The translations under genes were made by a program, and so were the position numbers. A stretch of 64,000 bases of DNA from Eunapius fragilis (lineage: Eukaryota > Porifera > Demospongiae > Spongillida > Spongillidae): the NCBI GenBank assembly GCA_963681505.1, contig OY811977.1:3005925-3069924 (forward strand), written 5' to 3'. Below, piece by piece: positions 1 to 64,000 of this stretch (its first letter is position 1; every line of letters begins with the position of its first letter). A model generated the notes under the pieces. That model worked only from the letters and a program-made list of their open reading frames with translations. It searched no databases and was not told the origin of the DNA.

Positions 1-5
1 GTAGT

Positions 6-584
6 TTGGTGGCCCCCGGAAAGCCGTCCGACAGAACGTTCGGAGAAATAGTACAACTGGTCCAAAAACATTTGACACCGGCTCCGTCGGTCATAATGCA
101 GCGGTTCATGTTCAATGGGCGAGTTCAGGAAGTAGATGAAACAATTGCAGACTTCGTGGCTGCGCTTCGTAAACTGGCTCAATTGTGCGAGTTTGGCGAC
201 ACCTTGGAACAGATGCTGAGGGATCGTAGGGACAACAGAGTCCAGCGGCGCTTGCTGGCTGAGCCCATGTTGACTTTTGAGAAAGCGCTAGAAATCGCAC
301 AGGCGTCAGAGCTAGCAGGAAAGAATGCACTGGTGCTTCAAGGTCAAAAACAGCCAATGCTGAGTGTTGCATCGAATGTTCCGGCGGAGGTAAACTCAAT
401 CGATAGAGTGGCCAAACATTCACCTCCGGAACGCCAGTTTTCGCCGTGTTCACGATGTGGCAGGAAGCATAGTGCGTCAAGTTGCCCGTGCGTGGACTGG
501 GTTTGTTTTACGTGCGGCAAAGTGGGCCATGCACGTAGCAAAAGTTTGTCGCAGCGGCAGAAATTCTCAGTCGAAGCAGCCTAA
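6..584 (+). pseudogene. gag: Gypsy A gag, C-terminal part
   Basis: This is an open frame of 192 codons from the window edge. It encodes the C-terminal part of a Gag nucleocapsid protein. Near residues 148-176 there are two cysteine-rich knuckles: an imperfect CSRCGRKHSASSC and a second CFTCGKVGHARS that lacks its last cysteine in this frame. Gag normally packages the element RNA. The frame ends at 584 and overlaps the following pol frame from 457, which is open in a different phase. Such an overlap suits either a programmed frameshift or a disabling indel, and I cannot tell which. The first Met at position 6 is not a reliable start, because the gene continues upstream. Confidence 0.7.
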
Positions 585-1633
585 ACGGTTACAACGCAAG
601 ATGGCTGAGGTACGGGATAAGGCTACTGTGCTTACGTTGGCTGGTCCGGCAGCGCAAGTTAACCCCCCATTGTTAATCGTGCTATCAGTTGACGGCATTC
701 CACTGGCGATGGAAATAGACACGGGTGCGGCGGTTGCACTCATCAGCGAAACTACTTACAGGAGCCATTGGTCCGTGACATCTAGGCCGCCACTGGAGCG
801 TACTAACATCGTTCTGAAGACGTATTCGGGAGTGGTATTATTGGCGCTGGGCCAGATTACCGTCACAGTGTCGCACAAACATCAGACGCATAAGCTGCGC
901 TTACTGGTTATCCAGGGCGATGGCCCGTCGCTTCTGGGTAGGGACTGGTTTTTCAGATTGCAGGCTAACCGCGAAAGGTTGGGTATTTTCCACACTCGCT
1001 CTTCCTCCGAGGACCTGGAAGGTGTTCTGGCCAAGCATGCAGGCTTGTTTCGGGACGAGTTGGGCCTTGTTAAAGGGACTCCAGTTAAACTCCACGTGGA
1101 TCCTGCCTGCAAGCCCCGCTTTTATAAGCCACGTCCTGTGCCGTACGCCCTGAGAGAAAAGGTCGAAGCCGAATTAGAGAGACTGTTGCAGGCTGGTGTG
1201 ATAGAACCTGTGCGTTCGGCGGACTGGGCGGCGCCAATAGTTCCCGTCATGAAGCGAGATGGAAGGGTACGTATCTGCGGGGATTACAAGATGACGGTTA
1301 ACCTGGCAGCCATGGTTGAGACGTATCCCCTACCCCGGGTCGAGGAGTTGTTGTCATCCATCGGAAATGGCAAGGTGTTCACTAAGCTCGATCTTGCAAA
1401 TGCTTATACTCAATTGGAACTGGCAGAAGAGTCGAAGGCCCTAGTCACCATAAACACACACAAGGGGCTATTCCGATACAATCGTCTTCCTTTCGGAGTA
1501 GCAGCGGCCCCAGCTATTTTTCAGAGAACGATGGAAAACGTTCTGAGGGACATTCCCCATGTCTGTGTGTACATCGATGATGTACTAGTGTCGGGGGAGT
1601 CAGAATCATCACATCTGAAGACCTTAGAACCGG
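457..1633 (+). pseudogene. pol: Gypsy A pol 5' part: aspartic protease and N-terminal reverse transcriptase
   Basis: The frame shows a retropepsin-like active site in the form DTGAA (near 719-733) and a downstream LLGRDWF motif. The reverse transcriptase then begins with AAPIVPVMKRDGRVRICGDY and continues to the catalytic YIDD box at about 1570-1581. The reading frame is lost at 1634, exactly where the Ginger1 transposon starts. The rest of reverse transcriptase resumes at 6874. The sequence beyond 1634 in this frame is transposon DNA, although it stays open to 1779. Gag-Pol would act in cytoplasmic particles to copy the element RNA into DNA. Confidence 0.85.
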
Positions 1634-1674
1634 TGTCGGAGGATATAATGTCCCCCTGGAAAAAGTGTCCCCCC

Positions 1675-1791
1675 GGACAATATACCCTAGGTTATATTGT
1701 CCCCCGGACAATATACCCTAGGATATATTGTCCCCCCCCTGGTTATACTGTCCCCCCACCCCCGGACACTATAACCTAGGGTATATTGTCC
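1675..1791. repeat. Left subterminal array of 28 bp palindromes
   Basis: Three copies of a self-complementary 28-mer, of form GGACAATATACCCTAGG then TATATTGTCC, lie at 1675-1702, 1706-1733 and 1764-1791. They are separated by runs of C. The same unit fills the right end of the element, so it is probably a transposase-binding or structural site of Ginger1. A pure C run follows at about 1791-1811. Confidence 0.85.
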
Positions 1792-1937
1792 CCCCCCCCC
1801 CCCCCCCCCCCTAGTAGCACAACAAGGGGGGTGGGGGTGGGGTACCGAAATGGGATCAACAGCCTAGCAGAGTTTTAATCCCTCCCTTGCATGCACGTGA
1901 CCACCCGACAAATATCACTCTGTCACGTGGTTAGAAT

Positions 1938-4900
1938 ATGTTCGACTACGATGCTATTCGGGAGTTTTTGGTGCATGGTAGTTATCCAACTGGGTATTCC
2001 AAAGACCAAAAGCGATCATTCAGAAGAAAAGCGAAGCTTAACTTCCGAGTCAAGTCTGGTGTCCTTTACTATTCTGCCTCTTCGGCTTCGGCGGAAGAAC
2101 GGCGATGGAGGAGAGTAATAACAACAAAAGAAGAGCGTCATCGCGTCATGACAAGCTGTCATGCATCTGCTGAAGGTAAGCATCTGTTCGAGCGTGCAGT
2201 CACTAGAATAGGGGTGGGGGGTGGGTGGCTATTATAGAAATTGCATGCATGTATTTGTAGCCCAAAGTACGGTTGATAATACTATCAAACTGCTGATAAT
2301 GTTTTTTGCTTGCTATTTAAATTCTAGGAGGACATTTTGGGAGGGACAAAACTCTGGAGAAGGTTACCTCAAGATTTTTCTGGGAAGATATGTTTGATGA
2401 TATCCGTCAGTTTGTGAAATCTTGTGATACCTGCCAGCGAGCTAATGACACCAAATTTTCTAAGATTGATGCTGCTCTCCACCCTATTCCTGTGGAATCT
2501 AAAGTGTGGAACCAAGTAAATTGCATTCTTTTCGTGTGTGTGTCATGCACCCCCCAATTTATTTTTATTATTTGAGAATACTTTAATTTTATTAGTACTT
2601 AATCCAGTAGTTCAAATAATCATTTAAAGTTTCAGAATTGCAATGATGAATTATATTCATAGGTGGGTATTGACATGATTGGACCACTTCCCAAAACTTC
2701 ATCAGGCAACCGATATGTCATAACTCTTATGGATTACTTTTCAAAATGGCCAGAGGCAGAGCCTTCAAAAGACAAGACATCACGCAGCGTTGCCTCATTC
2801 CTGTACAGGATGATATGCAGGTATTACATTTATGTATGTGCAAAATGTTAGTCCTGAGTTTTTAGAAAATGTATGAGTTTGATTTTGTAGAATATGGAGG
2901 CAACATAACAATGTATTGTATTGGTGCTATAAGTACATGTAAACAATCCGATGTATTTCAGTCTAAAACATATGCTATAAATTACAAAGTGAATGCAGAA
3001 TTAATATTAATTTTAAAAACTAAAACAGTGCAATTAGAAATCAGCAAAATTGTTACTTCATTGTGCAATTTAGAAAACTACAGCATTTTCTAATTTGGAA
3101 ATTTGCATACGTATGTGGATATATACAAATACGTGCATAATTATGTGTGGCAATATTCTTACTAAACAAGGGTCATGCACTAAACTGTATTTCATGTTGT
3201 CATATAGCAAATAAAATTTAATCATGAATAGTGTGCTTACCTTCATGCTGTTTGCCAGTATGGGTAGAAATTATATTTGTATTGAGGTTCCTGTACTATT
3301 CTTTAAATTTGTTCTATCTATCTTTACATATAGACATGGAGCTCCGAAATCAATCCTTACTGATCAAGGGAGGGAGTTTGTGAATAGTACAAGTGAGCAC
3401 CTTTTTTACCTGACAAACATCAAACACAAGATGACATCAGCTTACCATCCACAATGTAATGGCCTAATTGAGCGATACAATCAGACACTACAGCGATCAT
3501 TGTTGAAACTTGTTAGCGAGAAACAGGATGATTGGGACATGTTTCTTGATGGTGTTTTATTTGCGTATCGCACATCGGTGCACAAATCAACTGGTTTTAC
3601 ACCATTTGAACTAATGTACTGCAGGTATGAAAATTTGATGGTTGGTCTATGCACTAAATCATTCATATGTTCTGTCATTTAGGAAAGCTGTTCTGCCTAT
3701 TGAAAATGACATACATTCAGAAAGTGTGAATACCAATGTTGGTGAAAGTCATGCAGAGGAAGGGGCTGAGGGGACAGAAGAAATGATTACAAGGATGGCA
3801 CAATTACAGAAGGGATTGTTCCAATCAGCCAAGCTAAACATTGGCAAGGCACAGGACCGCTACAAACGAGACTATGATATGAAACACAGCAATGGCAAAG
3901 TAAGTTGGCACATTAAAAATTGCTGTCCTCATTCACATTGTTCTTATAAAACAGCCAATTCAAGTTGGGCAAATGGTTCTGTTACGCAACTCCCAACGTG
4001 ATGGTAGAAAGGGTGGCAAGCTTCAGAAGAGATGGCTTGGTCCTTACAAGGTAGTAGATTCCATTGGAAAGGGAAGGTACATACTCTTCAATCCCATGAC
4101 CCGAGCAAAACTTAGAAGAACAGTTAATATTAATAGGCTCAAATTGTACCACTCATCAATACTTCATATATCAAAAAAGAGAAAGCGTGTGAAATGTTCT
4201 TCTGCAGTTCTTCAGGAATCAGGGAATTATGAAGATGCTAGTCCAGAAAAGGAGCAAGATGGTGCTTCAAAGAAGGGAGCTCATGAGTTATCTTTATCAA
4301 AGAAGACTAGGGTGATGGAATGCACCACTGAGGAATCTGGAGATTGTGCAGATCCAAGTCTGGACAATGGGAAAGATAGTGCTGCAATGAAGGGAGCTCA
4401 TAAGCCTCCTTTATCAAAGAAGACTAGGGTGATGGAACGCACCACTGAGGAATTGGGAGATTGGGCAGATCCAAGTCTGAGCAATGAGCACCATGGTGCT
4501 GCAAAGAAGGAAGCTCATGAGTTATCTTTATCAAAGAAGACTAGGGTGATGGAATGCACCACTGAGGAGTCTGGAGATTGTGCAGATCCAAGTCTGGACA
4601 ATGGGAAAGATAGTGCTGCAATGAAGGGAGCTCATAAGCCTCCTTTATCAAAGAAGACTAGGGTGATGGAACGCACCACTGAGGAATTGGGAGATTGGGC
4701 AGATCCAAGTCTGAACAATGAGCACCATGGTGCTGCAAAGAAGGAAGCTCATGAGTTATCTTTATCAAAGAAGACTAGGGTGATGGAATGCACCACTGAG
4801 GAATCTGGAGATTGTGCAGATCCAAGTCTGGACAATGGGAAAGATAGTGCTGCAATGAAGGGAGCTCATAAGCCTTCTTTATCAAAGAAGACTAGGGTGA

Positions 4901-6370
4901 TGGAATGCACCACTGAGGAATCGGGAGATTGGGCAGATCCAAGTCTGGACAATGGGAAAGATTGTGCTGCAAAGAAGGGAGCTCATAAGCTTTCTCTGTC
5001 AAAAAAGGTCATAAATGTGCAAAGTCAAAGCTCTAATACTGTTGGTAATAAATCAGTGCTTAAGCAAATTAAGAATTTGAAAGGCACTATAGAGGTTTCA
5101 GGTTATAGCCAGGATAATTCCACACACCTGAACACAGCTGATTTGGGGTTTTTCACTGAGGGTAATAAGCAAGATAGCTACTTAATGCATTTTAGTAATG
5201 ACAATGTATTTTCAAATACCTTGTGCCCAGAAGATGGTTTTACAACCAGTACACCAAAACAATGTGGTGGATACTTTGTTCCAATGAATGCAATGGATAC
5301 TTCTCCTATTTCCTGTGTCGAAATTTCAGGTCTGACACATCACACAGTTTTGGCTTATAAATCAGTACCTCTAGAGCCAGAAGCATGCAGTACAGAGAAG
5401 AAAACTACCAGATGCTTGAAAACCCGTGCTGCAATGAGGGATAGTCTCAAGCGAAAAAATGCTCAGCAGTCTTCAGCTGCAGGCAATAATCTCATCACCC
5501 ATCCAGGTAATGTTATGTTATTCATGTGTTATGTGATTCTGTTTATTGTCAAGCATGAGTATAATAGCATGAATGTCACAAATTGATTTGGTCCCCTATT
5601 TTGCAGAAGTAATAGATGATTCAAAGGACCATGTGGATCCAATATCTCACTGGATACCATACCTGAACTTATTAATGTATGATTATGAAGCACTGGTTGG
5701 TGGCAAATGGATTACAGATAGCATAATTAATGCTGGACAGAAGCTTCTCCAAAGTGTTTATCCATTAGTTCGTGGTCTGCAAGTTACCACACTTGGTGAA
5801 GTGTTAGCCTATCGTGTGGAACGACAGGAATTTGTACAAATCCTACATGTATCCACCAATCATTGGTTAACGTGTTCTACCATTGGATGTGAGCCTGGAG
5901 TAGTAAACATTTTTGACAGCATGAGTGGAAAGGACCTACCCACCAGAGCAAAGGAACAAATAACATCACTCGTCTGTACTCCACTAAAGCAAGTCATTTT
6001 GAAGTTTATGCGTGTTCAAAGGCAAAAAGGTTGTAATGACTGTGGTGTGTTTGCATTGGCGTTTGCCACTACATTGTGTAGTGGGGAGTGTCCAACATCT
6101 ATGACATACAATCAAAAAAGTATGAGAAAGCACTTGCTAGACTGCTTTGTGAATGGTAAGATGGAAACCTTCCCTACCACAAAAGGAAAGAAAATTACAC
6201 GACCCATTTCTACTGTAAAAGTTAATGTCATTTGCAATTGCAGGCAACCTGAAGATGACTGGATGGTTCAGTGTGATGGATGTGAAGAATGGTTCCATAA
6301 GGAGTGCGAGAACATACCAAGCACAGTGTGGTCGAAAAAATCCAAGTGGCTTTGTAGTTTGTGTGCATAA
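1938..6370 (+). CDS. Ginger1 transposase (integrase, GPY motif, 39-residue repeats, Ulp1 protease, PHD finger), seven exons
   Basis: Predicted exons are 1938-2175, 2328-2515, 2663-2820, 3334-3624, 3683-3899, 3955-5506 and 5607-6370. Every intron has GT..AG borders and every phase joins, giving 1135 residues without a stop. In order: an H2C2 zinc segment (about 70-125); a DDE integrase core with D146 (GIDMIGP), D205 (LTDQG) and E241 (LIER), spaced DD35E; a GPY motif at 393-395; about six copies of a 39-residue lysine-rich repeat (about 473-714); a C48/Ulp1-like cysteine protease with H967, D985 and C1027 (NDCGVF); and a C-terminal PHD finger (about 1091-1134, CNC..CDGC..HKEC..CSLC). The integrase should cut and join the transposon ends. 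The roles of the protease and PHD finger (SUMO removal, chromatin reading) are inference. The start Met at 1938 is the first in frame with the zinc segment. Confidence 0.88.
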
Positions 6371-6681
6371 CATGTTATGCACACAAACTACATAGCAACT
6401 AGTCTTTGTCTTCATCTCATATCTTACCTCATATTTTTCATTTATCCTTGCTGCATTATTTATATATTATCCTTACAGTATTATATCATTTTAATAGTAT
6501 ATATTCTTGCAGTATTATATCCTTGCAGTATTATATATTTCATATATCACTATTTTTTTATGATTAGAATTTACGAAAGAAGTGTGGCTATACACTTCAA
6601 TGCAACAGGCATTGCGTATACCATTTCTATATGGGACACGAGGTTGATATGCATGTTTGATGGGTGTTTTTATAATGTGGG
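6371..6681. other. Ginger1 3' region, AT-rich, no gene
   Basis: This is an AT-rich stretch between the transposase stop codon and the right palindrome array. It contains several direct copies of TTGCAGTATTATAT-like sequence near 6465-6535. Open frames here are short and resemble nothing I know. It is probably the 3' untranslated region of the transposase. Confidence 0.5.
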
Positions 6682-6830
6682 GGACAATATACCCTAGGTT
6701 ATAGAGTCCGGGTGGGGGGGACAGTTTCACCAGGGGGGGGACAATATATGCTAGGGTATATTGTCCGTGGGGGACAATATATCCTAGGGTATATTGTCCG
6801 GGGGACAATATACCCTAGGCTATATTGTCC
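6682..6830. repeat. Right subterminal array of 28 bp palindromes
   Basis: Four copies of the Ginger1 palindrome lie at 6682-6709, 6739-6766, 6772-6799 and 6803-6830. Half-sites follow at about 6836 and 6851. Spacers are runs of G, opposite in strand to the C runs of the left end. The two arrays together therefore form a long imperfect terminal inverted repeat. Confidence 0.85.
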
Positions 6831-6869
6831 GGGGGGACAATATAAGGGGGGACAATATATACTACGACA

Positions 6870-8773
6870 CCGGTACTTTCCCGCCTACAGCAAGCTGGTT
6901 TTCGATTGAAGTTGGCCAAATGTGCTTTCATGCTTCCTTCACTCGAATATCTGGGACACGTGATTTCGGGAGAGGGTGTGCACCCAACAGAAGAGAAAAA
7001 GCAGGCCATAGTAAAGGCCCCCGCACCAAGTAACGTCACACAGCTGCGGTCCTTCCTGGGGATGCTCACGTACTATGGCAAGTTCTTGCCTAATCTAGCC
7101 ACAACGCTGTCTCCTCTGTATGAGCTGCTTGAGAAGAACAAGCGTTGGTTGTGGGGAAAACAGCAAGAATCGGCATTCAGGCATGCAGGCAAAGGAACTT
7201 CTGACATCCGCAGAAATTTTGGTGCATTTTGATCCTAGCAAGGAACTACTCCTGGCATGCGATGCTTCACCCTACGGTGTAGCGGCGGTGTTATCACACA
7301 AGTTTGCTGATGGCTCAGATCGTCCCATTGCCTATGCATAACGTACGCTCTCGCCTGCCGAGAAGAAGTATGCGCAGATCGAGAAGGAGGGGCTCGCGGT
7401 AATCTTCGGGGTTACCAGATTCCATCAGTTCATCTATGGAAGGGAGTTCACCATCGTTTCGGACCACAAGCCACTGCAGTTCCTGTTGAGCGAAAGCAGA
7501 ACGATTTCTCCTATGGCTTCAGCACGAATTCAACGCTGGGCCCTAACGCTTGGATCCTATCGCTACCATATGCAGATTACAGGCCAATGTGGACGCGCTC
7601 AGCCGACTGCCGCTAGAGGAACCGGCAATGGTGGAGGAACAGGCACAAGAGGAGTCCGTACTCATGATGGAGGTACTGGAGAGAGGCCCGGTTCCCGTGA
7701 CGAGTGACACCATCCGCAAGCAGACAAGCAGGGATCCAGTGTTAGCCAGAGTGAAGAACATGGTGGCTCATGGAAACTGGAGTGCTGCCGAACGTTCGGA
7801 GGATACACGCCCGTACGCGAGCAGGAAGTGGGAATTAAGTGTGCAAGGGGATTGCATCCTGTGGGGGGAGCCGAGTCGTGGTACCACAAGCGTGTCGGGA
7901 AGCGGTACTGGAGATGTTACACGAAGCACACCCAGGCATTGTACGAATGAAGGCACTAGCCAGGAGCATAGTTTGGTGGCCAGGGATTGATGCTGACGTG
8001 GAAAAGAAAGTCAAGTCTTGTCAGCAGTGCCAGGCTAATTCGAAGGCACCCCCGGTGGCCCCCCTTCACCCCTGGGAGTTTCCAACAAGGCCGTGGTCTC
8101 GGTTACACATCGATTTTGCTGGACCATTCCTGGGAAAATTGTTCGTGGTTTTGGTGGACGCCTACTCAAAGTGGCTGGAAGTGGCAGTGGTCCCTTCCTG
8201 TTCGGCCTCCGCCACACACAATTCGTTTCCTGCGAAATATTTTCGCCATCCACGGTACTCCGGACCTAATTGTCTCTGACAATGGCACGGCGTTCTCCAG
8301 CGAGGAGTTCCAGTCCTTCCTGAAACGGAACAACATTCGCCATACCACTAGTGCACCGTATCACCCTTCAAGCAACGGGATGGCCAGCTGGGGATGGCAG
8401 AACGTTACGTTCAAACTTTTAAGGAGGCACTCAGGAAATCTCAAGGAGACATCGAGACACGCCTGGCTCGGTTTTTGTTCATGTACCGCCTTACCCCCCA
8501 GTCTACTACGGGGCAGTGCCCAGCGGAGCTACTTTTGGTCGGAGGCCCCGTTCTCCCCTAGATGCCCTGCACCCAGACCTGTCGGAGAAAGTGGTCTGCG
8601 TGCAGCAACGGCAAAAGGAAATTCACGATCGCCACTCCCAAGTCCGTGAAGTACAGCCAGGGGACTTAGTGTACGCCATGAACTACAGCGGTTCGCCTAA
8701 GTGGTTGCCTGGTGTCGTGACCAAGCGCACGGGTCCAGTATCGGTCGTAATAGACCTAGGTGAAGGTAGAGGC
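6870..8773 (+). pseudogene. pol: Gypsy A pol middle part: RT thumb, RNase H and integrase, with frameshifts
   Basis: After the Ginger1 insertion the reverse transcriptase resumes (LKLAKCAFM, then YLGHVISGEG and LRSFLGMLTYYGKFLPNL). RNase H follows (ACDASPYGVAAVLSHKF), with a TAA stop at 7339-7341. The integrase comes next: an H2C2-like zinc segment (CQQCQANS near 8020), a first Asp in HIDFAGPF, and a second Asp in VSDNGTAF. The GLIER-type glutamate segment reads SSNGMASWG, so the catalytic Glu is not seen in place. The reading frame changes at about 7200, 7600, 7850 and 8240, and again before 8516. No functional protein can come from this copy. Confidence 0.85.
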
Positions 8774-9759
8774 AGAGATAATATATAGAGGGATTGGAAG
8801 CGAATCACGTGTGCTATACTTTTGCGCGGGACATCCGAGGTAGTGATAATCGCACCTCTGAACTTGTGAAAAGGGGTGGATTTTTGGGAAGTCACTGTCG
8901 AACTTTAGCTTGGATCTCCTTGAAGGTACGCTGTAATATTCAGCTGATGCTACAGATCGATAGCCCAGTGAATCTACTTGAAACTATAAATACAGTTTAT
9001 GCGGTAATAAAGCTTTGTCGCGACAGTTTTACGGTGTCAAAGTAGAAAAAGTATGGTTTTTTTCTTTCGTTGGGGTTAGCTATTTATGTAGTGATGCTAT
9101 GGTCTTGCATTTGTGCTAGAAATGATTGGCTGTGTTTTTATTGTGTACTAAGATGTTTTTTAATCCTATGGGACGCTTCTGAGTGGACTTCCATGGGTTT
9201 TGACCCTTTACGATTACGGAAGGTTATCTTTGTAAGTTAAAGAGCAAAGCAGTCGCAGTATTTTTTTCCTTATAGTGCAAAGCCTAAAGTGTGTCTTAGT
9301 GAGGTTCTCTTGTTTTTAGGTTGCGCTTTGTGTCTACTAGATCCGTCGCTATCTGTATCACGCATCAATGATTATACGTGTAATGGTGGGTTATTCATGA
9401 TAGTTACTGTTACTTATTGTCCTGATGCATTCAGCAGACCAGACATGAGCAGGAGTAAACTAAGGCTAGGAAGAAGAAAGAAAAGCCTGGAAAGACAGAA
9501 ACCCAAAGTCCTCACTGTCTCCATTCCACGTGCTGCTGTATCTGTGCAGCTATATCCAAGTGTTTTTTGTTCACCTTCCTTGCGTAATGCTCCACAGCAC
9601 TCTGGTCCTTATGTTTAGTCACAAGTGGCAGTTACAAAAAAGTTACTCCGTAGTTCGCGTACATGTACTAAACTATATGGCTTCGTTTCCTTTCCTCGGA
9701 CATCCCGCGTTAATTAGTGTTAAGTGCCTCCGCTTCCAATCCCGCTATATATTATCTCT
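8774..9759. mobile_element. MULE-like non-autonomous transposon (MITE) with 9 bp duplication
   Basis: The ends are AGAGATAATATATAG at 8774 and its inverse ending at 9759. An imperfect inverted repeat continues for about 70 bp, including GGGATTGGAAGC and CGCGGGA..TCCGAGG on both sides. GGTAGAGGC is duplicated exactly at 8765-8773 and 9760-9768. A 9 bp duplication with long inverted ends is the hallmark of Mutator-like elements. The interior (986 bp in all) has no recognisable protein. Removing it restores the Gypsy A integrase frame. Confidence 0.85.
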
Positions 9760-10158
9760 GGTAGAGGCGAGTGTCGGAGGCATTTGGATCAAGTCAGAAC
9801 ACGGTACGAAGCCCCAAAGCTGGGCAGTCGTAAAGATGGGGACAAAGCAGGATCAGAGAACATCCAAGGAGGGGAACAACCAACAACAGCTGTTTCACCA
9901 GACAGTCGGGAGCCTACCTTGGACCTGTTTGGGGAACAACCAACAGTTGCGGCCTCACCAGACAGTCAGGAACCCGCCATGCATATGGACCTCGTTCAGA
10001 CACCCCTAGTCCCATCCGTGACTAGCGCCACCACGGAAGGTTCGGGGGAAATGCCTATGAGGGGAACTTCGCTAAAGGCCAATTCTGAGCCCTGTCGTCG
10101 TTCAAAGCGTCGACACACGCCCCCAGACCGCTACGGATTTTTGTGGGGAGGAGTGTAA
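9760..10158 (+). pseudogene. pol: Gypsy A pol 3' end: integrase tail
   Basis: The integrase C-terminal reading resumes right after the MULE MITE as CRRHLDQVRTRY and runs to a TAA stop at 10156-10158. The tail is rich in Pro, Ser, Thr and Gln. It ends in a basic stretch (RRSKRRHTPPDRYGF), a common ending for Ty3/Gypsy polyproteins. The stop overlaps the proposed start of the 3' LTR (TGTAATG at 10154). The first nine bases of this segment are the second copy of the 9 bp duplication made by the MITE. Confidence 0.75.
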
Positions 10159-11123
10159 TGTATGACGTCTTGGCCGGTTGAGGCCTTCGTTACCTGCACC
10201 CCCTTTTGGGGCACGCCGCTATTGTTCTTTTGTTCAGGTCATGACCCTTAAGCCACAGTATGCACAGTTTACGATCGCGCGAGTCAGTACACATTTTGTT
10301 TCGTTGTGCCGTTGTTGTGTGTCACATATTACACGTTGTCTCGTTGTCGTGGCATTGCGCTGGCAGCGTGCGAGATCCGCGGGGTGCTGGACGTAACAGT
10401 AGACTACTTCCAGTTATGCTATACTACTTTACGTTGAACTGTCATATGTATCCTATGACGTGCTATTAATTATATTTTCACTGTAGCGCTGCACAGATTT
10501 TTTTTTTCAGCCTGTCATGGAAAGGACTGTATATACTTGTACATTGTAATTTGTATTTTGGTCATTAGTTCACTGTTATGCCCTGTCGAAAGCAATCCTA
10601 TATAACTTATTCACAATGGCAACAACTCTTTCACCATGATAACAAGCTGATTGAAAAAGAAGTGTTTTTGATTAGTTTCTCTAGGTATTCATGCCACTAT
10701 GAATATATCTCACTGTGTTGGATTTACTGCAGTGCAAATGCCACATACATCACGATTTGAAGTTCGTAAATTCCATGTAGGTTTTACCTGCCATCACCCT
10801 GCACGTGTAACTGCCTCATAATTAATTACATTGAATCATTTTAGATGAAATGTGCCAGAAGAAACTGACGATCAAAACACTTGTTTGTCTGTCGGCTTGT
10901 TGCCATGGTCCATGTGTTTGCTTCATTGAACTACTGAGTTAAAATACCTCTATAGTAACAATGAATACAAACAATGCTTCTGGTTCTTAGTTTACAATTT
11001 CCCACAGCTACCAGGGAAGCCAAAATAATGCAATTAAAACTTTTTAAAAAACAGATCAATGATTAGTTTATGCATGCAGCATTTTTTTTTCTGAAGTCAC
11101 CCTTTTGATCTAGTGCCATTACA
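10154..11123 (+). repeat. Putative 3' LTR of Gypsy A
   Basis: A purine-rich tract (GTGGGGAGGAG) ends at 10153. It is followed by TGTAATG, a usual LTR beginning. The nearest downstream sequence with the matching inverted end is CATTACA at 11117-11123, which would give a 970 bp LTR. The left border is well supported. The right border is a guess, because the 5' LTR lies outside the window and cannot be compared. Confidence 0.35.
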
Positions 11124-11265
11124 AGTAATGCAAATCCCAGCAGCGTACTACCTTCCTCCCTCCCGCCCACGCACAGATCCACACACCCTCACATGTCCAT
11201 CCATCGGATGCAAGCATGTGGGGCCTTGGCTAGACCAGGGCTGAGGTAGGGCATCTATTAACTCC

Positions 11266-11296
<31 letters not shown>

Positions 11297-11300
11297 ACAG
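11124..11300. repeat. Low-complexity C-rich stretch and poly-C run
   Basis: A C-rich stretch leads into a pure C run of about 30 bases near 11267-11296. It ends in ACAG, which doubles as the splice acceptor of the dynein fragment at 11301. No other feature is seen. Confidence 0.6.
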
Positions 11301-11429
11301 GATAGCTCGCATGGTTCGTCAGCCCCGAGGTAACGCCCTCCTGGTGGACGTGGGAGGCACGGGAAAGCAGAGTCTGACCAGGCTAGCCGCCCACATGTGT
11401 GGGTACAAGTGTTTCCAAATAGAGCTCAA
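11301..11429 (+). pseudogene. Dynein heavy chain exon fragment (AAA P-loop), broken by a repeat
   Basis: The frame reads [20 protein letters not shown] and then [17 protein letters not shown]. This is the P-loop (GGTGKQS) and following helix of an AAA module, probably AAA4, of an axonemal dynein heavy chain, the microtubule motor of cilia. A CAG acceptor lies directly upstream at 11298-11300. There is no GT donor where the homology ends. Instead the sequence passes at an AAGGC junction into a dispersed repeat also found near 19.1 kb and 54.3 kb. No other dynein exon is visible nearby, so this is probably an isolated or broken exon. Confidence 0.75.
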
Positions 11430-11700
11430 GGCACATTATATGACCACTATTCACTTGCATGCAGGTGCATCACATACATGTAGTGTACTAATAAATGGAG
11501 GTATTATAAATGCAACTGCTTGACTGCATCTCTCCAAACTAACATAGACACTGTACTGTATGCATTAATTTGATCAATAGCCACACATTTCCAGTGTGTA
11601 CTGAAATTCAATGGACCAATGCACTTCTTGAAGTACAAGTGTACATGTGTTTGAAGGTTGTCTGGTCTTATTGGGTTATCAGGAACCAAATTTACTTTTT
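11430..11700 (+). repeat. Dispersed repeat R1, copy 1
   Basis: This segment, with GACCACTATTCACTTGCATG, GTATTATAAATGCAACTGC and CCAAACTAACATAGACACTG, matches 54290-54467 closely and 19130-19190 partly. It is a dispersed, probably transposon-derived repeat of unknown class. It begins exactly where the dynein homology stops. Confidence 0.7.
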
Positions 11701-12263
11701 CTCAGCTACTGGTGGAATTCATATAAAAGAAACTGTAATGCAACGAAAGTAACTTAACATGCTATAAAGAAAAAAAAAATCATGACTTTTATGTATGATG
11801 GACACAGGGTAAAAGGCAATTGGAAAGTCTGCTGCTCAAATGTTGTGCATGTCACAAACACAAGCATGCATTGCCACTGACCCACCCCCAAGCTAGCTAT
11901 ATTGTACAACAAGCAGCAGACTTTGCCTCCACATTGCTCCTTCTATTTACCTTATTTATTATTATTTGTTGGCAATTTCATTTGCCTATTAATAGACCTA
12001 CACTGATAAAGCACACTCATTGGCAGGAGAGAGCACACGACGTCATCTTTATACACTGTGAGTAGATTTCCTGAAACGGAACTTCCAATGAATTTGAACC
12101 ACATTTTATTTTAATTACATGCATGTAATTTGAGTGCGTTATATCATTTTGCCATTTCGTTTGCTTCAGTTCGTGTGTTTTGATGGTGTATTGTCATGAA
12201 GGCATGCATAGAAGAACATGCAAGCACGTATTCTTAACAATATGTTGAGAGCTGCATGGTAGT
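11701..12263. other. No gene recognised
   Basis: AT-rich non-coding DNA with short A runs and some ATGCATG motifs. I see no coding, RNA or repeat structure I can name. Confidence 0.5.
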
Positions 12264-12920
<657 letters not shown>

Positions 12921-13328
12921 TGGGATCGTGGCAGCGAAAAGGGACCTACCGCATATCAGGCCGCCCCGAACGTACGAAGGGAGCGTGGCAGAGGAAGAAA
13001 GATAGAGAGGGGGGGGGGGGGGGGGGGGGGGGTTTAACCATGCAGAGTTGGTTTAACTATCAGTGTAGATTGCTCTATGAAAATGTTATCCAAGGGCTGG
13101 GAGTGCAACCCACCCCCCCCCCCCCCCCAGATCTGCTATTGCATGTTATAAAAATTTTGCAGAAAGAAGCATCAAAGTTGACGCAAAATGTACGCATAAT
13201 TAAAAATTCAGGCCACCATGATGGACAGACTAATTTCAAGTGCGTAAGAAAGAAGTTGCGGAGATGACTCTTTGAATATGACATAATTTGAAAACTTGAA
13301 AAAATATGCGCTAGGTGCCACGATCCCA
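12921..13328. mobile_element. TA-flanked MITE with TGGGATCGTGGCA ends
   Basis: TGGGATCGTGGCA at 12921-12933 is exactly inverted at 13316-13328. Both ends are flanked by TA (12919-12920 and 13329-13330), as for the Tc1/mariner group. The 408 bp interior carries a G run (13009-13031), a C run near 13112-13128 and no gene. The class is inferred only from the TA and the inverted ends. Confidence 0.6.
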
Positions 13329-13330
13329 TA

Positions 13331-13417
13331 AATATTACCCCCCCCCCCCCCCCCCCCCTGCACCCCCAGACCCGTGAATGTTTCCCCGTACCGCTTTCAA
13401 ATTAAATAATTTAGTAG
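13331..13417. other. Short flank with poly-C run
   Basis: A run of about 20 C lies at 13337-13358, then ordinary sequence up to the GTAG duplicated by the Gypsy B insertion (13414-13417). Confidence 0.6.
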
Positions 13418-13530
13418 TGTAGCAATCCAAGTGTTTAATCAAATAAGATCGTACAGCACGCCATTAAATACCCTCAGGTGTAAACACTGCGCATGTCCAT
13501 AATAAGAGCAGCTATAGCGCATGCGCTACA
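13418..13530 (-). repeat. Gypsy B 3' LTR
   Basis: 113 bp, TGTAGC...GCTACA, identical to the copy at 18296-18408. This is unusually short for Ty3/Gypsy. On the minus strand it is preceded by the purine-rich tract AGGAGGGGGGATAG, the expected plus-strand primer. Confidence 0.93.
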
Positions 13531-13545
13531 CTATCCCCCCTCCTA
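13531..13545 (-). promoter_or_regulatory. Gypsy B polypurine tract
   Basis: On the minus strand a purine-rich run (AGGAGGGGGGATAG) ends directly at the 3' LTR. This is the usual primer for plus-strand DNA synthesis. Confidence 0.8.
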
Positions 13546-13557
13546 GTGAATCTGTCT

Positions 13558-16500
13558 CTAGTCAAAAATGTTTGTTCCAAATCTGTCCGGCCGACTCCTT
13601 AATCTTTTCGACTGTCGGAGAAGTGGCAATGGCTCCACTGGCGGCTGTTCCTGCTGATCATCCCGAGGCTCCACTTCATGTTGCTCCTCCTGGCGCTCTG
13701 GCTCGAGATTATCCTCTTGAGGAGCAATCACCAAGTTATCATCTTCAGTTTCCTCAGCATCGGATACATCTGATTCCTCAGCCTCAGAAAAAACAGCTGC
13801 ATCACGTGGTGCGGTTGTCCCTTGTTCGTATGTACCTCCCCGTGCACACGGCTTCAACCTGTCAAAATGAACAACAACTTTCTTGCGAGTGGAGTCCCTG
13901 TGTTGGATCAAGTATAACACATTACTGAACACTTTCACAACTTTATATGGACCCTGCCAATAAGAGTGTAATTTAGCCGACTTCCCCCTGGGCACAGCAG
14001 GACAATACAACCAAACCCATTCACCAATCCCATACGGCCTTCCCGTCCGTCTGCGGTCATACACCATCTTCTGACGGCGCTGCCGCCAACCTAACCGTTC
14101 TCGCACCCTCTCATACGCAGTATCCAGTCGAGCTCTCAAATCTTTGCTATATTGGTGTACCGGCTGAGGTGGAACATTTGGAGGCAACCCAAACATGACA
14201 TCCACCGGCAGCCTGGCCTCACGTCCGAAGAGGAGGAAATATGGCGTACACCCAGTGGACTCCTGCACACTTGTACGATAGGCTAGCATCACTGCTGGAA
14301 TACAGAGGTCCCAATTCTGTTCATCCTCCCTCGATGCAATGCTAAGGAGATCAAGCAAAGTTCGATTAAAGCGTTCGACCAGCCCATCAGATTGCGGGTG
14401 ATAAGGCGTAGTCCTTGTCTTCTGAACTCCCAACAGCAAACACACTTCCTTAAACAGGGCGGACTCAAAGTTCCTCCCCTGATCGGTGTGCAGAACATCA
14501 GGGGCTCCAAACCTGCTGACAAAATGACTAACAAACACGTTAGCAATAGTTTTTGCTTCCATGTTAGGTATTGGATAAGACTCCACCCATTTTGTAAAAT
14601 AATCCCCTAACACTAGAATGTACTTGTTCCCTCTATCCGTGAGCGGCAGAGGACCCAGGATGTCCATGGCCACACGCTGGAATGGGCCACCAGCCAACAC
14701 CTGCTGCATTGGGGCACGATTGCGCCGTGGAGGTGACTTCCGTGCCGCACACAATTCACAAGCTCGACACCAGTCTTCGATGTCATGGCGCTGACCCGGC
14801 CAGTAAAAACGGGAACGGACTTTCTCCAAAGTCTTGAACATTCCAAGATGGCCACCACTGGGAGAGCTATGAAGTTGCTGCAGGACAGAGCCTATCCAAC
14901 TCCGAGGTACTACCAACTGAAGATGTTTATTGCAACCCTTTCCCGGAACATCTTCCCACTGTCTAAACAGAACCCCATCCCGAACTACCAGGTGTTTATA
15001 CTGTGCCCACAATGTCTGCAGAGTGTAACTGCCCTCACTTGGCAAAGCAGCTGGTGGAGACGAGTTTTCTATCCAGGAAATTACCCTTCGAAGATCAGCA
15101 TCAGACCCCTGCATCTCCTTAGAGTTCTCCAGTGGCAAAACGGAGAGGCCTGCCTCAGAATGCACATTCGATCCAGACCACAAATTACCACCGTTACCAT
15201 TAACGGCCCCAAACGCATTGTGGAACAAACACGGCGTGGCAATGCCATTGTGCATACCACATTGCTTACACTGGATCCTTGAAAGGGCGTCTGCATTGCC
15301 ATGACGAAGACCTGGACGATGAATAACATCAAAATCAAATTCAGCGAGAATCTCTAGCCACCTCGCCACCTGGCCCTGGGGGTCTTTAAAACTACGTAAC
15401 CAACGAAGCGCGCTGTGGTCGGTGCGAACAATAAACCTTCGTCCCCATAGATAAGCCCGAAACTGACGAACTGACCATACCAATGCCAACAACTCACGTC
15501 TCGTTGCACAATATTGGCATTCCGCCTTTGTAAGCACCCTGCTAGCATATGCGATCACCCTTCCATCGTCCAAGTGTGATAGTACTGCTCCAACACCCTC
15601 CTGACTGGCGTCAGCATCAACCACAAATGTTCTGTCGAACTGTGGAAAGGATAAAATAGGGGGCGAAGCTAACTTACCCTTTAAAGCCACAAATGCCTTA
15701 TCACACAGTTCAGTCCAGTGCCAGGGTTTGGATTTTTCTGTTAGTGCATGAAGAGGAGCAGCGGTGTCTGCAAAATTGCGAATGAATTTCCTATAATAGG
15801 AAGCAAACCCCAAGAACTGTCGCAGGCTTTCATGATCAGTGGGCGTAGGCCAGTTTTCGACGCACTTGATCTTGTCAGCATCCGCAGCTATACCCTTCTC
15901 TGAAACCACGTAGCCCAGATACCGCACACTCTTGCAAAGCAGATGGCATTTGCTAGGCTTGATCTTCAGCCCCGCCTCCTTAAGCCTCTGTAGCACCTCT
16001 GTAAGCCGCTGCAAGTGCTCTTCCACCGTTCGACTAAAAATGATGATATCATCAAGGTATACCAAGCATGTTACCCAACTGAGTCCTGCCAGGACCATAC
16101 TCATTAACCGCTGAAACGTGCTTGGAGCGTTCGTTAGTCCGAACGGCATTACTCGGAACTGATGTAGACCAAACGGAGTGATGAACGCAGTTTTCTCCTT
16201 GTCCGCAGGATCCATTTCTACCTGCCAGTAGCCACTTGCCAAATCTAAGGTTGAAAACCACTTGGAGCCGGATAAAGTGTCCAGAGCATCATCAATCCTG
16301 GGAAGAGGGTGCACGTCTTTTTTTGTTACGCTATTCAGGCGACGAAAATCTACACAAAACCTGTATGAACCGTCCTTTTTCCTAACCAGAACAATAGGCG
16401 AGGCCCATGCTCCTCCGGACGGCTCTATTATCCCCTGTTGGAGCATTCCCTGGATCATTTTCTGTACCACGTCACGTTGATGAAACGGAAGCCTCCGCGC

Positions 16501-18261
16501 CGGCTGATGAACAGGGGGGGTGTCACCTGAGTTGATGGTATGACGTAAGACATTGGTACGCCCTAAATCACCGTCACCTACAGAAATTACATCTGAGAAA
16601 TGATGTAAAATTGTTTTCAACTTAGCACACTCCTCCCTTGACAACCCCGATGTGTCACCCATTAATTCCCCAACTGCTTTACCAATTGCCTCTGTTGATC
16701 GGGCTGGAAGCCGTGTGCCCAATGCAGGCTCAACCATATTCGCTCCCTCTCTTCCATCCCATGGGGATACCTGACCAACCTTCTCCTTGCAATGCAGTGT
16801 TACAGGAACTGCAGAGGGGTTCACCAGCTGAACTACTGCTTTGCCATCATGGACAGGAGATACAGAACAGGCAAACAGAAGTCCGCGTTGAGTAGACATT
16901 TCCGCCTTTGGCTGGAACAGACCCACATAGTCCCCGTCCGTTTTCGCACCTTCCAACTGAACCTGCAATCGCATCTCGTGATAGGGTGGCACGACAGCTG
17001 TCTCCTGTACAAACACATGACATGTAGAAATACACGACCCGTACAAGGTGTCTAGGGGTATTGTTTCGCCTAACATGATCATTGTTCTTCTCCCCAGGTC
17101 AACAACACACCCGTATTGTTCTAGAAAGTCTGTTCCCAATAAACACTCCTGCGTCATCTCACGCACAACAAGGACAGTATGAGTTCTCACATGCTTTCCC
17201 ACCATAAGATCAAGGTCAATCTGTCCACATAGACTTAACGAGTCTCCATTAACTGCCATCACAGGACATTGGGGTGTCAAGAGTTTCCTGTCTTGAGAAA
17301 TGTCATTCCACACCTTTTCATGCACAAGGGTAACGGATGATCCTGTATCCACTAGCATACGTGTGGGACGACCCCCAACCATACCCTGCAGTATCAACGT
17401 GCATGCCACAGCCGATGTGTACTTCACTGACCTGTCCTTCCCAATCTCCTTCGGAGATACATTCCGTTCCTTCCGCTGAGGACAATTGCGCCGTATATGC
17501 CCTTTTTGCTTGCAGTTCCAACAGACAGGGACCCTTTTCGGAGCGCTCCTTTTCTCACCGACTTCCCGACTTGACAACTTACTAATCTCCTGTGACAGCT
17601 GTTGGACTTGTAACGCCAACTCTTCCACCGTATTAGCTCGCAATGCACCTTGTACCAGGTCTCGTTCACCTGACACGGCAAGACTCGCACCTGACCCCTG
17701 TTTCTCTCCGCGTAGGCTTTGTTGAGCCAGCTCCACTGATTCCCACTGGCTAGCCAAAGCAAGTGCAGCCTCCAACGACTCTGGTTGCTTCCTCAAAAGC
17801 CTCATCTGCACAGAAGGAGAGATAACACCGTGAATAAATTGCTCACGCGCCATTTCAAGTCGTCTTTCCGCCGACCACGAAGGGTAAGCCTTGTCCGCCA
17901 GCATCCGCAACCGCCCTGAAAATTCTAACAGGGTCTCGGGTCTCTCCTGGTGGGCTGAGTGCAGTTTGCGCTGCCATTCCAGTTCGACTCCTTTTGGCGC
18001 ATACTGCTCCTGCAGACATTTCTTCACCTCTTCATACTCCACCCCGTCACCGCTAACAAAACCCGACTGACTCACTACCCGAAATGCGTCGTCTTCCAAC
18101 AGCGCTACCAACTCTTCTCCTCGCTTGTTATCCGGGACCTTCGCTTCCCTGAAGTACAGTTCTAACCTTTTGACCCAGAGATTGAAGTCAGCGCCCTTAG
18201 CAAACCGAGCGGGCGGTCTAGCGCTAAACCGAACAGCCTTCCGCTCTTCCTGCTCGGCCAT
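13558..18261 (-). CDS. Gypsy B Gag-Pol polyprotein
   Basis: This is one open frame of about 1567 codons. I prefer the Met at 18261 (MAEQEERKAV), because the only earlier in-frame Met (18303) lies inside the LTR. Domains in order: capsid-like Gag (1-230); a CCHC knuckle CWNCKQKGHIRRNC (about 246); a retropepsin with LVDTGSS (about 304); reverse transcriptase with YLDD (about 736); RNase H with VVDADAS (about 885); an integrase H2C2 zinc segment (about 1130-1170); an integrase core with Asp in MDILGP, Asp in HTDQG and Glu in LVERF; and an acidic C-terminal tail. Having gag and pol in one frame without a shift is known for some Ty3/Gypsy lineages. No stop or frameshift is seen, so the copy may be competent. 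It would replicate through RNA in cytoplasmic particles. Confidence 0.95.
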   Translation of the reverse strand: MAEQEERKAVRFSARPPARFAKGADFNLWVKRLELYFREAKVPDNKRGEELVALLEDDAFRVVSQSGFVSGDGVEYEEVKKCLQEQYAPKGVELEWQRKLHSAHQERPETLLEFSGRLRMLADKAYPSWSAERRLEMAREQFIHGVISPSVQMRLLRKQPESLEAALALASQWESVELAQQSLRGEKQGSGASLAVSGERDLVQGALRANTVEELALQVQQLSQEISKLSSREVGEKRSAPKRVPVCWNCKQKGHIRRNCPQRKERNVSPKEIGKDRSVKYTSAVACTLILQGMVGGRPTRMLVDTGSSVTLVHEKVWNDISQDRKLLTPQCPVMAVNGDSLSLCGQIDLDLMVGKHVRTHTVLVVREMTQECLLGTDFLEQYGCVVDLGRRTMIMLGETIPLDTLYGSCISTCHVFVQETAVVPPYHEMRLQVQLEGAKTDGDYVGLFQPKAEMSTQRGLLFACSVSPVHDGKAVVQLVNPSAVPVTLHCKEKVGQVSPWDGREGANMVEPALGTRLPARSTEAIGKAVGELMGDTSGLSREECAKLKTILHHFSDVISVGDGDLGRTNVLRHTINSGDTPPVHQPARRLPFHQRDVVQKMIQGMLQQGIIEPSGGAWASPIVLVRKKDGSYRFCVDFRRLNSVTKKDVHPLPRIDDALDTLSGSKWFSTLDLASGYWQVEMDPADKEKTAFITPFGLHQFRVMPFGLTNAPSTFQRLMSMVLAGLSWVTCLVYLDDIIIFSRTVEEHLQRLTEVLQRLKEAGLKIKPSKCHLLCKSVRYLGYVVSEKGIAADADKIKCVENWPTPTDHESLRQFLGFASYYRKFIRNFADTAAPLHALTEKSKPWHWTELCDKAFVALKGKLASPPILSFPQFDRTFVVDADASQEGVGAVLSHLDDGRVIAYASRVLTKAECQYCATRRELLALVWSVRQFRAYLWGRRFIVRTDHSALRWLRSFKDPQGQVARWLEILAEFDFDVIHRPGLRHGNADALSRIQCKQCGMHNGIATPCLFHNAFGAVNGNGGNLWSGSNVHSEAGLSVLPLENSKEMQGSDADLRRVISWIENSSPPAALPSEGSYTLQTLWAQYKHLVVRDGVLFRQWEDVPGKGCNKHLQLVVPRSWIGSVLQQLHSSPSGGHLGMFKTLEKVRSRFYWPGQRHDIEDWCRACELCAARKSPPRRNRAPMQQVLAGGPFQRVAMDILGPLPLTDRGNKYILVLGDYFTKWVESYPIPNMEAKTIANVFVSHFVSRFGAPDVLHTDQGRNFESALFKEVCLLLGVQKTRTTPYHPQSDGLVERFNRTLLDLLSIASREDEQNWDLCIPAVMLAYRTSVQESTGCTPYFLLFGREARLPVDVMFGLPPNVPPQPVHQYSKDLRARLDTAYERVRERLGWRQRRQKMVYDRRRTGRPYGIGEWVWLYCPAVPRGKSAKLHSYWQGPYKVVKVFSNVLYLIQHRDSTRKKVVVHFDRLKPCARGGTYEQGTTAPRDAAVFSEAEESDVSDAEETEDDNLVIAPQEDNLEPERQEEQHEVEPRDDQQEQPPVEPLPLLRQSKRLRSRPDRFGTNIFD

Positions 18262-18276
18262 GTAGCATTCGGTCCG

Positions 18277-18294
18277 ATCCCACTTCTGACACCA
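18277..18294 (-). promoter_or_regulatory. Gypsy B primer-binding site, tRNA-Leu type
   Basis: On the minus strand the sequence is TGGTGTCAGAAGTGGGAT. It is complementary to a tRNA 3' end of the form ATCCCACTTCTGACA plus CCA, which matches animal leucine tRNAs as I know them. It starts one base inside the LTR, the standard place for minus-strand DNA priming. Confidence 0.8.
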
Positions 18295-18295
18295 G

Positions 18296-18408
18296 TGTAG
18301 CAATCCAAGTGTTTAATCAAATAAGATCGTACAGCACGCCATTAAATACCCTCAGGTGTAAACACTGCGCATGTCCATAATAAGAGCAGCTATAGCGCAT
18401 GCGCTACA
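18296..18408 (-). repeat. Gypsy B 5' LTR
   Basis: 113 bp, identical to 13418-13530. On the minus strand the primer-binding site follows after one base, and the Gag-Pol ATG lies 34 bases past the LTR. Confidence 0.93.
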
Positions 18409-18412
18409 GTAG

Positions 18413-19060
18413 TTTCGTTTTTATTTCGATACATTAGCCCAAACAGGAGCCTTTTTATTTCACGACGAGGAGGATGGTTGGATATATATTAAAACGAACA
18501 TATGCAATCAGACACTCGCACATAATTGGATACGCTCATATTTTTGGAATCGAAAATTGGTGCGGAAAAAGCCCTACCAACCGCACGAAACACACGCAGC
18601 TGAGTCCCTATAAGCTTACCAACAAACGTCGTACGTCGACGCTATCTATTAAGCTTCGAGTTCATACGTGGAGGGGAAGTTACTAAAGTTCTTCATTAAT
18701 CGTTATGATCTGATGCTAATAGACTGAATCAAGCTAAAAAACATATAGGCATAAATGTACTTCATGCTGTTCAGTAACTGTAACAATGAATACATAGACA
18801 CTACATTAAGTGCTTGAGAAGTTGAAATCTGTAGCTTAGCAACATTTGATTAGCAACATTTGATTAACAAGGGGGTTACTTTTATTTAACATCCATGAAT
18901 ACGGTGGCCCATACACAGACAAGCAACAATGGCTGCATGAACAATTTTATCTCATTCCCTACATTATTAACACTATCATAATATGCACTATGCACTCATG
19001 TTGCACCAACAGACCCTCCGCTCTATGAGACTGTGGTAAATGAGCAACAGAGTGCTGGTA
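18413..19060. other. No gene recognised
   Basis: AT-rich sequence to the right of Gypsy B. I found no motif or open frame worth naming. Confidence 0.5.
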
Positions 19061-19192
19061 CCCAGCCATGCCCAGAGCTATCATGTATGCACTTAACCAA
19101 AGGCATCTATAAAATGCACACATGTAAATACTATTTGACCATAATTCATTTCCAGGTGCATCGCATACATGTAGTGTATTAATAAATGCTCG
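19061..19192 (+). repeat. Dispersed repeat R1, copy 2
   Basis: It includes ACTTAACCAAAGGCATCTAT and TACATGTAGTGTATTAATAA, shared with 54255-54360 and in part with 11430-11500. It stops at about 19192, where a Helitron-like segment begins. Confidence 0.7.
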
Positions 19193-19552
19193 TGTTTGTT
19201 CTCGTTCCTAGACCAATTCTTCTCCGTCGTCCGACGACGTCGTCGTCTTCTAATTCTTCTTCTTCTCGGGTGAGTATAACTCGGGATAGGAATGGTTTTA
19301 AAGAGCGCAAGTTATACCAATAGCTTTAGAATCTCCTGGAAGGCCATCTTCAGGTATCAGATAGATCAATAAAGATATACGTAATTATTAACCGTTCCCA
19401 TGGTGACATTTACATAAAATTGTGCAGCGTAGGTGGGATTTCTGATTGCAGCTTTGTTCACCACTTTTCCGTTTTGGCTAGCGATGTTGTTTTCTATTTT
19501 CAAAATGCCCTCACGTCAACAAAAGAGGAGAGCTAAACAACGAGAGGAATAC
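19193..19552 (+). mobile_element. Helitron 5' end fragment
   Basis: This segment is homologous to the reverse complement of about 48305-48665, the upstream region and first codons of the large Helitron. Shared landmarks are the GTCGTCGTCTTC run, GAGTATAACTC, ATAGGAATGGTTTTAAAGAG, CAATAGCTTTAGAAT and an ATG at 19511 opening MPSRQQKRRAKQREEYLQ. The coding part ends after about 18 codons, where a fold-back element begins. Only the leading end is present, so it cannot be autonomous. Confidence 0.7.
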
Positions 19553-19782
19553 CTCCAAAAGGTAATGGTGGTGTAAAAAGGAGGGGAACAAGGTTTTGAG
19601 AAAAGGGCAATGTTATATTTAGCACTTCTTTTGGTTCTGTTACATTTATACGTGCTAAATATAGGATTTTTGTCTCATTACCCTTTTCTCAAAACCTTGT
19701 TTTCCTCCTTTTTACACCACCATTGCCTCCAATTCCTATATCCCACCAACTTTCTCGTCAGAGAATGTTTTTCTTTACTTGT
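19553..19782. repeat. Fold-back element FB1, left arm truncated
   Basis: The arms GGTGGTGTAAAAAGGAGG... and its inverse pair around a short loop flanked by TTTAGCAC and GTGCTAAATA. The right arm continues through CCCACCAACTTTCTC and GAGAATGTTTTTC to ACTTGT at 19782. The left arm lacks about the outer 50 bp. Its closest relative is the copy at 42648-42935. Confidence 0.85.
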
Positions 19783-20233
19783 TCTATACAGCATGCTTAA
19801 AGGCATGTAATCAGTACACGGAAAAAGTAATCTAAATGAGCTACATATACCTACCTCTAATGGTTGAAGATATTCCTTTTAAGAAGAAAACTATTATAAG
19901 CTTTTTTCAAAATGGAACCCTCTGATGATTTCAATCTGTATCGCCCTTTGCTTAAGCTTTCAACAACTTCGTAAGGACCTAGCCACTTTTTGTCCAGTTT
20001 TCCACCCATTCGATGCGAGTTTTGCATGTTCTTCAACATAACTATCGTACCAGAGCTAAAACTCTTAAGTAGGATTTCAAAACTTTTAAATATAATGATA
20101 CACACACAATACCATTATTACCCATACATGGAGAGTGCCACGTTTTGCATTGTATTGTGCCTTTTGTCAATCGTCGTTGCTGAGCTCGTTCAATATTTTT
20201 AAGGACCTTCTGATGGTATTTCTCCCGGATTGC

Positions 20234-20296
20234 TAGTAGATTACCATAAGTTTAGATTACCATAAGTTTAGATTACCATAAGTTTACCATAAGTTT
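20234..20296. repeat. Short tandem repeat GATTACCATAAGTTTA
   Basis: Four to five imperfect copies of a 14-16 bp unit (TTACCATAAGTTTAGA) lie in a row, within an intron of the integrase gene. Confidence 0.85.
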
Positions 20297-20888
20297 CTTC
20301 CATATCATATGTACATGTGTTCTCGCCTGTGACACTAGTGGTTGCCTTCAGCTGAATTCACGATCGATTGCCATACGAGGGATACGATTGTACATAATAA
20401 AGGGGCTAAACTGTGAAGAATTCTGCTTTGCTTTGCGATAAGCACACAAGGCTGCATCTGTATTTTCATCCAAGTTTTCTTTAGCCTCTGAAAATTTGAT
20501 CAAAGCCTTTGTCAGTGTTTGATTAGTGCGCTCATCCAAACCATTAGTTTGAGGGTGATAGGGACTGCTAATCCTGTGCTCAATCCCTGTCAGCTTAAAC
20601 AAACAGCTGAAAAGGATAATAAACAATAATGGTTTAAATGCATGAAACTATTGAAAATTACCTTGAAAGTTGATTTACAAATTCCCTTCCCTGATCTGAT
20701 ATGATGATGTCAGGCCAGCCATGACGACAAAACACTGTAAATAAGAAATCAGCAACACCAACTGCTGTCTTATCTTTAAGTGGGGCACCTTCAGGCCACT
20801 TTGAGAAGCAATCTGTTACCATGTCACAATATGTTTATTTTTCTTACACGTTTCAGGTAATGGACCTACAAATATGAGAATGATTGGA

Positions 20889-21142
20889 AATAAAAACGTT
20901 CTCTAGAGAGCGTTGGTGGTGTATAGGATTCATAGGCAATGATGGTGTAAAAAAGGGTCTAATCAGTAATACAACAATCTTATATGTGCACACATGCTAC
21001 ATATCCTACAAATGTGCTAAAATAGGATTATTACATTATCTCATATTACTGATAAGACCTTTATTGTTTCCTTGCCTTTTACACAATCATTGCCTAGGAA
21101 TCCTATACACCACCAAAATGATTTTTTTTTTTGTTAACTTGT
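20889..21142. repeat. Fold-back element FB2
   Basis: This is a diverged member of the hairpin family. TGGTGGTGTATAGGATTC, AGGCAATGAT and GTGTAAAA on the left recur inverted on the right, around TTTTAGCACA-like core sequence. It lies in an intron of the integrase gene. Confidence 0.75.
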
Positions 21143-22066
21143 TAAATATACATACCTATCCATATTTTGCTTGGAACTGGAATGGGGTGAAGTTCAGCTT
21201 TCTTCTTCCCTTCAAGTTTTGCATTGACCTGCTGACATACATCACATTGTCTGCAGTACTGGTCTACATCTCTGTTAAGTCCTTTCCACCAGTATGTCTG
21301 TCCAATCTACAACAACATCAGAAAGACAATAGTAAATGAACTATACATTTAAAAAGTAATTTAAGGTCATGCCTATTTATGATACTTCTGGTGCATACTG
21401 TATATGGCAAGGTAACACCATAAATACGTACATTACATGGGTATCTAGCAACATATGTGTTAAAAGGTGGTGTAATAAACAAAAAGACTACCAGACATGC
21501 ATGTTCGATGCACTAAATGTTTGGTCTTTTTCACAAGTACGTGCTCCATTTGTAAGGCATTCTGTACAAGTATACTCTGTCGCATGTTAGTGCAATTTTA
21601 TTTGGGGCAATCAAGTGCATGCTTGTACAAGACCATTTTTTGCACCACTCGATACGCTTAGAGAAATTAAAGCTAGATCACCGGAGTGGACTCCTTACGT
21701 TATTTTGCGACATTCAGTCACTCAGTCACTTACCTTAGCTCGTGTTTTGTCCCTGCCATAGTGGCAACCATCGACGCCATCATGGCAGGCATGAATAATC
21801 TTAGTTCTCTCCTTTGCGTTTGCAATCACCCGTTTGAGACATATCTCATTCACTGCATCTGTTGCTCGGTAATACAGCAATCGTTCTTTCAGCACAAACA
21901 TAGCAGCTTGCTGGTGTATTCTCCGTTTCTCGTTTGCTGTAGCTCCAGCAGGATACACACGTGAATCCCGAAGGTCACCCTCTTTACAAGAAGTGAGAAA
22001 GTCAACCAACACGCTATACCGTTTCTCGTCGATATGCGAAGACATTTTCAAGCAAACAAACAACAT

Positions 22067-23179
22067 GCGTTATGGCGGATAAAGTATCCTAGGGTAGGTG
22101 AAAAAATACTATCCGACCAGATCCATAAACTATGGTAAATCGCTAAAATGGAAGGAATAGTTTCTGTAATAGTTACAGCGGTAGATATTGCGTCTATCTC
22201 CGCTTTATAGTAATATGCGCTGTTTGAACTGTGTGTATAACACGATAATGTATAGTGGTGCATGATAATAGCGTGAGACCAGGTACATTTATCCTATGTA
22301 TTATATGGTTTCGCTTTTGCCAATGCTTTTAACCTTTATCACCCTTTGGTTCTCAATGGAGGTAGTCTGGGGACTAGTGAAATATATGCTAATGAACAAA
22401 ATTGCAGATTCTGTCATGATCGCGCAAGATGACGTTTTTGCTATCTGGGTCAATAAGTTTCATTTTACCGAACAACATCAGACAAATGGACGAGTATAGC
22501 TAGGCACTGCGGAAATTTTTTATGCTCAAAGGATTATGATATTATTATCGGTAGAAAGAGCAAAAAAAGCTGCGTTAAACAGTACTTCTTGCGTCACCCT
22601 AGCATATTAAATACTTTTTTAGTACAGCGGTCAATGCGTAATCGCAATAAAAACTGTGATGGTTGAGGAATAACAAGGCATAACCTTGCCATTCCATATG
22701 ATATTAATTCCAAAAATTGCACATAAGTGGTTCTGATATAGGTAAGACTTACACAAGGATCATCACTAAAAGATATATTATTTTCATCACTTGTATCTTT
22801 TCAGATTGTTAACAAAAACTGACAAGCATGCACACAATCAAGCACAATATCATTTAGCATTGAAGGATATCATTTCCATCGGCCACAGACACTAAACACC
22901 AGTTAAGTAGACCACGAGCATTTCAATAACTGTAATTGTATTATCAATTCCTTCTTCTTCAGATTCATCCATTGTACAAGATGTAATTGTTAGATTGGTA
23001 ACTTTGCTTTATGACTTATCTTTACAACATGCCCATTGTATAGTACATTGGTGAAATTTACATACCATCTGTGATTTACATATGAACCTAGCAGAGAATT
23101 TAAATTAGTAAATGCTCTGAAAATGAAGGTTTGCTACTCCTGTGTAATTTCAGGAAACTCTTCATCTGAAGTGCTTATA
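22067..23179. other. No gene recognised
   Basis: AT-rich sequence upstream of the integrase gene. It could hold the promoter and one end of that element, but I found no inverted ends or duplication. Confidence 0.5.
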
Positions 23180-23883
23180 TCACTGTATTACAGAAGCCAT
23201 TTTTTTCTCCACTTTCTTTCTTTCTCTTTGGTCAATCTTCTGATGCTTTTCCTTGTGCCTTTCATCCTGCACTCTTTTTAGGGTTTCTTCCCGTTGGTGT
23301 TGAATTAGTTTCATTCTACAAGCTCTTTTGTTGAGAAAGGTATAATTTTGCTCTGTTCTGTTGAAGATTTGCTTGACAACCATGACAGAGTCTTATTTTT
23401 CATTGCTTTTACCTTTTCATCTATAAAGCCTTGGCATTGGGTGCCCTCCTGAGTTGATGATCAGCCAAACCAAGTATTTGCTCTGCAAACATATTGTGCA
23501 CTGGAGCAGATTTTGATTGGCGACAGTGTAGCAAGTTCACCTCCAAGATAATCATCCATCTGTTTCTTGATTACATCAATTACACCTTGTATTAGTAATG
23601 CAAATATCTCATTGAATGTTTCATGCTCCACACTGCTAAATCTCTCTGCAAGCGCTTTGGTTTTGCTTCCCTCGTTGACACCTTGATTTATTGGCAATGG
23701 CAATGCAACTTTCGCTAATAGAGCCGTCATATCTTGCTTTCGGATTGGTCTCTTAGCTCTTGTTCCACTCGAGCTTGGTTCATCAGGGGAAGGGTCCATT
23801 TGGGATGCCACACTGCATTGGTTCTGAAAAGAACCCGTGGCATTTGATGTGTATAACTTGTCGTACATAGCGCGCACACCCAC
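23180..23883 (-). CDS. Unknown open frames, possibly one gene
   Basis: There are two minus-strand open frames. The first, 23883-23461 (140 codons, MGVRAMYDKLY...), has a Ser/Pro-rich middle, a basic RAKRPIRKQD patch and a C-terminal helical part. The second, 23383-23180 (67 codons), is highly charged (REETLKRVQDERHKEKHQ) and likely coiled coil. They are in different frames. I recognise neither. They could be exons of a gene next to the integrase element or chance frames. Confidence 0.3.
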
Positions 23884-24880
23884 ACTGATGTCATGTATAT
23901 CTACTGAAGAATCCTAACATTGAATATAATTCCTTAAATTTTTAACTTTTTTGCTTTTTGTAGCAATATTTATTATGGTTAGCAAATGTACAATCAATTA
24001 TTTTAAAATATATGGTTACTTTAGGGACCTCTTAGTAGTATGACATGATTTTCAACTCTCAAGTCAAATTAATTCAGCCGTAATGATGCTAAGCAGCACT
24101 CATATCAAAAACCTTATAAAACAAACCTAACTTCAAAACAAATTGGACTTAAGAGTTCAAACATTCCATATATAAAGCTATAATAATGAGCTATCTATAT
24201 AACAAAAATGAGCTCTTAAAGTCGAACTATTTGTTCAGTTGTAAGCCAAAAACCTTAGTCTGAAGATACCTTAATGTCTTGACCCAGTCTCAGATTGGAA
24301 TTCCGACATTTTTAGTGATCCAAACTCAAAAGTTACGATGTAAGATATTAAATATGATGTTTTTTAGATCCTGGTGTACAGTACATGTATCGGTTCAATG
24401 ATGTTCAATACCTGGCGCATCGTAGAAGGTACCCGGCACTTCATCCAATCTTTATGAAATTTCGTAGAAAGATAGAAGGATGAATTAGCTAGAGGGAAGA
24501 ATACTTACCTTGGAGGGGACACAGTGTTTTAGAGTCGAAAATCGTGGGCAAAAAACTGTATTCGATTTAAACAACACTTAAGAAATATGTTTTAAAACTT
24601 AAAAACTAGTCTGGTTTATTGCTGACGCATTCGGCAGTTGTTCTGAATACTTATAAGCCATAATGAAGCATAATGAAGCTACCAGATCGTTTTTACCAAA
24701 TGGTGTCAATAAAATTTAAAATTGAAAACAGAAAATTTTTCTTCTGACGTCTAGGAATTTACGGTCTAAAATCACAGATTCCGCAGTGCCTAGTATAGCA
24801 GCACTTCGTAAAAAAAGAAATGACAAACCTTTTTCTGCTGTGCTCCATTGTGCCAGTTTAGGTTGCTCAACGGGAACACT
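23884..24880. other. No gene recognised
   Basis: AT-rich DNA. A short sequence near 24786-24880 may be a worn upstream piece of the reverse transcriptase pseudogene that follows. Confidence 0.5.
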
Positions 24881-27050
24881 TGGGACATTCCAAACTGTTG
24901 CAAATAGTGAGATGTCCATCATTTGTGCCCTGGGGGCACTAATGCTGGACATTGGAAAGACTTTCTTCTTCACTATGGAGCACACTGTGCAAAGTTACGT
25001 GATGCTTTAGCAGAGTTGGCCAGGCGCCTTGCCAACTCGATTGTTGAATGGTCAGACATCAATGCACTGATGTCCAGCCATCTAGTGGCACTTGATAAAT
25101 GCCCAGGCATCCGGCCAATTGCAATTGGTGAGATCCCCAGATGCATTCTCTGTAAATCTATGGCCATGGCCACTTGTGATGACATTACAGATCTATGTGA
25201 AGTGGATCAGCTATGTTCTGGATTTAAGGGAGGCATTGAGGGAGCAGTCCACACAATGAGAGAGTTGTTTGAAGAACACCATGCAGATGGGTGGGGCCTA
25301 TTGCTTGTGGACGCAAGAAATGCATTTAATTCATTGAACAGGGCTGCTGCAATATGGAATTCTCGCATTCAATGGCCTCGTTCCCGTTTCTTATTTAATA
25401 TATATCATGGTTATGCCACTCTTGTGTTGCAAGATAAAAAGAAGACTGAATTTCTTCGCAGTAAAGAAGGCGTTGGTCAAGGTGATCCTCTGTCTATGTT
25501 AATGTATGCAGCTGCAGGTATGCCACATATCAAGTCACTTTCCAACCCTTCCAACTGGATCCAAAATTGGTATGCTGACGACTCCTCATGCATAGCAAAA
25601 CTCACCCACCTACGTGACTGGTTTGACAAATTATGAAGTATGGATATTACCCAGAGGTTAACAAATGTTGTCATAGTTGATAGTAATCCTGAAACAGAAG
25701 CCAGGTCTGCATTTGAACACCTTGGAGTTAAAGTGGTTAAAGGATATCATTTTCTAGGTGGTTTCATTGGAGACCATGACAGCACCAAAGCTTTTATACA
25801 GAAGAAGATTATGGAATTTATGAACAGTGTTGTCAAACTGTCCAAAGTGGCTGAATCACAACCTCAAGCAGCCTTTTCAGCCTTAGCAAAGTCTCTACAG
25901 TTTGAATGGTCATACTTACAGCGCATGCTCCCTAACTTTGATGATGAGTATGTCCCAATTCAAGATGCAGTGAATTAGATGTTCTGGCCAGCAGCTTTTG
26001 CAGGCACCATATCCAATCAAGAGCATCACCTGTTTACACTTCCTGCACGAATGGGGGGTATGGGAGTCTGCTACCCAGTTGAAACTTCAAAAGTTGCCTT
26101 TGCAACATCCAGAGCTGGCACATCAAACATCGTAGATGCTATCAAGGGCTACAAGCAGTTTTCTACATCCGATCACTCCATCCAAATGTCTGAAGCAGCA
26201 TCAGCTATGCACAAGATTTATCAACAGAATGATGAAGACAAACTAACTTCAGTCCTAGCTACATTAGATCCAAACACAAGACGTGCCATACCTAGATCAG
26301 TTGGTAGTAAGTCCTCATCGTGGTTAACAGTCTTGCCCATTGCTCTCCATCATTTTGACCTTTCAGCAACTGAATTTCGTGATTCCCTGGCAATGCGTTA
26401 CCACAGACCTGTCTTGAAGGCACCAGCAAATTGTGATGATTGTGGTGATGTTTTCAACATGACACATGCCCTTGATTGCAGAAAAGGGCCTTGTGATACT
26501 ACGCCACAATGAAGTAAGGAATGCATTAGGTGACCTTGCATCTCTTGTGTACAAAGACCTAATCCATGAACCAATAGTTCAAGAAGCCAATGATGCATGT
26601 GGTATACCTTCTCTGGTTGCGGATCTTAGTATTAGAGGGGTATGGCAGTCTCAGACGGTTGCGTTGTTTGATATACGTGTCATTGACACTGACGCTCCGT
26701 TGTATTTGCACCGGGATGTTGCCTCTGTCCTATCGCCAGCTGAAGAAGAAAAGAAGAGGAAATGCAATGATGCAGCAGAAGCACGGCATGCTTCATTTAC
26801 ACCACTAGTTGTGTCCGTTGATGGAGATTTGGGCCGAGAAGCAGAATGTTTCATACAACTCCTTGCTGACAAAATAGCTCAAATATGGAAAAAAACATAT
26901 GCTGAAGTTGCAGGATGGATACGAGCCAGGCTGTCCTTTGCCATTCTGAGGGCTACCAATGTATGTCTTCGAGGATCCAGAACCAAATGGAGAAATGGAA
27001 CAGGATTTGATGATGGAGATGGACTACCGGACCTTACATGTACATGTTGA
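24881..27050 (+). pseudogene. Non-LTR retrotransposon reverse transcriptase with a putative restriction-like endonuclease end, broken
   Basis: Pieces of one polymerase follow in order: CPGIRPIAIGEIPR, LLLVDARNAFNSLNR (motif A), KEGVGQGDPLSMLMYA (motif B) and NWYADDSSC (motif C, YADD). A thumb-like region and RMGGMGVCYPVE follow, then a zinc-type CDDCGDVFNMTHALDC, and finally RHNEVRNALGDLA with FDIRVIDTD, which could be the core of a restriction-like endonuclease as in R2 or CRE types. Stops at 25634-25636 and 25976-25978 and a frameshift near 26490 disable it. Such proteins reverse transcribe their own RNA at a nicked target. The endonuclease assignment is tentative, and I do not see a poly-A tail. 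Confidence 0.7.
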
Positions 27051-27055
27051 GATGT

Positions 27056-27097
<42 letters not shown>
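27056..27097. repeat. (GT)n microsatellite
   Basis: About 20 GT units begin a few bases after the reverse transcriptase stop codon (27048-27050). This could be the 3' simple-repeat tail of that element. Confidence 0.95.
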
Positions 27098-27099
<2 letters not shown>

Positions 27100-28586
27100 A
27101 ATGTGTGTTTGTGTGTTTATCTACATTCTGTTATCTTTGCAAATTGGACAATTTTCATGTATGTACATGCCATTTGTTACGTGTTTATTGTGTTCTCATG
27201 CTTCCCGTTTGATATAACTCTTTGTGTGAGAGGTGATTAGCGCAACACTATTTCTCGTTAACTAAGTCTTACCATTCAAACAATACGCTGATCTCAAGAG
27301 TCCATTTTCAGTGTCTTCACATTAAAAGCAATCAACACGCGGCAACGAAATAGCCCGCCTAAAATTTACAAGTCTCACGTGCGGTAAGCAAACCACATTC
27401 CTAATTGGAGCTGCCCTACACAATTATTTAAACATTGTACACAACAAATATGTTAATCTTAATAAACAGGTTCCATAGGCAACTAACAGATGGACTAATA
27501 ATATTAATACGTAAAATTGATAATTCTCACTTATATACTGTATTGTAAGATGTATAAATTTTTTTCAAGCTTGTAATGCACCTTATATTGTTATCTCCTA
27601 TCATGATTGAAATTCTTGGCTTGATTGTACTGCTGATCTATAAAACCAAAGAAATGTACCTTGTCATTTATACATACCGACACAGTACTGATTGGTTAAA
27701 ATTGTACATAGTTATTCATGCATTAATATTCATTCTTATCGACACTAACTCCTATTTAATGGAAGCTGCATCAAGTTGAAATTTGCAAGATTGACGTGTA
27801 CAGTCTTGTGAAAAAAGACACATCTGCTTCTGTGACATTGGCTTACGTGAGAGTGTGAGATGTGTGTGTGTGTGATGTGTACTTGTGTGATGAATGGGGG
27901 AGCATGGGCCAGTGTATGTGTGAGGAAATGGTTGAGTGTGAGTGAGGGAGTTAGTGAATGTTGAAGGAGTGATTAAATGTGACCATGTGCGAGTATGTAA
28001 GTGAGCAAGTAGTGAGAGAGTGAGCGAATGAGTATATGAAGGAGCAAAATGGTGTGAGTTTGTGAGTGAGTAATTGAGCGAGTCATTAAGAGAGATGGAG
28101 GGAATGACAGAATTGAGCATTTGAGTGTGTTAGTGTGTCAGTGAGTGAATGAGGGAGCTGGTAAGTATAGTATATGAGGTGTGTGACAGTGTGTTCAGGG
28201 TGGGAGTGTGTTATAGTGCGTGGAGTAGGATTTCGGCCAGACCTTAGTTTTTTTTCTTTCTTTTATTTGTATAAATGCAATATGCTTCTGTATACATAAT
28301 CTAACATGCGATCATGTGCCAGTACAATACATATATACTCACGCTCGCAGTGGCTGTGGTAAAAAAATTTGATAGGAGATAGCTTCGAGTAACCAGTACA
28401 CCATTCTTCGACCGATATTGGCTAGAGCTAGACTTTTGTTCGCTAAAAGGATGTTAAAATGACCATGTTAGCATCTGTAAACAAGTATGGTTATAGGACA
28501 AGGTACGGTTTTAACCGGTTTTGACCGGACCACTTATTCCCCGAGTGAAAAAAAAATCAGTTGTGACCCCCTAACGTATGAATTAA
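27098..28586. repeat. No gene; degenerate GTGAGTGA-type repeat at 27845-28225
   Basis: Ordinary AT-rich DNA to about 27840. Then about 380 bp follow of degenerate G/T/A-rich short repeats (GTGTGAG, GAGTGAGTGA and similar), probably a worn microsatellite. No gene is recognised. Confidence 0.6.
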
Positions 28587-28590
28587 CCGG

Positions 28591-30325
28591 TGTCACAGGA
28601 AAATCTGTCGCCCGGAAATTGTGTCGCGGCGACAGTTTTTCCTTGGAAAATTATGTCGCTCACAATTAATGTAGCGACCGTATATCCTAAAGAAATTCTG
28701 TCGTCAGGAAATACTGTCGCTCGCATGCTCGTGATCGATAATTGATACTTTCGGCAAAGACGTGAGATCTGTGATGATGGGTGTGCTAACATTTTGAATA
28801 TTCCAATACATGCAGGTAGAATCCATGACAACTGACCAATATAAAGCTGTAAGCGCGTTGAAAATAATTCTGCCACCTGATACGCTAAATTTCAGTTTCA
28901 AATGGAATGCAAGTTTTACAACATTAAATCTTTTTAACTGTTTCAAAATGTTGATTGAGATTTGTTTTGTATATGCATTCATCTTGGTGCTAACCACAGC
29001 TAGCTTCATCTGCTGCGTGTTTCAGCCACTTACATGAATCTCCACATATGATTGGGCATATGCATAAATGGTTGCATTCGACAAAGAAGCTGCTGCAATT
29101 ATCTCCACTTCTGTGGCCCAAACACTCAGACTCTGCATCCTAGATTGCTTCATATACTGTTCCGTGCTTCCATAGGAGGATACTAGGGAGGAAACACAGA
29201 ATTTTTAAATTTATGAATCATATTTGTGGTTATAAGAAGACGCAGTTCTTGACGATACTCTTGAGAAATGAGGATGCCTGCCATACACCAAAAAAGGGTG
29301 AATACTTGGTTGAATCTTGAATAGAAATGCGATAAGAAAGAAGTATAGCATCGGGATACTGATCCCAATTTGTCTGCTTTTAATAAAAAACTTCAGTAAC
29401 TGACGCGCTGAGTTTTTGGTTGAACCGCTCATCCAAATCATTGATCTGATGATATGTGATTGTCAGGTTACACTGTACTCCAGTCAATCTGCATAATTCA
29501 TCTTTAACCTTAGAAAAACAATTTTATTTTAACATACATGTAAATGTGGCTGCTTATAAGGCACCTTGTTAACAAATTCTCGTCCATGGTTTCGTGCAAC
29601 AGAAACTCAACAACACCAACGGCAGTCTTATCAGGGAGGGCTGTTGCTTCAGGCCACTTAGAAAATAGACAAGAGACAGTCATTATAAACTTATTTATTC
29701 GTGGTGTTTCTGGTAAAGGACCAATCAGATCATATGCATAGAATAGCATCAGTACATAAATATACCTGTTTGCTCTTTAGCTCTTGCCACACGTCTCGCA
29801 AAATACTTTCACGTCATCTACTATTCCACGCCAATAAAACCTCTCCGCTATTTTGGAATGCGTCTTATCTCATCCAATGTGACCACCACCAAGTTCAGCG
29901 CAATGACATCCTTCAAGAACGTTTTGTCTATCCTTCTCGGTCACCACCTATAAGATCACTGATCAGTTGCTCAAAATATTCCAAAGTATTTTTGAGATCA
30001 CCAGAAAACTCTCCGCCTTCTTTATCGCAATAAAAAAGGACTCCTTCCTTCATGACAAAACTCTTTGCTCTCTTCCGAAGACAGACTCTTTCCTTCTTGT
30101 TATAAAGAGGAGGATATGTTCAATTACAGCAAAATGCTAGTCATATTCGGACTGATCCTTGCATGACACCTCGAAAAACGTTTACACAATGATATCTCGA
30201 CAGTATTTATTGGCGACAGAATTTCCTTAGGATATACGGTCGCTACGTTAATTGTGAACGACGTAATTTCCTAAGGAAAAACTGTCACCGCGACACAATT
30301 CCGGGCGATAGATTTTCCTGTGACA
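28591..30325 (-). mobile_element. Second Ginger-like transposon, decayed, CCGG duplication
   Basis: TGTCACAGGAAAATCTGTCG at 28591 recurs inverted at the right end (..TCCTGTGACA, ending 30325). The inverted repeats can be followed for about 140 bp. CCGG flanks both ends (28587-28590 and 30326-30329), the same duplication as for the intact Ginger1. The interior holds minus-strand remnants of the same integrase. At 1735 bp it is an internally deleted or worn relative. Confidence 0.85.
29180..29960 (-). pseudogene. Ginger-like integrase remnant
   Basis: On the minus strand: VTEKDRQNVLEGCHCAELGG and HIG, a stop, then DKTHSKIAERFYWRG (zinc segment, about 29950-29770); GPLPETPRINKFIMT and FSKWPEATALPDKT (29740-29600); and LDERFNQKLSASV with LSYRISIQDSTKYSPFF (29430-29290). 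The catalytic Glu segment remains (DERFNQ). Stops, shifts and the apparent loss of the DQG segment show it is inactive. Confidence 0.8.
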
Positions 30326-30329
30326 CCGG

Positions 30330-30725
30330 CCCTCCCAAACCGGCCATAGTTATAACCGGAGCACATACTATAGTGTGGCTACGGCCCTAGCCTGTAAGAT
30401 GAGAAGAGTATTTTATTTAGCTGTGGCCAATAAACTTGCAAGTGTGCACAACGGGTTATTGCAAGGTCATTACATTTTAATGGCTGCCTATATGTAAACT
30501 GTGACGCAAGTGCGGTTGTGTATTCGGGAAGTATACAACGTCCTATATTTCAAATGTACTGATCCGGCGTATATTTCAAGTATAGTCCAAAGTATGCAGT
30601 ATCGTATAACAAACTTTTGCACAGTGCGCTCGCGTGACATACGCGAGCGATTGCCTTAAGGAGAGAGGTCTTGAAGAATCGAGAGTCGTGCAATATAATC
30701 ACTCGCGAGACAATAGAAGTTAACT
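30330..30725. other. No gene recognised
   Basis: Sequence between the second Ginger element and a Tc1-like fragment. It has several CCGG sites close to 30326-30360 and no coding motif. Confidence 0.5.
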
Positions 30726-31180
30726 GTGCCTCGCGAGCTAAGCATGGTCGCTTGCGAGCTATCTCGATATGCGAAAATTGGTGATCTCGGAAACCTTTCA
30801 CATATAGTACAGTATAAACGTGCCATGCAGTTTCATATTATAGCTATATCCCGTCCGTTGATATGCCTCGCCTATGCACAACAATTGAAACGTGAAATCG
30901 TGGCAACCCTCGCTGAATTAATTGAAAGTTTCACGTATAAAAGAAATAAACTGCAAGCTGAAGGTATTGAAGTAAGCCGAAAGGCACTTTATGAGCTGCT
31001 TAGAAAGCTCAAGACAACAGGACCCGTAGCCAGGAAGCAAAGGGCAAAACGGCCAAGTACATGAAAATTGACAGCGCGATGTCAGCCAACGATTAAAGGC
31101 GGGCTGATGAGCTGACTTCCAAGAAGCTGAAAGAGATTCTAGTTAAAGAATGGCCTGACCTTACTCTCAATGGTGAAACG
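30726..31180 (+). pseudogene. Tc1/IS630-type transposase, N-terminal helix-turn-helix fragment
   Basis: The open frame 30726-31064 ends with YKRNKLQAEGIEVSRKALYE and LLRKLKTTGPVARKQRAKRP. After a stop, another frame gives DELTSKKLKEILVKEWPDLT. This is the paired helix-turn-helix pattern of Tc1-like transposases. The DDE catalytic part is not found. The homology is cut at 31181 by the MULE insertion and does not clearly resume at 35614, so it is a remnant. Confidence 0.55.
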
Positions 31181-31583
31181 TAGTCTCGTACCCAGACCCT
31201 CAATCCCACAGCTGCGGATGGATTACATCATCGCTACGTGAAGAGGGTCATGTGCATAGATCGAACTTATTGGTTCTGACTTTCCTCGATTTTGGAGAAC
31301 CAATCAGATTGCAGCACGGTCTGACGTCACGGTCGCAACATGCATTCTATAGCAATAATGAGTCAAGCAGCGATTAGAATGTCCAGTGTCGGGGACTAAC
31401 TCGGGGGAATCGCTAGACGCCGTTATTATTCGTGCATCCCAAAGACTGACTGCAAGATGAAGACAACCACAAGGACAGCAGAGAGCACCTCCCGATAGAA
31501 GGAGCTCATGACAAGGGCCTCCAAACCCACCACCACACCCACCAGGTGTACTGTCCCCTTCAAAAGCAGCAGGCGGTTGGTTG

Positions 31584-31691
31584 CAGCCCCGGATCCAGCA
31601 TAGGCTCGGGGGGGGCGGCCGCCCCCCCCATTCATACGAAATGCCGCCCTCTGGGACCAATTGCCGCCCCCCCCCCCCTCCCCCGCTCCAT

Positions 31692-31727
<36 letters not shown>

Positions 31728-32003
31728 TTTTTCGTATCGGGCCTAAAACGGACAGCCCACCCCGCTTTTCGTATCGGGCCTAAAACGGACAGCACCGGCC
31801 CCCCCCCCCCCCCCCCCGTTTTTCGTATCGGGCCTAAAACGGACAGCACCCCCCCCCCCCGCTTTTCGTATCGGGCCTAAAACGGACAGCACCCCCCCCC
31901 CCGCTTTTCGTATCTGCCCCTGGCTTCGCATGCATTCCTTGTCAATGTGCCGCCCCTCCAGTAAAACCGCCCCCCCCTTAGCCAAATCCTGGATCCGGGG
32001 CTG
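31584..32003. mobile_element. hAT MITE with 8 bp duplication and internal tandem repeats
   Basis: The ends CAGCCCCGGATCCAG (31584) and CTGGATCCGGGGCTG (to 32003) are exact inverses. GTTGGTTG is duplicated at 31576-31583 and 32004-32011. The interior has about five tandem copies of a unit with TTTTCGTATCGGGCC and TAAAACGGACAGC, separated by C runs. No gene. It interrupts the PIGN exon. Confidence 0.92.
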
Positions 32004-32319
32004 GTTGGTTGCCATCCCTTGCCAAGCGGTACGGAACGCGGCCTCCGCACCCACACATATAGGACCAACAGACGAGTACCAGTAATACTGGGTGGGGGTG
32101 GATTGCACAAGCACACACGCCAGCCAACCCACGAAGCCTGCCGTCACGGCAACCTTGAGGGGCAGCCTGTGGTAGGTGTGGTAGTACCTCATGCCCTCTT
32201 TGCACAGGGTTATGAGGCTGCGTGACAGGTCCACGGCCCTCTGGACATGGTGGGCGTTTATTAGAGTATCAATCTCGGCCATCCTCTTGGAAAGCTCGGC
32301 GGGCAACAGGCCGGGAAAG

Positions 32320-35300
32320 CAAGGGCGTAGACAAGGGGGGGGGGGGCAGGGGGGGCTTTAGCCCCCACAAATATTTGCTGCAAAGTTATTAGAAGTTAGT
32401 AATAGTCAGTTAAGCTTTTTAATAGACCTTCTGCACCTTGTATTACGTCATTGTTTACCACGTCATCTAGCGAACACTGAGATGGTCCATATCAGTAGTC
32501 GCTAGGTAATGTTTACTTATCGTCGGAAGTAAATATCACGTAGCGATTACTGATATGGACCATATCAGTGTTCGCTACGTAATATCGATGACGTGACGTA
32601 AACAAGATGTAGGATACGAGTTGCAGAAGGACTATATACAGACGCATGCAGCAATGCGACACTCGCGCATTACATTTGTGCCACGCCATAACCATATAAC
32701 ATAATCAATTACATTACAAATAGCATTAAAGGGCACGACAGGCACATTTTACAAAAAAAAAAAAATGCAGCGTTCGATATCTCCACTCTAGGTATATTCA
32801 TGTACATGTAGCATTATTACTTAGATAAACCAAACATATCAATTCTGCTTTGGTTTCTTCCGATAAACTCATCTGCTATGTCAGTGATTGACAGTTTATC
32901 TGTACGATCTTTGTGCTCATGTAGAATCATGCACCAGTTAACTCTTTGCTGGCTCATTGTGGTGCGAAGCCATGTTTTTAACCACCTTAGAGCACTGAAA
33001 CTTCTTTCAGAAGTCGCGTTAGTCGCAGGTATGAGTAGAATAAGTTTGAGAATCTTAATCACTTCTGAAAAGTATTCCTTTTGTTCATGTGTCAATGTTT
33101 TAATGTACATAATAATTGACTGCAAGTTAAGCCTCTCAATGCCCGAACTTGATGTCAAAATGCGTAACTGCGTCGTAAGTCTGTCAGCACTATCAAAATC
33201 TGAACCATAAAATTCTATTATCTCTTGGATAAGTGGCTGCTTACTACCATCATCCAAAATTAATACAGACTCCAACTTCTGTAGCATCTGATACCCTCGC
33301 TGATTGAACCTATCGGTTATCGTTGTTGAAGCTGTATCTAATGCCTGGAAATAAATATGGCGGTAGTGATCCTCTGGAGAAATGTTTTGCTGTTCAGATA
33401 CACTGCTTCCTACTTCAAATCATCGAGGGACTTTTCTATGACGAGGAACTTCAGGAGGGCACACAAAATCATTTATGGATCGCCGCTTTTCAACATACTG
33501 CCAGAATAAACTGAATTGCTCATCTGTTCTTAATGACATTAACGCTGATAGTGTTAGTTGTACAAGTTTCTGCCCTTCGCATGCAGACATAAGTTTTGCT
33601 TGAAGTGAGCGTGATAGATTATCAGCCATACACAGAATCTTTCTACCTAATTCAAGAGCAAAGAAGAAGCCAAATTTCTCCATCTGAGAAGCAACTCCAA
33701 GTATTCTTGCTTTCATTTCAGTGTCAGTCGTTGCATTTTTAGCTGACTCCCATGTAAGTTGAAGCACTCTGTAGTTTTCAGATATTGAAGCCAATGCTTC
33801 TGCCTTCACAGTCCATCTAGTTGGACACAAAACATGAATGCCAGGACTATCATTCGAGATGTCATCCTTAATGGAGTTAAAAATTCCTTCTCGCTTTGGC
33901 GATTTCTTAATTAGTTTGGTAATCTCATAAACTGTATCCAGACAGTCTCCTATGATTTTTATAGCTTTCAAGGTATCTTGAGTTGCAAGATTCAAGCTAT
34001 GACCATAGCAATGTGAAAATAGGGCCCTTTTTTCACAACCAGTAATTCTTGTTGCAACACCTGATCGCACACCTGCCATATTACCAGCACCGTCGTAGCA
34101 TTGACCACGACAGTTGCTGATGTGTAAATTAAAGCGCAACAATGTATCCTGCAATACAGTCATGATGTAGGCTGCATCGGTACGTTCCAAATTGTAGAAA
34201 CCTAATGTATCCTCATGTACTTCAAGATTATCATCAACGTAACGTAAGCAAAATACCATTTGTTCAGTATTGGATGCATCTGTACATTCGTCAACCATAA
34301 TTGAGTACCACTTACCAGTCAACTCACCACATATGCTTCTTAGAATAGTCAAAGACATTATCTCCAAAATTTCATTCTGTATGTCTGGGCTTGTGAATTT
34401 GTCCTGTTTTTTATTCAAGAATTTGTGCAAGCCTTCATTATCTTCTGCTCGTAATCTGAGAAGCTGTACAAAATTGGAGTCTAATTCCCCGCTTTCGGTT
34501 GGATTTGATGTGCATGTCTTTTGATGTCCTCGCAATGCTAGTCCTTGTCTACCTAAAAAGCGGATAGTACCTATAATTACCGACAGCATTTTCATTTTTT
34601 TGTTTTCTACTTTTTCTAACGCATAACTGTCACACAACATCTCTCCAACATCTCTTGTTTTGGATACAAGCATTTGTACTGCTTCACGATGAGCAGCGGT
34701 GCACTCGTGTATTTCAAAACGTTCCAATCCTTTTTTCCAATTAAAAAAGCCTGCAGTTGAGAACGCATTGTCTCTATAAGCATTCATTGGTAAACGACGC
34801 TTTTCAGCTATCATGCAGTAGTAGCAAAACACTTTATCCGTGCTTTCTTCGTAATGAAGCCATTTGTGTTTTTCATACCATAAGGAGCAAAACGACCGTG
34901 TCTGCTGGCCAAACGCTCTTTTGGGAAATGGCTTCAAGATTGGCTGATGCGGGTTCTTTGGCTCCAGAGAAACAGGAACGGTCATTGAAATTGCATTTGA
35001 AGATTCCGCTTGACTAATTGATTGAGCATTATCAAGCGATGGAACAGACCTATCTTCTACGCTTCCAGCAGCAGGATTGTCGATTTGAAGATGACGACTA
35101 CCTGTATCCTAGAGGTTATCGTCATGAGCTGATTGAGTTGGAAGTGCACAGCTCTTTGATTTGTGTGTAGCAAGCCAGGAGAGCAACGACATCTTCTTCA
35201 CGAACGAAACCCACGTAAACACGCGCACGCAGAAGAAATAACCAGTCAAATTAATCAAAATGTTAATTTATTAATAAAAGTTAATAACTTAGCCCCCACA

Positions 35301-35326
35301 GACCAAAAAACTTGTCTACGCCCTTG
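32320..35326 (-). mobile_element. hAT transposon, 5 bp duplication, nearly complete
   Basis: CAAGGGCGTAGACAAG at 32320 is inverted as CTTGTCTACGCCCTTG ending at 35326. GAAAG flanks both ends (32315-32319 and 35327-35331). A 5 bp instead of 8 bp duplication fits the hAT5 group. The 3007 bp element carries a ZMYM1-like hAT transposase on the minus strand and sits inside the PIGN exon of the Pack-MULE. Confidence 0.85.
32817..35192 (-). pseudogene. hAT transposase, ZMYM1-like with TTF-type zinc finger, two stops
   Basis: A frame of 792 codons from the Met at 35192 is broken only by TAG at 35109-35111 (codon 28) and TGA near 33420-33422. The N-terminal part has a TTF-type zinc finger (WLHYEESTDKVFCYYC, then ECTAAHREAV). 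A hAT catalytic core follows with MVDECTDASNTEQMVF and GQCYDGAGNMAGVRSG. The C-terminal dimerisation region has LILLIPATNATSERSFSALR. Such proteins cut and paste hAT ends in the nucleus. With two stops the protein is probably not made whole. The open part 34985-33420 alone covers the zinc finger and most of the catalytic domain. Confidence 0.88.
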
Positions 35327-35613
35327 GAAAGGGTCTGAAGAGCAAGGGGAGAGAGCTGTTCTGTGTGCGCTCCGTCTTGACCCTAAGCTGCGTGGTACTC
35401 CTGCGTATCATACTATGCCTTCCCAATTGTCGTCTTTGCGAGCAGTCCGACACAGACTTTGCAGTGATACATTCCGCACTTAATTACACGATGACGACAC
35501 TTATGACGACACAATAATTGTATAACATTCAAAACAAGAAAGTATGCAGTAGCGGTGATGTAATCCATCCGCAGCTGTGGGGTGAGGGGCTGGGTACGAG
35601 ACTAGGTGAAACG

Positions 35614-36024
35614 ACCCGCATCTTGGTTGAACGCTATCTAAACTAGCTGCCAACAAATAAGGGGGAAAAAAACTTGGACAACTAGCCGGGGTGAAAGAAA
35701 CAACAGGACAGCAATGAGCAATTTGAAGGCATTATTTTTTCAAGCGAATGCATGTGTGGAAAACGATTACCACGTACGATAGCTATAGGTTGTGCTTTCG
35801 AAAGAATGGTCAGCTTAGAAAACTGAAACCAAGGCCTATAATTAATAATAATAAGTATATCCTCATAAAGTGCATATATGGGGTGGTATTTCTAAACGGG
35901 CTCAAATCGTTAATTTTAACTGCTACCAGGTTCACAGAAATTCGACTGAACAGCTGGGCTACCTACTTCCATTCATCGCGCAAGTCTTTGTCTTTCCTGG
36001 CGCACATCAAGAAGACGATCGATC
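35614..36024. other. No gene recognised
   Basis: Flank to the right of the Pack-MULE. It has short A and T runs and an AATAATAATAAG patch. Nothing else can be named. Confidence 0.5.
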
Positions 36025-36027
36025 CTA

Positions 36028-37259
36028 CACAGCGAAACCGCTATCCGGAGACGGGTTGCAACGGTACTCCGTCTCTATCGAACATGACGGACTTCTACGG
36101 AAATGTCACGGAAACGTTATGTGACGGTGCCCGTGTATGTGCAATGGTAATCGACGAACGCCACAGCACGGTACCGTCCACATAGTTATTGACGTCATGG
36201 TCACGTGATATAAGTCCCTCCTTTCAAAATGAGCGGCAAGCGACGTTACTGTCACCACTGTGGGGAATACGAGCGTAGATCTACATATCCTGAGTGCTTC
36301 AAAATCAGCAGATGTAACACACATACTGGTCTCCTGGGAGGTGTGGACCTTCATGGGCGTAGCTTCATCAGGTAAATGTGTCGGTAGGCGCCATTTTTGT
36401 TGTGTCGAACCCCTTTCTTTCGTCTACAGGAATAGGTTGTAACGCGAAAGTACGTGCTTTTCGTTATGTAAGTTGATGTCTGATACCTCTGCTTACCCTT
36501 TCCACGTCGTACTCTGGAGCGCCATGAGGTATGTCAATGTGTCCGTCACAAGTATGTAATTTTTTTGTAACAGATGAACGTTTGCTGGCAAGAGAGTTAT
36601 GCCTTTCGCATTACGGTATACTCTTTCCAATCTGTAAGTTGTTGTATTATTGTTGGGCTTATGATTTTTGTTTCCTCGCTTACAGTGCCTTTCCGCGAAG
36701 TTACTTTGTTTGTCTTTGGAGCGCAATGAGGTATGTGCAAAATAATCTCTTTTTCTGATGATGATGACGAGAGAGTTGTGTACTGTCGTACAGGTTTCAC
36801 GCCCGTGTCATCAATACCGCAATTGTGTTTAAGCAAGTACTTCGTGTGGTTCTCATCCGATAATCATATCTTTCAACAGGACAGAATCCTACCAGTACAG
36901 TTGTTTTGTACATCAATACGTACAGAGACCAAGCAAAATACTTGCGTTTCCCTTTCGTACATCCTATGTATTTGTATTTTCAAAACTGCTTCAGAATCTG
37001 AGAAAGTTGCATGTGATGGTGTGGTGCTGCATGGATAGAAGCAGCGCGGTTGCCTAAAACCCAACCTTACGTACCGACGGTACGACACGGTAAAAAGTAT
37101 AAATGACGTGAAGGAGTGACGGGGAAAGAGACGTTACCGTCCACTCTCAGTCCACAGACGGCCCGTTGAAATTGATTTCAACGGTATCCGCCTACATCAA
37201 AGAGACGGGTAAGGTCACGTGATGAGACGTTACCGTGTCCATGTAACGGTTTCGCTGTG
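36028..37259. mobile_element. DNA transposon candidate with CACAGCGAAACCG ends and CTA duplication
   Basis: CACAGCGAAACCG at 36028-36040 is exactly inverted at 37247-37259. CTA flanks both sides (36025-36027 and 37260-37262). The 1232 bp interior has a short frame starting at 36229 (MSGKRRYCHHCGEY) that looks like one half of a zinc-binding motif. A 3 bp duplication fits PIF/Harbinger or Academ-like elements. The superfamily is not established. Confidence 0.55.
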
Positions 37260-37403
37260 CTACGCATACTAGCTTATACGCAACCTTCTAAGATCGGCCC
37301 CGAGCTATATAGCCCTGAGGAAATAATCCTCAAGGAATGCACTTATTTGGCACGAGAATTAATCATGCATGCATGGATACTGATAGTTCATTCATATATA
37401 ATT

Positions 37404-37702
37404 ACAAGTAAATAAAAACATTCTCTCTTAGAAAGTTGGTGGGATATAAGTTTTGCAAGCAAATAGTATACTGGTGTAAAAAGCAAGGAAACAAGTTTTA
37501 TCAGAAGGGAAAATGTAATAGTCCTATATTTAGCACACTTCGACTAAGGTATAATTTTATGCTGTTTCTGTGCTAAATATAGGACTATTACATTTTCCCT
37601 TCTGATAAAATTTGTCTCCTTGCTTTTTACACCGGTATACTATTTGCCTGCAAAACCTATATCCCACCAACTTTCTAAGAGAGAATGTTTTAATTTACTT
37701 GT
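37404..37702. repeat. Fold-back element FB3
   Basis: The arms of about 134 bp start ACAAGTAAAT and end with its inverse, with about six mismatches. The loop lies between TTTAGCACA and TGTGCTAAATA. Shared family parts are AACATTCTC, GAAAGTTGGTGGGATATA and GGTGTAAAAA. Confidence 0.92.
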
Positions 37703-37811
37703 TTCCTTAATTTTTTTAACACACAAATAGGTACTTTTGCTTAATTAGACTTAACAAGACCGTATATAGGCTTTTAGGCTTTTGTGGATCAAAGCCTAAA
37801 ATCGACTATGG

Positions 37812-38110
37812 CGAGTCCTCCAGCAAATTCTAAAGCTATTGGTGCAATTTTCATTGCTTAAAAGTGTTCCTGTCCCGAGTTATGAGTTCCCAAGAAGAAG
37901 CAGACGACCCGCCCATTATTTTTGGAAGGGGAACGAGGACAGCAGTATTTTTCGTTCTCGACAACCACACGGTTCAACGACGTGAACAAAAACGGAACTA
38001 CTCAGTTTTGACTTCTAGATCGATTGCCGCAACAAGTTAGACGATCCGATCGTCGGGAGCGACGCTACGCAGGGTCGCGGGATTTAAATTTAATTCATAG
38101 TCGGGGTCAA
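37812..38110 (+). promoter_or_regulatory. Helitron-like upstream region in front of the ATPase gene
   Basis: This stretch aligns with 48505-48840, the region upstream of the minus-strand Helitron. Shared parts in order are AAATTCTAAAGC, TTCCTRTCC..GAGTTAT, AGACGAC, GGRACGAGG, CTTCT..TCGAT, and GGGTCGCG..TTAAA..GGGTCAA. It ends about 90 bp before the ATPase ATG and may carry its promoter. Confidence 0.6.
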
Positions 38111-38119
38111 AACCTATAT

Positions 38120-38153
38120 GGAAGTCTCTAGCGAGACTTCCGATATATAATAT
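38120..38153 (+). promoter_or_regulatory. Palindrome and TATA-like box upstream of the ATPase
   Basis: GGAAGTCTC, TAGC, GAGACTTCC form a perfect 9 bp inverted repeat with a 4 bp loop (38120-38141). It is followed two bases later by TATATAATATA (38144-38153), about 45 bp before the ATG. This looks like a core promoter with an operator-like site, but it is unproven. Confidence 0.4.
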
Positions 38154-38197
38154 AGCTCTGTTATAAATTTCAGTCAGTCCAGCTATACGCTTAATGA

Positions 38198-39736
38198 ATG
38201 ATGCTACGCCTGGTGAGAAGCACGCTGTTCATTAGGAACAAACTTGCGATCTTCTTTGTGAAACAACGGTTGTTGGCGTGGAGATGCAATGCGAACCTAA
38301 AACTATATATGAAGTGCAACTTGTTCGACATAACGAAAAAGCTCCGCTTCTCTCCAAAAATGATTAAAAGAAAAGATGTCTATTTGGAACAAGCTTTTGC
38401 AACGGCGGGCAAGGGTTTTGTTTTTGGAGGTTTTGTTTTAGGCTTGGTACCCGCATTTGCTTTGGCTGCAAAAAGCTGGTACGATATCAGTACAAAGGTG
38501 AAAGAAAGGTTTGAAGATCCTGAACGTCCTTATCATAGGAGAACTAAACACCATGATCATTATATTGCAAGAGATGAGGTAAACAATGAGGTGAAAAAAG
38601 CATTTGTGGGGCAAACCGATACGTTGGGATTGGTTGGCATTATCTTTGGACCTACAGGGACTGGAAAGTCAGCTGTAGTAAGGAATGTGTGCCGAGATGC
38701 GGCCGAGGCGGGTCAAGGCGTTGTTTATATTGACATTGGATCTCACTGCCAATTAGCATATCAGCTGGCAGAAGCATGTGGGTTACCTGTGGAACAACGT
38801 AATTGGTACGATGGATTGGCATCAAGATTTTTTCCCGATTGGAAGATGGCCTTAAAACTTCCAGAGAATGATGAAGATGCACTGGCATATGTCATTACAG
38901 CTATCGCCAGTGGATGTAGGAAGTACAAGGATAAACATGGCCACGTTCCAACCCTTTTTATTGACGGTGCTGAAATTCTTGCCGATCAAAACAATCAATT
39001 GTTTGAAAGCTTAGTTATGTGGGCAATAAAGTGTGCCAATGATAACGTCCTTCAGATCGTTTTGGTTAGCAGCGACTCGCACATCTTGCACGCTTTGGAT
39101 GTACATTCCATCAAGTGTCGGTTGGATAATCTCATTGAGATCGAAGATGTTCCAGAGGAAGCGACTGTGAAGCTAATGACAGAGAAGTTTAAGATGCCAG
39201 AGTATTTAGCTAAAAAAATATACAACGTTACAGGCGGGCGTCTTACCGATGTACACAAAGCTGTGTCAATGTGGATGAATAAGAAAGAAGCCGCAACCAA
39301 TAATATACATGAAAAGGATAAGGCACTTGAAGAGTCATGGATGAATACTTTAGTGGATGAAATTGAGACCCTGTTCTCTCTGGAAATGGAGCAAGCCTTT
39401 TTAAAAGCATTTTGCAATTCTACGCAGAGAGAATTGGAACTTAAAAAGGCTATCTTAACCGATAGCTTAGCTCTCAACAATGGAGCGGTTGATGCACAAA
39501 AAGACTCATCTGGAATTGCCAAGCCTCTAAAACCTCCAACGGTGGAGGATATACAAAGGAATATGGTAAAAAAATTCGAAAAGGATAAAATTTCTGCATC
39601 ACAGGTAATGAGTGCCATTCTTCAGCTCGTAGACAATTACTTATTAAGGATCACAAAACAACGAACATTGCGCTGTTACAATAGGACAGCTCAAAAGGTA
39701 TTGAAACAGATGTGCTCGCAGCTTGAAGAACATTGA
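38198..39736 (+). CDS. Intact single-exon P-loop ATPase with a membrane segment, function unknown
   Basis: An uninterrupted frame of 512 codons without introns. Residues 1-55 are basic and partly hydrophobic. Residues about 73-92 (GFVFGGFVLGLVPAFALAAK) form a likely membrane helix. Walker A is GPTGTGKS at 151-158 and Walker B is TLFIDGAE at 252-259. LVSSD near 294 may be sensor 1. The fold looks like an AAA+/STAND ATPase of the archaeal-ATPase type, with a helical C-terminal region. The first Met at 38198 has an adjoining second Met; the Met at residue 55 is an alternative start that keeps the membrane helix. The intronless form and Helitron-like upstream DNA suggest it belongs to a mobile element, though a host gene is possible. 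I do not know its substrate. Confidence 0.75.
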   Translation: MMLRLVRSTLFIRNKLAIFFVKQRLLAWRCNANLKLYMKCNLFDITKKLRFSPKMIKRKDVYLEQAFATAGKGFVFGGFVLGLVPAFALAAKSWYDISTKVKERFEDPERPYHRRTKHHDHYIARDEVNNEVKKAFVGQTDTLGLVGIIFGPTGTGKSAVVRNVCRDAAEAGQGVVYIDIGSHCQLAYQLAEACGLPVEQRNWYDGLASRFFPDWKMALKLPENDEDALAYVITAIASGCRKYKDKHGHVPTLFIDGAEILADQNNQLFESLVMWAIKCANDNVLQIVLVSSDSHILHALDVHSIKCRLDNLIEIEDVPEEATVKLMTEKFKMPEYLAKKIYNVTGGRLTDVHKAVSMWMNKKEAATNNIHEKDKALEESWMNTLVDEIETLFSLEMEQAFLKAFCNSTQRELELKKAILTDSLALNNGAVDAQKDSSGIAKPLKPPTVEDIQRNMVKKFEKDKISASQVMSAILQLVDNYLLRITKQRTLRCYNRTAQKVLKQMCSQLEEH

Positions 39737-40330
39737 CCATCGGAAACCATGCAGTGTTCCGTCACAGGGTCAGTTGAGTGACTTAATTATCCTCTGATAG
39801 CTTGTATTCTTATAGCTCTGTGCATGGAATGGTTTCCGAGAACTAGAAAATGATACTTCATGCATCGCTTCACGCATGTATACAACTGCATCTATGGAGC
39901 GTTCTATGAGATTTTGATAACAGTGGATTTATGTTTATAACACTAAAACCCAAAAAACTATTATATCTTCCGAACTATTACACAGTGTAAAAGGCATTGT
40001 TATACAGTACTGTATAACGTGTATATTCTTCTGTTATCCACACGTTATATACATGCATGTTATACACTTCAGTATAACATTGCGTATTGGGACGCTATAC
40101 ACAGGTGTGTATAACAATAAAAGTATAACACCGAGTATAACAGAAGTATAACATTGAGTATACCTATGTATAACAACGCAGTATAACACACTCGTGATAT
40201 TCATAATCCTCGTTTCCAAGCAACATAAAAATGGGAAACCACAACTTTTGATAAAGTAACATATCCAAAGTCCACGCATGATGCAGTTAGCATAAAAGTA
40301 GTTCTTTGTGGATGCCACATCTGCTCCCTT
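39737..40330. repeat. ATPase 3' flank with clustered GTATAACA motifs
   Basis: From about 39995 to 40195 the motif TATAAC, often GTATAACA, recurs roughly ten times at 10-25 bp spacing, together with inverted GTTATAC copies. A similar cluster lies at 48930-48990. No gene is seen. Confidence 0.7.
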
Positions 40331-41116
40331 GTCCAGTGTGTAGAGAAATGCACCCACCTCCTGTTGGCAAATGACCTGTGTGATATTCTACACTATGCAC
40401 CGAACAGTACCAGTAAACTAACCAGCACATTGACGATGAAATCAGAAAGCACCAGGTACTCTTATAACACACCATGGTGGTCATCCTGTACTTGTAAGGG
40501 AGGCAACATGACCTATGTAATATTAATATTCTAGTGCACATCACATAGCAGAGCATGCAGTGGCCATTGAACTAACCATGCATCAGCAAGATGTCAAAAG
40601 CACCATAAACTCTAAAGCCACCATGGTGGACATCCTGCAACACTTGGCTTCAATCTATGTGATATTCCAAACGTTGCACACCATACACCAAGCATCACCC
40701 ATTGAACTTACCATACAACATTGCCAAGACATCACAAGCACCATGCACTCTACAGATACCATGTTGGACATCCTGTAAGAAAGGCAACACTTGGCTTCAA
40801 CCTGTGTGATATTCTAAATGTTGCAAACCATACACAAAGCAAACTTTACCCACTTAGAGGACACTATAGTAGGCATCCTGAAAGAGAGACAACACTTGGA
40901 TTCAAACATGTTGTACATCATACACAAAGCAGCACCATTTAACTTACAAGATGTCAAAAGAACCATGCACTCTAAGGACACCATGTTGGACATCCTGTAA
41001 GAAAGGCAACACTTGGCTTCAAACAATTGCAACCTGTGTGATATTCTAAATGTTGCACATCATACATGTCATAGCAGTACCCATTGAACTTACCACACAT
41101 TGCCAAGATATAAGAA
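40331..41116. repeat. Tandem repeat block, unit about 110-150 bp, part 1
   Basis: Imperfect units share ACATCCTGTAAGAAAGGCAA, ACTTGGCTTCAA, TGTGATATTCTAAATGTTGC and CATTGAACTTACCA. At least four units are seen. The array is broken at 41117 by a hAT element and resumes at 42342. Short frames here are not convincing genes. Confidence 0.8.
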
Positions 41117-42336
41117 CATGGGCGTCAGAAGGTGTTTAACATATAGGTCCGGCAAATGAATGAATAAGTACAGTGGGCGGAGATACTTAATAGTGGGCGG
41201 AACCACTACTGGGATACCTTTCACGACGCCAAATGGAAAAGTTGTTGTCTGTATTAGACAACCCAAGGGGCATCCATGCATCCCTCTCACCCAGCTAAGG
41301 CGTATGAAGGAGCGCTGCAAAAGGCCACACAGGGGTCTGGGGCGGAGCCCAGAAGCTTTGCAAGTAGTGCATTATTAATGTCTAGAAACATATGACTATT
41401 CAAATACTCGTAAAATAAGCTAATACAAGTTAAGGTTAAGTAATGTATTAACGCACTTGGAGAGTTTATTCATTATAATTCTCTGGACACCATGCACGCA
41501 AGTTAATGTATGCATGCAAATACACGCACCCAACCGTTATAGATATTACATCCCTCCCTCCTGGACATTCACAAGAAGGTAGTAGATCAGACTGAGGGAG
41601 GGCTGAACTCCAGTCTAAGTAAAAAATGTGTTTATTACAAAAACTACGTGATGCAAACAAATGCTTGCTGCACTTGTAACCTTATAAGTACATACGACGC
41701 AACCGTGACTGTTGTGATTTCTCATGCAAAAACACATTATTCAGACGACTTCACTAATGCATCATTCCAGTACTCCCATGAGAACAGGCCTATAGGAATG
41801 TGCAACGTAGTACACCAAGTTAAAAATGCCAGCCACTTCACTTCTCCGGCCTTTTGCCAGTTCAAAATACGTATGGGTTTTTACAATTAACTGTACGTGC
41901 GAGGATTACACAATGGACACACAAGATATGCTGATACTCCCACGTGCAAGGGTTGAAACATGTTTATGACAAAGTGCATGTCAGTTGTATATAACATTAT
42001 TGCACTGACTTGCATGATGATGTATATGATTTTTATAATCCACACAACTCACAGCATAAAGTTATGATCGCGTTGGAATGCTGTATATCTATATACATAT
42101 ACAATATCATTAGAAGAAAACATTCATTTGTGATAATGCTCAGATAACAACTGCCGCTTCAACTACTGCTAGCTAGGATGACCATAAACTAATAATTGCT
42201 GAATAGGGGGCCAGCCGGGGCCTGTCCGTAAATGATGCCCCCCCTCCCACCGCTTCTATTAGGATAATAAAACAAATTTATTTTTAATATTGGTCCGGCG
42301 GCTGCCGGACCTGCCGGACCGGTTCCGACGCCCGTG
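41117..42336. mobile_element. hAT-type non-autonomous element with 5 bp duplication
   Basis: CATGGGCGTCAGAA at 41117 faces TTCCGACGCCCGTG ending at 42336, matching at 12 of 14 positions. AAGAA flanks both ends (41112-41116 and 42337-42341), and the tandem repeat on each side is continuous once it is removed. The right end also has local GGTCCGGC/GCCGGACC palindromes. The 1220 bp interior has no transposase that I can see. Confidence 0.8.
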
Positions 42337-42341
42337 AAGAA

Positions 42342-42450
42342 GCACTATGCACAGTGAGGCCACTTTTATGGTCACCTGTAAGAAAGGCAACACTTGGCTT
42401 CAAACAACCTATGCAATGTTGCACATCATACACAAAAAGGCGAAGAAGAC
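42342..42450. repeat. Tandem repeat block, part 2
   Basis: This resumes the 40.3-41.1 kb repeat: CACCTGTAAGAAAGGCAACA, CTTGGCTTCAAAC and TGTTGCACATCATACACA match units of part 1. Confidence 0.8.
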
Positions 42451-42647
42451 AACATACCTGCAGAACAACATAATAGGTCACAGGTGTATTGAAAAGATGC
42501 GCATACCAAAACTGTTAACGTACATGCACACTAAACTCTGTGGGCTTCCGCAATTAGATGCACTTACGCTCAGCAACTGGGTAGCAAGATACAAAATTGA
42601 CATCGTACATAATTATTGACTTGTTGACCTGAAGAAATCATGAAGTA

Positions 42648-42935
42648 ACAAGTGAAGAAAAACATTCTCTAACGAGAAAGTTGGTGGGATATAGGAATTG
42701 GAGGGAAAGGTGGTGTAAAAAGGAAGGGAACAAGGTTTTGGGAAAAGAAAAATGATACAAAAATCCTATATTTAGCACTTCTTCTGGTTCTGTTATATTT
42801 ACACGTGCTAAATATAGGATTTTTGTATCATTTTTCTTTTCCCAAAACCTTGTTCCCTTCCTTTTTACACTACCTTTGCCTCCAATTCCTATATCCCACC
42901 AACTTTCTCATTAGAGAATGTTTTTCTTCACTTGT
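42648..42935. repeat. Fold-back element FB4, near-perfect hairpin
   Basis: The arms of about 131 bp start ACAAGTGAAGAAAAACATTC and are repeated inverted at the right end with only about three mismatches. The loop is about 26 bp between TATTTAGCAC and GTGCTAAATA. It has no coding capacity. This is the best-preserved member of the family together with 61961-62266. Confidence 0.95.
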
Positions 42936-42949
42936 TTCCTCTATTTTTT

Positions 42950-43135
42950 TAAATATCATTTTTAATTCAAACAAGGAACTTCACAATTAATTAATTAATA
43001 ACCGTTGTAAACAGTGACGGGCCATTGTACTAACCTTATTATAATTCTATTTTTAAAAATCATTTTAAATTCAAACAAGGAACGTCACAATTAATTACCG
43101 TTGTGAACAGTGACGGGGCATTGTAGTAGCCAACT
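42950..43135. repeat. Tandem duplication, unit about 100 bp
   Basis: TTCAAACAAGGAACTTCACA, ACCGTTGTAAACAGTGACGG and GCCATTGTA recur about 105 bp later with small changes (TTCAAACAAGGAACGTCACA, ACCGTTGTGAACAGTGACGG, GGCATTGTA). Confidence 0.85.
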
Positions 43136-43235
43136 GAAAAGTTTTACCTTATAATAATAATTTATAATAATATATATATGTATATATATATTTTCAGATT
43201 AAATAATACAAGAACACAAGAACAATACACGAACA

Positions 43236-43667
43236 TTAATAAAAGGAAGCATTATTAATATTGTAAATGTTGGCTTCACGGCCTCGGCCTCTTTTGAAGG
43301 GCCTGTGCCGCTGGCCGCGGCGGTCAGGCCTCCTGCCCTCTGACCTCCTGCCCTCTGGCCTCCTGCCCTCTGGCCTCCTGCCCTCTGCCTTTTGCGGCCC
43401 CAGGTCCTCCTCCTCCTGGGGCTGGGGACGGGGTTCCTCCTCCTTGGGCTGGGGACGAAGGTCCTCGTCGTGGGGCAGGACCCTAGGCCGCGGGTCCTCG
43501 TCGTGGGGCAGGACCCTAGGCTGCAGGTCCTCGTCGTGGGGCAGGACCCTTGGCCGCAGGTCCTCGTCCTGGGGCAGGGGTCGTCGGCCAACCTGCATAG
43601 TTCCTCGTCGGGAGGGGCCAGCTGTTAGCTGGCATTCCTCCTCGACGAGGATCTGACAACTTCGCAC
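43236..43667 (-). CDS. GC-rich minisatellite with an open frame (PRVLPHDEDL repeats), coding doubtful
   Basis: On the minus strand a 143-codon frame contains four copies of an 11-residue unit (LPHDEDLRPRV, 33 bp), then EEEPRPQPQ and four copies of a 5-residue unit (EGRRP, 15 bp). The composition is GC-rich in an AT-rich setting. Several frames on both strands are open, as expected for a repeat with a period divisible by three, so openness is weak evidence. It may be a low-complexity exon or a plain minisatellite. Confidence 0.35.
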   Translation of the reverse strand: MRSCQILVEEECQLTAGPSRRGTMQVGRRPLPQDEDLRPRVLPHDEDLQPRVLPHDEDPRPRVLPHDEDLRPQPKEEEPRPQPQEEEDLGPQKAEGRRPEGRRPEGRRSEGRRPDRRGQRHRPFKRGRGREANIYNINNASFY

Positions 43668-44204
43668 AGACCGTCAGCCTGATGGATATTGAAAGAGTTG
43701 TGAAAATGTACATCAATAATTTCTTTAACTAACCATTTTTTGTCGGTTTTAAGTGTGAGTAATAAAAGCGCACATCTATCAGTATTTATACATTTACCAA
43801 ATAATTCTATTCGCCAGTTTACGATGCCACGAAGAGGTCCGCGTTAGGATCATTCTTTGAGGACAGCTGTGTAGCATGCAAATTCTTTGTAAACATGATG
43901 TTTACTTTTTTTTTGTAAATGCTGTCATGTTGGGTTACAAAGAGGTCCGCACGCAGTATCATTCATTTAAGACAGCTGTGCATGTGTACGCCTAAAGGTA
44001 TGAAGGTTATTAGTAACTGAAGGCATAGTGGAACTGCAAAGGCAGTATGCAGTTGTCTGTCCCCTATGCTTTCTGTGCCAATGAGATGGCAAAACGCACA
44101 AGGCCAGCAGTCCCAACAACGTTGTCAAGAGGCAACTTTGTAATTATATTCATGCGAGTTACTTCCCCCTCTAACAACTGACCCCACTTTATGAATAATG
44201 ATAA
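43668..44204. other. No gene recognised
   Basis: Sequence between the minisatellite and the Helitron break point, with two related segments near 43840 and 43940 (AGAGGTCCGC, GGACAGCTGTG / AGACAGCTGTG). The Helitron helicase would be expected here but is absent. Confidence 0.5.
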
Positions 44205-47200
44205 CTAAACATACATTAATAAAATCCTGCTGCTCTTATAGAAATTTTCAGCAGTAGGGTCTAATCCACCAGGAGTTGGTGCCCTTGGATTAGAAACCAA
44301 TACATTATCTATGGGTGGATGAACATTGAAGTTGGACTTTTCAGTCAGGTGGTCACCAAGCAATAGATCACTGGCTTCATAAGGTCCACACTCCCTGGAA
44401 CGTAAGGACCTGACACCATATGACCATAGCTTGCTATATATGGAACTATTAGAATTAACCTCTTGCCATACCTCCTGCATACAGTTTTTTTCTGCCTTGG
44501 TCACGCAACCTGTTACATAATGAGCGAGAGTCAATGAAGATTCAGCCGTGAACTGAATATCCATATTGGCTTTCCACAGCAGAAGCAATAATGGATTGTT
44601 GTCATTGACTCGACACTCTAATGTGGAACGAGGAAGCTGATCGATTTTCTTCCTTGACTTAAGACAATCCTCTACAGGGTTTAGGATGGCACATTCAGTA
44701 CTCTCGCGGGGAAAGCCAAATCAACACTTTGTAATGTATGCACTTTTAAGCCTTTGCCTGCATTTACGGTAGTTAGTACAATTGTGCATTTGGTATTTAG
44801 TAACCAATGCATGGAGTTCAGGATTGAGACCTGCATCTGGGATCCTGCAGGTCATACGCTCTTGAACCCATGCAAGAACCTGTTTAGGATCACTGATATC
44901 AATCACAGGTGCTCCTTCAATCCATAGAAGGACATGATAATGTATTTGGTACTCTTTCTTCCAAAAGAAGTGCTCGACCACCCCAAGCACAGATTCTTTT
45001 AATATGGCTGTGTTGAATAGGTCATGAAAATTTGACGAAAACTTTCTTGACACTGAAATAGGATCTTCAGTGCAGAGCCTTGATATTGGATAGCTATCGG
45101 AATGGTCGTCATTAACCTTCCTAAGATATCTAGCAATGTGCACGTTATCATACTCTTCGCAGCTGAAAGTCAAAAATAGAGTTGGTGAGCCCCATTCTCT
45201 AAGCATGCATTTCAGCTCACTGCTTCTATGGAACTACCGCGCACAGACTGGAATATTTACGAAAGATTAGCGTCAATATTTTCATCACTTTTAGATACTT
45301 TGGATAGAAATTCTGTTACAGGCATTTTACCCTTTGCGGTACTTTTAAGGAAATTATATATTCCAGCGGAAATCTTGATGCCAATACAAAAAGAATACAT
45401 ACTGGGCATCTTTTCTAAAGTGCCCATCTTTGTTGAGTACCCTAGACTTGGCATATTCTGATGCCGATATATGTTGTTCGCGTGGGTGGAATTTCCCGTA
45501 CCGCCCAGAGGGGAACAATGTTGGGAAACACATCACATCAAGATGGCTCTGTCTGCTTTCTATAGGTTTTTCTTTAACGTTAAGCATCTTATAGTGGTCA
45601 ATGTCTTGTACAGGTGATGTGTGCTGATCCAATGAACGTATTGTGTGTGATTGGAAAGCAGCTAAGTCAACATCAGAGGCCTTTTCTAACATTGTGCTGG
45701 AAGGTTTCTCAACAACCTCTACTACTTTTTTTGATACATCGTCCAGTGATGCATCATCTACATTTTTGTACAACCAATTCATTTCTTTGAGTTTTTGTAT
45801 GGCTTGCTTTATTGCATTTACATCCACTAACATTTGCCACACAATTTTGTTTTTAGTTGGAACCCCATTCACAATAATAAACAATTGTGGGTCAGGCAAT
45901 GCAACTACTCCATCAGGTTGAACCTCCGACAGGGTTATCAAGTGTGTGGTTAAGGGGCAGTGGAAGGAAAAAAATGCAACCCTTGCAAGCCTGTAGAGCA
46001 TTATAAGCTGGCACTTTACCAGAATATGTACCCAACCACACAATAGTCTGAAATGCTTTTGAATTAGCTGTTTGCTGAGAACATCGAGTGACTTGAGCTC
46101 AACAGGGACTGATTCTGTTATTAGTCCATTTAGAACACATTGTGAAGGGATAGCATTTTTATTAAGAAATGGCCTGCAATGCTGACAAATATACAGCTTT
46201 TCAGTAGAATTATTTCCCACAATGTGAGCTCTGTGCCTAACCCACGCATCAGTGTTGTATTTGCCAAGGCTAAAGTTAACTAGGGACACTTGCTTGCGTT
46301 GGCAGAGGTGTTCACAGCTACAACATGCAAACTCAGCATCATCAGTGAATTTATTTTGCAGCTCAGCAATGATATCAGCATGTGAAATTAACAGGTGCCT
46401 TTCAATGCAGCCAAGACCAGACAATGCATGGTCTTCACTAAACACAGTGGTAGTGTGCTCACTGCCATCGTCATTAAATAAATTACACAGATCATCTATG
46501 CCATGTAATTTAAGAAGATCATCTATCCTACTGCCATGGAGAGCTTCATCTATACTAACAATGGCCCTGTGGCTTTTGCGAGCTGAGTAAAGAAGCCAAC
46601 TAAATATTTGCAATATAGGATAGTGTGTTGCTGCTGCCCTTATCCCCCTCAATGGACTAGAGCACAATGGAAGCTCACAACAGATGGGATGCCCACTGAG
46701 TTCACTAAAGTGTGGATTTTGATTACCTAACTCAGTGGTGTCATCATGATGAACATAATTGCACTCTGAATCTAGGTTGTCAAGCTCCAAGCTCTACTCT
46801 GATATCCTCAATGCATGCTTGGAATACTGATTTTATTCGCAGCACTAAATCAACTTCATCAGTACTAAGAAGTCTGCATTCCTTTGTACATTTCCATTTT
46901 AGAGGGCATAAATGTACAGCATCTCTGTCCCCTATTTCCTCTGTTACAACACATCTACCCTAAAGGTCTACTGGAATAGGCCCAGATAGCTTTGCATGAG
47001 TATGAGAGGTGTCATAGAAATAAGGTTCTGAGCTACCGCTGTGATTCCCTTCACCATGTAATAAGTCACTGCATGTACGCTTCAGTGTATTTATATCACG
47101 AACAGTTTTTAGTAATGAGCCTGCATGCTGCCTCCGAAGCTGTAATGTCTTAGTGAGTAAAGCATTCCCACTAATCTTACTTACTGCCACACGACCAGCT

Positions 47201-48317
47201 CTAGTAAGTGCCTTTTGTGCCAACCAAGGATGGGTCTTGCTAAAGGCATCATTCTACCAATGTGCTATTAATGTGAATAGCTTTTTCAAGGCCACCCTTG
47301 TACTCTAATTGTAAATTATCATTGGGCTCATATAAGGAGTATCTATACAATGGAATAAGCAGTACAAATGATTATTTACTAAGGTATAAGCACAAAACAT
47401 ACAATACACATAACCACATACATGTCTAAGAGATTACCCCCACTTGCAATTGCTTAGCAACGTTATACCACATCATGCATGTCAGCCATAAACCGGTACT
47501 ACACTAGCGCTTATTATAACATGCTAGAAACACATAGTTGGGTGCGGAATAAAGTCTGGTACCTAGATTTAACATATCTATTGCCTAGCAAAACAATGTT
47601 TACAGTTATGTCACCATTGCAGCTGCTCTACACGAAAACGCGCGCCAAGCCATGCCCAAATCACACACCGTGCAAAACTCACCTTTGGGTGGTAGTCTTT
47701 TTTTTTTGTGGTAGCGTGTTCTCTCGGCCTCACGCTTCCCTTCCGGACGCTTCTGATATAGCGCCCTTTTAGCTGAACGCGCAGCAGAAGGTTTTCTCCA
47801 ATATGCACTCCTTTTGGAAACCCGATTGGTCACTGAATTCCGCTGATACTTTTGCCTCTTTGAAGCTCGCATCTCGTCGGAATTCTGTTCATAACGCTGC
47901 CTCTGAGAAGCTCGCACCGCATCAGAATTCTGTTCATAACGCTGCCTCTTACACCGCATCAGAATTCTGTTCATAACGCTGCCTCTGAGAAGCTCGCACC
48001 GCATCAGAATTTTGTTCATAACGCTGCCTCTTACACCGCATCAGAATTCTGTTCATAACGCTGCCTCTTAGAAGCTCGGGTCTGCTCTGTAGCTGTCATG
48101 AACAGACGCCCGCTTTTTTTCAGGATCTGCTCTGTAGCTGTCACGAGCAGACGTCCGCAGTTTTTCAGGATCTGCTCTGTAGTTGTCACGAGTAGACGCC
48201 CGCTTTTTTTCAGGATCAGCCATTGTACCGAACGCGGGAGGACTCTAACTCGTCGTCCTGATTTTGGATGTATTCCTCTCGTCGTTTAGCTCTCCTCTTT
48301 TTTTGACGTGAAGGCAT
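44205..48317 (-). pseudogene. Helitron Rep protein, broken
   Basis: The Met at 48317 (MPSRQKKRRAKRREEYIQ) starts a region rich in YRADPEKKRAS and QRYEQNSDAVRAS repeats, with frameshifts near 48220 and 47980. A strong GTGAGT donor lies near 47684. Further pieces are 47223-46960 (RRQHAGSLLKTVRD), 46790-45354 (Helitron-like N domain, DVMCFPTLFPSGRYG), a worn link, 45206-44721 (LTFSCEEYDNVH, HYHVLLWIEGAP with the HxH metal site) and 44588-44205. In the last piece HYVTGCVTK has Cys where a second catalytic Tyr is expected. Shifts, stops and the lost helicase make it a pseudogene. Confidence 0.85.
47860..48225. repeat. Tandem repeats encoding the Helitron N-terminal region
   Basis: A roughly 36-54 bp unit with ATAACGCTGCCTCT and ACCGCATCAGAATTCTGTTC recurs about five times. 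A 54 bp unit with TCTGCTCTGTAGCTGTCA and GACGCCCGC recurs three times. Both encode short basic repeats in the Helitron reading direction. Confidence 0.85.
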
Positions 48318-48665
48318 TTAGAAAAAAAAAAACAAAAAAACAACTTCGCTAGCCAAAAGTGGTGAACAAAACTGCAATGAAATGAAATCCCACCTGTATA
48401 TAACGCTGCACAATTCTAAATATACGTAATGTTACCATGGTAACGCTCCACACTCCGCATTACGTAATGATTACGTATGTCAGTTTTATGCTTTATTTAT
48501 ACATCTGATACTTGAAGATGTCCTTCCAGGAAATTCTAAAGCGATTGGTATAATTGGCGCTCTTTAAAACCATTCCTATCCGGAGTTATACTCACCCGAG
48601 AATTAGAAGACGACGACGACGACGACGTTGACGATGGAGAAGATTTGGCCTGGGGACGAGGTAAA

Positions 48666-50489
48666 ACACGAACGTTTTCTTTCTCTTAAAGCAAACAGTT
48701 TGAAAACTGGAGTAAAACACTAAAATGACCGTCTTTGCCTTCTGGTTCGATAGCAACAAAGAGCAACACTATCCGTTTCTCGGTACGCGAGTTATACACG
48801 GGTCGCGTTTTTTAAAATGATTTCACGACCCGGGTCAAGCGCCAAGCTACTAGCTAGGTAAAAGAGAAGAAGTATAACGTACGTTGCTTTTCCAATCCGC
48901 TTGACATTGCGCACGTGTGGGTTTGCAATGTATATAACAGATTAAGTATAACAGCGTGTATAACAATGTTATACCGACGTGTATAACAACCCTTTTCACA
49001 CAGTGTTAACGCTATCAACTTCCCATTTATCTTACATCAAGACACACCCATTTCTATACTTGCAAACCCAATTTTATTCCTTGAATCACTTCCCTTCGGG
49101 ACATACAGATAGGGGTCCAAAACTCTCGTATCTTTCTACAGGTCATCAAATCGCTTATTCCCATTCGGTTTATTCTTTGCGAATTAAGATATTCTCTTTG
49201 TATGCATATGGCCATAAATACATCTATTTATATGGGACAGTTTCCGGGAAAATGATATAGCGCTATATTTATATAAAAGTTATATATATATAAAAATGAT
49301 TCACGTTTGAATCGCTATATAACTTTGGAACGGTAATCGCTATATAGACTTCCTATTTTCAACGTCCGATACCCCTTGGGGTTCAAACTGGCCAAATCTT
49401 TCGGCAGGAAATCTCAATTCACTTCAAATTTGGTTAATGCACAGAGCGATCCTGTACCTGTATCACAGACGAAATTATTGTACAAGTGCTACTTGTGCCT
49501 ATAGCGTTTGCGCAGTCGACCAAGGAAGGATTGTGTACTGCCTGATTCTGAAAACCCAGCAGATTGATCGAAGTCACTGGTTCGGCCACGAAAGAAATGC
49601 AGCTGCCAGATCTGAAGCCGGCTGTGATTTGCAGATTGCGTTCAGTCGGTTGACTTGTAGCCCCCATACTGCCTGTAGCTGAGAAGGGCAGTGTCTCGCC
49701 AAAAACTATTGTCAGCCATTACGTGTAATAATTTGGTCTGGGGTCAAGGATCGAAGCGTCGACCCCAAGCTTTGAGCGTGTTTCGATGCTTCTGTAGAAC
49801 TATAGGATCAAACATAGCAGGGGAGCTATGTCTCCTGTGGAGATAAGAACATTGGGACCGTTTGGTAACCTTAAAAAGATCCAGGAAAAATGTGTATTTT
49901 TTTTGGGAAGTGTTTAACCGTTTCACTTCAGACGAATGCTGGAAGGGAGCGAAAGTATGTCCAATGCTACAAATAGCGATAAACATCCAGTAGAAGATTG
50001 GGTTACTAGATGCACGCTAATTTGGAACAGTTAGCTGTCGTCCGACTAATTTTCTAAAAAGTGAGTTCGACAAAAAGTGTGTCGATTCTCACGGAACCGG
50101 TGTTAAAAATGTTCACTCTCCTTGGAGACGTTTCAAGTGTGGATGGATGGACACGAGAAGTACTCTAATAAGTCCTGGGGAACCCCCTCCCACCCAGACA
50201 ATTGGTTATAAGAAGTTAGGAAATAATAATCAAGAGCCTCATAAATCAACATATTCAAACTTCTATGTGCACCAGTCAGGTACAACTTTACACCAAACGT
50301 GTTATTTTATAACTACTGTATAGGTAAACCTGAGCTGAATGAAAAATATTTTTTGTATCATAAGAAACTAACCCATGCAATGTATACTCACACTACTGCA
50401 GAATGATGTTTCACCCACATCAAGCACTGCTGTTCATTCTATGCATGCATTCATGCTTGTACTGATCAGCTAATTGTTTACATTTATAG
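48666..50489. other. No gene recognised; GTATAACA cluster at 48930-48990
   Basis: This follows the Helitron upstream region (homology to about 48840) and contains the second TATAAC cluster. An open stretch near 49434-49682 exists on both strands but has no recognisable motif. The upstream exons expected for the DPP4-like gene are not seen here. Confidence 0.5.
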
Positions 50490-52820
50490 GTTCCAATCCC
50501 TCCATCTCAAACGTGTGTGATTACTTCACTGGCAGTTGTGATCCAGCAGCTACTTACTGTGTGTTGCAGTGCAAGGGACCTGCTGTGCCGTATTCCCTAC
50601 TGGTCCACTACTCCGGAGGAGTGTTTAGAGCAGGTACTGATATGGTGTAACCCTTACATTCCTAGAAAAAAAAAAAAAAAACCAGGTGATTGTGCATGAA
50701 AATGCGCCAAATTGCGCTGTCTTCAAAACGTTGTATCTCTTTGATTGTGCATTATGGTGGAGTAAAATTTTGCATCTTTGCAAAGCGATTCTGTGTCTAA
50801 CATCCAGAGATTGTTTAATTTGCGATGCATTGTTCCGAAGATATTCTCATTCAAGCTAGTAAGTACTTGATTTCGCGGGCTTCAAGTGCAAATTATGCTC
50901 GTACACATGTACTTGAATGTGAATATCTTTGCAACAGTGCGTCGCAAATTAAACATTCTCTGGATGTTTGCTTTGTAAAGGTGCAGATTTGACTATTGCA
51001 TAATGCGCACAATGTTTAGAAGACTGCAATTAGGCACATTTATGGCCGTTTATCGCGTATGATTGCGTTGTTATTCCCCTCCCCTCCCCCCCCTCCCCAG
51101 AGTGCTTGTGGATGTGTGCATAGATTATTGTTTTTTTTTTCTTTATCAGTCAGACTTTTGGAGCCGAACCTCGTCCTACGTCAAACCCTTCCCGGCTATC
51201 TCCTGCCTACTGTGGACATCTTTACAATACCAGCCTCAGGCAATGGTACAGTGTGGGTTAACACTTGTCTTGTTCAATAAGTTTCCATGTTTATGTTACT
51301 ACATTCATATTACTGTTGCAACTTTGACTAGGTTTCCATACAATTGTTGAGCTATGCAATTGTTTGGTTACCACTATATGTGTCTATGTGTGCATGTGTG
51401 CACATGTGCTAATGGGCAGTTAGAATTCCTTAATCTTGCCTTATCAAATGACAGGCTTCACAAGGCTGTCTGTATGTGCACACATTGTAGGTAACCTGTT
51501 ATGATAAACTTGTACTCACTCCTCCTACCTCCTTGTCCCTGTTTTGTCTTTCTTTCCTTATCTAGTTATGCGTGCTTCCACTTGAATTAACCATCCTTTT
51601 ACTCCTCCTCCCCATCCCCACCTCTCTCACCCAACGCTATTTAGAGCCAGAACTTTATGGCAGGGCGTTGTACCCTCCTTCGTTTGTGTCTTCAAAGAGG
51701 TACCCTGTTCTGGTCTATGTGTACGGAGGACCCAACAGCCAACTAGTGGGTTGAGTGTGGGTGCACTGAGTGTTGTGGGTGTGAGCCAGCTATTGGGTGA
51801 TGTGTGGATGCACTGGGTGTTGTGGGTGTGGCACCGTGGTTGCCATAACTACACCGTTGCAGCAAAACCAAGTTGATACTTTTTGTAGATAGGTTGCCAA
51901 CGCTGTACAATGTATTTACATGTAGGTTGACTGGTTTCTGCCTTCCTCCCAAGGTTGCAAACACCTCAGTTATCAGCTCACTGTGGCAGTTATACCTGGT
52001 GTCCAGTCTCGACGTCATATTAGTGAGCGTGGATGGAAGGGGGACTGGTTTCCGTGGCGACAACTTCATGCACGTGGTGTACAAGCAGCTGGGATTGTAC
52101 GAGACCGTGGACCAGATCAGGACAGCGAGGTGTGGCCTCTGAATTTACATATCGCGTCTGTGGATGCTTTTTAACCTGCTGGTTGCCATGTCATTTATAC
52201 TGTAGGTACCTTCAAGGGCTGCCTTTTGTTGACCCTTCAAAGATTGCAATAAATGGAGCAGTAAGCGATTTTAATGTTTGATGAAAGAAAAATGTGATCA
52301 ACCATTATTTGGTGCAATCTCCATAGTCGTATGGCGGGTACATGGCGGGAATGGTTGGAAGCAGCAGCAGTGGCCTTTTTAAGGCAGCTATCTCCCAGTC
52401 CCCAGTAACAGACTGGCACTATTATGGTAGGCACTGCAAATGATGCCTAATGTATTATAATAGAACCTCTGTAATCGGGACACTATAGGGACCTTGTACG
52501 CAATATCTTGATTTATTAACGAGGTGTCCATATTTGAGGGGTTTGGTACTTATTTTAGTCATTCATGATGCAATGTCCTAATTGTTGATGTAAAGCGATT
52601 GTCAAAACCTGCAGTTGACAAACGTCAACACATTGTACAGTGTCTGGGTGCAAGATATTGTGTCACAATGTCAGAACCAGTAATGGACGTGTGCACGCAC
52701 GTGCAATGTATTTTATTGCACAAGTGGACTGTAACCATTATTATGTATGTATAGACTCTATCTACACGGAACGCTACATGGACCTGCCTAGTGCACCAGA
52801 TGGTGGGGAGCAAAGATACC

Positions 52821-52884
<64 letters not shown>

Positions 52885-53045
52885 CAAGGCTTTGTTCTAG
52901 GACTTTTTAAATGCGTACATGCATGTTTATGCGCATATTAAATGTCTGCGCATACATGGCTTTTAAATTGTAATCTTATGCTAAAAAATAATAACTATTA
53001 ACAGGTACACGTACATATTGCATACATATACATACTTACACACGC

Positions 53046-53111
<66 letters not shown>

Positions 53112-54092
53112 CCGTGATTTTGTTTTGGTGCACTCCTGCTGCTGCAGACGTATTAAGCTGTAAACAAGTTTGGTTTGTTGACTGCATGTATGTCATTTTG
53201 ATATTCGAAAGATCAAGAGTGCATGGAAGGAAAAATCTGCATGCATTGCTGTGCTCATATGAGAACACATGCTTTCCATCATTACATCCTTGCGACAGCA
53301 CCATACATTACTGCACATGCTAATGATGTAGATAACAGGTAGTTGCATCATGCATGTGTGCACGTATATATTACTTGGAGCACGTACATGTACATGTGCA
53401 CTTTTTCCAAATAAAGCATCCATTTCCCCTGCTATGAATGAGACACTTGGATTATCAACACATTGGAATTCATATTAATTAGTAGCTTCAGACTTACTAA
53501 GCACAAGGCTTTTATTTCTGACCTCTTAATGTACCATAGAGCTCCTGTTGCATGTGCACTGTGCATGTACTTGCAGTTATTTCATTCATTGGATGCCTGT
53601 GTACTATTCAATCATTGTGCCATTCAATATTCATTTCCATTGTTCCCTTCTAGAATTCTTCTTTGTTGCCAAGGGCAACCAATCTGGGCCAAATTAACTA
53701 CCTGCTGATCCATGGGACTGCAGATGGTAAGTAGTGAGAGGTGGATATGTAACCTCACATACTTACATACTTACGCATACAATGTCGTATATATTTTATG
53801 TACAGTGCTAAATCTGTATATCTGTTTTGATGTGCATAACATACATGTGTTCATGCTAAATGATTCATGCCACACATGTGCAGGAGGGGATTATATAAGC
53901 ATCACAAAGATTGCTATATTTTGTTGTTCAGGATCACAATCATCTTTGTTCCAATGTTCTATTTCTGTTTCTGTACCTCCACTAATGCCACCTTCCATAT
54001 CCCCCTCTCTGTCTCTAGATAATGTTCATTTGCAGAATACTGCACAGCTTGTTCAAGCATTGACCGACAGTGGTGTTCAGTTCCAGCTCCAG
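50490..54092 (+). CDS. DPP4-family (S9B) serine peptidase, nine C-terminal exons
   Basis: Exons 50490-50633, 51150-51245, 51645-51745, 51954-52129, 52206-52260, 52327-52426, 52755-52822, 53654-53726 and 54019-54092 have GT..AG borders and join in phase. They read CDYFTGSCDPAATYCVLQC (end of the beta-propeller), KRYPVLVYVYGGPNSQL, SVDGRGTGFRGDNFMH, NGA joined to SYGGYMAGM, DSIYTERYMDLPS, YLLIHGTAD joined to DNVHLQNTAQLVQAL. The catalytic Ser lies in GASYGG (GWSYGG in DPP4) and the Asp in HGTADD. The last exon with the catalytic His is missing: after 54092 come a dispersed repeat and the scaffold gap. The family removes N-terminal dipeptides after Pro or Ala, usually as a type II membrane protein. 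The first propeller exons are also outside what I can see. Confidence 0.85.
50690..51065. mobile_element. Intronic inverted-repeat MITE, class unknown
   Basis: In the first intron of the DPP4-like gene, TTGCGCTGTCTTC, GTGCATTATG, CATCCAGAGA and GTTTAATTTGCGA recur in inverse order and strand on the right side with scattered mismatches. The arms are about 170 bp around a centre near 50875. No duplication could be fixed. Confidence 0.65.
52455..52560. mobile_element. pogo-like terminal fragment (tentative)
   Basis: AGAACCTCTGTAATCGGGAC and GAGGTGTCCATATTTGAGG resemble the terminal inverted repeats of pogo/Tigger-type MITEs. It lies in an intron of the DPP4-like gene. Borders and duplication are not visible. 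Confidence 0.35.
52823..52882. repeat. (GT)n microsatellite starting at a splice donor
   Basis: About 30 GT units begin exactly at the donor site after the exon ending 52822. Confidence 0.97.
53041..53110. repeat. (CA)n microsatellite
   Basis: About 33 CA units lie in the same intron as the (GT)n tract. The two could pair as a long imperfect hairpin. Confidence 0.97.
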
Positions 54093-54242
54093 GTAAGGAG
54101 ACCTCGACTGGCATCACACACACCTTTCCTTCATCTGTTGCCCTTGATGATGTGAGGGTTGTGTGCAATATTCTCTTTGTCAACTTGGTTTGAAAGGGCC
54201 ATCTCAATGTGCTCTGAGGGAAGCGTTGTGCACAGACCTACT

Positions 54243-54467
54243 GCACAGCTGCATAAAAGCATGCACTTAACCAAAGGCATCTATAAAATGCACACATGTA
54301 AATACTATTTGACCACAATTCACTTGCAGGTGTATCACATACATGTAGTGTATTAATAGGAGGATGAAAAATACAACTGCTTGACAGCATCTCTCCAAAC
54401 TAACATAGGCACTATACTGTTTGCATTAATTTGATCAATAGCCACAAATTTCCAGTGTATACTGAAA
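54243..54467 (+). repeat. Dispersed repeat R1, copy 3, cut by the gap
   Basis: It starts around GCATGCACTTAACCAAAGGC and runs through ACTTGCAGGTGTATCACATA to TTCCAGTGTATACTGAAA, where the N run begins. It matches 11430-11620 and 19085-19190. A repeat at the edge of a gap is a likely cause of the assembly break. Confidence 0.8.
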
Positions 54468-54667
54468 NNNNNNNNNNNNNNNNNNNNNNNNNNNNNNNNN
54501 NNNNNNNNNNNNNNNNNNNNNNNNNNNNNNNNNNNNNNNNNNNNNNNNNNNNNNNNNNNNNNNNNNNNNNNNNNNNNNNNNNNNNNNNNNNNNNNNNNNN
54601 NNNNNNNNNNNNNNNNNNNNNNNNNNNNNNNNNNNNNNNNNNNNNNNNNNNNNNNNNNNNNNNNNNN
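54468..54667. other. Scaffold gap, 200 N
   Basis: Exactly 200 N, which usually means a gap of unknown size. The catalytic-His exon of the DPP4-like gene may lie within it. Confidence 0.99.
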
Positions 54668-54748
54668 TTCCAATTCAGTAATGGCGGCGTGTTTAGGTAC
54701 TGGTACAGGACAGCCATGTGTATTAACATAAGGTTGTTTTCACATCAG

Positions 54749-57363
54749 ATTTTTACTGCGACATATGTAAGAAAGGGTTCCCGCTAAAGCGAAATCTGGA
54801 CAGGCACTTGAAGGGGGACAAGCATCGCACTCTAGCAGAAAGTTTATCTGCTGTGGTGCAACAATTGGGGCTCGCATCTTGTCCGCAGGTAGGCATGCTT
54901 AGTGTAAAACCACTCATCCATGCATCTATTAGCAAATACAATGTACTCCCGCGTTCCTTTTTTTCTACCATACTTCAGTCCGAAGATATGGAGAAAGAGC
55001 AGGCACACACGTGCATTGACATTGACGATAGTGATGCTACTGCAGCGCTACTACTGTGGATGATAAAGATGACGTTGATGATGAGACATTTAACATGGAT
55101 GATGGTATGCAACTAATTGTTTATGTACGATGGGTCCATATGGCTGGGTTAACATAGCAGAAATAATATTATCTCTGATCATCATAGTATCTCTGCAAGA
55201 ACTCTTGCAGTGCTTAGAAGCCTCAGGACAGACGGGTTCTAATCCTTTTCAAAGCCATCTTTTTGCTCTGCTCTTCTTCCTTATTCATAGCCCTCACCCT
55301 CTGGTATGTAATGTTAGTCACACAACAATGTGGCATGTATGCTCCATTATTCAGGGGAATTCCAACCTAACTTTTTTCTGGTTTATTCTGAGGACAGCAG
55401 GCCTTGTTGTGCCTACCATGAATGCGGCGGTGAAAACCTTTAAACTGCCAGGTTACCTTCCACCTACACATGTAATATTTTATGTTGTGTATAGTTTTCG
55501 ATGCAATTATTACTTTTTTCTTTCTCAGTGCTTGTCTCCACAAGGTTATCCCTACTATTATATTTCTATGTCTTCCATCATTTTTCATTGTCTTGGTCAG
55601 AAACTAGCTTCCAGTTTGGTTCGCTACCCTGTTGAGTCAACAAACACCTTCAGGTAAGGTATCAGTGTTTGGGTAATATGACTCAATTGTTACAGTATTG
55701 AATGTGCAGGGAGATTTACCATGGAACTAGATGGAACACAGACACTCGTTTTTCTGCTCCAATGGTTTCACTGTCTCATGACATACCGGCCTGTGTTTCT
55801 GAGGGACTGTGTCACTTTTCTCCATCCACAAGTGGGGCTTGCTACTGGAATAGTTGTTCAATTCTTCCTAAAGGTATGTGTAAATGTGTAATTTATAAGT
55901 CAGGCACAGCAAGAATGGTGAGTGGCAGAGGCGGATCCAGGGGGGGGGCTGAGGGGGCTATAGCCCCCCCCCTTTCCCTTAGAACACGCCCCTTTTTATT
56001 TTGTACCACGCCCCTTCAGGCTCCCGATCCGAAGTGCCTCGATCTTCGTACTTGTGAAAACGAGTCAACGCGTGACGTACGAAAAGAAGTCCCAATTAAT
56101 GACGATGAGATATTCATAGCTGAACCACAACCCGAGCCACAAAGCGGTAGCGCGAATTACGAATAATGACGAATTGCTGTCAACATCAATGAGAATGTAA
56201 AGTACCTTGAAGACACAGAACTGCTAAAATTTAGGTGTGATGCTGGGGACACTGTTTTAGCTGATCAAGAGCGTTCATAGGCGGCCGGAGGGGGCGCCCA
56301 GGGGGCCTTAGCCCCCAGCCCCCCTCCCCAGGCTATGGCGCTACCTTCCCCCCACCTTCAATCCCTAATCCACAACATGCGAAGCATAATTTAGCTTCTA
56401 GCGCTCGCTCGCATGCATTATTAGCAACAATCCAGAGTCAAACGGTTACGCGCGCATCAGAAGTATCGTAAGCCACGCCCCTTTTGGCGCCCCTCGTGTG
56501 TCTGCCCCTCCCCTCGATAGATGCTGGGGCTGCCTCTGGCCGTTTAAGCAAATGGACTAAAATTGCAACTTACCGTTCAAAGGTGTGAAAAAAAGTATCG
56601 AAACCACGAATTCAATGCTCAAAATTTTTTCCGGGGGCACAGCCCCCGGACCCCCTATCTAGCCCCCCCCTTTCAATATTCCTGGGTCCGCCCTTGAGTG
56701 GCTATCAGGATACTAAGGATGCTTTTGAGTATTAGCTTCCAATAGGCAACGTCATACCATGGTCGATTCAGCACACTCAAGCTCCACTCTACCACAATGG
56801 ATGGAACAATAGACGAACTTCAGCAACAGAATCCTCCATTTACTGTTATTGCACATATAGGAACTTCCGATGGTGATGTAAAGGAATATAGAGCTGTTGC
56901 CTCTCAGAGCTCTGATTTAGTTCATTCAGGAGATTATGTGGAACTGCACCCAGTATTTTGTCAGGTAAAGAAGACAAATTTGGTGTTATTTTGTTTACCC
57001 TGGCCCTGCCCATTATAGTTTACATATCGCCAGCTTCTGGCTACTATCAAAACGGAGTCAGACCATACTCTGTGCCTTGTGCAAGGTTTTGATCCCCTGG
57101 AGCTACCCAATGGACAGCAATGCTTAAACAGCTTTGAATGCCCTCTGTTCACACTGTCAAAAACAATCTTCACTGTGGACAGCACAAGAATTGTGACACC
57201 GTTTCCATGATTCACGAATGTCAAAATCACTGCAAATTTAAAGAGACCCGAACTCAAACCATGGTTGAAAGGGAGGAAATTTCTAGTACCAATCTTGTGT
57301 TGGAACATGATTGGACACAGTTATTGTATTGTTACAATGTGTATTGTATTGTTAAAACCGTTT
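54749..57363 (+). pseudogene. C2H2 zinc-finger gene of unknown function, at least seven exons, two apparent frameshifts
   Basis: Exon 54749-54888 encodes YCDICKKGFPLKRNLDRHLK with a second His (U1-like C2H2) and ends in a GTAGGC donor. Exon 54979-55104 is acidic, but DSDATAA and TVDDKDDVDDE lie in different frames. Later exons lie near 55211-55302, 55366-55450, 55529-55652 (YYYISMSSIIFHCLGQKL), 55710-55873 (EIYHGTRWNTDTRFSAPMVS), about 56722-56964 (MDGTIDELQQQ, DYVELHPVFCQ) and 57019-57363 (ATIKTESDHTLCLVQGFDPL, ECPLFTLSKTIF). The last exon shifts frame near 57208 before MIHECQNHCKFKETRT. I do not recognise the family. Similar proteins may be transposon accessory or domesticated genes in early animals. 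A hAT MITE lies in the fifth to sixth intron. Confidence 0.5.
55926..56696. mobile_element. hAT-type non-autonomous element, AGTGG duplication
   Basis: CAGAGGCGGATCCAGG at 55926 faces CCTGGGTCCGCCCTTG ending 56696 (imperfect inverted ends). AGTGG flanks both (55921-55925 and 56697-56701). C- and G-rich subterminal stretches (TAGCCCCC) are shared with the hAT at 32320. The 771 bp interior includes GC-rich DNA at 56275-56540 that may be a second nested piece. No gene. Confidence 0.8.
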
Positions 57364-59327
57364 AAAAAATATATTTTTAAAGTGACGTATATATAGAGTT
57401 CAAGACCATGGCCATATATGGATTGTACGCCCCTGTTACAGGTTTTATACGGTCACGTTGCGGGTTGTTGACAGGCGTTATCTGTGCTGTGGTTTACAGC
57501 TGTCAACGAGGTTGTTGCCCGCCGGGCGTGTACCAACTTGTTTAACACTTATCGGAAAGAGGTCGTTGACATACTGTTGCAGGTTGTGTACACCCGTGTA
57601 CCGAGGAAAAGGTTTTGGTTGTGTAGAACACCAAAGGTATACATAATACACTCAAAAGAGGTGCTGGCGGCGGGCTGATGTGATGTATACGTGCATAATA
57701 TGATTTAAAGTAAATAATGGATAATAGCCGCCCGCCCGCATGATGAGCCAAAAAAGGTCCGGACGGGAAACTATTTTCTCATTTGGAATGGCCTTATGAA
57801 ACCTAGGATCCGCGGGATGTAATGCCACTGGTTCTGACGAATGCATCAGGGCTTGTGAAGCACGAACATCAAACAACAGCTTACAAAGGCAGTGTTCGAA
57901 AGCACAGCATTCAAGCTTACACCCTACCAGAGTGAAAGCAATTCAAAATATTAGCGGTCTGGGACGAGAGACAAGCGGGTGTGGATTGATGGCACGTGCT
58001 CTGGTTTAGTTATTATTTTGTTGTCCCTCCTGAGTCACGTGACGCACGTATCCATGGTATCGGCATATTGACGCGAAAAATTTACTAGATGACCCAATTT
58101 TTAAAAACAGGAACGAAAACTAGAGATCCAGTAATTACTACACAAGCTCAAATAAATACTAGGTTGTTGTGAGGATAGTGTCCAATTTGGATATCTAGTA
58201 AAGCCTAAGAATTACAGGATGTTGAATACAATAATTAGGTTGTAAAATTGTCATTTTCTATGGGAAGTACTATTTTTCCTCCAGGAACTAAAACTTTCAA
58301 TACAAAGGGGGTAATTTATAAATTGCTAAATAATTATGCTCCATACTAGTTATTATAGGGCATGTCACATTTTTAGTACACCCCTTAGTCCCTTAGAAAA
58401 TATCAAGTACTAATACTTTCCATACATATACTTAATAAATACTCTTGAATATGTTATGAAAACAAATTAATGAATATTAAAAAAAAAATCATATTTTATC
58501 TTACTCTAACTTTCTCAAGAGAATCCACCCAATGAAATATCAGAAAATGCAAATTTGAAACTTTTGTAACTTTGGTGACCACTCATTTCTGGATATGGCC
58601 ATCTTGTTGAGTGTTTTTAATGTAGCTTCCATGGATACGACGGATACATGGCTAAATGCAAATTAATTAATTAACTGGGATGTTGGCTTATTGAAATTAT
58701 GGGTTAATACTTGTCTAGTGCACAGTAGTTTGCGGCTGGACACTAGGTTACAATTAGAACAATACCGTAAATGGTTTTGGAACTATAATCCACATCTCAT
58801 TATCAATGCTACTTTTTGAGCGAGCCATATCCATCCTTCATATAGGTCAGATATGGGCAAAACATGGTTCTTTGATCTTGATGTTCATCGTAGGTAAGTA
58901 TATCCCATATGCGCAAGCGCTTTGTTGCGTTTCCTTTAAACGCGCATCCTACTTTTACACCATTGCTATAGCGAAGGGGGGTAAGTTCAAGCCTATGAGG
59001 CGGACGCCAGGCAAATTCCCAAGGAGGTCAGGACGTAGCATCATCGAGAAGAAGCATCACAATAGGCAAACACATGGTTAGGACGTGTCACATTTTTTCT
59101 TTCAACACACAAATCACGAATGTGTTCTTTATGAATAATCGGCATGGTTTGTTATACAATCCGGTCACAGTAGTTGACTCGATCCGCACAACTATAAGGT
59201 CCGGCAACGCTGCCTTTTGGTGGCTACAAGAAAGAGAAACAGGCCATCATATATAAATGTACCGAATTTTCTGAACATCTGAATAGCAGCACAGAGCTAC
59301 AACATATTACAGCTCCACAGATGTATA
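57364..59327. other. No gene recognised
   Basis: Downstream of the zinc-finger gene is a short open stretch near 57450-57678 (LLQVVYTRVPRKRFWLCR) without a known motif. From 58000 the DNA is AT-rich and featureless. Another frame at 58806-59081 is unconvincing. Confidence 0.5.
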
Positions 59328-60697
59328 TTGTCTATTTGCATCCTAAAATGTGTACAGTGGTACACAAATTACTCCTTTCATTTTGCTGCATTATATCTCA
59401 TACCAGCAGTGAGCATTTTGCACAACTTGTGAAAATCTATACCCCCTATGGTGGTGTTAACTTGTGGTTAAGTGTGTCATGAAATGCTAATTTTGGCTAA
59501 TTGCAATAACAACTCTTAATCCTGTTATCTATAGCACTGCAGAACACTGTAAAAGTTAGAGATTAAAACAAACATGATGGGAACATTCTCAATAAGTCAA
59601 ATTTTATCCACATAGTTTGTTTTGTATGCACACCAAACAAATGCTGTTTCTTTTTGGTAATCACTTTTACAGTCATATGCTCTAATTTGTGTATGCCTGT
59701 ACACATATTACATTACTTCACTATAGTAGTATACTGTTTTCAAATGAGTATTGAAAGTGATAGAGGGCATGATATAGTAACTATATAATATGAAATTATT
59801 CATGTGGTTGTATCAGGAAAGTTTTGCAGTAAAATGTGTACAGGTGTACACAAATTAGTCCTATGTAGGAAAATGATGTTCATTGCAAAAGAATCATGCA
59901 AATTCAATCACTTGTGTATCAAAAAACAGCAACAATGTTCATGTTAGTATCACTCCACCATCTCAGGGCAGACTGCTGCTTTAGGTTTTGAGGTTTTACT
60001 CCTTCACTCCTACTTGCACTTCCTATACCTCTACTTGCACTTCCTCAACCTCTACTTGTACTCCCTCTGCCACTGCTTGCACTTCCTCTGCCACTTCTAA
60101 TTCCCTACCATGCCTCCACTACTCACGCTTTCCCTATTTGCACCTTCCGTGCTTGCTCCTCCACTATTCGCACCTCCACCATTTGTGCTCCACTATTTGT
60201 GCCTCCACTATTCAAGCCTTCAGTGCTCGTGCTTCCTCTACTCGCGCCTCCACTATTCGCGCCTCCACCATTCGTGCCTCCACTATTTGTGCCTCCACTA
60301 TTCGAGCCATCAGTACTCGATCGTGCCTCCTCTATTCGCGCCTCCACTATTTGCACCTCCACTACTCGCGCCTCCACCATTTGCACCTCCATTATTCGAA
60401 CCTTCAGTGCTCGTGCCTCCACTGTCAACACATCCTCTTGCTCTGCGTACACGTACACCTCAGTCGCATGCACAAAGTTTTCTTTGTTTTTCTAATGCGG
60501 TTTATTTGTCAGATAACAATCAAATAATTTGAATTATTAGTGACCATCAATTAATTATCTGTTGTGTACTCAGATATTGATTTTTGAATGACAGATGTCA
60601 TTACTTACAAAGATAAGGTAGGGTAAGTAATTTGTGCTCCCCTGTACACATATTACCCAATATGTGTACAGGTGTACACACGGATGCAAATAGACAA
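59328..60697. mobile_element. Inverted-repeat element with TTGTCTATTTGCATCC ends, carrying a minisatellite
   Basis: TTGTCTATTTGCATCC at 59328 is exactly inverted at 60682-60697, with TA on both sides (59326-59327 and 60698-60699). Just inside both ends are related GTGTACAG..GTACACA sequences. The 1370 bp interior holds a 15 bp minisatellite at 59995-60430. This is probably a non-autonomous DNA element of the TA-target group, but the class is unproven. Confidence 0.55.
59995..60430. repeat. 15 bp minisatellite (GCGCCTCCACTATTC type)
   Basis: About 20 or more imperfect copies of a C/T-rich 15-mer such as CGTGCCTCCACTATT. Long frames here encode periodic ASTIR or PPLFA peptides on several frames, so they are not evidence of a gene. 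Confidence 0.9.
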
Positions 60698-60699
60698 TA

Positions 60700-61200
60700 T
60701 CAATGGAAGACACATGATGAAAGCTTACATGTACATATATGTGCATATAAAGTCTACCCAGATATCAGCCCAAGAGAGGTGACAAGCATACACAGGCACA
60801 TCCAAAAGGTCTCATCACAGTTAATAAAATAAAGGGTTGTACCACCACATCACTCACCTAATGTCGACCGCTGACCAGAAATAGATATGGATCAAATGCT
60901 AGTTGCATGCATAGGAGCCTTTCCAGAAAGAACACTGGAAACCATCACATCTAACCATTCTAACCATAGGTCCTTATGGCTTCTGGAGGTGTAATGCATA
61001 TCAGAGCCACACTTTGGTGTTCCCGTACACATAAGCAGTCACGGGTCAGTATCTCAATTGTGTATTTACACTGGTAGGATGGATACCTGGGCTCCACATG
61101 ACCCATGGAATATTCATGAAGATCTTTGGGCTCTTTCTGTCATAACTGTGACCCGCAGCTGGCCTTTGTACACATGGCCACAACCAGCACATTCAGCTTT
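60700..61200. other. No gene recognised
   Basis: Ordinary sequence between the inverted-repeat element and the CA arrays. Nothing to name. Confidence 0.5.
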
Positions 61201-61204
61201 TCAA

Positions 61205-61950
<746 letters not shown>

Positions 61951-61960
61951 GTTCTGTTAT

Positions 61961-62266
61961 ACAAGATATAAAATTTTAATTAAAATAAAATTGGTGATGT
62001 AGGATTTGTAGACAGCAATTGAGTAAAAAAAGTAAGGAAACAAGGAATTAGGATATTAGGTATTCATTTAATTATAAATATTACATACCTACATTTAGCA
62101 CAGAATTTCAAGGAGGTAGATTTGCTAAATAATGTAGGTCTGTAATATTTATAATTAAATGAATACCTAATATCCGTAATTCCTTGTTTCCTTACTTTTT
62201 TTACTCAATTGCTGTCTACAAATCCTACATCACCAATTTTATTTTAATTAAAATTTTATATCTTGT
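61961..62266. repeat. Fold-back element FB5, near-perfect hairpin
   Basis: The arms of about 140 bp start ACAAGATATAAAATTTTAAT and return inverted to TCTTGT at 62266 with only about one indel and one mismatch. The core has TTTAGCA and its inverse TGCTAAA. The outer sequence differs greatly from FB1-FB4, while GTAAGGAAACAAGGAATT recalls them. Confidence 0.92.
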
Positions 62267-62499
62267 TTCACACATTTTTATGCCAGAGATGCATGTATTG
62301 AATAATCATGCCGTGTAATGCAAGATTACTGCGCATGGTGAGGAAGTAATTCATCCCGGCGCAATCACATGCATGCTCTTAACTAAACTGTCTTAACTTG
62401 GTCGGAAGATCGATACGGCGCGAACGGTAGCCCTGCTATATAGCATTCAAAAAACATTAGTTGTAATTATAATAAATATACGAATTTTTCGACACAAGG

Positions 62500-62955
62500 T
62501 GAAGTCCACCCCTCCCCCTTCCTCGCTGCCTTCTATACGGCCGAGCTCCGGGAGGCCCCCAGTACAGATGGGGCCATATTCCCCATGGGGCTGGGGCCAG
62601 CGGTGGTGCAGATGGGAGCAGCGAAGCAGGGGACAGCGGTGGAGCTGGGGCAAGCAGAGCATGGGCCAGCGGAGCAGGGGCCAGCAGTGGCGCATTTGGA
62701 GCTGGATGCAGTGGCGGAGCTGGGGCCAGCGGAGCAGGGGCCAGTGGCGGAGCTGGGGCAAGCAGAGCGTGGGCCAGCAGTGGCGCAGGTGGGAGCAGCG
62801 GAGCTGGGGGCAGTGGCGGAGCTGGGGCCAGAGCTGGGGCAAGCAGGACCGGAGCAGGGACCAGGACCGGTATCGGAAAGTAGGGAGAGCCCTCCTCACC
62901 CGAGTCAACAGCAAACAGATTCTCAGCTACTTCTGCCGTGACCTACAAGGGTAAT
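62500..62955. repeat. GC-rich minisatellite (GGAGCTGGGGCCAGCGG type)
   Basis: Imperfect copies of GCGGAGCTGGGGCAAGCAGA and related units fill 62580-62870. The frame 62585-62941 (118 codons, AVAELGPAEQGP repeats) and frames on the other strand are all open because of the repeat. Coding is doubtful. Confidence 0.75.
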
Positions 62956-64000
62956 AATATATATTATATAGATATAATGCCATGCATGCAAATCCTATGT
63001 ACACATGCATACCTCTTCCATATCTTAAAGTAAACAGTGAGTGAGAAAAGTTGCTTTATATAAACCAAAACTGATCTAGATCTAATATTAAATTATTGGA
63101 ACTCGAACGGCCTCCCATAATAAATGTGTTGAACAAACCAACTTTATATGTGGTGGTGGGGGTGGGGCTGAATTAAGACGGCCTGCTTTTCAAATGGCTA
63201 GTATTTGCTGATATATGTAAAACTGCACATAATCACATGTAGAGAGAGGCCTAGGGTTGCTGCCACTTTAACTTATGCATGGGTAAAATACTTTTTTAAA
63301 AATATATAAATTACAATGATGTACTTGAGAACACAGGAATGTTCAGGTTTGCTGCCATAGAGATTTTAAGTCCACATGCTGGGACACCATACATGGAATC
63401 ATGCAGGAAGTTAGCTAGACCTGCAAAGCATAAATCGCTTATCCAAATTGAAACTGTTAGAAAAGAGCTGCATTTAATAGGTAACTGGTTCCAGCTGAAA
63501 ACAGGAGAACATCATGGAAGATGATTGGTGGTCCATGTGCATGTTTTAGCAGCCATAGAAGCTAGGTTTTAGACCACACACTGTGCCACCGTATATGGAG
63601 GAAGGGGCAGGCTTGTGGTTTTATGAATGCAAAGTTGCAAGATAAATGTTGACACAGAGAAACATGTTAGACTCCTTGACATATGAACACATACATGGGA
63701 GGGAGGCAAGCCTATTTTTAAGAGCAGTTTTGTATAGAGAACGTACAGCAACTGATATAAGGATTGGGTTGTGAGTACAACATATAATTGTGTGAACTCA
63801 TAATCCGGGGTTAGGGCCTATAGAGACAGATCCATTAATTTACATGCAGTCAAGGGCACAGCCGCAACCCCATTTGCCATTTGATAATCCTGCAAAGCAT
63901 AAATCTCTTAGTCAGAGTGATAGCTCTTAAAAGAGCTTTAATTGGTTCCAGATGATGTACTGGAGAACCCAGGGAAGGATTGCTCCATGTTCAGATTTGC
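62956..64000. repeat. No gene; long-period direct repeat from about 63310
   Basis: CTGCAAAGCATAAATC with GAGCT..TTTAAT and TGGTTCCAG at 63420-63495 recurs at 63889-63950. GATGTACTTGAGAACACAGG at 63317 recurs as GATGTACTGGAGAACCCAGG at 63953. The block continues past the window edge. Confidence 0.65.

Follow-up and report, generated by a model that had tools for sequence, protein, structure and literature searches.

A complete Ginger1 DNA transposon in the sponge Eunapius fragilis, very probably autonomous and moved very recently

The window is a stretch of 64,000 nucleotides from chromosome 7 of Eunapius fragilis (assembly GCA_963681505.1, contig OY811977.1), and a complete Ginger1 DNA transposon lies near its left edge, exactly 5236 bp long (Table 1). 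The element opens with TGTCGGAGGATATA and closes with TATATACTACGACA. TGTCG is the left end and also the right end when the other strand is read, which fits the 5' TGTNR of Ginger1. With gaps, the inverted terminal repeats span about 161 bp at the left end and about 191 bp at the right, within the Ginger1 range of about 40-270 bp; in their main local alignment 140 positions are identical, 9 are mismatched and 19 are gaps. The duplication around the element, CCGG, agrees with the 4-bp targets that Bao et al. (2010) give for Ginger1, CCGG and CCGT/ACGG.

The host of the insertion is a Gypsy retroelement with several frames broken downstream of the insertion, as we read the list of open reading frames. 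Its two nearest relatives, at two other loci, cross the insertion point without the element: L020 at 98.5% identity over 604 bp with no gaps, and L019 at 97.4% identity with 6 gap positions. The alignment shows that the element went into a CCGG site of what reads as an older Gypsy copy and duplicated these 4 bp. The initial annotation described a clean insertion into a decaying Gypsy element, and the exact duplication together with the uninterrupted site in two close relatives bears this out.

Table 1. Features of the Ginger1 element, in positions of the window
Feature	Position	Strand	Support
Left target-site duplication CCGG	1630..1633	.	read flanks and empty-site comparison
Ginger1 DNA transposon, complete, 5236 bp	1634..6869	+	ends, empty site, two copies elsewhere with identical coding sequence
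Left terminal inverted repeat; three 28-bp palindromes at 1675-1702, 1706-1733, 1764-1791	1634..1794	+	
Exon 1 (start codon, YPYY-like region, first zinc ligand)	1938..2175	+	donor GT in same place in 4/6 matching relatives (not L036, L037)
Exon 2 (H2C2 zinc finger)	2328..2515	+	acceptor AG in 2/6, donor GT in 4/6 matching relatives
Exon 3 (integrase core, D146)	2663..2820	+	acceptor AG in 3/7, donor GT in 5/7 relatives
Exon 4 (integrase core, D205 and E241)	3334..3624	+	acceptor AG in 6/7, donor GT in 5/7 relatives
Exon 5	3683..3899	+	acceptor AG in 5/7 relatives; donor GT exact in 1/7
Exon 6 (GPY/F region and repetitive linker)	3955..5506	+	acceptor AG exact in 1/6, donor in 0/6 matching relatives
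6.4 tandem copies of a 117-bp (39-aa) unit inside exon 6	4256..5007	+	
Exon 7 (Ulp1-type cysteine protease region, PHD finger, stop codon)	5607..6370	+	acceptor in 0/3 relatives
Right terminal inverted repeat; four 28-bp palindromes, 2/4 imperfect, at 6682-6709, 6739-6766, 6772-6799, 6803-6830	6679..6869	-	
Right target-site duplication CCGG	6870..6873	.	read flanks and empty-site comparison

The predicted gene has seven exons and six GT-AG introns, and its 3408 nt including the stop encode 1135 amino acids. This coding path of in-phase exons, both termini and the duplication had all been proposed before, and we recovered each of them. For introns 1-4 (four of the six), diverged relatives have GT and AG at matching positions, which supports them. 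Intron 5 is exact in L035 only; L032 aligns through exon 5 and has no exact GT there. Intron 6 has no support among the relatives, and both of these last introns are absent altogether from the alignments of L036 and L037. No Rfam model reached its gathering score anywhere in the window, and the element interior had no megablast match among plasmids.

The DDE triad of the predicted protein is D146, D205 and E241, with 35 residues separating the second D from the E (DD35E). Three Pfam models pass their curated cut-offs: H2C2 (E=1.1e-20), rve (1.2e-11) and PHD (1.5e-7). Upstream of the zinc finger, where Ginger1 has its YPYY motif, there is a YP at residue 16 and a YY at 44-45, a possible counterpart. 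A GPY motif lies at residue 393, inside a stretch (369-430) covered by the Tf2-1 SH3-type model with a score below its cut-off, and the C4HC3 ligands of the PHD finger lie within residues 1091-1134. Ginger1 proteins end in an OTU or Ulp1 domain, at times with a PHD finger, and here the protease is the harder part to name. The Pfam Ulp1/C48 model gives 15.2 bits where its cut-off is 20.7; on the same stretch a YopJ-type acetyltransferase model does a little better, at 16.7 bits, and also stays under its own cut-off of 24.4. When exon 7 was compared by phmmer with solved structures, every match listed (48 of 48) fell in the PHD part. Since the profile score is below cut-off, the Ulp1 label rests on the motif residues H967, D985, Q1021 and C1027 and on their conservation in relatives, and these four are invariant in all five aligned sequences. 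The key residues of integrase, GPY motif, Ulp1-type triad and PHD finger, said at the outset to be kept, can all be located, the Ulp1 ones by motif. Between integrase and protease the protein is filled by the array of 39-aa repeats, whose length differs among the copies of the family.

The dN/dS ratio is 0.21-0.24 against four relatives, at a dS near 1, and is higher in two more comparisons, L016 at 0.35 and L033 at 0.63 (short pieces, repeat region counted several times). These comparisons show constraint between families on the integrase part of the predicted coding path.

Eight copies in the genome share the exact left end of this family, and the other five besides the three intact ones are broken or truncated. 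The intact copies are on chromosomes 7, 9 and 12. Their coding sequences are identical, there are zero substitutions over about 5.2 kb, and the two other full copies differ from the window copy over that length by 1 and 3 gap positions, all non-coding. Their flanks are unrelated and each has a CCGG duplication. Perfect 4-bp duplications surround all seven two-ended copies (six CCGG, one ACGG); the eighth copy, truncated, shows CCGT at the one end it has. Because identical intact copies with duplications of their own are found on two other chromosomes, we conclude that movement was very recent, and we hold with considerable confidence that this is a complete autonomous Ginger1 that transposed very recently. 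Two frame-broken copies have a deletion in common and are 99.8% alike over 4459 bp; one has a CCGG duplication and the other ACGG, and their flanks differ. They must therefore have moved after breaking, with transposase supplied in trans.

The initial annotation called the element possibly active and expected trouble if all other copies proved strongly diverged; the genome search found the reverse. Its claim stands for the recent past, on the strength of the identical copies, and does not extend to the present; the element may still be moving now. Its remark on the rarity of complete copies with open frames agrees with the broken majority of this family and less well with three intact copies in one genome. 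At least two other Ginger1-like families here also have near-identical sets of copies, an observation about similarity and not about the frame of each copy.

Identical copies could also be produced by segmental or assembly duplication with no transposition at all. Near-zero divergence would be expected from duplication as well, and 825 contigs went into the assembly. However, the similarity between copies ends at the element termini (among matches >300 bp), on which basis we reject segmental duplication, and every copy has its own target duplication and a different context, so we regard this explanation as very improbable. Recent gene conversion could in principle have homogenised older insertions, which would count against recency. 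It is a more serious proposal that the last tens to hundreds of thousands of years saw the element move but that it is silent now, repressed or with its factors lost. Just three of eight copies being intact speaks for silence; the zero substitutions among those three and the near-identical sets of the other families speak against it. We think silence today somewhat improbable, and it is compatible with a complete element that jumped recently, differing from our explanation on present activity alone.

Two further readings concern what the element is. At 33% identity (E=2e-56), the integrase part resembles that of a Gypsy element elsewhere in the window (13558-18312), and the two have the H2C2 finger and integrase core in common, so a Gypsy or retroviral fragment might be suspected. 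The Gypsy integrase is one part of a gag-pol frame that also encodes reverse transcriptase and RNase H; Pfam finds no reverse transcriptase in the predicted protein of the Ginger1 element. The terminal repeats of this element are inverted and not direct, its gene is split by introns, CCGG duplications flank it and its protein ends in a protease-PHD part, and this anatomy refutes the fragment reading almost beyond doubt. A multi-exon gene under purifying selection also recalls the domesticated host genes GIN1, GIN2 and Imagin, integrase-like and multi-exon genes of Ginger1 origin. They differ from the sponge element, which is multi-copy and has the triad and the terminal repeats that Imagin is missing. 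Complete ends, fresh duplications and an intact DDE triad all tell against domestication, and identical copies at unrelated sites refute it; we give it practically no chance.

The element is a member of Ginger1, itself an already known kind. The nearest description is Ginger1-9_HM of Hydra, the sole Ginger1 with Ulp1 and PHD in Table 1 of Bao et al. (2010). Both have an H2C2, DDE and GPY/F integrase part, a C-terminal PHD and Ulp1 (in the sponge element a Ulp1-type region by motif), TIRs, CCGG-type duplications and TGTNR ends, but Ginger1-9_HM has 3,758 bp and 2 introns, against 5,236 bp, 6 predicted introns and a 39-aa repeat linker here. Ginger1-5_HM, also of Hydra, is another multi-intron Ginger1 with Ulp1 and one of two families with four introns, the maximum in that table; at 7,091 bp it still has fewer introns than our prediction, a comparison of numbers and not of intron positions. 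The passages searched give no intron positions for Ginger1 that allow comparison. Ginger2/Tdd differs by its AT-rich target and lack of GPY/F, whereas the sponge element has a GPY motif and targets the GC-rich CCGG. Two features, the repeat linker and the 28-bp end palindromes, go beyond the descriptions we found.

The palindromes form arrays in both ends, and between families their inner letters vary while the symmetry is partly kept, which makes them candidate transposase sites. Several Ginger1 families of this sponge keep the frame GGACA-N6-CCTAGG-N6-TGTCC with altered N6 letters in partial mutual symmetry. A tentative reading, which we would not bet on, is that the arrays are a specificity code: with the frame kept and the N6 changed, families would share an architecture and use different transposases. 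If so, dimer-binding sites diversify along with the enzyme and determine which broken copies get cross-mobilised.

We infer that the spliced 1135-aa transposase would, as a dimer or multimer, bind the arrays at the two ends through its GPY/F region and zinc finger, bring the ends into a pair, expose the conserved ...ACA 3' ends and join them to CCGG-like targets with a 4-bp stagger. The Ulp1-type protease may strip SUMO- or ubiquitin-like tags off host factors, a role already suggested for Ginger1 in print; the PHD finger may be a reader of histone tails. The paper of 2010 in which Ginger was defined called it unknown how an enzyme resembling Gypsy integrase excises a DNA transposon from its donor site. 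Three intact copies, deletion copies mobilised in trans and well-defined ends offer a natural enzyme and substrate for that question.

Bao et al. (2010) list hydra, sea hare, lancelet and aphid as Ginger1 hosts, and a sponge is added here; by title and abstract, no paper on Ginger1 in a sponge appears in the literature searched, a scope that does not include Repbase or subscription journals. Within this genome we read the left end of four relatives and the right end of the three in which it is readable; each of these three is bounded by CCGG on either side, with ends that read TGTCGGAGG...ACGACA. The Ulp1-PHD part is not confined to this element: with 150 of 1201 first-look candidates scored, the genome gave at least 151 matches. 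Four such loci from other families were read, and three are Ginger1-like by protein; in the fourth, L038, the Ulp1-PHD part is joined to a different type of integrase.

The Ginger1 element described here represents a new member of its group, found in a sponge and recently active, and comparison of sequences shows for its family insertion with a 4-bp CCGG duplication, recent spread and trans-mobilisation. The initial annotation of an apparently intact, possibly active transposon was right in what it observed and essentially right in what it took this to mean. The termini and the CCGG duplication that it reported are exact. The transposon interrupts a Gypsy element within its reverse transcriptase region, with RVT_1 before the insertion and the integrase core after it (Pfam), and the Gypsy coding sequence 3' of the insertion is in fragments that lie in different frames. 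The claim of a clean insertion into a decaying Gypsy is borne out by these pieces and by empty sites. Searching the genome with the left flank produced 23 matches, 12 of which were examined as loci: the window's own (L018) and 11 relatives. Two relatives (L019 and L020) span the insertion point without an insertion, at 97.4% and 98.5% identity over 604 bp, and have CTGG at the target versus CCGG in the window. The alignment of a third, L021, also crosses the point, but at only 73% identity. Those of the remaining eight are confined to stretches left of it and are uninformative on the empty site.

The exact left end occurs at eight places in the genome searched (218.9 Mb, 24 contigs). The annotation had proposed a search for near-identical copies, and what was found supports recent activity: the copies in the window (chromosome C7), on C12 and on C9 have identical coding sequences, with zero substitutions, and relative to the window copy there is one gap position on C12 and three on C9, all outside exons. 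The copies on C4 and C1 have both ends and a frame that is broken under the focal gene model. Those at C7:3.587 Mb and C2:3.10 Mb, 99.8% alike, retain both ends and have the same large internal deletion. The C6 copy is truncated; its right end was not found within the stretch examined. Target-site duplications are CCGG in six copies and ACGG in one, and the C6 copy has CCGT at its only end. No resemblance was found among the flanks beyond the element ends (hits above 300 bp). At locus L012 the C7 deletion copy has on either side sequences that resemble the ends of another Ginger-like family, and one Ginger thus seems to lie within a second.

Zero substitutions in about 5235 bp put the upper limit (95%) on pairwise divergence at about 0.06%. 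At a yearly rate of 1e-9 to 1e-8 substitutions per site, assumed rather than taken from sponges, the age of the copies would be below about 30,000 to 300,000 years. A difference of 1.5-2.7% between the Gypsy host copy and its closest relatives suggests a greater age for that element than for the Ginger1 insertions.

The gene model agrees with the coding path first proposed: seven predicted exons, separated by six GT-AG introns, make up 3408 nt that encode 1135 aa. The key residues said to be kept were all located. The integrase has D146, D205 and E241 (spacing 35), the Ulp1-type (protease-like) region has H967, D985, Q1021 and C1027, and the PHD part has eight zinc ligands. The Ulp1-type and PHD residues are invariant in 5/5 sequences of an exon 7 alignment that takes one locus from each of four other families. 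When exon 7 was compared with solved structures (phmmer), 48 sequences were found to E=0.05, and the best stretch was the PHD part in all 48.

Locations of features in the window, in the Ginger1 protein and at related loci
Feature	Location	Strand	Basis or description
CCGG duplication, left	1630-1633		
Ginger1 element	1634-6869	+	5236 bp
CCGG duplication, right	6870-6873		
Inverted repeat	6338-6407		two 35-nt arms, no loop, 86% complementary; centre just 3' of transposase stop codon
H2C2	aa 64-120		Pfam
rve	aa 147-234		Pfam
SH3-like match	aa 369-430		below cut-off
Ulp1/C48	aa 961-1053		Pfam, below cut-off
YopJ-type model	aa 972-1038		Pfam, below cut-off
PHD	aa 1091-1134		Pfam, above cut-off
Second Gypsy	13558-18312	-	single uninterrupted 1584-aa frame; protease, RT, RNase H, H2C2, integrase (Pfam)
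hAT-like transposase	32817-35108	-	in two neighbouring frames; matches DUF4371 and hAT dimerisation domain
512-aa open frame	38198-39736	+	ATPase_2/AAA match
479-aa frame	45354-46793	-	DUF6570
L012, deletion copy	C7:3585548-3593250		end-like sequences at C7:3586571 and C7:3592035
L035, other family	C2:14467500-14474000		
L038, different integrase	C9:6105000-6111000		

Splice sites were checked exon by exon in seven related loci (L030, L031, L032, L034, L035, L036 and L037), counting loci with a match to the exon concerned; the exact position was sometimes extrapolated one or two codons past the end of a match. For intron 1 the donor GT is present in 4/6 and the acceptor AG in 2/6 (L032 and L034), with L035 aligned there without AG and L031 incomplete. 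Intron 2 has the donor in 4/6 and the acceptor in 3/7, L030 and L031 being incomplete at the acceptor end. Donor and acceptor are found in 5/7 and 6/7 at intron 3 and in 5/7 and 5/7 at intron 4; the misses come from L036 and L037, where those donors are wholly absent. Intron 5 has an exact donor in 1/7 and an exact acceptor in 1/6, both in L035, and the end of exon 5 is shifted or unaligned in L030, L031, L032 and L034. Intron 6 is unsupported by these relatives (donor 0/6, acceptor 0/3). Synonymous divergence from L030, L031, L032 and L034 is 0.97-1.10. Across the loci covered (L016 and L030-L034), dN/dS is 0.22 for L030, 0.24 for L031, 0.21 for L032 and 0.21 for L034, and higher for L016 (0.35) and L033 (0.63), all rough figures because some aligned pieces overlap.

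Both ends carry 28-bp palindromes, GGACAATATA-N-CCTAGG-N-TATATTGTCC or close variants, three in the left end and four in the right. A slightly looser pattern, with up to two mismatches, has 137 genome sites versus 0 for the reversed pattern, and relatives with 73-84% identity in the coding stretches that match have ends of the same kind. Units within 8 substitutions of the focal unit number five in L030, six in L032, eight in L035 and one each in L031, L037 and L016; L034, L036 and L038 have none. The L035 family keeps the 28-bp frame with changed inner letters, its exon 7 protein being 56-58% identical to the focal one, and five of the eight L035 units are near-palindromic in their own right by a general test. 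L036 and L037 have different, partly palindromic repeats close to their ends. The genome contains 101 + 118 occurrences of the open pattern GGACA-N6-CCTAGG-N6-TGTCC with NNGG after it (control 0). From 100 of these 219 sites (C1 to part of C5) 49 distinct units were picked by hand, or 48 with mirror images merged. In the 48, pairing at inner positions is 3.25/6 versus 2.45 (sd 0.15) with shuffled arms, and 0/20,000 shuffles were as high; excluding units with the focal inner letters leaves 39, with pairing of 3.00 versus 2.30 and 2/20,000 shuffles as high, though these are not calibrated probabilities because the units are related by descent. Pairing in the 48 is uneven, from outer to inner 0.38, 0.56, 0.27, 0.60, 0.75 and 0.69.

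The transposase would bind the palindromes, the ends would be paired and strand transfer would be carried out by the DDE site, and the protease and PHD parts may also have roles in the transposition mechanism. A role for the protease is a proposal of Bao et al. 2010, who call Ginger excision unknown. A count of the word stem 'palindrom' in the 2010 Ginger paper gave 0. We believe the structural details of the sponge Ginger1 are worth testing.

The exon 7 protein has at least 151 genome matches at E<=0.001, a minimum, as scoring covered 150 of the 1201 candidates. Three of the four other-family loci read (L035, L036 and L037) resemble Ginger1 in their protein and are multi-exon elements, and among these three both ends and duplications were read for L035 only. 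The fourth, L038, combines the same Ulp1-PHD part with another kind of integrase, 26% identical over 142-264; exon 7 matches are alike at no fewer than five places on C9, of which L038 is the one read. No fewer than seven more long copies of the L035 family (96-98% identity) and four or more nearly full-length ones of the L037 family (98-100%) suggest that recent movement extends beyond one Ginger1 family. In both the focal family and L037 (the latter by eye) tandem repeats separate the GPY region from the protease. L035 also holds a roughly 530-bp stretch, apparently a small repeat that inserted recently: sister copies lack it, and it is present elsewhere with identities of up to 94-100%. Elsewhere in the window, the 512-aa frame is possibly a host gene, and the 479-aa frame presumably resembles a Helitron-type fragment.
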